A stretch of DNA of 37,215 nucleotides from Nitrospirota bacterium (GTDB lineage Bacteria; Nitrospirota; Thermodesulfovibrionia; Thermodesulfovibrionales; JdFR-88): the NCBI GenBank assembly GCA_021789935.1, contig JAJYIR010000023.1:1-37215 (forward strand). The letters run 5' to 3'. Shown piece by piece: positions 1 through 37,215 of this stretch. Position numbers and translations under genes: made by a program. Every line of letters begins with the position of its first letter. Position 1 is the stretch's first letter. The notes beneath the pieces were generated by a model. The model was not told the DNA's origin. It made no database searches and saw nothing but the letters and a program-made list of their open reading frames with translations.

Positions 1-380
1 TCATGGGGGTGTTTATAGGGCTGTTCATCACGGGGACGGAGCTGAACATCTCCGCCATGATGGGAATGACGATGATCATCGGGATCGCGACGGAAGTGGC
101 CATCTTCTATGTCTCCGAATACTATGAACTGGACGAGGGCCCGGGGAAAAACAAAAAACAGGCGCTTGTTCAGGCCGGGAAGAACCGCATGCGCCCGATC
201 GCCATGACCACTTTCGCGGCAATACTGGCCCTGTTGCCCCTTGCCCTGGGCATTGGTCAGGGGGCCGCCATGCTGAAGCCCCTGGCCATTGCGATAATCT
301 CCGGCCTTGTTGTCCAGTTCCCGCTTGTGCTGTTCATATTGCCCGTGATCTTCCATATCTTCGGCGTCGAAAAGAAATGA
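1..380 (+). CDS. RND-family efflux/cation transporter, C-terminal fragment (cut by window edge)
   Basis: The frame is open from the window edge to the stop at 378-380, and gives the last ~125 residues of a much larger protein. It shows alternating hydrophobic segments. The central stretch (GMTMIIGIATEVAIFY, then a charged loop, then NRMRPIAMTTFAAILALLPLALG) matches the end of the AcrB/CusA-type transmembrane domain, where the R-P-I-x-M-T loop lies between TM10 and TM11 and is followed by the two last membrane helices. RND pumps work in the inner membrane with a periplasmic adaptor and an outer-membrane channel, using the proton gradient. Substrate class cannot be told from this end. The ATG at position 3 is internal and not a real start. 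A hairpin follows directly after the stop. Confidence 0.88.
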   Translation, partial: MGVFIGLFITGTELNISAMMGMTMIIGIATEVAIFYVSEYYELDEGPGKNKKQALVQAGKNRMRPIAMTTFAAILALLPLALGIGQGAAMLKPLAIAIISGLVVQFPLVLFILPVIFHIFGVEKK

Positions 381-381
381 G

Positions 382-420
382 CAAGGGCGGGGCGGTCTCC
401 GAAAGACCTCCCCACCCTTG
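382..420 (+). terminator. Hairpin after the RND gene, probable terminator
   Basis: An almost continuous inverted repeat starts just after the RND stop codon. CAAGGG-GGGG-GGTCT pairs with AGACC-CCCC-CCCTTG around a short CCGAA loop, with single-base interruptions. The nearest T-run (about 437-443) is some 16 nt downstream, so it is not a textbook intrinsic terminator, but the position and stem strength suggest transcription end or mRNA 3' protection. Confidence 0.6.
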
Positions 421-543
421 AGATGCGGCCCACCCTCTTTTTTTGCGGTTTCAGCAATGGTATTTTCCTCCTTCTGAAAAGTGGTTTATTTCAGGGAACG
501 GATAAGGCGGGCGCGGCAATGGGCCGACCGCGTGCACTGAAGC

Positions 544-780
544 TCAATACTTGTCAATCTTCTCTGCTTCACTCAAAGAGGCTCCGCTGTTTTCAAGATC
601 ATCTACCAACTGCTCATCGAAACCATCCACCCGGAGGAGATCGCTCAGGTCTTCGAACGGGCCGTTTTTTTTCCGGTAATCGATCAGCGCTTTTGCCCTT
701 TTTGCTCCTATCTGCTTTACATTTGCAAGCTCCTCAAGGGTTGCTGCATTCAAATTAAGAGTTATGGTTTTCCTTGGCAT
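544..780 (-). CDS. Small helix-hairpin-helix (ComEA-type) DNA-binding protein
   Basis: A 78-residue protein. After a short basic start (MPRKTITLNLNAATLEEL) it shows the ComEA-like HhH pattern: N-x-N-A-A-T-x-x-E-L, then I-G-A-K-R-A-K-A-L-I as first hairpin, then G-P-F-E-D-L-x-D-L-L as the second half. Such domains bind DNA non-specifically through the phosphate backbone. ComEA itself has a membrane anchor; none is visible here, so this is a free-standing cytoplasmic version of unknown role. The start at 780 is chosen because a strong Shine-Dalgarno (AAGGAGG, complement of 786-792) lies 5 nt upstream; a longer in-frame start at 840 has no such support. Confidence 0.8.
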   Translation of the reverse strand: MPRKTITLNLNAATLEELANVKQIGAKRAKALIDYRKKNGPFEDLSDLLRVDGFDEQLVDDLENSGASLSEAEKIDKY

Positions 781-912
781 GATTTCCTCCTTCCGGCGGC
801 GAGCCTGGAAGCCATTAAAGACCGGTCCGGTCCCGGTCATCTGGACTTGGTTTCATTCTATCAAAGAAAAAGGAGCTGTACAGGTTTTACTATCCGGTTT
901 TTTTATTCAGGT

Positions 913-937
913 GTACCGTTTTAATTTTTAACGGTAC
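913..937. promoter_or_regulatory. Perfect 8-bp inverted repeat upstream of the small gene at 1008
   Basis: GTACCGTT (913-920) is followed by a 9-nt AT-rich spacer and its exact complement AACGGTAC (930-937). It lies in the divergent intergenic region, about 20-70 nt ahead of the possible starts of the next gene. It could be an operator for a dimeric repressor or an mRNA hairpin; no T-run follows, so it does not look like a terminator. Confidence 0.45.
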
Positions 938-1007
938 CTCTTGAACTGGGGCATTTTCATTGATAGCATTGAATCAAAATCAAATCAAAAAGGGGAGGGC
1001 ATACGCC

Positions 1008-1346
1008 TTGGCCATAAAGGTTGAAGACAAAAAAAGAGAAGAGCTTGTAAAATTTCTGGATGAAAAACTGTTCGACCCGATCCTGCACGCTTCGGCTGAT
1101 AATTACAAAAGCGAAGACCTGAAGAAAAAACTTCATGAAGTAAAAAAACACATCGAGAGGGAGAAACACCGGTTTCATGACCAGGCCCAGTACCCGTCCG
1201 CGGCGGACATCAAAAAGAACATCCTCACGGACCTGCAGTCCAGGACAGGAAGGAAGATGGACCATGATCTCGATGAGCTGGAACTGCCGTCCTTCCCTAA
1301 AATAAAGGACGGGTTCCTGAAACTCTGCGAGGAACTGAAAATGTGA
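1008..1346 (+). CDS. Unrecognised small acidic/basic helical protein
   Basis: About 112 residues, strongly charged (many Lys, Glu, Asp), with predicted long helices (for example KREELVKFLDEKL and KKKLHEVKKHIEREKH) and no membrane segment, signal peptide or cysteine cluster. I do not recognise a family. The frame is open from a TTG at 960, but the TTG at 1008 is preferred because GGGGAGG (992-998) lies 9 nt upstream, a good ribosome-binding distance. If the upstream TTG were used the protein would have 16 more residues. It converges on the DAGK-like gene with only 2 nt between the stop codons. Confidence 0.6.
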   Translation: MAIKVEDKKREELVKFLDEKLFDPILHASADNYKSEDLKKKLHEVKKHIEREKHRFHDQAQYPSAADIKKNILTDLQSRTGRKMDHDLDELELPSFPKIKDGFLKLCEELKM

Positions 1347-1348
1347 CT

Positions 1349-2239
1349 TTAATAAATCATTTTCAGCTTTTCTTTGGCGATCTCGATCAGGACAGGGCTT
1401 TCCCCGATGTAGTCCCCGTCGGCCTGTATGCGGGCCGTATCCTGCACCTGCACACGCAGGCATCTCACATATGCCACGTCCTTATAAGCGAGGTGCATCC
1501 CTGTGATGACTCCGAAGGCATACCTGAGGACATCAAGCCTTTTACTGCTGCTCATGACCACGGCATAGAACGATCCGTCTTCCATGCCGGCGTCCGGGGC
1601 CATTTTTGGGTAACCGCCGTACCTTGCCCCCTTGCATACAACAAGGCTCGAAAAGGGATATTGCCTCCCGTCTATCAATGCGTGTTTGGTCTGCGGGGCC
1701 CAATTCTTAAGCAGTTTAAGCCCGCTTGTCAGGTATCCGGCCTTGCCGTATAACTTTTTCAGCTTCCGGTTTACGCGATAGACGGCCTCCGCGTCAAAGC
1801 CCATGCCCGCCATGAGGAAGAATTTTCTCTGGCATCCGTCAAGGAAAGACATATTGCCAAGGTATATCTCCCTCACCCGCCCTTCAAGGATTTTCCGGAC
1901 CGCTCCCCTGGGGTCTTCTGGGATCTTCAGCTCCTTTGCCAGCACGTTCGTCGTGCCCAGAGGAAGAAGCGCCATGGGCACGGCGCCGCCCGCAAGGCCG
2001 TTCATCACCTCATTGAATGTCCCGTCCCCGCCTGCCGCAACCACAAGGGAGGCGCCCTCCAGGGCCGCCTTTTTCGCCAGGTTGGTTGCGTGCCCGGCAG
2101 CCTGCGTCCAAAGGACCTCCACGTGCCATCCATTCAGGCCCAGGAGTTTTGCCGCAAGCTCAACTTTTTTTAAAGATGATTTTCTTGCCGCCGGGTTTGA
2201 GATTATCGAGAGTTTTTGATCCTTTTGATTTGGGCCCAT
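1349..2239 (-). CDS. Diacylglycerol/lipid kinase family protein (YegS/DgkB-like)
   Basis: 296 residues, usual size for the soluble DAGK-catalytic family. The N-terminal strand KLSIISNPAARK matches the family's NP-x-(A/S)-G/A-R/K start. GGDGTFNEVMNG (residues 70-81) is the nucleotide-binding signature, and LPLGTTNVLAKEL follows as the second conserved loop. The C-terminal half forms the beta-sandwich lid. These enzymes phosphorylate diacylglycerol, sphingoid bases or undecaprenol at the inner face of the membrane; the exact lipid cannot be inferred. It is the third gene of the bioB-bioW unit and its start overlaps the 3' end of bioW by 80 nt on the same strand. The conserved first strand would be lost with a later start, so the overlap seems real. 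No clear Shine-Dalgarno, consistent with translational coupling. Confidence 0.85.
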   Translation of the reverse strand: MGPNQKDQKLSIISNPAARKSSLKKVELAAKLLGLNGWHVEVLWTQAAGHATNLAKKAALEGASLVVAAGGDGTFNEVMNGLAGGAVPMALLPLGTTNVLAKELKIPEDPRGAVRKILEGRVREIYLGNMSFLDGCQRKFFLMAGMGFDAEAVYRVNRKLKKLYGKAGYLTSGLKLLKNWAPQTKHALIDGRQYPFSSLVVCKGARYGGYPKMAPDAGMEDGSFYAVVMSSSKRLDVLRYAFGVITGMHLAYKDVAYVRCLRVQVQDTARIQADGDYIGESPVLIEIAKEKLKMIY

Positions 2240-3059
2240 GGAGAGTGATTATATCGTTCACGGAGGAGATTTTTCCAACCACAACGGGAGTTTCCCCCAG
2301 GTATTCTATCAGCCTGTCAAGCTGGCGGCCTTCTTTGACGGAACCCTTTTTTATGAAGAAGACCCGTCCGCCCTCGCTGCCGCCGGTTTTTTTTATCCCG
2401 GGCAGCCTTATGTACCCAAGCCGGGCCCCCGCCACGTAGCCCGTAGTATAGTCCGGGTCGTCAGAGATGCAAAGCTCGGCAAGGATTTCGGGGGCTGCGG
2501 CCACCTTGGAGGCTATTACAAGGGCGTCTTTCACGCGTTTGTGGCCCTCGTTAATGCCTGCATGCTTGAGTCCGGCCAAAAGCTCCCTTTCCGCTTTTTT
2601 TGTGATCCCGAGCATCGATGCCCGCACGCCTTTTTTTATCTCCTGGTCCAGCCTGCCGCCGTCTTTTGCATCCAGCAGCGCCGCCCCTTTCAGGCCGCCG
2701 GCCCTCAGTATTTTCAAGGCGGCGCCCGCAGCCCGCCGCGAGACCCCGGACGAGATTAAAAGTTCCACACTTTTTTGCCTTGCCTCCTGCGGGTTTTTTG
2801 TCCGCACGGTAAAAACGGGAAGCGAGGTGATGGCCACGGGAGGGGCCGAAAGGAGTTCCGCTTTCAGCACCAGGGCATCCGGTTTCCCCTTGGAATGCGC
2901 AAAGGCCCTCCTGGAGTATGCGCCAATAGCTTTCGCCACATCCTTTTCTTCAAAAATGCCCTCGGCACCGGATATGTGAACGTCACCCATGCCCGCCCTC
3001 ATCCGCACCGACCAGAGGTTTTTTTGTTCTTGTTCTTTCCCCCGTTTCTGTTGCCTCAT
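2160..3059 (-). CDS. bioW: 6-carboxyhexanoate-CoA ligase (pimeloyl-CoA synthetase)
   Basis: About 299 residues. BioW activates free pimelate to pimeloyl-CoA with ATP, the entry to biotin ring assembly in organisms lacking BioC/BioH. The N-terminal WSVRMRAG and HISGAEGI are BioW hallmarks, as is the later YTTGYVAGARLGYIRLPG block. Placement 10 nt downstream of bioB in one transcription unit supports the call. Compared with the usual ~250 residues the protein has a longer C-terminal tail rich in Lys/Gly (around NLKPGGKKIIFKKS) that overlaps the next gene. The first ATG is used; no strong ribosome site is seen, so translation may be coupled to bioB. bioF, bioA and bioD are not in this window. 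Confidence 0.87.
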   Translation of the reverse strand: MRQQKRGKEQEQKNLWSVRMRAGMGDVHISGAEGIFEEKDVAKAIGAYSRRAFAHSKGKPDALVLKAELLSAPPVAITSLPVFTVRTKNPQEARQKSVELLISSGVSRRAAGAALKILRAGGLKGAALLDAKDGGRLDQEIKKGVRASMLGITKKAERELLAGLKHAGINEGHKRVKDALVIASKVAAAPEILAELCISDDPDYTTGYVAGARLGYIRLPGIKKTGGSEGGRVFFIKKGSVKEGRQLDRLIEYLGETPVVVGKISSVNDIITLHGPKSKGSKTLDNLKPGGKKIIFKKS

Positions 3060-3069
3060 TTTTTCTTTT

Positions 3070-4032
3070 TCAGGAAGGGATTAATCCTTGTTCTTTTATC
3101 ATGCGCAGGTCATCTTCAGGCGAGCCGCCTTTTTTTGTAAGATAATTCCCGATCAAAAGCCCGTCTGCCCCGGCCTTGAACACCAAATGGCCCCATTCTC
3201 CAAGGCACTGGACCCTGCCGCCGCAAACGCGCACTTCTTTTCCCGGCAGCAGGAACCTGTAAAGGCTGACTATTTTTAACGCCTCAAGGGCAGGAAGGAT
3301 TTTTCTTTCACCAAGGGCCGTCCCGGCCACAGGAATAAGGAAATTTATGGGCACGGAGTCCGCGCCTGACTGCCTTATTTGAAGGGCCATGTCCACCCGG
3401 TCTTCCCATCCCTCTCCAAGGCCGAATATCCCCCCGCAGCAAAGGGACAGCCCGGCGTCCTTTGCTGCCTCTACTGTCGCCAGCTTTTCTTCAAATGTAT
3501 GGGTTTGGCAGATCTCCGGGAAAAACCGCCTTGAGGTCTCAAGGTTGTGGTGATAACGGTTAAGGCCCGCGCCCTTTAAAAACTTGAGTTCGCCCAGGGA
3601 CAAAAGCCCCAGTGTCGCACAGGGAAGAAGCCCGGCCTTCCGCACGCCCTCTATCGAGCGGGCAATGACTTGAAGCTCCATGCCCCCGGGCTTCCTGCCG
3701 CTTGTGACTATGCAAAACCTCTTTGCCCCGGCGTCCTTTGCGGCCGCCGCCTCCTTCATGACCTCATCGGGCCCTACAAGGGGATAGGTTTTAATGTCCG
3801 TCCTGGCCGATGCGGACTGGGCGCAGTAGGCGCAGTTTTCCGGACAGGCCCCCGACTTTGCGTTTATTATGGAGCAGAGGTCAACCAGGTTCCCTCTGAA
3901 CGCCTCTCTTATGCGGTTTGCCCCCTCAAAAAGCCCGGATGCTTCCTCGCAATCCGCTGCCGCAAGCAAAAGGGCCTCATCCCTGGATATCACGCCTCCC
4001 TCCAGGACTTTTCCGGTCAGGGTTTTTATCAT
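3070..4032 (-). CDS. bioB: Biotin synthase (radical SAM)
   Basis: 320 residues from the chosen start. BioB inserts sulfur into dethiobiotin using S-adenosylmethionine, one [4Fe-4S] and one [2Fe-2S] cluster. Visible features: the radical-SAM triad CPENCAYC (Cys63, Cys67, Cys70), the YHHNLETS substrate loop (YNHNLET in most homologues), the CCGGIFGLGE motif and the C-terminal LIGNYLTKKGG block. The frame is open 117 nt further upstream, but the ATG at 4032 gives the normal family N terminus and lies 6 nt after a -10-like box, suggesting a leaderless message. A BirA-type operator lies at 4061-4092. First gene of a bioB-bioW-DAGK unit. Confidence 0.95.
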   Translation of the reverse strand: MIKTLTGKVLEGGVISRDEALLLAAADCEEASGLFEGANRIREAFRGNLVDLCSIINAKSGACPENCAYCAQSASARTDIKTYPLVGPDEVMKEAAAAKDAGAKRFCIVTSGRKPGGMELQVIARSIEGVRKAGLLPCATLGLLSLGELKFLKGAGLNRYHHNLETSRRFFPEICQTHTFEEKLATVEAAKDAGLSLCCGGIFGLGEGWEDRVDMALQIRQSGADSVPINFLIPVAGTALGERKILPALEALKIVSLYRFLLPGKEVRVCGGRVQCLGEWGHLVFKAGADGLLIGNYLTKKGGSPEDDLRMIKEQGLIPS

Positions 4033-4038
4033 TGGGAT

Positions 4039-4067
4039 ATTCTGGTGGATGAAAGACGGGTTGTCAA
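4039..4067 (-). promoter_or_regulatory. bioB promoter, overlapping the BirA-type operator
   Basis: On the minus strand TTGACA (4067-4062), 17 nt, CAGAAT (4044-4039), then 6 nt to the bioB ATG. The -35 is perfect and the -10 matches 4 of 6. The -35 lies inside the right operator half-site, so BirA binding would block RNA polymerase. The predicted transcription start is at or next to the ATG. Confidence 0.5.
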
Positions 4068-4092
4068 CCTTTTTAGGGCTGAAGGTTGACGG
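4061..4092. promoter_or_regulatory. BirA-type biotin operator upstream of bioB
   Basis: TTGTCAACC (4061-4069), a 14-nt spacer, then GGTTGACGG (4084-4092). The second half matches the reverse complement of the first in 7 of 9 positions. Known BirA sites have the form TTGTnAACC-N14/16-GGTTnACAA, so half-sites, spacing and position in front of bioB all agree. Biotin-loaded BirA would repress the biotin genes when biotin is sufficient. birA itself is not in the window. Confidence 0.75.
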
Positions 4093-4116
4093 AAAATACC
4101 ATGACTTACCGGTAAA

Positions 4117-4139
4117 GATTCCGGACAAGCCGGAATGAC
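4117..4139. repeat. Short inverted repeat of the GATTCC...GGAATGAC type
   Basis: GATTCCGG, a short ACAAG spacer and CCGGAATGAC form a hairpin between acyP and bioB. The same GGATTCC..CGGGAATGAC theme appears twice at 29367-29512, so this looks like a copy of a dispersed palindromic element. Confidence 0.5.
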
Positions 4140-4182
4140 TAAAAAACAAAAAAAATCTTTCACAGATAATCCCGGCAATGAG

Positions 4183-4464
4183 CTAATATCTTACGGAAAA
4201 ACCGCCCCCGGATTTTCCCTCATAAGGGGACCACTTAATCAGGGCGCCTGTCACATTGGCAAATGCCGGGCCGGTGCGGCACCTTTTAATGGCCTCTTCG
4301 ACGGGACCCCTGTCTCCCTCAAAGACGGCCTCAACCGTTCCGTCAGGGAGATTTCTGACCCATCCGTCAACATTGAGCGATTCCGCGGCCCTCTGTACGA
4401 AAGCCCGGAAGTTTACCCCCTGCACCCTGCCCTTGAATATCACGTGCGCATTTGTCTTTTCCAT
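4183..4464 (-). CDS. acyP: Acylphosphatase
   Basis: 93 residues, the normal length of this single-domain enzyme that hydrolyses the carboxyl-phosphate bond of acyl phosphates such as acetyl or carbamoyl phosphate in the cytosol. GRVQGVNFRAF (residues 12-22) is the phosphate-binding loop with the catalytic Arg20, and GWVRNLPDGTVEAVFEG carries the catalytic Asn38. The C terminus (GGGFSVRY) is also typical. It is followed by the bioB operator region and probably has its own promoter. No Shine-Dalgarno is present; a perfect TATAAT lies 7 nt upstream of the ATG, pointing to leaderless translation. Confidence 0.93.
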   Translation of the reverse strand: MEKTNAHVIFKGRVQGVNFRAFVQRAAESLNVDGWVRNLPDGTVEAVFEGDRGPVEEAIKRCRTGPAFANVTGALIKWSPYEGKSGGGFSVRY

Positions 4465-4471
4465 ACCGGGA

Positions 4472-4499
4472 ATTATAACAGTTATACCTGTAATTTCAG
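4472..4499 (-). promoter_or_regulatory. acyP promoter, start codon 7 nt after the -10
   Basis: Minus strand CTGAAA (4499-4494), 16 nt, TATAAT (4477-4472), then 7 nt to the ATG at 4464. The -10 is a perfect consensus and its distance to the ATG predicts a transcript starting at about the first base of the start codon. Confidence 0.55.
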
Positions 4500-4598
4500 C
4501 CCGGGAAAAACAGTTGCAAGGGCGGGTTTCTGTTGCGATAATGAAGTTAATGTTATCCGTCCCTTGGATATGCCTTGTTCATGAAAGGAGGAAATGAC

Positions 4599-4892
4599 AT
4601 GAGCATGAAATTAGCCAGACTGGTCCTTTTTTTTGGTGTTTTGACCGTAGGGATACTGACCGGCTTCAGCATAGGCTATGACCACGGCATGAGGGCGGCC
4701 GAGTCCAGGGCACGCAGCGCTTCTGCCAGGTTCTATAATGATTTCAGGACAAAGGTAGCGGAGGGCGGCATCTTTGCCCTCTGGGGTGTCAAGATAATGC
4801 CCATGGGTGGCAAGCAGGCAAAAATATGCGGCAATACGGGATATCTGGCCTCGGTGAAGACGCCAGGCGGAATGCATGATGCAATGCCCTGA
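4599..4892 (+). CDS. Small protein with one N-terminal membrane segment, possibly frameshifted
   Basis: 97 residues from the ATG at 4599, chosen for the perfect AAAGGAGG at 4584-4591. Residues about 6-27 (ARLVLFFGVLTVGILTGFS) form a membrane anchor or uncleaved signal. A short Arg/Ala-rich stretch follows, then a Gly-rich soluble region ending GGMHDAMP. I do not recognise a family. Immediately after residue ~93 a different frame (4880-5014) stays open and reads like ordinary protein (LIYKGNRAMRMTGNGPEIDN and on, ending GRMQ). The region repeats ATGC/AATGC near 4874-4888, so a 5-nt duplication may have caused a frameshift. If so, the ancestral protein had about 135 residues. The cobalamin riboswitch follows. 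Confidence 0.6.
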   Translation: MSMKLARLVLFFGVLTVGILTGFSIGYDHGMRAAESRARSASARFYNDFRTKVAEGGIFALWGVKIMPMGGKQAKICGNTGYLASVKTPGGMHDAMP

Positions 4893-4940
4893 TATATAAG
4901 GGCAACAGGGCCATGCGGATGACCGGGAATGGGCCCGAAA

Positions 4941-4970
4941 TTGACAATTTCAAGGGGCTTCTGATTAAAT
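4941..4970 (+). promoter_or_regulatory. Candidate promoter for the riboswitch-led cobalamin operon
   Basis: A perfect TTGACA (4941-4946) is followed after 18 nt by TTAAAT (4965-4970, 4 of 6 to the consensus). Transcription would start about 80 nt before the riboswitch core. The same bases lie inside the possible frameshifted extension of the previous gene, so the match may be coincidental. Confidence 0.35.
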
Positions 4971-5057
4971 GGATAGCTAGCGGGCCCGATAGGGCAAGCG
5001 GACGGATGCAATAAATTTTTTCATGAAAAAAAGATCCTTGGCATCCGTGGCGTACGG

Positions 5058-5219
5058 TTTGCAGGTGCCCTTGCGGGGCAGAAAAAGGGAATCCCGTGGA
5101 AATCGGGAGCGGTCCCGCCGCTGTAACCGGGGACAAAAACCTTCGTGAGCCACTGTGCCTTAATAAGGGGCATGGGAAGGGAAGGTGAGGATGAACCGGG
5201 TAGCCAGAAGACCTGCCTG
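5058..5219 (+). ncRNA. Cobalamin (B12) riboswitch
   Basis: The region carries the conserved blocks of the adenosylcobalamin aptamer in order: GCAGGTGCCC, AAAAGGGAATCCCGTG, GGGAGCGGTCCCGCCGCTGT, GCCACTG, and the B12 box AGCCAGAAGACCTGCC (5202-5217). GCAGGT at 5061-5066 can pair with ACCTGC at 5211-5216 to close the aptamer. The element senses adenosylcobalamin and lies directly ahead of the cobalamin operon. With the terminator at 5321-5359 it is arranged as an off-switch: bound cofactor should favour termination. Confidence 0.97.
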
Positions 5220-5320
5220 TAACCCGGCATAAAAAGGCTTTTTCTCTCGTGGAAGGAGCGGGCGGTTTTTGGTGAAAACAAAGTCAAAGACTGTCCGGGG
5301 ATGAAGCAAACTGGGTGCAA

Positions 5321-5359
5321 TCCCGATTGGTTTTTTATAAAAAAACCATCGGGATTTTT
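5321..5359 (+). terminator. Rho-independent terminator, expression platform of the B12 riboswitch
   Basis: CCCGAT-T-GGTTTTTT pairs with AAAAAACC-ATCGGG around a short loop with one bulged T, followed by ATTTTTTGTTTTTT. It sits about 100 nt after the aptamer and about 20 nt before the ribosome-binding site of cbiA, the usual place for riboswitch-controlled termination. Confidence 0.9.
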
Positions 5360-5399
5360 TGTTTTTTAAAAGGTCCGATTGAAGGAGGCCGTGGTTTTT

Positions 5400-6794
5400 T
5401 TGCTCACAATAGCAGGCACTCACAGCGGATGCGGCAAAAGCACGGTGACTTTGGGGGTTTTGGCGGCCCTGAAGATGCTTGGTCTTGGCGTGCAGCCGTT
5501 CAAGGCGGGACCGGACTTCATAGACGCCGGCCTTCACGGCATGGTGGCCGGCCGGCCCTCCAGAAACCTGGATATCTGGATGTGTGGCGCCGATTACATC
5601 CGGGAATGCGCAAGGAGGCATTGCGCGGGGGCGGACGCGGCGGTAATCGAGGGTGTCATGGGCTTTTTTGACGGCGGGGAAAGGAGCACAGCCGCCCTGG
5701 CCGGAGCCCTTGGGACAAATGTCGTGCTCGTGATAGACGCCACCGGCATGGGCGAGAGCGCCGGGGCAATAATAAGGGGATTTAACGGCGAAGGCGGGAT
5801 ACGGGGCGTCATTTTCAATCGTGTGGCTTCGGAAGGACATTATGAAAAACTGAAATCCGCTTGCCATGGGATGGAGCTTCTTGGTTATCTGCCCAGGAGC
5901 GCGGACTATTCCATACCGTCCCGGCACCTGGGGCTGGCCGTGGCCGAAGAAAGACCCATAAGTGAAAGCTCGATCCGGCTCCTGGCGGAAACGGTTATCC
6001 GGCACATAAACATGAACAGGGTCCGCGAACTGGCAGAAACGGCACAGGCCGGTAAAACCCTCGTCCCCGCGTCCCATATTCCTGACGGGGAACCCGTAAA
6101 AATAGCGGTTGCAAGAGACAGGGCTTTCTGTTTTTATTATGAGGACAATCTGGACATGCTTCGGGATGCCGGAGCGGAGATCATTCCTTTCAGTCCGATT
6201 TCGGATGGCGGGCTTCCGGCGGGCACCGATGCCGTGTATATTGGGGGCGGCTACCCGGAGGTCCACGTTCGGGAGCTTTGCGGGAACAAAGAGATGACCG
6301 AGGCCATAAGAAACTGGGCGGAGGCCGGCGGACCGGTATTTGCCGAGTGCGGCGGATTTATGTACCTTGGCACAGGCATCCGGGAAGGGGGGGATTTTTT
6401 CCCACTTTGCGGGGTGTTGCCTGTGACCACCGGAATCGTGAAAGAGAAGGGCGGCATAGCGAAGGACAGGCCTGCTCTGGGGTACAGGGAGGCCAGCTTT
6501 TCGGAGGACTGCATGCTTGGAGCAAGAAACGACAGGCTCCGCGGGCATGAGTTCCACTATAGCCGGGTGCTGGAGGTAAAAGACGGGGGAAGGCCTGGAG
6601 TGCGTTTTAATGTTATGGGCGAGCCGGGCGACGGGGAGACGGGAGAAAAAGCAAGGATGGAAATAAAGATCTCCTCGGCGTTGTACAAGTCAACACTTGC
6701 GGGCTACACGCATTTTCATTTCGGCTCAAACCCCCGCGCGGCGGAAAATATGGTCCGGTCCGTAAGGCGTTCCAAAAGAGAAAGAAAGGGATAG
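5400..6794 (+). CDS. cbiA: Cobyrinate a,c-diamide synthase
   Basis: About 464 residues. The enzyme amidates the a and c carboxylates of cobyrinate with glutamine and ATP. Domain 1 is an ATP-grasping dethiobiotin-synthetase-like fold with the P-loop GTHSGCGKSTVT at the N terminus, followed by the PFKAGPDFID motif. Domain 2 (from about residue 235) is a class I glutamine amidotransferase with the nucleophile in FAECGGFMYLG and a C-terminal H-F-H-F-G-S-N motif. Start codon is uncertain: GAAGGAGG (5381-5388) overlaps or crowds a TTG at 5379 and a GTG at 5391; TTG 5400 has 11-nt spacing and gives the family N terminus. First gene behind the B12 riboswitch and 11 nt from cbiX-cbiC. Confidence 0.95.
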   Translation: MLTIAGTHSGCGKSTVTLGVLAALKMLGLGVQPFKAGPDFIDAGLHGMVAGRPSRNLDIWMCGADYIRECARRHCAGADAAVIEGVMGFFDGGERSTAALAGALGTNVVLVIDATGMGESAGAIIRGFNGEGGIRGVIFNRVASEGHYEKLKSACHGMELLGYLPRSADYSIPSRHLGLAVAEERPISESSIRLLAETVIRHINMNRVRELAETAQAGKTLVPASHIPDGEPVKIAVARDRAFCFYYEDNLDMLRDAGAEIIPFSPISDGGLPAGTDAVYIGGGYPEVHVRELCGNKEMTEAIRNWAEAGGPVFAECGGFMYLGTGIREGGDFFPLCGVLPVTTGIVKEKGGIAKDRPALGYREASFSEDCMLGARNDRLRGHEFHYSRVLEVKDGGRPGVRFNVMGEPGDGETGEKARMEIKISSALYKSTLAGYTHFHFGSNPRAAENMVRSVRRSKRERKG

Positions 6795-6805
6795 GTTTTT
6801 ATTCT

Positions 6806-7843
6806 ATGGAGGTCATTATTCTTGTCGGCCACGGCAGCCCTAAAAAAGACGCGAACCAGATGGACATCGTGGGCAGGCTTTTGCACGGCATGATGCATCC
6901 AGGTTGTGTGAAGGACTGCGTAAAGGCGTGTTATCTGCAGTTCGCGCAGCCGGATTTGCATGCCGCCATTAAAGAGGCCGCCGTGGGCCGCCCGGAGCGG
7001 ATAATCATCCACCCCTATTTTTTGAACGCCGGGGCGCATGTGACGAAGGACATTCCCGGCATGACGGAGGAGGCCCGCGCCCTTTATCCCGGCATTGAAT
7101 TTATCTATACGGAGCCCCTTGGTGTGGCCGAGGAGATCGTGAGCGTGGCAAAAGAAAGGATAGAGGCGGCAAAAGGCGAGATAAAACCCCTGGAGATAGA
7201 GAAAAGGAGTTTTGAAATAATAGCCAAAGAGGCGGAATCCATGCTGGAGAGCGGAATTTTGCCCGGCGGAATTTTATCCGGAGAAAAGGTGCCCATTGTG
7301 CAAAGGGTGGTGCACGCAACCGGGGATTTTGAATTCATGAGCACCCTTATTTTCCACCCGGAGGCTGTCAGGGCCGGCATCGAGGCCATAAGAAGCGGCA
7401 TGGACATAATCACGGACGTGGAGATGTCGCGGGCCGGCATAAATAAAAAGGCACTTTCCGGCTTTGGGGGAAAGGTGATGTGCGGCATAGATGCTGTGAA
7501 AGGCGAGGACACTTCCAGGACAAGGGCCGAAAGGGGATTTTGCGATTTGGCGGCCGGACAGGCAAATGCGGGGATTTACGTTATCGGCAACGCCCCAACC
7601 GCTCTTTTTGGCTGCACCCGGCTTATAAATGAGGGTGTCTTGAAGCCTAGACTCGTTATAGGCGTGCCGGTGGGGTTTGTCCGCGCGGTGGAGGCAAAGG
7701 CGCTGCTGGCCTCCCAGGCGGAAAAATTCCCCTTCATCACCAACGCGGGAAGGAAAGGCGGAAGCACCGTTGCGGCGGCTATTGTAAACGCGCTGATACT
7801 GATGGCAAAGCAGGGTTTTACTTCCCCTGGGAGCGGGAACTGA
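6806..7843 (+). CDS. CbiX-CbiC fusion: sirohydrochlorin cobaltochelatase + cobalt-precorrin-8 methylmutase
   Basis: 345 residues in two domains. Residues 1 to about 118 match short CbiX, which inserts cobalt into sirohydrochlorin: VGHGSP with His9, IIIHPYFLNAGAHVTKDIP with His69 and His78 as metal ligands. After a linker, residues from about 128 match CbiC (CobH), which moves the C-11 methyl to C-12: PIVQRVVHATGDFEF with the catalytic His170, AIRSGMDIITDVEMSRAGI, and the C-terminal AGRKGGSTVAAAIVNAL. The fusion joins the cobalt entry step to one of the last ring steps. No strong ribosome site is visible before the ATG, 11 nt after cbiA, so coupling is likely. Confidence 0.92.
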   Translation: MEVIILVGHGSPKKDANQMDIVGRLLHGMMHPGCVKDCVKACYLQFAQPDLHAAIKEAAVGRPERIIIHPYFLNAGAHVTKDIPGMTEEARALYPGIEFIYTEPLGVAEEIVSVAKERIEAAKGEIKPLEIEKRSFEIIAKEAESMLESGILPGGILSGEKVPIVQRVVHATGDFEFMSTLIFHPEAVRAGIEAIRSGMDIITDVEMSRAGINKKALSGFGGKVMCGIDAVKGEDTSRTRAERGFCDLAAGQANAGIYVIGNAPTALFGCTRLINEGVLKPRLVIGVPVGFVRAVEAKALLASQAEKFPFITNAGRKGGSTVAAAIVNALILMAKQGFTSPGSGN

Positions 7844-7869
7844 AAAAAGGCGGGACATGAAAAAAAAGG

Positions 7870-8961
7870 TTGAAAAACCGCTTGGAAATGGATAGGGGAA
7901 AAGTTCAAAGGCGCCCGATGAGATCGGGTTTTACTACCGGTGCGTGCGCGGCCGCGGCGGCAAAGGCCGCGGCGCAGAGGCTGTCCGGCACCCCGTTAAA
8001 ACCGGGTGACGAGGTGGACATCCCTCTTCCGGGAGGGGAAAGGGTCTTTTTTAAACTCTTCAAGTGCGGTTTTTCCATGGAAACGGGAACGGCTTTTGCC
8101 TCGGTGATAAAGGATGCGGGAGATGACCCCGATGTTACAAACGGGGCGGAGATAGCCGCCGCTGCAGTTTTTGCCGGGGGCCAAAAAACAAAAATATCTT
8201 CAGTGACAATAAAGGGCGGCGAGGGCGTCGGGGTGGTAACAAGGCCGGGGCTTCCGGTGCCAATAGGAGAGGCCGCAATAAACCCCGGGCCAAGGCGGAT
8301 GATAACAGACGCGGTCCTGGAGGCGCGTGCCTCCAGACCGATTGAGGTGACCATATCCGTTCCCCGCGGGCAGGAGCTTGCCAAAAAAACCCTTAACGCG
8401 AGGCTTGGCATAGTTGGGGGCATTTCCATACTGGGCACTACCGGTATCGTAAAGCCCCTCTCCGGCGCTGCCTGGAAGGCCACTATCAGCGCCTCCATGA
8501 AGGTGGCACGGGCTATGGGGCTCGAAACCGTGGTACTGTCTGCCGGAAGGACGTCGGAGCGCGCACATATGCGGGAGTTCAAGCTGCCCGCGCCTTCCTA
8601 TGTGATGATGGGAGATTATGTGGAGTACAGCCTTAAGGAGGCGGCAAGGCAAAAGTTCGGCCAGATACATATCTGCGCCCAATGGGCAAAGCTGATAAAG
8701 ATAGCAATGGGCACGCCGGACACCCATGTGCGCTCGGGCGCCATTGATGCAAACCGCGCGGCGGATTTTCTGAGGGAGCAATACGGCATGCCGCTGCCCG
8801 AAAGGCCATACAACACGGCGCGCGAGATATTGCAATATGTGCCGGGGGGAGGGGTAAAAAAAGTGTGCGAGGGTGCCGAGGCTTACGGGCGGCGCATATC
8901 CGGGCTTCCGGTAACGGCCTTTCTTGTATCATATGAGGGAAAGGTGAGCGCAAAAAAATGA
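7870..8961 (+). CDS. cbiD: Cobalt-precorrin-5B C1-methyltransferase
   Basis: About 363 residues if started at the TTG at 7870; ATGs at 7888 and 7918 are alternatives. The product methylates C-1 in the anaerobic pathway after CbiG has opened the ring lactone. Visible motifs: MRSGFTTGACAAAAAKAA at the N terminus, DDPDVTNGAEI, the GGEGVGVVTRPGL loop, AINPGPRRMI and GTTGIVKPLS. A better placed ATG at 7857 is out of frame by one base because of an A8 tract (7860-7867). With seven As it would read straight into cbiD, so either the start is downstream or slippage/sequence error is involved. The stop overlaps cbiE-cbiT by 4 nt. Confidence 0.93.
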   Translation: MKNRLEMDRGKVQRRPMRSGFTTGACAAAAAKAAAQRLSGTPLKPGDEVDIPLPGGERVFFKLFKCGFSMETGTAFASVIKDAGDDPDVTNGAEIAAAAVFAGGQKTKISSVTIKGGEGVGVVTRPGLPVPIGEAAINPGPRRMITDAVLEARASRPIEVTISVPRGQELAKKTLNARLGIVGGISILGTTGIVKPLSGAAWKATISASMKVARAMGLETVVLSAGRTSERAHMREFKLPAPSYVMMGDYVEYSLKEAARQKFGQIHICAQWAKLIKIAMGTPDTHVRSGAIDANRAADFLREQYGMPLPERPYNTAREILQYVPGGGVKKVCEGAEAYGRRISGLPVTAFLVSYEGKVSAKK

Positions 8962-10313
8962 GTAGTGTGGAAAAGATATTCGTGATAGGGCTCCAACCGG
9001 GTTTTGCGTTAAGCGCGGAGGCCGGGGCCCGCCTTGCGCAGTCCGACGTGATACTGGCAAGCCCAAGGCTTTACGAGACCTTTTTTGTATCGGCGGGGCC
9101 TTTTTTATGCCAGGCTGCTCCCGGCCCTTTGAACGGCAAGATTTTGAGCGGCAAGATAAAGATCATCCCGAAGGTGGAGGACACCATCTCTTTTTTGCGC
9201 GGCTTTGAGGGCAGGGCAAGCGTGCTGGCCTCCGGGGACCCTCTTTTTTTTGGCATCGGGGGGGTGCTTCTTTCTGAGTTCCCGCATGGAGAGGTAAAGA
9301 TATATCCGGCGGTTTCCTCCGTGCAGCTTGCTTTCGCAAAGGCGGGCAAAAGCTGGGAAGACGTCTTTTTCGTAAGCCTGCACGGCCCTAAAAAAAGGCG
9401 CTGGAGGCCCGAAGACCTTCCGCTTCTTGCAAGCCTGTACCCAAAACTCGCGATACTCACCGGCGGAGAAAACCGGCCGGAGGGGATCGCCCGTTTTCTG
9501 CCGGAGGAATCCACGGTCTTTGTGCTTGAGCGTCTTGGGCTGCCGGATGAAAAAATGACCGTTACCACCCCGCAGCAGATGAAGGAAAACGGACGTTTCG
9601 CGGAACCAAACCTGTTAATTGTAGAAACGAGAGTCGGGCTGATCGTCGAAGCGGGAGGCGGATTTACCGGTGAAACGGCTGAAGACAGGGATACAGGCGG
9701 CAGCGTAGATAAAAACCGGAAAGTCCGCTTTGGCCTTGAGGAAAGCGAATTTGAGCACTCTGGCGGGCTTATAACCAAGGACGAGGTTCGTGCGGTAATA
9801 CTTCACAAGCTGAGGCTGCCGGCGGAAGGCGTTCTGTGGGACATCGGCGCGGGTTCGGGTTCCGTTGGGATAGAGGCAAAAAGGCTGAGTCCGGGCCTTG
9901 ACGTATACGCGGTGGAAAGGGACCCCGGGAGGCTTGCGGAGGCCGCGGGAAACGCCAAAAAATTCCAGGCGGGGGGAATAAATATGGTCCGTGGTGAGGC
10001 CCCTTCCGCACTGGAGGGGCTTCCGGCCCCGGACAGGGTCTTCATAGGCGGTTCGGGCGGAAGACTCGCGGATATAATAAAATTCGCCGCCGCGGCCATA
10101 AAGGGAGGCGGAATAATGGTGGTGTCCGCAGTCGCGCTTGAAAGTATAAACGAGGCACTCTCTTTTTTTGAAAAAGAGGGTGTTTTCTCAAGGATGGACG
10201 CGGCAAGCGTGGCGGTATCAAGGATGGCCCCCATCGGCCGGGAAAGTGCCGGGGGGAAGAATTATCTGAAGGCACTGAACCCCGTATTTGTCATAAGAGG
10301 ATGGCGTTCATAA
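8958..10313 (+). CDS. CbiE-CbiT fusion (CobL-like cobalt-precorrin-7 methyltransferase/decarboxylase)
   Basis: 451 residues. Residues 1 to about 205 are the CbiE tetrapyrrole methylase (C-5 methylation), with FVIGLQPG at the start and VLASGDPLFFGIGG as the SAM-binding loop. After a charged Gly-rich linker (about 215-245), residues from about 255 are the CbiT class I methyltransferase (C-15 methylation and acetate decarboxylation), with VLWDIGAGSGSVGIEAKRL as the glycine-rich SAM motif and VYAVERDPGRL as the acidic loop. The fused form is called CobL in the aerobic pathway, but the neighbours place it in the anaerobic one. It starts in an ATGA overlap with cbiD. Confidence 0.94.
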   Translation: MSSVEKIFVIGLQPGFALSAEAGARLAQSDVILASPRLYETFFVSAGPFLCQAAPGPLNGKILSGKIKIIPKVEDTISFLRGFEGRASVLASGDPLFFGIGGVLLSEFPHGEVKIYPAVSSVQLAFAKAGKSWEDVFFVSLHGPKKRRWRPEDLPLLASLYPKLAILTGGENRPEGIARFLPEESTVFVLERLGLPDEKMTVTTPQQMKENGRFAEPNLLIVETRVGLIVEAGGGFTGETAEDRDTGGSVDKNRKVRFGLEESEFEHSGGLITKDEVRAVILHKLRLPAEGVLWDIGAGSGSVGIEAKRLSPGLDVYAVERDPGRLAEAAGNAKKFQAGGINMVRGEAPSALEGLPAPDRVFIGGSGGRLADIIKFAAAAIKGGGIMVVSAVALESINEALSFFEKEGVFSRMDAASVAVSRMAPIGRESAGGKNYLKALNPVFVIRGWRS

Positions 10314-10322
10314 GAGGATGAA

Positions 10323-11114
10323 ATGAAAAAAAGCGAAAGCAACCAAAAGATGGGGAAGGTCTATGCCGTGGGCGTGGGGCCCGGGGACCCGGAGCTTCTG
10401 ACGCTTAAGGCCGTGCGCATATTGGGCGGCTGCGGCGTGATCGCGGTCCCCAAGGGTAGGCGGGACGGGGAGAGTATGGCGCTTGGCATAATCGGCAAGG
10501 CGGTTGACCTGGACGGCAAGGAGATACTGGATATCCACTTCCCCATGGTAAAGGACCTCTCGCCAAAGGCCCTCGAACCCGCCGCGCAAAGCATATTGGA
10601 TGTTGTAAATCAGGGGAAGGACCTGGCGTTCGTCACCCTGGGAGACCCTTCCATCTACAGCACCTTTTTCAGGTTGAGGCAGGCGCTTTTATTCCTGGAG
10701 CCCGCCCTTGAGATGGAGGTTGTCCCCGGCGTTACGGCCATCGCGGCGGCGGCGGCGCGCACCGGGCGGGGCCTGGCCCTCTCCGGGGAAAAGATCGCGA
10801 TAGTGCCCGCAACTTATGTAACTCGCAAGGCGGGGGAAGCTCATATGGCGGAGGGGCTTGAAGAAATCCTTGACAGGTTTGAGTGCGTGGCCCTCATGAA
10901 GGTGCACAGCGTCTTTCCGGAGGTGAAAAAAATGCTGGAGGAGGCCGGGCACATTGATAACGCAGTCTATGTTTGCCGGGCGGGGCTGGACGGGGAGATA
11001 ATAAAACCGGTCCCGGAGGTGGAAGAAAAAGACCTGGATTATTTCTCCACGATAATCGTCACCACGGAGATATGGAATGGCCCGCGAAGAAATGGGACGG
11101 GTGAAATGATATGA
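10323..11114 (+). CDS. cbiL: Cobalt-precorrin-2 C20-methyltransferase
   Basis: 263 residues, normal for CbiL/CobI. It carries out the first SAM-dependent methylation after cobalt insertion, at C-20. Motifs: VYAVGVGPGDPELLTLKAV at the N terminus, FVTLGDPSIYSTF in the SAM loop, and EVVPGVTAIAAAAARTG before the C-terminal domain. Its ribosome site AAGAGGATG belongs to the second copy of a 13-base direct repeat (TCATAAGAGGATG at 10291-10303 and 10308-10320); the first copy is the last codons of cbiE-cbiT. The stop overlaps cbiF as ATGA. Confidence 0.95.
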   Translation: MKKSESNQKMGKVYAVGVGPGDPELLTLKAVRILGGCGVIAVPKGRRDGESMALGIIGKAVDLDGKEILDIHFPMVKDLSPKALEPAAQSILDVVNQGKDLAFVTLGDPSIYSTFFRLRQALLFLEPALEMEVVPGVTAIAAAAARTGRGLALSGEKIAIVPATYVTRKAGEAHMAEGLEEILDRFECVALMKVHSVFPEVKKMLEEAGHIDNAVYVCRAGLDGEIIKPVPEVEEKDLDYFSTIIVTTEIWNGPRRNGTGEMI

Positions 11115-11944
11115 AAAAACAATATGTGTACTTCATAGGCGCGGGGCCTGGCGACCCGGAGCTTTTGACGCTGAAGGGCAGAAGGCTCCTGGATGGCGCG
11201 GACGTTATCGTATATGCGGGGAGCCTTGTAAACCCGGCCCTTTTAAAGGATGTGAAGGCGAATCTGCACGATTCGGCCGGCATGACACTTGAGGAAACAA
11301 CCGCGGTACTGAAAGAGGCGGCGCTTGCGGGAAGGCTTGCCGTAAGGCTCCATTCGGGCGACATCTCGTACTACAGTGCCATTACCGAGCAGATAGCGCT
11401 TCTTGAAGAGGCCGGTGTTGCCTGCCGGGTGGTGCCGGGGGTCTCTTCCCTGGGGGCCGGCTGCGCGGCCCTGGGGCAGGAGCTGACGATACCGGAGGTA
11501 TCCCAGACGGTAGTGGTCACACGCATGGCTGGAAGGACGCCCGTTCCGGAGAGGGAGGCCCTGGCCTCGCTTGCCTCACACCGGAGCTCCATGGTCATCT
11601 TCCTTAGCTCCGCGATGATAGGCAAGGTGGTGGAGGAGCTTCTGGCTGGAGGTTATCCGCCCGAAACCCCTGCTGCCATTGTGGAGAAGGCATCATGGCC
11701 TGAGGAAAGGACGATAAAAGGGAGCCTTGAGGACATAGCCCGGAAGGCCTCGGAGGCCGGGATAAAAAAGACCGCGCTTATATACGTGGGGGATGCCCTG
11801 GCGGCGCGGACCGGCGGTGAGGGTGAAAAATCAAAGAAAACAAAAAATTCGAAAAATTCGAAACTCTACGATAAGGATTTTAGCCATGAATACAGGGGCC
11901 AAGGCGGCCGCCTCGGGAAAGAAAAAAATGGAAAAGAATCCTAA
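11111..11944 (+). CDS. cbiF: Cobalt-precorrin-4 C11-methyltransferase
   Basis: 277 residues against about 250 in most homologues. It methylates C-11. Motifs: YFIGAGPGDPELLTLKGRR, VIVYAGSLVNPALL, RLHSGDISYYSAITEQ and the VVPGVSSLGAG loop. The catalytic fold ends near residue 238 (KTALIYVGDAL); beyond it is a Lys/Asn/Ser-rich tail encoded by an A-rich tract (about 11826-11872) that is unlike the rest of the gene. The tail overlaps the start of cbiG-cbiH, so it may be a late extension. The ATG overlaps the cbiL stop. Confidence 0.95.
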   Translation: MKKQYVYFIGAGPGDPELLTLKGRRLLDGADVIVYAGSLVNPALLKDVKANLHDSAGMTLEETTAVLKEAALAGRLAVRLHSGDISYYSAITEQIALLEEAGVACRVVPGVSSLGAGCAALGQELTIPEVSQTVVVTRMAGRTPVPEREALASLASHRSSMVIFLSSAMIGKVVEELLAGGYPPETPAAIVEKASWPEERTIKGSLEDIARKASEAGIKKTALIYVGDALAARTGGEGEKSKKTKNSKNSKLYDKDFSHEYRGQGGRLGKEKNGKES

Positions 11945-13682
11945 AGGGACTTTTTCTTTTTTCATGGTCCATGTGGGCCCCGCCGGGAATGCGCTTGCCC
12001 GAAAGCTCAAGGGCTCGCTTTTTCCCGAGGGCGAGGTCATCAGCTTTAAAAGATTCAAAAAAGAGGACAGCTTAAAAGAAGCCTGGCAGGAGGCGCGCGC
12101 GATTCTTTTTATCGGGGCCGCGGGGATTGCCGTGCGCACCATCGCGCCATATATAAAGAGCAAAACGCAGGACCCCGCCGTTGTCGTTATGGATGAAAAG
12201 GGGAAAAACGTGATAAGCCTTCTTTCCGGGCATGAGGGCGGGGCAAACCGCATCGCCCGGGAGATCGCGGGGTTCCTCGGGACAAACCCCGTAATAACCA
12301 CGGCAACGGACCTGAACGGGCTTACCCCGGTTGATGTATTTGCCGGGGAAAACGGCCTTGAGGTAGAAACGCCGGGGCTTTTGCCCGCGCTCTCCGCAAG
12401 GCACCTGGGAAAAAGGGCGCTCGCCGTTTATACGGACAGCGATGTCGAGCTGCCGGATGATTATATAAAAACGGATAGCCCCTGGGAGGCGGACCTCCTC
12501 ATAACGGACAAGGTCTTTGATGAAATTAAATGCGGTTTTTATCTGCGTCCCAAAAGCCTTGTGCTTGGCGTCGGATTTAACAGCGGCGCTGGCGCGGAAG
12601 AGATAGAGGATGCCGTTGCCCTGGCCTTCAGGGAGGCGGGGCTTGCCGTGACCTCCATAAAAATTATCGCTACCCATCAGAAAAAAGCGGTGGAGGCAGG
12701 GCTTGCCGGGTTTGCGGATAAATACAATCTTCCCGTAAGGGGTTTTTCAAGCGATGAGCTTAATGCCGTCTCAGGGGTGGCCCGGTCCGGCGCTGCGATG
12801 AAGGCCCTTGGTGCGCAGGCCGTGTCGGAGCCTGCCGCGGTGCTTGCCGCGGGGGGAAAAGATAATACGCACCTTGCCATGGGTAAGCGGGCAATCGGAA
12901 ATGTTACGGTTGCCGCGGCAAGGGCGGCCGGAAACAGGACAAAAGAACTTTTTGTTGTCGGCCTTGGTCCTGGCGGCCTGGAGCATCTTACGCCCGCGGC
13001 GATGGACGCGATAAGGCAGGCTGACGCCATCATAGGGTATAAATCCTATCTTGCCCATATAGAGCCTCTTGTAAAGGGGAAAACTATCGTGTCCTCCGCG
13101 ATGACCGAGGAGGTTGTGCGCGCAAGGGAGGCGGCGGAGCTTGCCGCAAAGGGGCTCAAGGTCTGCCTTGTAAGCGGCGGGGACCCGGGCATATACGGGA
13201 TGGCCGGGCTGGCAATAGAGGTGGCCGCAAACGTGGACCCCGAATTAAAAGTACGGGTTATTCCCGGCATATCTGCCGTGAACGCCTGTGCTTCAAGGCT
13301 TGGCGCTCCTATTATGCATGACTTTGCAGTCATAAGCCTGTCAGACAGGCTGACCCCGTGGGAGACCATAGAAAAAAGGCTCCATGCGGCGGCAGGCGCG
13401 GACATGGTTACGGTCATATATAACCCGAAAAGCGGCGGCAGAAAGACGCAGATAGAAAAGGCGCTGGGCATAATGCGCAAGTACAGGGATGGAGGCACGC
13501 CGGTGGGCATCGTGACGGACGCCACAAGGGAAGGGGAAGATGCCCTCATCACCACACTTTCCGCTATCGACACTTCAAAGATAAACATGAAAAGCACGGT
13601 CATAATCGGAAATTCCATGAGCCGCCGCCATGGCGGATATATGCTGACCCCAAGGGGATACGAAAGGAAGTATGCCCTCTAA
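11886..13682 (+). CDS. CbiG-CbiH fusion: cobalt-precorrin-5A hydrolase + cobalt-precorrin-3 C17-methyltransferase
   Basis: About 598 residues. The N-terminal part (to about residue 350) is CbiG, which opens the lactone and releases acetaldehyde: AILFIGAAGIAVRTIAPYI, VISLLSGHEGGANRIAREI, the linker, and the C-terminal VLGVGFNSGAGAEEIEDA and IIATHQKKAVEAGLAG blocks. The C-terminal part is CbiH/CobJ, which drives ring contraction and C-17 methylation: FVVGLGPGGLEHLTP, AIIGYKSYLAHIEPL, LVSGGDPGIYGMAG and TVIIGNSMSRR. The start at 11886 has AAGGAT about 9 nt upstream; the ATG at 11928 is another possibility. It overlaps cbiF upstream and the next gene by 11 nt. Confidence 0.93.
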   Translation: MNTGAKAAASGKKKMEKNPKGTFSFFMVHVGPAGNALARKLKGSLFPEGEVISFKRFKKEDSLKEAWQEARAILFIGAAGIAVRTIAPYIKSKTQDPAVVVMDEKGKNVISLLSGHEGGANRIAREIAGFLGTNPVITTATDLNGLTPVDVFAGENGLEVETPGLLPALSARHLGKRALAVYTDSDVELPDDYIKTDSPWEADLLITDKVFDEIKCGFYLRPKSLVLGVGFNSGAGAEEIEDAVALAFREAGLAVTSIKIIATHQKKAVEAGLAGFADKYNLPVRGFSSDELNAVSGVARSGAAMKALGAQAVSEPAAVLAAGGKDNTHLAMGKRAIGNVTVAAARAAGNRTKELFVVGLGPGGLEHLTPAAMDAIRQADAIIGYKSYLAHIEPLVKGKTIVSSAMTEEVVRAREAAELAAKGLKVCLVSGGDPGIYGMAGLAIEVAANVDPELKVRVIPGISAVNACASRLGAPIMHDFAVISLSDRLTPWETIEKRLHAAAGADMVTVIYNPKSGGRKTQIEKALGIMRKYRDGGTPVGIVTDATREGEDALITTLSAIDTSKINMKSTVIIGNSMSRRHGGYMLTPRGYERKYAL

Positions 13683-14865
13683 GGCCGCGCTCCTGTGGGA
13701 TGAATCTTTCTTGTGGGGACTCATCGCATACAGGGCGCTAAAGGGGCGTTCGCTCGACTTCTCCCTGGTGACCTCCGCAGACATTAAACAGGGGGCGCTC
13801 AATGGCAGAAGGCTTCTTTACGTGCCCGGAGGGTGGGCCTCGAACAAGCTTGCCGCGCTGGGAGATGAGGGGGCACAGGAGATAAAGAAATTCGTGGAGG
13901 GCGGCGGCTCTTATATCGGCGTCTGCGGCGGCGCTGGGCTTGCCACCAGCGAAGGCATCGGGCTTCTGGACATAAAAAGAAGGCCGCTTTCGGAAAGGGT
14001 GCCTTCCTTAAGCGGAAAGATAAGGGCCAGGGTTGTGTCTGCCCACCCGTTCTGGGACGGCATAAGGGGTGAGTGTCCTTTTTTCCATATCTGGTGGCCT
14101 TCGCAGTTCAAACCGGCAGACCCGTCCGTTAAAGTTGTGGCCAGTTTCGAGCAGGCCGCACCGGGGGCCTTCAGCTCAGACTTGAATGTGGGCTCCGTGC
14201 GCAACTGGGAAGAGCTTGAGGCAGAATACAAACTTAACCTGGACCCCGCAAGGATGCTGAATGAGCCTCTGGCTCTTGAGGGCGCGTACGGGGCCGGCCG
14301 TGTCTTTTTAACGCTTATACATCCGGATACCCCGCATGACTCAAACGGAGCAAAGGCGCTGCAAAACCTCTGGATGCATCTTGGGGGGGAGGAAAAAAAA
14401 GAGGGGGCAATGTCTTCGCCCTTTCCGCTTTTCAGGGGTCTTTTGGCCCCCGTGGAGGAGCTTTTTGATATTGGGGCCAGGAATTTTTTGTGGTTCAGGG
14501 AGGGCTGGACAATAAGGTGGAGAAGGGGAATAAGGGGGCTTGAGTATTTCACGCTTTACGAGCTTGTAAAGGAGCTGGCCCGAAGGGTGGGGCGCTCCGG
14601 GATGCCAGAAGGGCGGCCGGGCGGGATAGAATCTTTGATCGTGGAGCTTCGCGGGTTTACGGAGAAGGCGGAGAGGCTTTTGCTGCTGGAGCGGAGGGCC
14701 CTTCAGCGCGGTGAGCCGCTCACTTTTTCAAAGGCATCGGACCCGGAGATGGCCGGCCTCAGGGCGCAGCTTTTCTCCAGCGCGAAAAGCCATGGCGGTG
14801 AATTTAAAAAGGTGCTGGAGAAAGTTGACGGCATTTTGTACGGGTATCTGAAGCATGATGGTTGA
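13672..14865 (+). CDS. BPL_N / class I glutamine-amidotransferase-like protein of the cobalamin operon
   Basis: 397 residues of unknown function. The N-terminal ~240 residues look like the glutamine-amidotransferase-like fold of the BPL_N family (N-terminal domain of eukaryotic biotin-protein ligase and free-standing bacterial relatives): LLYVPGGWASNKL, then GGGSYIGVCGGAGLA with a nucleophile-elbow Cys85, then GRVFLTLIHPDTPHD with His217. The remaining ~150 residues are helical and charged and match nothing I know. It overlaps cbiG-cbiH by 11 nt and closes the operon, so it is co-translated with corrin enzymes. A role in cobalamin synthesis, for example an amidation or an accessory step, is inference; it does not look like the missing CbiJ reductase. 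Confidence 0.75.
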   Translation: MPSKAALLWDESFLWGLIAYRALKGRSLDFSLVTSADIKQGALNGRRLLYVPGGWASNKLAALGDEGAQEIKKFVEGGGSYIGVCGGAGLATSEGIGLLDIKRRPLSERVPSLSGKIRARVVSAHPFWDGIRGECPFFHIWWPSQFKPADPSVKVVASFEQAAPGAFSSDLNVGSVRNWEELEAEYKLNLDPARMLNEPLALEGAYGAGRVFLTLIHPDTPHDSNGAKALQNLWMHLGGEEKKEGAMSSPFPLFRGLLAPVEELFDIGARNFLWFREGWTIRWRRGIRGLEYFTLYELVKELARRVGRSGMPEGRPGGIESLIVELRGFTEKAERLLLLERRALQRGEPLTFSKASDPEMAGLRAQLFSSAKSHGGEFKKVLEKVDGILYGYLKHDG

Positions 14866-15035
14866 GTGCGCCTGACGTCTTTTTTTAACGGTGCTTTTTT
14901 GACAGACTTCGATGGACTGGAAAAAAATGGAGGATATTCTGGCTGAAACTGCGGGGAAATAAATTAAAGAGGATAAAGGTTTTTTGAAGGCAAGGGCAGG
15001 CCGTTCAGGAAAATAAAAATACAACCGTTTCTTTT

Positions 15036-16139
15036 TCAAGTTTTCTGGGCGCTGTAATGTGCCAGCAGGCCGGCGATCTCTTTTTCCCTGTTCATTATAT
15101 AGTAGGCAATGAGTTCCTCGTCTCTTGGATGGATATTCAGTTGAACGCCATAGCGTAAAACAGAGGCCGAGGGACGCCGATAAAGTATCTTCCCGTAACA
15201 TAAGACAACACCCGCGCCTTCGGGCAAAACGATGGCAAACACGTATACACTGCCTTTGATCAATTCGCTTCCGGTTTCAAAACACAGGCCGCCAAGGCTG
15301 ATATCAATAACCCGGCAGGCATTTGTGGGTTCGTTTTTTTGTAAAATATAAAGAAATACCGGCTTTTTCCGGTTAGGCTCTACACGAATGTTCCGTCTGT
15401 TTTCTGTAAACAAGGTATAAGGCACGGTTATGGTTAATCTATCCGGGTCTGTCTTAAGCACGGTCGAAACGGCATCAAAGTTCTCCTCTCGATGGGAAAG
15501 GACAAGCTTGATCTGCGTGTTTTCCCCTATTATCTCCGAAAATATGTAGGGCTTAAACCTGTGCAGGACTATTTCCTGGCCGCTGAAGAGCTCAATACGG
15601 CAAAGCCCGCGTGCCGTTACGGGCTGTCCGTTTTCGAAAATATAGATAGATATGATTACAGGGATTTTCGAACGCGAAATATATTCCAGCACCTGTTTGA
15701 TCCTGAGCGGATCTTTTACCTGTTGTCCTTCATGGACGGTTTCAAATTCAATATCAGAGATTTCCCCTGCCGGGCAGTGGGCGGAAGCGGCCCTTAAATC
15801 GCGCTCCATTGCCAGCTTTGCTATAAAATTGACGATCTCCCGTATTTCCGAAACCTCTGTTCTCTTTATGTCCAGGACCATGGCGTTATATCTCTTCATT
15901 TGCTCATCTGTTACGGTGGGCTCCGGAGAAATGAATATGAAAGGTCCCCGGATGCCCCTTGCCTTGGCCATCGTGAGAAATTCGATATATTCTTCAGGAA
16001 GCTCCATTAAGGCCATGTCTCCGGGGATGGCGCCTTGAAGAAACGAACTTTGAATATCCGTTTGCAAACGGATTTCAAAAGTGAATTTCCTGCCAGGGAA
16101 AAATGTATCGGCCAGGGCCTTGGTTGTCCATATCTTCAT
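15036..16139 (-). CDS. PilZ-domain protein, c-di-GMP receptor
   Basis: 367 residues. The C-terminal third carries a PilZ domain: N-RRNIRVEP (the RxxxR-type arginine motif) followed about 30 residues on by VIDISLGGLCF (the D/N-x-S-x-x-G motif), which together bind cyclic di-GMP. It is preceded by a YcgR-N-like beta domain (about 170-265). The N-terminal ~130 residues are mixed alpha/beta (GDMALMELPEEYIEFLTMAKARG, FIFISPEP) and resemble a response-regulator-like fold without an obvious phospho-acceptor; this is tentative. It lies 15 nt after the HD-GYP gene and probably forms its operon partner, one degrading and one sensing c-di-GMP. GAAGAGG lies about 10 nt upstream of the ATG. Confidence 0.8.
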   Translation of the reverse strand: MKIWTTKALADTFFPGRKFTFEIRLQTDIQSSFLQGAIPGDMALMELPEEYIEFLTMAKARGIRGPFIFISPEPTVTDEQMKRYNAMVLDIKRTEVSEIREIVNFIAKLAMERDLRAASAHCPAGEISDIEFETVHEGQQVKDPLRIKQVLEYISRSKIPVIISIYIFENGQPVTARGLCRIELFSGQEIVLHRFKPYIFSEIIGENTQIKLVLSHREENFDAVSTVLKTDPDRLTITVPYTLFTENRRNIRVEPNRKKPVFLYILQKNEPTNACRVIDISLGGLCFETGSELIKGSVYVFAIVLPEGAGVVLCYGKILYRRPSASVLRYGVQLNIHPRDEELIAYYIMNREKEIAGLLAHYSAQKT

Positions 16140-16154
16140 TTCTTTATTGCCTCT

Positions 16155-18758
16155 TCAGATTTCAGGGTATTTTTTTAAGATATCCAAAAATACATTCACT
16201 ACTTCCGGATCAAAATGTTGGCCGGAAAGGCGGCGAAGATGCCGGGCCACTGTCTCCCGCGGCCATGCTTTTCTATATGGTCTGTCGGAGCTAAGAGCGT
16301 CCCAGACGTCAACCACCGTGAATATGCGGGCGGCCAGAGGTATCTGCCTGCCTTTCAACCCCACCGGGTATCCGGTGCCATCCCATTTTTCATGATGGTA
16401 GTAAGGAATAATAAGAGCAGGCTCCAGATAAGTTATGGGCGAGAGGAGGTCAAAAGCGATTTCCGTGTGTTTTTTCATGATCTCCCACTCTTCGGCTGAT
16501 AACGGGCCCGGCTTGAGCAGGATACGATCAGGAACGCCAAGCTTCCCGATATCATGCAGCAGCGCGCCGCGCCGTATATGCACGAGTTCAGTATCTTTAA
16601 TTCCGAAGGCTTCCGCTATCTTTATGGCCATCACGGTGACCCTTTGCGAGTGGCCCTCTGTTTCCTCATCCCTGTAGTCGAGGGCCCTTGACCACCCCTC
16701 TATGGTGGTGTCATAAGCCATCATTAATTCATCGTTGGATTTTTGCAGCGCCTCGAATATCATCGAGTTGTCAATTGCAATCGCACCCTGTTTCGCCAGG
16801 GAATCCAGGAATTCCAGCCACTCCTCATCGGGCTCCAATAGTGAGCGGTGAAAAATTTCGAGGACCCCCTTTACTTGTCCTTTAACTATCAGGGGGACCC
16901 CGAAATAAGCCCTGAATCCTTCTTTCGAAACGAGGTAAGTTTGCGGGAACCGGTGCTCTTTCGTTGTCAGGTATTCGCAGTTGGCTTCAAAAATGTCCGG
17001 AAAGATGAAATTTTTCCGCTGTAAGGCCACTTGCCCGGCACAGCTGTCCCCGGCTTTCAGTTTTAAATGTTTTATCCCTTCCGTAAGAAAACCTTTGCTT
17101 GCGGCATGTTCCAGGCTCATCATATGGGGATGCAATAAAAGTATATCGGCCGCATCCACATTCAGTTTCGAAAGGACTTCGTCAAGAAACAGGTCAAGAA
17201 TGGTTTGCAAATCCAGACTGCCCGCTATCGCCGTGTCAATTTTTCGCAGCGCCCTTATTCTTTCAAGCTGTTTTTTTATTTTTTCTTCCGACCGCTTTCT
17301 CCCGGTAATGTCCTTTGCCACACGTATCACGCCTGTCAGCTGTTTATCGGCATCGAACCTGGGGATCGTCGAAACCTCCAAAAACATGTTCAAATGAGGC
17401 TCGTAGAGCTCTGCGGGGCGCATGGTTTTTATCGTTTCGAGGCTGGGGCATCCTTCGGGCGGACAGTCCGTTCCGTGGTAATATTTGTGGCATTTGGAGA
17501 GGGACCCCCCGCTGCCCGGCATCCCGAGAATTTTTTCGGCCGCCTTGTTAGCGCGTATAACATTGAAATCCTTGTCCTGGATGGTGATCATATCCGCCAT
17601 CTGGTTGAAAGTGTCTTCCCAGTCATGCTGGGACTGATACATCTGTTCTTCCATCCTCACCCGGTCGGTTATGTCCTCCAGAAAAGCCAGCATGCCTGCA
17701 ATGCGGGCATTTTCGTCCTTGATGGGCGATACGGCAAGGTTCAGGTCAATAAGGGAACCGTCTCTTCTTTTCCGTTTCACCCGCACGCCCGTTATAATCT
17801 CTCCATGCCTTATCTTGTTCAGGTGAGACTGGAATTCTTCCGTTTTGTCTTCCGGGACGATAGGATTGAGCAACCCTGCCGTTTCCCTTTCCTTCCATCC
17901 GAAAATACGCTCGGCGGCGGTGTTCCAGGAAGTGATGATGCCGTCAAGGGTGAGAGTCATAATGGCCAGCGGCGAGGACTCCACCAGTTGCCTTAAGGTT
18001 GCGGACGTCTCGCGAAAGGCCTCCTCCGATTTCCGGCGGGCGGTCAAGTCCCTTACCACCTCGATTCCCGCTATGGTCCTGTCATTTGAATCCTTGAGGG
18101 GCGATGCGGTAATCTCAAGGTATTTCAAACCCTTGTCTGTCATGGCTTCTCTCTGCATCGAGTGGACTTTGCCGTCTTCGAAGGCCATCTCCAACTGGCA
18201 GCTTTCGCACATCCTGCTGTTGTGCTCGTATGCCTCATAGCAGTATTGGCCGATATGCCGGCCGGCAATGTCAATAGTGGCCTTGTTCTGGTAAATGATC
18301 TTGAAATCGGTATCCTGTATGCTGATTGCGTCGCCGATTGCGGCCAGAATGGCCTCGGATTTTGCCCTCTCCATCTCGGCTTGTTGTTTTGCGGCCCTTA
18401 AATCCTCCTCTGTTTTCTTATATCCGGTAATATTGCGCACAACTTCGACGGCTGCCACGATTTCACCATTTTCATCCCGCAAAGGTGATGCCGTAATCTC
18501 CAGGAAAGCCGGTGCGCCCCCGGATTTTGCTGTTGCCTGCCAGCTATGGGTTTTCCCGCTTTCAAAGGTTGAAGAAAAGAGGCAGCCCTCGCAAATCCCC
18601 TCCCGGTCATGATATGCCTGATAACATAATTTGCCTGTTTGGGCCCCATGGATTTTTTTGTGCGCTTCGTTTTGATAAAGCACCCTGAAATTTACATCCT
18701 GAATGGTGATTCCGTCTGAGATTGCCGCGAATGCGGCCTCGCATAGGTTTTTCCACAC
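16155..18758 (-). CDS. PAS(x4)-GAF-HD-GYP sensor, probable c-di-GMP phosphodiesterase
   Basis: 867 residues starting at a GTG. Four PAS domains occupy about 1-110, 130-235, 245-365 and 375-490, followed by a GAF domain (about 505-670) and a C-terminal HD-GYP domain. The HD-GYP part shows ETEGHSQRV, LLHDIGKLGVPD (HD pair) and HHEKWDGTGYP, so both signature motifs are intact and hydrolysis of cyclic di-GMP to GMP is expected. PAS1, PAS2 and PAS4 each contain a Cys triad (C-x10-C-x2-C in PAS1 and PAS2, C-x8-C-x4-C in PAS4), suggesting bound metal or redox sensing. No membrane segment or signal peptide is seen, so the sensor is cytosolic. It is followed 15 nt later by the PilZ gene. Confidence 0.93.
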   Translation of the reverse strand: MWKNLCEAAFAAISDGITIQDVNFRVLYQNEAHKKIHGAQTGKLCYQAYHDREGICEGCLFSSTFESGKTHSWQATAKSGGAPAFLEITASPLRDENGEIVAAVEVVRNITGYKKTEEDLRAAKQQAEMERAKSEAILAAIGDAISIQDTDFKIIYQNKATIDIAGRHIGQYCYEAYEHNSRMCESCQLEMAFEDGKVHSMQREAMTDKGLKYLEITASPLKDSNDRTIAGIEVVRDLTARRKSEEAFRETSATLRQLVESSPLAIMTLTLDGIITSWNTAAERIFGWKERETAGLLNPIVPEDKTEEFQSHLNKIRHGEIITGVRVKRKRRDGSLIDLNLAVSPIKDENARIAGMLAFLEDITDRVRMEEQMYQSQHDWEDTFNQMADMITIQDKDFNVIRANKAAEKILGMPGSGGSLSKCHKYYHGTDCPPEGCPSLETIKTMRPAELYEPHLNMFLEVSTIPRFDADKQLTGVIRVAKDITGRKRSEEKIKKQLERIRALRKIDTAIAGSLDLQTILDLFLDEVLSKLNVDAADILLLHPHMMSLEHAASKGFLTEGIKHLKLKAGDSCAGQVALQRKNFIFPDIFEANCEYLTTKEHRFPQTYLVSKEGFRAYFGVPLIVKGQVKGVLEIFHRSLLEPDEEWLEFLDSLAKQGAIAIDNSMIFEALQKSNDELMMAYDTTIEGWSRALDYRDEETEGHSQRVTVMAIKIAEAFGIKDTELVHIRRGALLHDIGKLGVPDRILLKPGPLSAEEWEIMKKHTEIAFDLLSPITYLEPALIIPYYHHEKWDGTGYPVGLKGRQIPLAARIFTVVDVWDALSSDRPYRKAWPRETVARHLRRLSGQHFDPEVVNVFLDILKKYPEI

Positions 18759-18812
18759 GCTAATTCTTACAGGGTCCTCTCTAGTGCTGCAAAAGCCAAA
18801 TCACTGCCACTC

Positions 18813-18840
18813 AATATACTAACATTGTACAAATGGTGAA
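18813..18840 (-). promoter_or_regulatory. Candidate promoter of the HD-GYP/PilZ operon
   Basis: Minus strand TTCACC (18840-18835), 16 nt, TATATT (18818-18813). It would give a leader of about 48 nt before the GTG at 18758. Confidence 0.35.
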
Positions 18841-18928
18841 GTCACTACGGCTTGTATAGGGGAGCCAGTGCGGCTGCAAAGGTGTAAAATCTTTTAAGGC
18901 CGCTGGTAACTGCGGGGCTGGATTCGTG

Positions 18929-18934
18929 TATACT
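18929..18934 (+). promoter_or_regulatory. Candidate -10 box of the SWIB gene
   Basis: TATACT lies 68 nt upstream of the SWIB start codon, preceded by TG. No convincing -35 is seen at the usual distance (GTAACT at best). Confidence 0.35.
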
Positions 18935-19002
18935 TTTAGAGGCCCGGGTTTTGAAATAAAAGAAGCCGGTCCCTAATTCCGCATACATAAGGGAGAAAAA
19001 AG

Positions 19003-19284
19003 ATGAAAGAAACCGAAAAAAAAGCCGTAAAAAAGAGCCCTAACCCTGCATTTATGAAGGCCATGAAGCCGAGCGCGGCGCTGGCGAAAATAGTGGGAAG
19101 TGAGCCTATGCCCAGGACAGAGATAACCAGGAAGCTCTGGGAATATATAAAGAAAAATAACCTCCAGGATGCGCAGAACAAGAGAAATATCAATGCCAAT
19201 GAGGACCTCCTGGCTATTTTCGACGGGAAGAACCAGGTCTCGATGTTCGAGATGACCAAGTTGGTCAATAAGCACTTGAGCTGA
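19003..19284 (+). CDS. SWIB/MDM2-domain small protein
   Basis: 93 residues. After a Lys-rich N terminus (about 1-24) the whole protein is one SWIB domain: MKPSAALAKIVGSEPMPRTE, ITRKLWEYIKKNNLQD, NKRNINANEDLLAIF and VSMFEMTKLVNKHL. SWIB domains are best known from eukaryotic SWI/SNF complexes, but short stand-alone versions occur in many bacteria, including Chlamydia, where a DNA-associated role is suspected. GGGAG lies 8 nt before the ATG, with a plausible promoter upstream. It is next to a VF530-type gene, another small DNA-binding family. Confidence 0.92.
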   Translation: MKETEKKAVKKSPNPAFMKAMKPSAALAKIVGSEPMPRTEITRKLWEYIKKNNLQDAQNKRNINANEDLLAIFDGKNQVSMFEMTKLVNKHLS

Positions 19285-19379
19285 ACAGTTATGTTCTGCA
19301 TCCAATGAAAAGCGCTATGGTTTCAGCAGTCGCAGAGGCGTCAGCGCTTAAAGCAGAAGGCACATGGGCGGACTGAGAC

Positions 19380-19598
19380 ATGGTCCCTCAAACATCTAAA
19401 GATCCTCTTCACGGGATCACCCTGGAGATGATTCTGACGCGGCTGGTGGAGCGTTATGGGTGGGATGAAATGGGCAGAATCGTCCGCATCAGGTGCTTCA
19501 ATAATGACCCGAGCATCAAATCCAGCCTGCAATTTTTGAGAAGGACCCCCTGGGCCAGGAAAAAAGTTGAAGCTTTGTATCTGAAGAAAAAACGGTAG
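19380..19598 (+). CDS. VF530-family (DUF2132) small DNA-binding protein
   Basis: 72 residues. The sequence [20 protein letters not shown], then [20 protein letters not shown], then [19 protein letters not shown] is the full VF530 signature; the family's Vibrio member has a known fold and DNA-binding activity, without a settled biological role. Start at 19380 gives the normal family length. No good Shine-Dalgarno is visible; a 23-codon reading frame (19305-19376) ends 3 nt before the ATG and might couple translation. The macB remnant begins 22 nt downstream. Confidence 0.92.
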
Positions 19599-19620
19599 AC
19601 CGCGAAGCGGGCGCCCGCTG

Positions 19621-20100
19621 ATGTTCGGTGAGATTGACATGAATCGCAAGAAAAAATCCCCTGCCCTGCACATCTTGCGCCGTTTTTCGAGCGGCCTGCC
19701 GGTACGCGAATCCGTCCGTGCCCTCTCGCGCAACAAGCTGCGAAGCGCGTTGCCGGTAATCGGGATCGGCATCGCTGCCGTAGTCTGCGTGATGGCCATC
19801 GGAGCGGCTGGCTCCCGAAGGGCAGAGCAGCAGTTCCGGAACCTGGGCGATAATTTTATTTGGATCGAGGCGGGCTCCCGGAATATTAACGGTGTGCGTT
19901 CAGGCAGCCATGGCATGAATACCCTCACTATGGTAGATGTGGAAGCTATTCGACAGGGGGTCCCTGGCATCAGGCGCGTTTCCCCGAATGTGGACGGCAA
20001 TGTTCCGGTCTCCTTCGGAGACCTCAACTGGACAACGCATTACCTCATCAGCATTGCCTCCATTTCCCTTCTTGTGGGCGGCATAGGCATCATGAATGTA
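19621..20100 (+). pseudogene. MacB-type ABC permease remnant (internal deletion)
   Basis: Residues 1 to about 139 of the open frame match the N-terminal part of MacB/FtsX-type permeases: RESVRALSRNKLRSALPVIG and IGIAAVVCVMAIGAAGS as the first membrane helix, then the start of the periplasmic domain (LGDNFIWIEAGS, MVDVEAIRQGVPGIRRVSP). At about 20038 the sequence jumps to YLISIASISLLVGGIGIMNV, which in intact MacB belongs near the C terminus, just before the last helices. Some 200 residues are missing, and at 20101 the frame runs into an unrelated toxin fragment. No ATP-binding partner lies nearby. The protein cannot be a working transporter. Confidence 0.8.
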
Positions 20101-20296
20101 TTTGCTCAGGGAAATTATGACGCCATAGCCAGTGATGATAAGCGCTTTTTGAAGAAGCTTGACTCGGCAAATATTCCTTTATAAAAGCAAAAAAATCAAG
20201 AAGCCGGAAGTGGACGGCATGCTGGAAGCGCTATCACCATTTATCAGTCGTGATGAACATGCTGTTGTGAAGTTGTATCTGGAGGAACAATCATGA
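20101..20296 (+). pseudogene. PIN-domain toxin, 3' remnant with frameshift
   Basis: The frame continues from the macB remnant as GNYDAIASDDKRFLKKLDSANIPL, the typical end of a PIN-domain RNase of the DUF3368/VapC-like group, with the conserved acidic SDD. It stops at 20184, but another frame continues YKSKKIKKPEVDGMLEAL, then SPFISRDEHAVVKLYLEEQS, and ends at 20294-20296 in an ATGA overlap with the antitoxin-like gene. So the original toxin lay directly ahead of and coupled to that gene, lost its 5' two thirds, and carries a frameshift or small deletion near 20177. Confidence 0.7.
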
Positions 20297-20592
20297 AAGC
20301 AAAGGCTTTGAGACTGCCGGACAATCTTTTGGGTGCCGTTAAATTTGCGGAGAGAAAAGAAAAACTCGACGAACCGGCGACAATCAGAAAATTCCTGAGA
20401 CTTGGAGCGGAAAAGTACGTGGCCGACAGTTACTCGCGAGGGGAGATAAGCCTGAGAGAGGCCGCAAAGGTGCTCGACATTCCACCGCGGGAAGCCATGG
20501 AGCTTTTCTGGGACATGGGGGTAACCGGCAATCTTGACGCTGGGGACACTTTAAAGGCGCTCTCATTCGTACAGAAAAAACTTTCAAAGTAA
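20293..20592 (+). CDS. UPF0175-like antitoxin, orphaned
   Basis: 99 residues. A ribbon-like N terminus (KALRLPDNLLGAV) is followed by helices with SYSRGEISLREAAKVLDIPPREAMELFWDMGV, the UPF0175 pattern of a basic helix and a helix-turn-helix-like end. These proteins usually sit beside PIN-domain toxins and are thought to act as antitoxins and autoregulators. TGGAGG lies about 8 nt upstream. The neighbouring toxin is broken while this gene is intact, so it may be a solitary antitoxin that protects against related toxins or is on its way to decay. Confidence 0.75.
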   Translation: MKAKALRLPDNLLGAVKFAERKEKLDEPATIRKFLRLGAEKYVADSYSRGEISLREAAKVLDIPPREAMELFWDMGVTGNLDAGDTLKALSFVQKKLSK

Positions 20593-20617
20593 TGGGGCTG
20601 CCAAGTATCTCCACTTA

Positions 20618-20743
20618 CTACCCCTTCACCTCATTAATCTCCTCGATCTCCTGCTCAACGATTGAGATTGTGTGGCGGCCTTCAGCCTGCACTCTTGTGT
20701 CCCAGTATTCAAGGGCCGTATCAGCGGCTCCCAAATGAGCCCT
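20618..20743 (-). pseudogene. Unidentified 3' gene fragment
   Basis: About 40 codons on the minus strand end at a TAG (20618-20620) and read like genuine protein (ADTALEYWDTRVQAEGRH, then TISIVEQEIEEINEVKG), with a stop immediately upstream in the same frame. There is no start or ribosome site. It resembles the C terminus of a longer protein, family not recognised. It lies between the antitoxin-like gene and a decayed mazF. Confidence 0.4.
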
Positions 20744-20826
20744 TCATTCCAGTTTTTTGTCGGGGCACGGAATGACGGCGAAAGACAAATGCGGACGCAG
20801 CAAACATCGACATGCTCCCACGAAGT

Positions 20827-21058
20827 TCAGGTCAGCAAGGGCCTGAATTTGGCTAGGATTGTAGAAATTGAATCCGCTCCCACACGGTCAATGATTTTGA
20901 TTTTTCCTGCCTGCCAGCCGACTGACCGAATCTGATCTGAGAGGACGACCCCAGAGGTTTTTTTCGCGCCCTCAAGAGGTACCTCGAAAGATAGCCCTTG
21001 ATCTTTGCAGTTATGGGGCAAACAAGGCAGAGACCTGAGGCTCTGCAACTTTTTTTAA
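20827..21058 (-). pseudogene. MazF/PemK toxin remnant with a one-base frameshift
   Basis: On the minus strand one frame reads GLCLVCPITAKIKGY, the middle of a MazF-type mRNA interferase, then at about 20987-20991 the match moves by one base to FEVPLEGAKKTSGVVLSDQ, then IRSVGWQAGKIKIIDRV and the C-terminal ILAKFRPLL. MazF proteins normally have GYPFEVPL here; restoring one base in the TATC-TTTC junction would repair it. The 5' part, with the conserved N-terminal G-D-hydrophobic motif, is absent because the sequence starts right at the stop codon of the SulP gene. No mazE partner is visible. Confidence 0.75.
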
Positions 21059-22750
21059 TTATTTTTTCATTCCGGCTTCCGGCTGGAATGCCTTCAGGAC
21101 GTCAAGGACCGTGATATAGTAGGAGTCCTTGCCGATCAGCAGAGTCAGCCGCGAACGGTCCAACTCCTCCCGGACGTGCTCCGAGACCCCTGCCAAAATC
21201 AGGCGTATTCCCCGGCCCTTCAAATCTGCCGCGATCAGGCGCAGCTCTTCCGCCGCGGAAAAATCCACATCGTCGATAGCGCCCGCGTCGATGCAGAACC
21301 AATGCAACCCGGGCCGTGCTCCCTCCGCCAGGCCGCGGACCTCTCTGGACAATTGTTCCGTATTCGCATAGTACATGGAGTGCGTAAACCGGTAAACCAT
21401 GAGCCCGGGCGACAACTGTTCGCGGGAGGACACCGGCACAGGCTTGAACCTTTTATTCTCGTCCATTTTGAGTACGGCATTTTTGGGCCTGTAGCCGTGG
21501 CGGGTATGGGCCACGATGGAGAGGAACATGGCGGCAACTATACCTTGGCCGACACCCGCAAATATCACGGTTGCCGCTGTGATGATGGCCACCCCGAACT
21601 CCCACGGACGCTCGAATAAGATCCCTCGCATGCCCCTGATATCGATCAGTTCAAGGCCGATGAGAAAAACCACGGTGGAGAGCACCGCACCGGGCATATA
21701 GGACAGCGGGGCCGTAAGGAAAAGGAGCGCCATGAATACGATACCGCTCGCCGTTATCTGGGAAAGCTGGCTCATTCCGCCGGCCATCTCCACCATCTGC
21801 GTCTTGGTCGGGCTCCCGTTGACAATAAAGGCGCCAGACAATCCAGCGCCAATATTGGCCAGACCCAGGCCCACCAAATCGGCGTTCTGGCTGAACCGCT
21901 CGTTGTGCCGCGCCGCGTATGCCCTGGAAGTCGCCGCGCTCTGGGCCAGGATGACCACGGACATGGAGAAGGCGGTGGGCAGCAGCTTCTCTATCAAAGC
22001 CCATTTCCAGTGTATTTGGGGAAAAGCGATCGACGGCAGCCCGCCGGGTACCACGCCCAGCACATGTACTCCGTGCCCGCTCAGGTGAAACATGGAGCTG
22101 ACGGCGATGGAGCCGATGACCGCTATCAGCGCGCCCGGTATTGTTTTTGATATTTTGCCTGTGACAACGATGGTCAGCAATGCCAGGACCGCGACCGCAA
22201 GATCATAAACGCTTGCGTGGTTGATTTGGCGGACAGCATTTGCGAGCATCCCGGCCAGACTGCGGCCATGCGCCTGTAAACCCAGCATCCCGGGGACCTC
22301 GCCCATGGCTACCTGGACCCCCACCCCCGTGAGGAAACCCACAAGAACGGTCCGGGACAGAAAATCGGCCAAAAATCCAATGCGAATAACGCGCGCCATA
22401 AGAAGCAACCCGGCGGACATGAATGCGAGCGCGCCCGCATAGGCCATCCATTGTGCGGAGGCAGGCGTTGCCATTGTGCTGAGGCCGGCAAAGAGGATCG
22501 CGGCCGTGGCGGAATCCGCCCCGGCAACGAGATGTCTGGAGGAGCCGAAAATCGCGAACAAAAGCATCGGGACAAGCATGGTGTAAAGGCCCGCTATCAC
22601 CGGAGCGCCCGCTATCTTGGCGTAGCCCATCACCTCGGGCATGGCCAGGGCCGCAAGCGTGATGCCCGCCGCAATATCCGACGGCACCTGGGACCGCTTG
22701 ACTGGCAGTATACCCTGGAAGAGGGGCAGTTTTGTCCTGGATTTTTTCAT
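21059..22750 (-). CDS. SulP-family anion transporter with STAS domain
   Basis: 563 residues from the ATG at 22750. Typical SulP architecture: about 10-14 membrane segments from residue ~30 to ~420, with the family motif at the first helix (DIAAGITLAALAMPEVMGYA), GSSRHLVAGADSATAA, NIGAGLSGAFIVNGSPTKT and a C-terminal cytosolic STAS domain (about 435-560; GLHWFCIDAGAIDDVDFSA). Such proteins move sulfate, bicarbonate or other anions, often with Na+ or H+. The substrate cannot be read from the sequence, and no sulfate-assimilation or carbonic-anhydrase gene is nearby. No ribosome site is clear; a TTG 15 nt upstream is an alternative start. The C terminus abuts the mazF remnant. Confidence 0.92.
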   Translation of the reverse strand: MKKSRTKLPLFQGILPVKRSQVPSDIAAGITLAALAMPEVMGYAKIAGAPVIAGLYTMLVPMLLFAIFGSSRHLVAGADSATAAILFAGLSTMATPASAQWMAYAGALAFMSAGLLLMARVIRIGFLADFLSRTVLVGFLTGVGVQVAMGEVPGMLGLQAHGRSLAGMLANAVRQINHASVYDLAVAVLALLTIVVTGKISKTIPGALIAVIGSIAVSSMFHLSGHGVHVLGVVPGGLPSIAFPQIHWKWALIEKLLPTAFSMSVVILAQSAATSRAYAARHNERFSQNADLVGLGLANIGAGLSGAFIVNGSPTKTQMVEMAGGMSQLSQITASGIVFMALLFLTAPLSYMPGAVLSTVVFLIGLELIDIRGMRGILFERPWEFGVAIITAATVIFAGVGQGIVAAMFLSIVAHTRHGYRPKNAVLKMDENKRFKPVPVSSREQLSPGLMVYRFTHSMYYANTEQLSREVRGLAEGARPGLHWFCIDAGAIDDVDFSAAEELRLIAADLKGRGIRLILAGVSEHVREELDRSRLTLLIGKDSYYITVLDVLKAFQPEAGMKK

Positions 22751-22888
22751 CAATTTAGAGCACAAGCGGAGTGGTTACGTGTAAAACAGGCTGTTTTGTT
22801 TTGCGCACGCGCTGGGAAGACGGACCCCCGCGCCGATGGAGAACATTTTTCCCCTTCAGGGTAATGTCCCGGGCAAAAAGGGGATATG

Positions 22889-23734
22889 CTATTTTTGTTC
22901 CTTCCCGTCTTTCTGCGCTTCGGCCTTGGCGGCCTTCACCCTGGCTTCTCTTTCTTTCAGCACTTCCTGCTTCACATTGAGCGTCTGCTCGAGCCCAAGG
23001 ATGAATTTAAGGTGTTTGAACCCAAGTTTCATCAGGGCCTCTTCGGAGGTTTTTATCTCTTCGACCTCGGACGGAGGAATATCGAATATATCAAGGAAGC
23101 GGCTGCCCAGCACATATTCCCTGAACTTGTCCAGGTCATAGCTCGACATGAAAAAAAGCATCTTCTTTTTATCGTTGAGGACCGGATGGCCGGGCAGGTT
23201 TCTGCGCATAAGGAGCTGTTTCCATTCCCGGTTCATGCCGTCATACTGGGTTATCTCCTGGTCATCTTTCCAGGAATCTATCGTCCATTCGTCCGGTTCC
23301 TCGTAGCCCTTGCAGTGTTTCTCTTTCACGAAGAAGTAAAATTCCTCGTGGCAGACCTCTCCCTTGTCATCGCTTTTTTTCATCGTGGCCTGCCCCACGG
23401 GATAATAACGGCAGCTCACCGGCCTGTCCGAGTAGACGGTGCATCCGCCCGGGACAACCAGGAACGGGCATTCCCTGGCTGTCTCATCCTGCATTTTGAG
23501 AAAGGCATACGGATGTGAGGACTGCTTGTCTACACGCACCACCGTATATTTGTCCAGGAACTCCCCCGAGCTCATGCCCAGGCGCTTTTTGAGCCTCAGG
23601 ACATCGTAGGGGGTCAGCATGATGTCCACGTTGGAGCAGCAGTGGGTGAAACAGGAAATCTCTTTGTGGCACTTGAATTTGAACCTGGAGTCGGGGCCGA
23701 GCTCACGCGGTTCGACCACCTTCATATTAAACAT
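22889..23734 (-). CDS. YkgJ-type cysteine-cluster protein
   Basis: About 281 residues from the ATG at 23734 (ATGs at 23725 and 23779 are alternatives). The N-terminal half carries the zinc/iron-chelating YkgJ pattern: FKCHKEISCFTHCCSNVDIM, then LTPYDVLRLKKRLGMSSGEF, then ECPFLVVPGGCTVYSDRP and VSCRYYPV. The Cys residues probably bind an Fe-S cluster or zinc. The C-terminal tail (about 255-281) is a charged, probably coiled helix rich in Lys, Glu and Ala. The molecular function of this family is not established. It is divergent from glucan phosphorylase with a short AT-rich promoter region between them. Confidence 0.85.
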   Translation of the reverse strand: MFNMKVVEPRELGPDSRFKFKCHKEISCFTHCCSNVDIMLTPYDVLRLKKRLGMSSGEFLDKYTVVRVDKQSSHPYAFLKMQDETARECPFLVVPGGCTVYSDRPVSCRYYPVGQATMKKSDDKGEVCHEEFYFFVKEKHCKGYEEPDEWTIDSWKDDQEITQYDGMNREWKQLLMRRNLPGHPVLNDKKKMLFFMSSYDLDKFREYVLGSRFLDIFDIPPSEVEEIKTSEEALMKLGFKHLKFILGLEQTLNVKQEVLKEREARVKAAKAEAQKDGKEQK

Positions 23735-23792
23735 GATCTGGAGAGACCTCGCTTCTAAAAAATTTCTGTATTTTAACATATACCTTTTTGTC

Positions 23793-23821
23793 TTGTTTAT
23801 ATCGAATTATTATTTTAGAAT
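23793..23821 (+). promoter_or_regulatory. Glucan phosphorylase promoter
   Basis: TTGTTT (23793-23798), 17 nt, TAGAAT (23816-23821), then 10 nt to the ATG at 23832. There is no Shine-Dalgarno, so the message has at most a leader of about 3 nt. Confidence 0.45.
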
Positions 23822-23831
23822 TTAAATCGAA

Positions 23832-25556
23832 ATGGAGCCTTTGACCTCGCTTGAGGATTTCCTTAAGGAACCGAAGATAGCCTACTTTTCCATGGAGATA
23901 GGCGTGCATAACGATATGCACACCTATAGCGGGGGGCTTGGCGTGCTGGCCGGGGACACCATACGCTCGGCTGCCGACCTCAAGATCCCCCTGCTTGCGG
24001 TGTCTCTGCTCAGCAAGAACGGCTATTTTGACCAGAACATAGACGCTGACGGCAACCAGTTGGACAGACCCGCCCCATGGCAGCCGGAACATTTCATGGA
24101 GCCCCTGCTCCAGAGGGTAACGGTTGAGCTTTGCGGAAGGACTGTTGCCGTACGAGGCTGGCTGTTCGTGCAGCGAAGCGTCACCGGGGGCAAGGTGCCC
24201 ATACTGTTTCTGGATACGGACATCGCGGAAAATGCCCCGGAAGACAGGGAAATAACCTCCCGCCTTTACGGCGGAGACATAAGATACAGGCTTATGCAGG
24301 AGGCGATACTTGGCATCGGCGGGGTCAGGATGCTAAGGAAACTGGGGTTCGATATCAAGAAATATCACATGAACGAGGGCCACGCAAGCTTCCTGACCCT
24401 GGAACTCCTGCTTGAATACCGCAAGGACATAGAGGCCGTTTGGGACGAGGACCTGGTGTGGGACGTCGAGAGGGTGAAAAACCTCTGCGTATTTACCACC
24501 CATACGCCCGTGGAGGCTGGCCATGACGTCTTCCCCTACGACCTTTTCAAGGAGGTCCTGGGAGAGATCATCCCCCTCCGGATACTGAAGAAATGGGCGG
24601 GACCGGAAAAGCTCAATATGACCCATCTGGCCCTGAACCTTACGGAATATGTGAACGGGGTGGCCAAGAAACACAAGGAAGTCTCCATGCTTATGTTCCC
24701 CGGGTACGAGTTCTCCTCCATCACAAACGGGGTCCATTCGTTTACCTGGACCGGGGAGCCGATGAGGACCCTCTTTGACAAATACCTTCCCGGATGGGCA
24801 AACGAACCCGAACTGTTCGTCCGTGTGGGCCGCATACCGGAGGATGAGCTCTGGGATGCGCACATGGCCTCGAAGCGCTCCCTTATAGATTATGTGAACC
24901 GCGTAACCGGGGCGGGCTTTAGCTACGACCACCTTACCATAGGCTTTGCCAGGAGGGCCACCGCATACAAGCGGGGGGACCTGATATTCAGGGACATCGA
25001 GAGGCTGGCGCGCATCGGGCAGGGCAAGCTGCAGTTCATATTCGCGGGCAAGGCCCACCCAAAAGACATGCCTGGCAAGGCGGTCATAAAACATGTCTTT
25101 GACTGCATGAAGGAGCTGGCAGGCCGGATAAAGATCGTCTACCTTAAAAACTATGACATGGACCTTGCCCTGAAGCTTGTCTCCGGGGTAGATATATGGA
25201 TGAACACCCCGCAGAGGCCCAGGGAGGCATCCGGGACATCGGGAATGAAGGCGGCCCACAACGGGGTGGTTAATTTCAGCGTCCTGGACGGGTGGTGGAT
25301 AGAAGGGCATATCGAGGGTTACACGGGATGGGCAATCGGCCCGGCGGCATCAAAGGACAACGAACCGGAGGAGGTCAGGGACGAAAAAGACGCTGAGGAC
25401 CTCTACACCAAACTGGAAAAGACAATAATCCCCCTCTATTACGGCGGCAGGCACATGTGGGTGCGCATGATGCAAAACGCCATAGGGAAAAACGCCTACT
25501 ATTTTAATACCCACCGCATGATGTTGAGATACGTGACAGAAGCCTACATTAAATAG
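23832..25556 (+). CDS. glgP: Alpha-glucan (glycogen/maltodextrin) phosphorylase, short type
   Basis: 574 residues, matching the short GT35 phosphorylases seen in Thermotoga, Thermus and many anaerobes (the E. coli type has about 800). It releases glucose 1-phosphate from alpha-1,4-glucans. Motifs: IAYFSMEIGVHNDMHTYSGG, LGVLAGDTIRSAADL, KKYHMNEGHASFLTLEL, EFSSITNGVHSFTW and the pyridoxal-phosphate site EASGTSGMKAAHNGVVNFS with Lys473, followed by LDGWWIEG. No other glycogen gene is in the window. Codon use is similar to its neighbours. It ends convergent to fmdB. Confidence 0.94.
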   Translation: MEPLTSLEDFLKEPKIAYFSMEIGVHNDMHTYSGGLGVLAGDTIRSAADLKIPLLAVSLLSKNGYFDQNIDADGNQLDRPAPWQPEHFMEPLLQRVTVELCGRTVAVRGWLFVQRSVTGGKVPILFLDTDIAENAPEDREITSRLYGGDIRYRLMQEAILGIGGVRMLRKLGFDIKKYHMNEGHASFLTLELLLEYRKDIEAVWDEDLVWDVERVKNLCVFTTHTPVEAGHDVFPYDLFKEVLGEIIPLRILKKWAGPEKLNMTHLALNLTEYVNGVAKKHKEVSMLMFPGYEFSSITNGVHSFTWTGEPMRTLFDKYLPGWANEPELFVRVGRIPEDELWDAHMASKRSLIDYVNRVTGAGFSYDHLTIGFARRATAYKRGDLIFRDIERLARIGQGKLQFIFAGKAHPKDMPGKAVIKHVFDCMKELAGRIKIVYLKNYDMDLALKLVSGVDIWMNTPQRPREASGTSGMKAAHNGVVNFSVLDGWWIEGHIEGYTGWAIGPAASKDNEPEEVRDEKDAEDLYTKLEKTIIPLYYGGRHMWVRMMQNAIGKNAYYFNTHRMMLRYVTEAYIK

Positions 25557-25591
25557 CCGGGGCTTACATTAAATAAATTCCCGATGGGCGA

Positions 25592-25614
25592 GCACTCCGT
25601 TTTTGGAAGAGTGC
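25592..25614. terminator. Weak hairpin between glgP and fmdB
   Basis: GCACTC (25592-25597) pairs with GAGTGC (25609-25614) around a T-rich loop, between convergent genes. There is no strong T-run on either side, so termination is only suggested. Confidence 0.3.
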
Positions 25615-25626
25615 CTGCCTTTCTGA

Positions 25627-25851
25627 TCAGTGGCAGCTTGAGCAGGAGGAGCCGCTGCAGGAACCGCATCCCGAGGACCGCGAACCGCCTCCGGGGGATG
25701 CCTCCTTTTTACCGCCCCCCATGCCAAAGCACGAGGGTTTTTTTCTTACGTCGTCAGAGCCGCATTCAGGGCAAATGACTGCTGCCTGTCCGAAAACAAG
25801 TTTTTCGAATTCGCCGGAGCAGTTGTTGCATTTGTATTCGTAAATCGGCAT
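25627..25851 (-). CDS. FmdB-family zinc-ribbon protein
   Basis: 74 residues. The N terminus MPIYEYKCNNCSGEFEKLV and CPECGSDDVRKKPS form one zinc ribbon (Cys8, Cys11, Cys27, Cys30), the FmdB/CxxC_CxxC_SSSS family first noted as a putative regulator of formamidase/formate genes; its function is unproven. The tail is rich in Gly, Ser and Cys (SSGCGSCSGSSCSSCH), also usual for the family. A perfect TATAAT lies 6 nt upstream of the ATG and no ribosome site is seen, so translation is probably leaderless. Confidence 0.92.
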   Translation of the reverse strand: MPIYEYKCNNCSGEFEKLVFGQAAVICPECGSDDVRKKPSCFGMGGGKKEASPGGGSRSSGCGSCSGSSCSSCH

Positions 25852-25857
25852 TGATTT

Positions 25858-25886
25858 ATTATAAACATCATTACCTGAGGTTGCAA
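25858..25886 (-). promoter_or_regulatory. fmdB promoter, start codon 6 nt after the -10
   Basis: Minus strand TTGCAA (25886-25881), exactly 17 nt, TATAAT (25863-25858), then 6 nt to the ATG at 25851. This is the clearest example of the leaderless layout in the window. Confidence 0.65.
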
Positions 25887-25953
25887 TTATTGAAATTATC
25901 CAGAGAGGGGTGTTCCGGTCTCCGGTACGTGGGACGCAGAGGGGACGCCGCAG

Positions 25954-26454
25954 TCAATCTCCGGGGATGTCCGGCTTGAAGTTCTTGTGCGGAATGCCTT
26001 TTTCCTCCATGAACAGGACTATCTTTCTTCCGTGGGACTGTTCCTTCCCGATCAATTGTTTAAGCCTGGCCGCGGCCCGCGTATCTTGTTCACCCGTAAA
26101 GACATCCCAGAAAAATCCTTCAACGGCGCTTTCCTCAAGCTCAAGTGACAGCCGGAGGGCGTCCTCCAGTGTGATGTCTCCCCCGGCCAGTCTTTGTTTT
26201 ATGGTACGGACCAGTTCGAGGGTATCTTTTATGAAAGGCATTGAATAATGCTCAGAGACGTACGGGACATCGTCTTCCAGGCTGCCGCCCTTGGCCATGA
26301 TTAGTGAAACAGCATCGTTTTTCCTCTCGCGCGACAGCTCGTTCCACAGTCCCCAGGCTTCCGGAAACCGTTCAGAGAGGCTCCGGTATATATCCGCGCA
26401 GGCCATCTCGACGGCTATGCAACCATCCATCCTGTGGTCCGATTTTACTTTCAT
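25954..26454 (-). CDS. Ferritin-like/rubrerythrin-type four-helix protein
   Basis: 166 residues from the ATG at 26454, chosen because AAGGGAG lies 4 nt upstream; the frame is open further but without such a site. Four long helices carry rubrerythrin-like ligands: Glu in CIAVEMACADIYRSL (helix 1), E-L-S-R-E-R-K-N-D in helix 2, Glu in LSLELEESAVEGFF (helix 3) and E-x-x-H in GKEQSHGRKI (helix 4). The helix-2 ExxH of typical diiron members reads E-R-K-N-D here, so one histidine is replaced by Asp. No rubredoxin domain. It may handle iron, peroxide or serve another role. Confidence 0.6.
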   Translation of the reverse strand: MKVKSDHRMDGCIAVEMACADIYRSLSERFPEAWGLWNELSRERKNDAVSLIMAKGGSLEDDVPYVSEHYSMPFIKDTLELVRTIKQRLAGGDITLEDALRLSLELEESAVEGFFWDVFTGEQDTRAAARLKQLIGKEQSHGRKIVLFMEEKGIPHKNFKPDIPGD

Positions 26455-26574
26455 GCCGCTCCCTTCTGCCCTTTTATATAATTTTCTCATTTTAAAAATG
26501 GCAGTCAATACCCTGTACCGGCTGCACATATTTTCACCGTCTTCCGGCGGCGGGCAATAGATGAGCGGCTTCTC

Positions 26575-26583
26575 TGGTATAAT
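26575..26583 (+). promoter_or_regulatory. Extended -10 promoter of rluB-aspS
   Basis: TGGTATAAT is a perfect extended -10, 28 nt upstream of the rluB start. A clear -35 is not needed for this promoter type and none is seen. Confidence 0.55.
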
Positions 26584-26611
26584 ATCAACCTTGGAGCATT
26601 GGAAAACACAC

Positions 26612-27490
26612 ATGGAAATGAGACTTCAAAAATTCCTGTCGGGAACCGGGGTAGCGTCAAGGCGGAAGGCCGAAGAGATGATCATCGAAGGCCGGGTATC
26701 CGTAAACGGCAAGCCCGCCCAGCTGGGAATGAAGGTGGACCCGAAAAAAGATTTCATTAAAGTGGACGGGAAACCGGTCGCCGTATCCGGGCCGAAACTG
26801 TATTTTGCCTTTCACAAGCCCAAGGCAGTCATGAGCACCCTTGAAGACCCGCAGGGCAGGCCCACTGTGAAGGATTTTCTGAGCGGGATAAAACAGCGGA
26901 TTTACCCGGTTGGCAGGCTGGATTACCACTCGGAAGGACTGCTCCTTATAACCAATGACGGCGAGTTTGCCAACCTGGTGCTCCACCCGGCCAGAAAGAT
27001 ACCCAAGACTTACGTGGTAAAGGTAAAAGGGACGGTCGAGGAGGAAAACCTGGAGAAGCTGCGGGCCGGGATAAAACTTGAGGACGGCATCACCCAGCCG
27101 GCAAGGATAACACATGTTGGAAAGACCGAAGCGGGCAATTCGTGGCTGGAGATAACCATCCACGAGGGCAGGAAAAGACAGGTCAGAAGGATGTTTGAAA
27201 AAGTGGGCCACCCGGTGATCAAATTAAAACGGACGAGTGTAGGCGGCATAAAGCTTGGCTCTCTCGGGCCTGGCGGGCTCCGCCCTCTTACACCGCAGGA
27301 AGTGGAAAAGATCATAAAAAGCGCAAAGATAAAGACGCAGTCCACTCCGGAGACAAAAGAAGAAAAAAACGGGCAAAACGAGAAAAGCCAGAAATACAAA
27401 AAAATCGAAAAAGACAAAAAAGACAAAAATAAAAAAGGCAAAAAAGATAAAAAAATTGAAAATCCAAAAAAGGGGGGGCCCCACTCTTAA
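26612..27490 (+). CDS. rluB: 23S/16S rRNA pseudouridine synthase, RsuA/RluB family
   Basis: 292 residues from the ATG at 26612 (another ATG two codons later). An S4 RNA-binding domain (MRLQKFLSGTGVASRRKAEE, then GRVSVNG) is followed by the catalytic domain with GRLDYHSEGLLLITNDG and catalytic Asp104, KTYVVKVKG and the EGRKRQVRRMFEKVGHPV motif. RluB modifies U2605 of 23S rRNA; RsuA modifies 16S. RluB is preferred because of overall similarity and a long basic tail. The tail (about the last 55 residues) is Lys-rich low-complexity sequence encoded by an A-rich tract and probably unstructured RNA-binding. It abuts aspS with no intergenic base. Confidence 0.9.
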   Translation: MEMRLQKFLSGTGVASRRKAEEMIIEGRVSVNGKPAQLGMKVDPKKDFIKVDGKPVAVSGPKLYFAFHKPKAVMSTLEDPQGRPTVKDFLSGIKQRIYPVGRLDYHSEGLLLITNDGEFANLVLHPARKIPKTYVVKVKGTVEEENLEKLRAGIKLEDGITQPARITHVGKTEAGNSWLEITIHEGRKRQVRRMFEKVGHPVIKLKRTSVGGIKLGSLGPGGLRPLTPQEVEKIIKSAKIKTQSTPETKEEKNGQNEKSQKYKKIEKDKKDKNKKGKKDKKIENPKKGGPHS

Positions 27491-29287
27491 ATGTTTCCAA
27501 CCGGCAGGACAGGATGCGGCGATGTAAACGAGGGCCACATAGGGCAAGGGGAACTCCGGTTTTCAGGCTGGGTATTCAGGCGCAGGGACCATGGCGGGCT
27601 CATATTCATAGACTTGAGAGACAGAAGCGGCATCTTGCAGGTGGTCTTTAACCCGGAGGTGGCCCCGGAGGCGCACAGCCTGGCCCACGGTCTGCGGGCC
27701 GAATACGTTGTAGAGGTTTCGGGCAAACTGGGCAGGCGGCCTGAAGGCACCGAAAACCCCGGAATACCCACGGGGGGCGTGGAGCTTTACGCCGGTAGCC
27801 TTGCAATACTGAACGAATCCGCGCCGCTTCCTTTCAGCCTGGAAGACCAGGACACCTCGGAGGCCCTGAAACTGCGCTACAGGTACCTGGACCTGAGAAG
27901 TCCCCAGATGCAAAAGAACCTGTTTTTGAGGCACAGGGCCGTGAAAGCCATCCGGGACTACCTTGATTCCGAGAGTTTTATAGAGATAGAAACCCCGATG
28001 CTGACAAAAAGCACCCCGGAGGGGGCGCGGGACTACCTTGTGCCAAGCAGGGTGAACCCCGGCTTCTTTTATGCACTGCCCCAGTCCCCGCAATTGTTCA
28101 AGCAGATACTGATGGTATCCGGGTACGAGAGATATTTCCAGGTTGCCCGCTGTTTCAGGGATGAGGACCTGAGGGCGGACAGACAACCCGAATTCACGCA
28201 GATAGACATGGAGACCTCCTTCCTGGACTCCGAGGACATCATAAGGATTACCGAGGGAATGCTGGCGCGGGCCTTCAAGGAGACCAGGGGTGAGGACATC
28301 CCCATGCCATTCCCCAGGCTCACCTATAATGAGGCAATGGAGCGCTTCGGCTCCGACAAGCCGGACATGCGCTTCGGGCTGGAACTTGCCGATATGGCGG
28401 GCCCCGCCCGGAAAAGCACCTTCAAGGTCTTTCTGGACGCACTGGAAAAAGGCGGCAGGGTGATGGGCTTAAGGGGCATAGGGATGTCCGGCCTGTCCAG
28501 GAAAGAGGTGGACGACCTCACCAATTCCGTGAAAGAGATGGGCGCAAAGGGCCTGGCATGGATAAAGTTGAAAAATGGTTTTGATTCCCCCATAGCCAAA
28601 TTTTTCCCCAAAGAAGCCATGGAGGAAATGGCCGAAAGCCTGCACGCCCAGGATGGCGACATGATGCTTTTCGTGGCCGACACCCAGAAGGTCGTCCACA
28701 ATACGCTGGGAAGGCTGAGAGCCCAGCTTGGCAAAAAACTGGGCCTCATAGAGGAGGGTTGGCGGCCCCTGTGGGTAACAGATTTTCCCCTGCTGGAATG
28801 GGACGACGAGGAAGAGCGGTTTACAGCCGTGCACCACCCTTTCACTTCCCCCGCGGATGCGGACGTGGAACACATTCTTGCCGGTGACATAAATGATAAG
28901 GCCCTCCTTTCCTCGCTTACGGCCAAGGCCTACGACATAGTGCTTAACGGCTATGAGATAGGCGGCGGGTCCATCCGCATTCACAGGCAGGATGTGCAAA
29001 GCAGGATGTTTGAGATGCTTGGCATATCCAGGGAGGACGCACAGAAAAAGTTCGGGTTCCTGCTGGACGCCCTCCAGTTTGGCGCTCCGCCGCATGGCGG
29101 TCTGGCCCTTGGCCTGGACAGGCTTGTGATGCTCCTTTGCGGGGCGGATTCCATAAGGGACGTTATAGCGTTCCCCAAGACCTCAAAGGCGTTTGACATG
29201 ATGAGCGGAGCGCCGTCTGCCGTAGAGCCGAAACAGCTCAGGGAGCTTCATATCAAGCTGGATATTCCATTAGATGAAAACCTCTAA
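27491..29287 (+). CDS. aspS: Aspartyl-tRNA synthetase (bacterial type)
   Basis: 598 residues, full length. The N-terminal OB fold binds the anticodon ([20 protein letters not shown]), followed by the class II catalytic domain with motif 1 around [20 protein letters not shown], motif 2 ([18 protein letters not shown]), the bacterial GAD insertion domain (about 290-420) and motif 3 ([16 protein letters not shown]). It charges tRNA-Asp; whether it also charges tRNA-Asn depends on gatCAB, not visible here. The start codon follows the rluB stop directly and no distinct ribosome site is seen, which suggests translational coupling. A strong terminator lies 45 nt downstream. Confidence 0.97.
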
Positions 29288-29331
29288 GACAGGCTATTGA
29301 ATGAAACTCCCAAGACGGGCCCTGGGGGATG

Positions 29332-29355
29332 AGAGTCCAGGGACTCTTTGTTTTT
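29332..29355 (+). terminator. Rho-independent terminator after aspS
   Basis: AGAGTC-CAGG-GACTCT, a 6-7-bp hairpin, is followed by TTTGTTTTT. It ends the rluB-aspS transcript. Confidence 0.8.
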
Positions 29356-29366
29356 AAAAGAATAAA

Positions 29367-29396
29367 TGGATTCCCGGTTTATATCTCGGGAATGAC
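29367..29396. repeat. Palindromic repeat copy 1 (GGATTCCCG...CGGGAATGAC)
   Basis: TGGATTCCCGG, a short AT-rich spacer and TCGGGAATGAC form a hairpin. It is an inverted copy of the element at 29485-29512 and similar to the one at 4117-4139. Confidence 0.6.
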
Positions 29397-29484
29397 GTCA
29401 AAAGGCCCGGCTAAAACAGTTTTACAGCGTCCCGCCAGTGCAGCATCCCCGGAATCAGCCAAAAATTATTTAACTTCTTAGGCC

Positions 29485-29512
29485 GTCATTCCCGCGCAGG
29501 CCGGGAATCCAA
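29485..29512. repeat. Palindromic repeat copy 2, inverted to copy 1
   Basis: GTCATTCCCGCGCAGG followed by CCGGGAATCCAA folds on itself and also matches copy 1 in reverse. Such GTCATTCCCG...CGGGAATCC elements are common intergenic palindromes in some bacterial genomes. Confidence 0.6.
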
Positions 29513-29649
29513 TTCTAAAAAATTTTTTTTTGATTGGGCTCCGTTCGCCAGAGATGACCAATAAAGGGCACCTGTCTCTTGCATGTGGAAGAAGCGGCAG
29601 GGTTTTATTTTCGGCGGTAACCGGAGCAGTTGTGCTGCGCGGTGGTTTT

Positions 29650-30450
29650 TTACTTTTTAAGCTGCTTTACGGCCTGTTCTATCCGGCTTATCAGGGTTTG
29701 TTCAGGCAGCGCCCCCACCACTACTTCCCCGTCCGGAAGAATGAGTGTGGGAGTCCCGGTAATGTTCAGGCTCTTTCCAAGTGCGATGTTCCTGTCTATC
29801 TCCGGGGCCTTGCAGCCTGGTTTCGGGATGGGCTTGCCCTCAAGCGAATCCTCAAGGAGTTTTAACGAGTGCGTACACTGTATCTCCTGGGCCTTCTCCT
29901 TTGAGCCCGGGTGTATGGCAAGCGGGAAGAGCTTTATATAAAAAACGATGTCTTTTCTTTTTTTGACTATGTCCTTCATCACCTGATGAAGCCTGGCGCA
30001 GAAGGGTCAGACCGGGTCGTCGAAAACTATCACGCGGATGGGCGCGTTCGCCTTCCCCAGGACAAGCGCGTCACTTACGGGTATCTTGGCGACGTCAACC
30101 TTGTTAAGCTCGGACATTCTCTGGCTGGTTATGTCCGTCCTGGTCTTTATATCTATGATTGAGCCCTGGATCAGGTGCTTCTTGGCATAGTCGATGTAGA
30201 CGACGCTCTTTCTGCCCATAAAACCGAAAGTGACTTCCCATAGACCGCCCACCTTGGATTTTTTGACGCTAACGACTTTAACGGCGGGGTTAAAAGAGCC
30301 AAGGATGCTTTGGGCCTCGGAGGGCTTAAGGGAATGGCAGGACCGGCAGTCCCCCGAGCACGCGCCGGTCGTTCCGGCAAACCCGTACGAGCTTGCGGCC
30401 AGAACCAGGGCCGCGAATGTGGCGGCGATCAGTGCTATGAACTTTCGCAT
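29650..30450 (-). CDS. DsbC-like periplasmic thiol:disulfide protein, probable selenoprotein (UGA = Sec148)
   Basis: 266 residues when the TGA at 30007-30009 is read as selenocysteine. A signal peptide (MRKFIALIAATFAALVLAAS) is followed by C-S-G-D-C-R-S-C-H (residues 31-39, containing a CxxCH haem-c-type motif), a DsbC-like dimerisation region, and a thioredoxin-fold domain. The active-site region reads IVFDDPV-U-PFCARLHQ, so UGA replaces the first Cys of C-P-F-C, and the same frame continues without break through the LFPLAIHPGS region and the cis-Pro motif GTPTLILPDGEVV to the end KQLKK. A SECIS-like hairpin lies 15 nt after the UGA. DsbC-type proteins isomerise or reduce disulfides in the periplasm. 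The start at 30450 gives a clean signal peptide and lies 7 nt after a -10 box. A nonsense mutation is the alternative, less likely at this exact codon. Confidence 0.85.
29974..29991 (-). promoter_or_regulatory. Putative bacterial SECIS element
   Basis: In mRNA sense CUUCAUC, AGGU loop, GAUGAAG: a perfect 7-bp stem with a 4-nt loop that begins 22 nt after the in-frame UGA. As I recall the bacterial SECIS model, it asks for a short stem-loop with the apical loop some 16-37 nt after UGA and a G in the first two loop bases; all are met. The E. coli fdhF loop also has AGGU. SelB would bind it and deliver Sec-tRNA. Confidence 0.75.
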
Positions 30451-30457
30451 TTCGTTT

Positions 30458-30487
30458 AGTATATCACACCTGCAAATGCGCTGCCAA
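30458..30487 (-). promoter_or_regulatory. Promoter of the DsbC-like selenoprotein gene
   Basis: Minus strand TTGGCA (30487-30482), 18 nt, TATACT (30463-30458), then 7 nt to the ATG at 30450. No Shine-Dalgarno is present; a leaderless transcript is predicted. Confidence 0.6.
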
Positions 30488-30571
30488 AACAGCGGCCGGA
30501 ACAATAAAATAAAGTGGTTAGCGGCATCGGCTTTTTTCATTGCCTCCGGGCGGATTTACTTTCCTTTCACC

Positions 30572-30601
30572 TTGAAAATTCCTGTCTTTTAATGGTTTAA
30601 T
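30572..30601 (+). promoter_or_regulatory. mutS promoter
   Basis: TTGAAA (30572-30577), 18 nt, TTTAAT (30596-30601), then 7 nt to the mutS ATG at 30609. Only a weak CTGGG precedes the ATG and would lie outside the predicted transcript. Confidence 0.5.
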
Positions 30602-30608
30602 CTCTGGG

Positions 30609-33191
30609 ATGTCAGAGCTTACCCCCTTGATGAAGCAATACCAGCAGATCAAAGAGCGTTATCCTGACGCTATTTTGTTCTTTCGCCTGGGAGATTTTTA
30701 CGAGATGTTCGGGGAGGACGCCAGGGCGGCCTCCAGCATACTGCAGATAGCCCTTACCACGAGGGACAAGAGCAAGGACGATCCTGTGCCCATGTGCGGC
30801 ATACCTCATTTCTCCGCGGAGACGTACATCAACAAGCTGATAGCGGCCGGGCGCAAGGTGGCTGTCTGCGAACAGGTGGAAGACACCAAGGAACCCAAAG
30901 ACGGTAAAATTTTCATGCGGGAGGTCGTGCGGGTCATAACCCCAGGCACGCACACTCCCGAAAACCCCAAGGAGAACAACTTCATAGCCTCTTTTTTCCC
31001 GGTAGGCAGAAAACACGGGTTCGCGCTTGCGGATGTCTCCACCGGAGAGTTTTTCCTTTTTGAGACCGGCAACCCGTTTGAGGATGAGATAGGCAGGTTT
31101 GAGCCAAGGGAGATCGTATATCCTGAGAGCCTGGGGCGCGATCTCCGCTACGCCGGGGCGCTCAAAAACTATTTCACCACCGCCGCCGACGACTTTCTTT
31201 TTGATTATTCGGAGGCGTACAGGGGGCTCCTTTCCTATTTCAAGGTCTCAAGCCTTGCCGCCTTCGGATGCGAGGGTCTGCGTGCGGCCGTTTCCGCCGC
31301 CGGGGCGCTGCTGTCCGTGCTCCTGAGCACGCAGCGCGGCCCCCTGAGCTTCACGAAACTTATTCATCTTAAAGACAGCTCCGCCATGTTCCTTGATTAT
31401 TCCACAAGGAGGAACCTTGAGCTAATCCATAACCTCAAGGACGGAGGAAAGGACGGGACCCTCCTTTGGGCGCTGGATGAAACCTTGACTCCCATGGGTG
31501 GCAGGTTTCTGCGAAATGCGGTCCTGAACCCCCTTGTTGAACCGGATAAGGTCCAGCGGAGGCTCGGTGCAGTCTCTCTGCTGGTGGGTGAATACGAGCT
31601 CACGGACAAGCTCAGAGGCGCACTCAGGAAGATACAGGACCTCGAAAGGCTCGGCGCCAGGGTGCGTATGGGCACGGCAAACGCCAGGGACCTGATAGCC
31701 CTTAAAAACTCCTTAAAACCGCTGCCCGGCATCAAAAAGGCGCTTTCAGCCCCGGAGGACCCTGTCCTGGCGGAAGTCTCGACCGGTATGGGCGATTTCA
31801 CCCCGATGGTCAACTTCCTGGAGGCCAGCCTGAAAGAGCATCCTCCCCTCGGGCTCAAGGACGGAGGCATCATTCAAGAGGGCTTCCATCCCCAGGTGGA
31901 TGAATTAAGAACGCTTTGCACCAGCTCCAGGGATTACATCGCGGCCATGGAGGCCAGGGAAAAGCAGGCCACCGGGATAGCTTCCCTGAAGGTGGGCTTC
32001 AACCGTGTTTTCGGCTACTTTATAGAGGTGACCAAACCTAACCTCCCGCAGGTGCCCGGCCATTATATAAGGAAACAGACCCTCGTAAACGCGGAGAGGT
32101 TCATAACGCCTGAATTGAAGGACTACGAATCCAGGACCCTGGGGGCCCAGGAGCGGCTTACGGCGCTCGAATACGAGGTGTTCATGGGGGTGCTTGACAA
32201 GGTAAAAACCCAGGCCGCGGCCCTGAGGGAGACGGCGCAGCAGATAGGGTTTTTGGATTTCCTCATTTCCCTTGCCATAGTCGCCAAGCGGAACGATTAC
32301 GTAAGGCCGGAGGTGGACAACGGCTTCGCCCTTGAGATAGAAAACGGAAGACATCCGGTAATAGAACGCCTGAATCTGGGAGAACGGTTCATACCAAACA
32401 GCTCTGCCATGGACGGGGACAACGTCCGGATGCTCATAATAACCGGGCCCAATATGGCAGGTAAGTCCACTTACATGAGACAAAACGCCCTTATAGCCCT
32501 TATGGCCCAGATGGGTTCCTTCGTGCCGGCAGACCGTGCGCATTTGGGCATGGCGGACAGAATATTCACCAGGATAGGGGCGTCCGATTTCCTGAGCATG
32601 GGGCAGAGCACCTTCATGGTGGAGATGCTGGAGACAGCAAACATAATCCATAACGCCACCAAAAGGAGCATCATCGTCCTGGATGAGGTGGGCAGGGGCA
32701 CGAGCACTTTTGACGGCATAAGCATAGCCTGGGCCTCCGCGGAGCACATCGCAAAGAACATAAAGGCCCGCACTTTCTTTGCCACCCATTACAATGAGCT
32801 CACCGAACTGGCCATGGGCCTGGATGGCGTAAAAAACTGCAACGTTGCCGTAAAGGAATGGGGGGAGGAGATAATCTTCCTGAGGCGCATCGAGGAAGGG
32901 CCTTCGGACAAAAGCTACGGCATACAGGTGGGCAGGCTTGCCGGGCTGCCGCAGGAGGTAGTGGACAGGGCCAAGGCCATCCTCTCCAACCTGGAAAAGC
33001 AGGTGCTGTCATCCGGAGGGACCCCGCGCTTGTGGGCGGGAGGCCGGGGACGCACCAGGCAGCTTGGGCTCTTCGGCGGCAAAGAGGACGCGATAGTGGA
33101 AGAGCTTCTCGGCGTGCCGGATGACATAAACGGAGAGGAGGCCCTACGGAAACTCCTTTCACTGAAAAAGAAGGCAAAAGGGAATTTTTAA
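30609..33191 (+). CDS. mutS: DNA mismatch repair protein MutS
   Basis: 860 residues, full length. MutS binds mismatches as a dimer and recruits MutL. The N-terminal mismatch-recognition domain has LFFRLGDFYEMFGEDA with the conserved Phe-x-Glu, followed by connector, lever and clamp domains and the ATPase: Walker A GPNMAGKST (about 612-620), DFLSMGQSTFMVEMLE, Walker B IIVLDEVGRGTSTFDG, and ATHYNELTELA. The C-terminal tail is short. mutL is not in the window. It is divergent from the selenoprotein gene. Confidence 0.98.
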   Translation: MSELTPLMKQYQQIKERYPDAILFFRLGDFYEMFGEDARAASSILQIALTTRDKSKDDPVPMCGIPHFSAETYINKLIAAGRKVAVCEQVEDTKEPKDGKIFMREVVRVITPGTHTPENPKENNFIASFFPVGRKHGFALADVSTGEFFLFETGNPFEDEIGRFEPREIVYPESLGRDLRYAGALKNYFTTAADDFLFDYSEAYRGLLSYFKVSSLAAFGCEGLRAAVSAAGALLSVLLSTQRGPLSFTKLIHLKDSSAMFLDYSTRRNLELIHNLKDGGKDGTLLWALDETLTPMGGRFLRNAVLNPLVEPDKVQRRLGAVSLLVGEYELTDKLRGALRKIQDLERLGARVRMGTANARDLIALKNSLKPLPGIKKALSAPEDPVLAEVSTGMGDFTPMVNFLEASLKEHPPLGLKDGGIIQEGFHPQVDELRTLCTSSRDYIAAMEAREKQATGIASLKVGFNRVFGYFIEVTKPNLPQVPGHYIRKQTLVNAERFITPELKDYESRTLGAQERLTALEYEVFMGVLDKVKTQAAALRETAQQIGFLDFLISLAIVAKRNDYVRPEVDNGFALEIENGRHPVIERLNLGERFIPNSSAMDGDNVRMLIITGPNMAGKSTYMRQNALIALMAQMGSFVPADRAHLGMADRIFTRIGASDFLSMGQSTFMVEMLETANIIHNATKRSIIVLDEVGRGTSTFDGISIAWASAEHIAKNIKARTFFATHYNELTELAMGLDGVKNCNVAVKEWGEEIIFLRRIEEGPSDKSYGIQVGRLAGLPQEVVDRAKAILSNLEKQVLSSGGTPRLWAGGRGRTRQLGLFGGKEDAIVEELLGVPDDINGEEALRKLLSLKKKAKGNF

Positions 33192-33401
33192 TTTAATTCG
33201 CCGCATCCGCCTTCTTCCTGCCCGGCCCCGTTCAGTTTCTACCGCCTTTTCTTGACAAAAAATACCGCCTGTGTTTGAATTTCAAATCCGTGCTTTCAAA
33301 CGGATATAGCTGTCTTATGGCCTTCGGATTGCTGGCGGGCGAAAGCGAGAGGGCTTGAAAAATCAACTTCCTTGCTCTGGATTCCGGCAAGAATCCTGAA
33401 T

Positions 33402-33429
33402 TTGTTCGAAAAATAAATGTTGGTATACT
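33402..33429 (+). promoter_or_regulatory. gcvH-lpd promoter
   Basis: TTGTTC (33402-33407), 16 nt, TATACT (33424-33429). Unlike the leaderless genes this one leaves a leader of about 30 nt containing a ribosome site (ATGGAGG, 13 nt ahead of the start). I see no glycine-riboswitch signature in the 275 nt ahead of gcvH. Confidence 0.5.
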
Positions 33430-33466
33430 TACTTTAACGAAAAAAAAATGGAGGTTTTAAAAAACT

Positions 33467-33850
33467 ATGAATCCGGACAACCTGAAGTACCACAAGGAAC
33501 ACGCGTGGGTCAAAGTCTCCGGCGGCAAGGCCACAATCGGCATCACCGATTATGCCCAGGAAGCCCTTGGGGACATAGTTTACATCGATTTGCCCGAAGT
33601 TGACACAACCGTGGAGGCAAACCATGAGATATCGGAGATCGAATCCACAAAGGCCACATCTCCCGTGATATCCCCGGTAAGCGGTTCTGTGGTCGAAGTG
33701 AACGACGAGCTCTCCGACAATCCGGAGATAATAAACGAGGACCCGTATGAAAAGGGATGGATAGCCGTTATCGAGATTTCCGACCCCGCCGAACTGGATG
33801 CGCTTATGGACGCTTCCGAATACGAGGCGATGCTAAAGGAGCAGATGTGA
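33467..33850 (+). CDS. gcvH: Glycine cleavage system H protein
   Basis: 127 residues, normal size. The H protein carries the aminomethyl group on a lipoyl arm between the P, T and L proteins. The lipoylation site is in EIESTKATSPVISPVSG, Lys62 (most homologues have E-S-V-K). Other family blocks are KYHKEHAWVKV, GITDYAQEALGDIVY and NEDPYEKGWIAVIEI. gcvT and gcvP are not adjacent. It overlaps lpd by GTGA. Confidence 0.96.
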   Translation: MNPDNLKYHKEHAWVKVSGGKATIGITDYAQEALGDIVYIDLPEVDTTVEANHEISEIESTKATSPVISPVSGSVVEVNDELSDNPEIINEDPYEKGWIAVIEISDPAELDALMDASEYEAMLKEQM

Positions 33851-35235
33851 GAGTAACTGTATTAGGCGCCGGCCCTGGAGGTTATGTGGCGGCCATAAAG
33901 GCCGCGCAGCTTGGCGCCCAGGTCACCGTGGTGGAGGCCGCGGAGGTTGGGGGCGTTTGCCTTAACCGCGGATGCATCCCCACCAAATCCCTTGCCGCCA
34001 GCGCCGAGCTTTTCATGAAAGCAAAGGAGTTCCATAAATTCGGCATCACTTTGAACGGCGAGCCCACGCCGGATTTTGGGACCATGATGGACCGGAAGAA
34101 CAAGATAGTGGACACCCAGGTAAAAGGCATCAAGGGACTTTTTAAAAGCTGGGGCGTCCGCCTGGTGGAAGGCAGGGGTAAGCTGCTTGGCCAAAACAAG
34201 GTGGAAGTCTCCGCCAAAGAGGGCACAGAAATAATAGATTCCGATAAGACAATCATCTGCACGGGCTCAAGGCCCGCCCGGATACCAACTTTCCCCTTTG
34301 ACGGCAAAAACATCCTTTCAAGCGATGATGCGCTCAACATGGACAGCATTCCCAAAAGCATGATAGTCGTGGGGGCCGGCGTTATCGGGTGCGAGTTCGG
34401 AAGCATCTTCGGTGCCCTCGGCACGGATATAACGATGGTCGAGATGATGGACAGGGCCATTGCCACGGAGGACGTGGAGGTCTCCGACCTCCTTGAGCGG
34501 GAGTTCAAGAAACGGAAAATAAAGCTTGCCCATAAAAAGACAAAGATAGATAAGGTGGAAGTGAGGGAGGACGGGGTGCATGCCTTCACCGCCGACGGCC
34601 TGGAGCTGACCGCACAAAAGATGCTCGTTTCCATCGGGAGGTCCCTGAACACCGGGGAACTGGGCCTTGAGGAGACCGGCGTTGAGCAAGGCAGGCGCGG
34701 AGAGATACTTGTAAATGACAAAATGGAGACAAACGTGCCCGGCGTTTATGCCGTGGGGGACGTTACGGGAAAGATGCTCCTTGCCCACGTGGCCTCCAGG
34801 CAGGGTATCGTGGCGGCCGTCAATGCCTGCGGAGGCAGCCAGACGATGGATTACTCCGCTGTGCCTGCGGCCGTGTTCACGGTGCCGGAGATCGCCTCCG
34901 TGGGCCTGAGGGAATTCCAGGCGGAGGCAAATGGCATAAAAGTGAAGACCGGCAGGTTCCAGTACCGCGCCCTGGGCAAGGCCCACGCCATAGGCGAGAT
35001 CGCGGGCTTCATAAAAATTCTTGCGGATCCGGAAACCGACCGGGTGCTGGGAGCCCATATAATAGGGGCTCACGCCTCCGACATGATACATGAGATGACA
35101 GTCGCCTTGAGGCACGGGCTTACAGTGAGACAGGTCGCGGAAACCATCCATACACACCCCACTTTGTCCGAGGGCGTCATGGAGGCCTGCGAGGCCGTGC
35201 ACGGCGAGGCCATACATTTACCAAAAGAAAAATAG
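33847..35235 (+). CDS. lpdA: Dihydrolipoamide dehydrogenase
   Basis: 462 residues from a GTG start, chosen because AAGGAG lies 5-6 nt upstream and it overlaps the gcvH stop. The flavoenzyme reoxidises dihydrolipoyl groups with NAD+. Motifs: FAD-binding VTVLGAGPGGYVAAIKAAQLG, redox-active disulfide GGVCLNRGCIPTK (Cys38, Cys43), NAD-binding VVGAGVIGCEFGSIFGALG, AVGDVTGKMLLAHVASRQG and the C-terminal HTHPTLSEGV with the catalytic His-Glu pair. Coupling to gcvH indicates it serves as the L protein of glycine cleavage. Confidence 0.96.
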   Translation: MRVTVLGAGPGGYVAAIKAAQLGAQVTVVEAAEVGGVCLNRGCIPTKSLAASAELFMKAKEFHKFGITLNGEPTPDFGTMMDRKNKIVDTQVKGIKGLFKSWGVRLVEGRGKLLGQNKVEVSAKEGTEIIDSDKTIICTGSRPARIPTFPFDGKNILSSDDALNMDSIPKSMIVVGAGVIGCEFGSIFGALGTDITMVEMMDRAIATEDVEVSDLLEREFKKRKIKLAHKKTKIDKVEVREDGVHAFTADGLELTAQKMLVSIGRSLNTGELGLEETGVEQGRRGEILVNDKMETNVPGVYAVGDVTGKMLLAHVASRQGIVAAVNACGGSQTMDYSAVPAAVFTVPEIASVGLREFQAEANGIKVKTGRFQYRALGKAHAIGEIAGFIKILADPETDRVLGAHIIGAHASDMIHEMTVALRHGLTVRQVAETIHTHPTLSEGVMEACEAVHGEAIHLPKEK

Positions 35236-35242
35236 GTCCGGT

Positions 35243-35285
35243 GCCTTACCCGGCCCGCTCCCTAAGTGAGACGGCAGGGTAAGGC
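35243..35285 (+). terminator. Hairpin terminator after lpdA
   Basis: GCCTTACCC (35243-35251) and GGGTAAGGC (35277-35285) form a perfect 9-bp stem with a partly paired 25-nt inside. No T-run follows at once; a pyrimidine-rich tract (35310-35355) comes about 30 nt later. Confidence 0.6.
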
Positions 35286-35366
35286 TGCCGCATTCCGGAT
35301 TTCATAAACATCTTCAGTTTTCTTTTTTTGCTTTTTGCTTTTTTTATTTTTCCAATTCTTAAATAA

Positions 35367-36674
<1,308 letters not shown>

Positions 36675-36681
36675 AATGACG

Positions 36682-36687
36682 TATAAT
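36682..36687 (+). promoter_or_regulatory. -10 box ahead of ftsB
   Basis: A perfect TATAAT lies 10 nt before the ATG at 36698, within the 23-nt gap after eno. No good -35 is seen at 16-18 nt. It may drive separate, nearly leaderless ftsB transcription. Confidence 0.35.
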
Positions 36688-36697
36688 ACCGTTTAAT

Positions 36698-37060
36698 ATG
36701 GGATACAGCGGCGGCATCACTGGCAACAGGGCCGGCGGGAACGCCATCTGGAGGCAGATAAGGGCCGAGAAGAAGAAATCCGGTTACGTCTTCTGGACGG
36801 TCGTGCTGCTGAGCCTTCTGTATCTGGCCGGGGCACTGGTCTTTGGCGACATGGGTTACCTGAAGTTGAGGACCCTAAGGACCAGGACCCAGGCGCTCGA
36901 AGCGCGGGTTGCAAACCTTAAGCAGAAAGACACCCGGTTAAAGACCTCCATGAAGGATTATCGGGACGACGAGTTCTATCAGGAAAAACTCGCCCGCGAG
37001 GATCTGGGACTAGCTAAGAAAAACGAATATATCTTCATCTTCAACGGCACGAGCCAGTAA
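36698..37060 (+). CDS. ftsB: FtsB/DivIC-family septum formation protein
   Basis: 120 residues. A short cytosolic Arg/Lys-containing N terminus, one membrane helix (about 31-50, VFWTVVLLSLLYLAGALVFG), then a heptad-patterned coiled coil (LRTLRTRTQALEARVANLKQ) and a periplasmic tail with DEFYQEKLAREDLGLAKKNEYIFIF, the DivIC/FtsB signature. It links FtsL and FtsQ in the divisome. Position behind eno is the common bacterial arrangement. Compared with E. coli FtsB (103) the N terminus is about 15 residues longer. Confidence 0.9.
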   Translation: MGYSGGITGNRAGGNAIWRQIRAEKKKSGYVFWTVVLLSLLYLAGALVFGDMGYLKLRTLRTRTQALEARVANLKQKDTRLKTSMKDYRDDEFYQEKLAREDLGLAKKNEYIFIFNGTSQ

Positions 37061-37147
37061 AAAAAGTCCCCTTTACTTAAAGAAGCGAGCGCAAGAAAGC
37101 CCTCCGCGTGCTGCGGTCACGCTGCCTGGCGGAAAAGGGGCCTTAAA

Positions 37148-37215
37148 CTAAAACCGCCTGATCGGGTTGTGCATTTTGTTAGAGATCATGGCGCTGTTTT
37201 TGTCCAGCATACGGC
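37148..37215 (-). CDS. 3' end of an unidentified minus-strand gene (cut by window edge)
   Basis: The last ~22 codons of a minus-strand frame (RMLDKNSAMISNKMHNPIRRF) end at the TAG at 37148-37150 and run off the window. It is too short to name. The region between it and ftsB (37061-37147) has the short inverted pair CCCCTTT/AAAGGGG and may hold a shared terminator for the convergent genes. Confidence 0.35.
   Translation of the reverse strand, partial: RMLDKNSAMISNKMHNPIRRF

Follow-up and report, generated by a model that had tools for sequence, protein, structure and literature searches.

An in-frame TGA codon predicted to encode selenocysteine in a DsbC-type protein with a probable N-terminal heme or redox tag, conserved across an order of Nitrospirota

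The internal TGA codon of a DsbC-type gene from a Nitrospirota bacterium (contig JAJYIR010000023.1) almost certainly codes for selenocysteine (Sec) at the active centre of the encoded protein, as judged by comparison of homologous genes. The probability that the product is a Sec-containing DsbC-type enzyme was put at about 0.95, a figure that excludes the heme step considered below. All coordinates are positions in the window, i.e. the whole stretch of 37,215 nt that was analysed. The gene is encoded on the minus strand in a frame that starts with ATG at 30450 and ends with TAA at 29650, and the TGA at 30009..30007 is its sole internal stop. Two minus-strand open stretches split by one TGA had already been recognized, with the same end coordinates (29650-30450), in an earlier reading of this DNA from its letters alone (the sequence-only reading). 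The features of the locus are as follows.

29650..30450, minus strand: predicted Sec-containing DsbC-like gene of 266 codons, counting the TGA as Sec, and a stop codon
30373..30450, minus strand: predicted signal peptide, about residues 1-26, MRKFIALIAATFAALVLAASSYGFA (sequence by eye; helix 2-18 in the structure model)
30334..30348, minus strand: CxxCH motif of heme-c type, CRSCH, residues 35-39 (alignment and homologue counts)
30127..30318, minus strand: DsbC_N dimerisation domain, PF10411, residues 45-108 (44.9 bits, cut-off 25)
29689..30036, minus strand: catalytic thioredoxin-fold domain, PF13098, residues 139-254 (63.8 bits, cut-off 27; fold match)
30007..30009, minus strand: TGA, predicted selenocysteine 148 of the U-P-F-C active site (sequence and homologues)
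29974..29991, minus strand: putative SECIS-type hairpin of the bacterial kind, CUUCAUC-AGGU-GAUGAAG, with its apical loop 22 nt past the UGA

In the catalytic CPFC, the TGA takes the place of the first Cys (DDPV-U-PFC), while the second is retained, as are the structural Cys pair C192/C213 and the cis-Pro (T233-P234); the sequence-only reading had likewise placed the TGA at the first active-site Cys and had followed the frame past the cis-Pro to a normal C terminus. It had also expected that automatic annotation would split the gene, and mechanical ORF calling indeed yielded two pieces (30540..30007 and 29982..29650). Since standard annotation halves every Sec member of the family in this way, these bacteria would be recorded as lacking the isomerase or as having a broken one. 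The gene is solitary, with aspS (27491-29287, plus strand) and mutS (30609-33191, plus strand) as its neighbours, both names having been assigned by reading the sequence.

Homologues were fetched from the same Nitrospirota order and translated with TGA as a residue, and 59 of the 61 genomes searched gave matches. The active-site codon was TGA in 50 and TGC or TGT in 40 of the 90 homologues tabulated, and the total of TGA genes came to 51 when the homologue L126, with UPFS for UPFC, was counted beside the 50 tabulated ones. The TGA was kept at the same codon, with the frames otherwise open, in relatives at 43-85% identity, a degree of conservation well outside what chance would produce. On the maximum-likelihood tree, the Sec/Cys label needed 12 changes, at least 11 of which were forced by well-supported branches. 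The exchange of TGA and Cys codons among the homologues, together with their repeated changes on the tree, is the pattern of a selenoprotein and not of decay. A lone in-frame stop within a draft assembly could also stem from a sequencing error or from nonsense mutation of a DsbC gene in decay, but the identical TGA codon in dozens of independent genomes, with the downstream sequence intact and a conserved hairpin accompanying it, leaves this explanation a negligible probability. The pseudogene and sequencing-error readings were both rejected on the conservation of the TGA codon across the homologues. Thus the check proposed with the sequence-only reading, namely whether Cys stands at this codon in homologues, was borne out by 40 Cys homologues against 51 with TGA, and the outcome that had been named as speaking against Sec, TGA at random positions with a decayed downstream part, was not seen in any of the 51 genes, all of which carry it at the same codon and are intact downstream. 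Sec therefore appears to be retained in a predicted periplasmic disulfide isomerase over many genera of one Nitrospirota order. As a separate observation, L126 (G015:C1:2087550-2088550) is a Sec paralogue from which the resolving Cys has been lost.

The hairpin downstream of the TGA was compared among the same genes. A fixed layout (UGA, 15 nt, 7-bp stem, 4-nt loop) was found in 50/50 tabulated Sec genes, with all seven stem pairs of the CUUCAUC-AGGN-GAUGAAG type in 49 of them and six of the seven in the remaining one, and one stem pair has undergone a compensatory change on both sides (U-A to C-G). At most 6 bp could be formed in 39/40 Cys genes, seven pairs being found only in L045. Synonymous codon choice was also recorded: the shared Leu codon was CTT in 51/51 Sec genes versus 10/21 Cys genes (P=1e-7), and the shared Lys codon was AAG in 51/51 Sec genes versus 8/20 Cys genes (P=1e-8), these P values being indicative because the sequences are related. 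Such a synonymous constraint, present in the Sec genes only, points to conservation of the RNA and not of the protein alone. The hairpin of the window, with its 7-bp stem, AGGU loop and spacing of 22 nt, falls within the geometry of the published bSECIS model, in which a G stands at loop position 1-2 and the spacing is 16-37 nt (PMC13188914). Support for the hairpin comes from the comparison, since the minimum-energy fold of the window sequence alone was a competing structure, not more stable than those of shuffled sequences. With at least 11 natural Sec/Cys changes and the hairpin gone from all Cys versions but one, the family offers a natural experiment on the retention of selenium. The exception, L045, is a TGT (Cys) homologue with the full SECIS-type hairpin and probably represents a recent change from Sec to Cys.

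The machinery for the decoding of UGA as Sec was searched for in the same genome, as the sequence-only reading had advised, and selA (594 bits), selB (368 bits) and selD (356 bits) were found. The selD gene carries an in-frame TGA of its own (SSCSG-U-AAKFSPKDL; L073 1300-2600; own genome C40:37940-38863) and, by its sequence, is itself a selenoprotein gene. The tRNA-Sec (selC) was not found in the 60-contig draft by the Rfam model, by the DNA of a same-genus copy or by pattern, synteny gave no location for it in this assembly, and there were no meaningful Rfam matches around selA and selB. The absence of both selB and tRNA-Sec had been named beforehand as evidence against Sec; it applies to the tRNA in this draft and not to selB. 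In the relatives, a tRNA-Sec was found above the Rfam cut-off in 16/18, two of which belong to the same genus, and ARAGORN called a tRNA-Sec with a UCA anticodon at 8/9 of the relatives' loci checked. Because close relatives have the tRNA, an assembly gap best explains its absence here; and because an integrase or transposase gene adjoins it in two relatives, it was likely lost to a gap at an integration hot spot.

The draft assembly without tRNA-Sec would also suit a reading in which near-cognate readthrough or a recoded genetic code places another residue, such as Trp or Cys, at the UGA. Against this, the genome encodes SelA, SelB and a SelD of Sec type, the SECIS-type hairpin tracks the TGA, tRNA-Sec is present in the relatives, and a protein with Trp at the catalytic Cys position should be inactive, so that insertion of another residue is very improbable.

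The assignment of the Sec protein to the DsbC family was examined by domain models, structure prediction and comparison with known systems. Both PF10411 (DsbC_N) and PF13098 (Thioredoxin_2) passed their Pfam cut-offs, the AlphaFold2 model had a mean pLDDT of 89 with DsbC of Salmonella and E. coli among its best structural matches, and the catalytic domain alone matched 3GV1 with a target TM of 0.82; domains and fold thus agree with the DsbC-like identity proposed from the sequence. The protein scored 68.5 bits against the curated DsbC equivalog model NF008129 (cut-off 215) and 14.9 bits against the DsbG-like selenoprotein model NF041057 (cut-off 190). By NF008129 it is DsbC-like without being an equivalog of the enterobacterial protein. 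With the DsbC domains and fold present and the score below the cut-off of the equivalog model, it belongs to a distinct branch of the DsbC family and is predicted to work like DsbC. As in E. coli DsbC (PDB 1EEJ), a signal peptide, DsbC_N, a thioredoxin-fold domain with the catalytic motif, the cis-Pro, an LH motif and a second Cys pair are present, whereas the predicted Sec at the first catalytic Cys and the N-terminal CxxCH extension distinguish the Nitrospirota protein. UxxC and the thioredoxin fold are held in common with the Sec DsbG-like (NF041057, Rcas_1661 family) and DsbA-like selenoproteins. DsbA-like proteins are not known to carry a DsbC_N domain.

The sequence-only reading had called the gene a probable new selenoprotein. 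Its place among selenoproteins is upheld by the conserved TGA, the hairpin and the presence of selA, selB and selD, but the word 'new' holds only in part, since the catalogued selenoprotein families already include Sec-containing thiol:disulfide interchange (PF13098, UxxC), DsbA-like and DsbG-like proteins (PMC13188914, PMC9312934, PMC1088965, PMC1794560). The first of these, represented by WP_011366075.1 and reported from Syntrophus and Geobacter (PMC13188914, PMC1794560), shares PF13098 and UxxC with the Nitrospirota protein, and the Nitrospirota proteins may belong to that family or form a separate subfamily. In the open-access literature searched, on DsbC or selenoproteins with a CxxCH and on Nitrospirota selenoproteins, no report of the architecture DsbC_N plus UxxC plus CxxCH was found, and among the matches listed in a plasmid search there were only ordinary DsbC proteins at <60% identity. 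The present family is set apart as a full-length DsbC with Sec that spans the clade and probably bears a heme or redox tag.

This tag, the CxxCH directly ahead of the DsbC_N domain, had gone unmentioned in the sequence-only reading. It was present in 64/90 homologues (41 Sec and 23 Cys), and C35, C38 and H39 were invariant across the 28 aligned homologues that bear it. The homologues read from f18, a family of Nitrospirota that lies outside the class and yielded Cys enzymes only, have the CxxCH as well; a set of second paralogues with Sec lacks it, as do the distant ordinary DsbCs. At the level of the motif, the protein thus has the mark of a c-type cytochrome, a CxxCH at residues 35-39 on a predicted exported protein, and a ResB-type cytochrome c maturation gene in the same genome makes heme attachment possible. 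The motif could instead form a structural disulfide, or serve as an accessory dithiol or metal site in electron exchange with UxxC. It lies in a linker of about 20 residues past the signal peptide, without a cytochrome domain and in a region where the confidence of the structure model is low; another Cys often, though not always, stands four residues upstream in the 28-sequence alignment, and no distal heme ligand was identified. Against such a non-heme role stand the invariance of the His along with both Cys, as heme attachment predicts, and the ResB cytochrome c maturation factor encoded in the genome. The non-heme role was accordingly rated at a little under even odds, and a heme site is no more than somewhat favoured over a bare dithiol.

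On the basis of these features, the gene would encode a thiol-disulfide isomerase/reductase of DsbC type with a Sec nucleophile, probably a homodimer, whose export is probable from the signal peptide. The UGA would be decoded by SelB and tRNA-Sec with the hairpin beginning 15 nt downstream, a step that comparative sequence evidence supports. By analogy with the mechanism of DsbC and thioredoxin, the periplasmic U148 selenolate would attack substrate disulfides and C151 would resolve the selenenylsulfide. The selenolate may, as the sequence-only reading suggested, make the protein a stronger reductant or speed up its catalysis. A gene for a CcdA-type DsbD-domain (DsbD_TM) protein is present in the genome, and its product is the most likely source of the reducing electrons. 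The weakest step concerns the CxxCH, which as a c-type heme site (most likely), or otherwise an accessory dithiol, might connect this enzyme with cytochrome c maturation or with the pool of periplasmic cytochromes. A whole family of heme-c-bearing Sec disulfide isomerases, in which DsbC dimers exchange electrons with periplasmic cytochromes via a built-in heme, is a tentative and rather unlikely extension of this scheme; if true, it would link respiration directly to disulfide repair, and the conserved CxxCH makes the connection of heme to disulfide repair testable. It was also observed that a CcdA-type protein gene (L147 1480-2956; own genome C24) adjoins genes for a multiheme c-type cytochrome and an iron-sulfur subunit.

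Elsewhere in the window, a Cobalamin riboswitch (5046-5234; 110.5 bits) was found upstream of a cobalamin biosynthesis cluster, a small bacterial protein with a SWIB/MDM2 domain is encoded at 19003-19284, and a short MacB-like permease fragment at 19621-20184, which by eye looks internally deleted, is likely a pseudogene.
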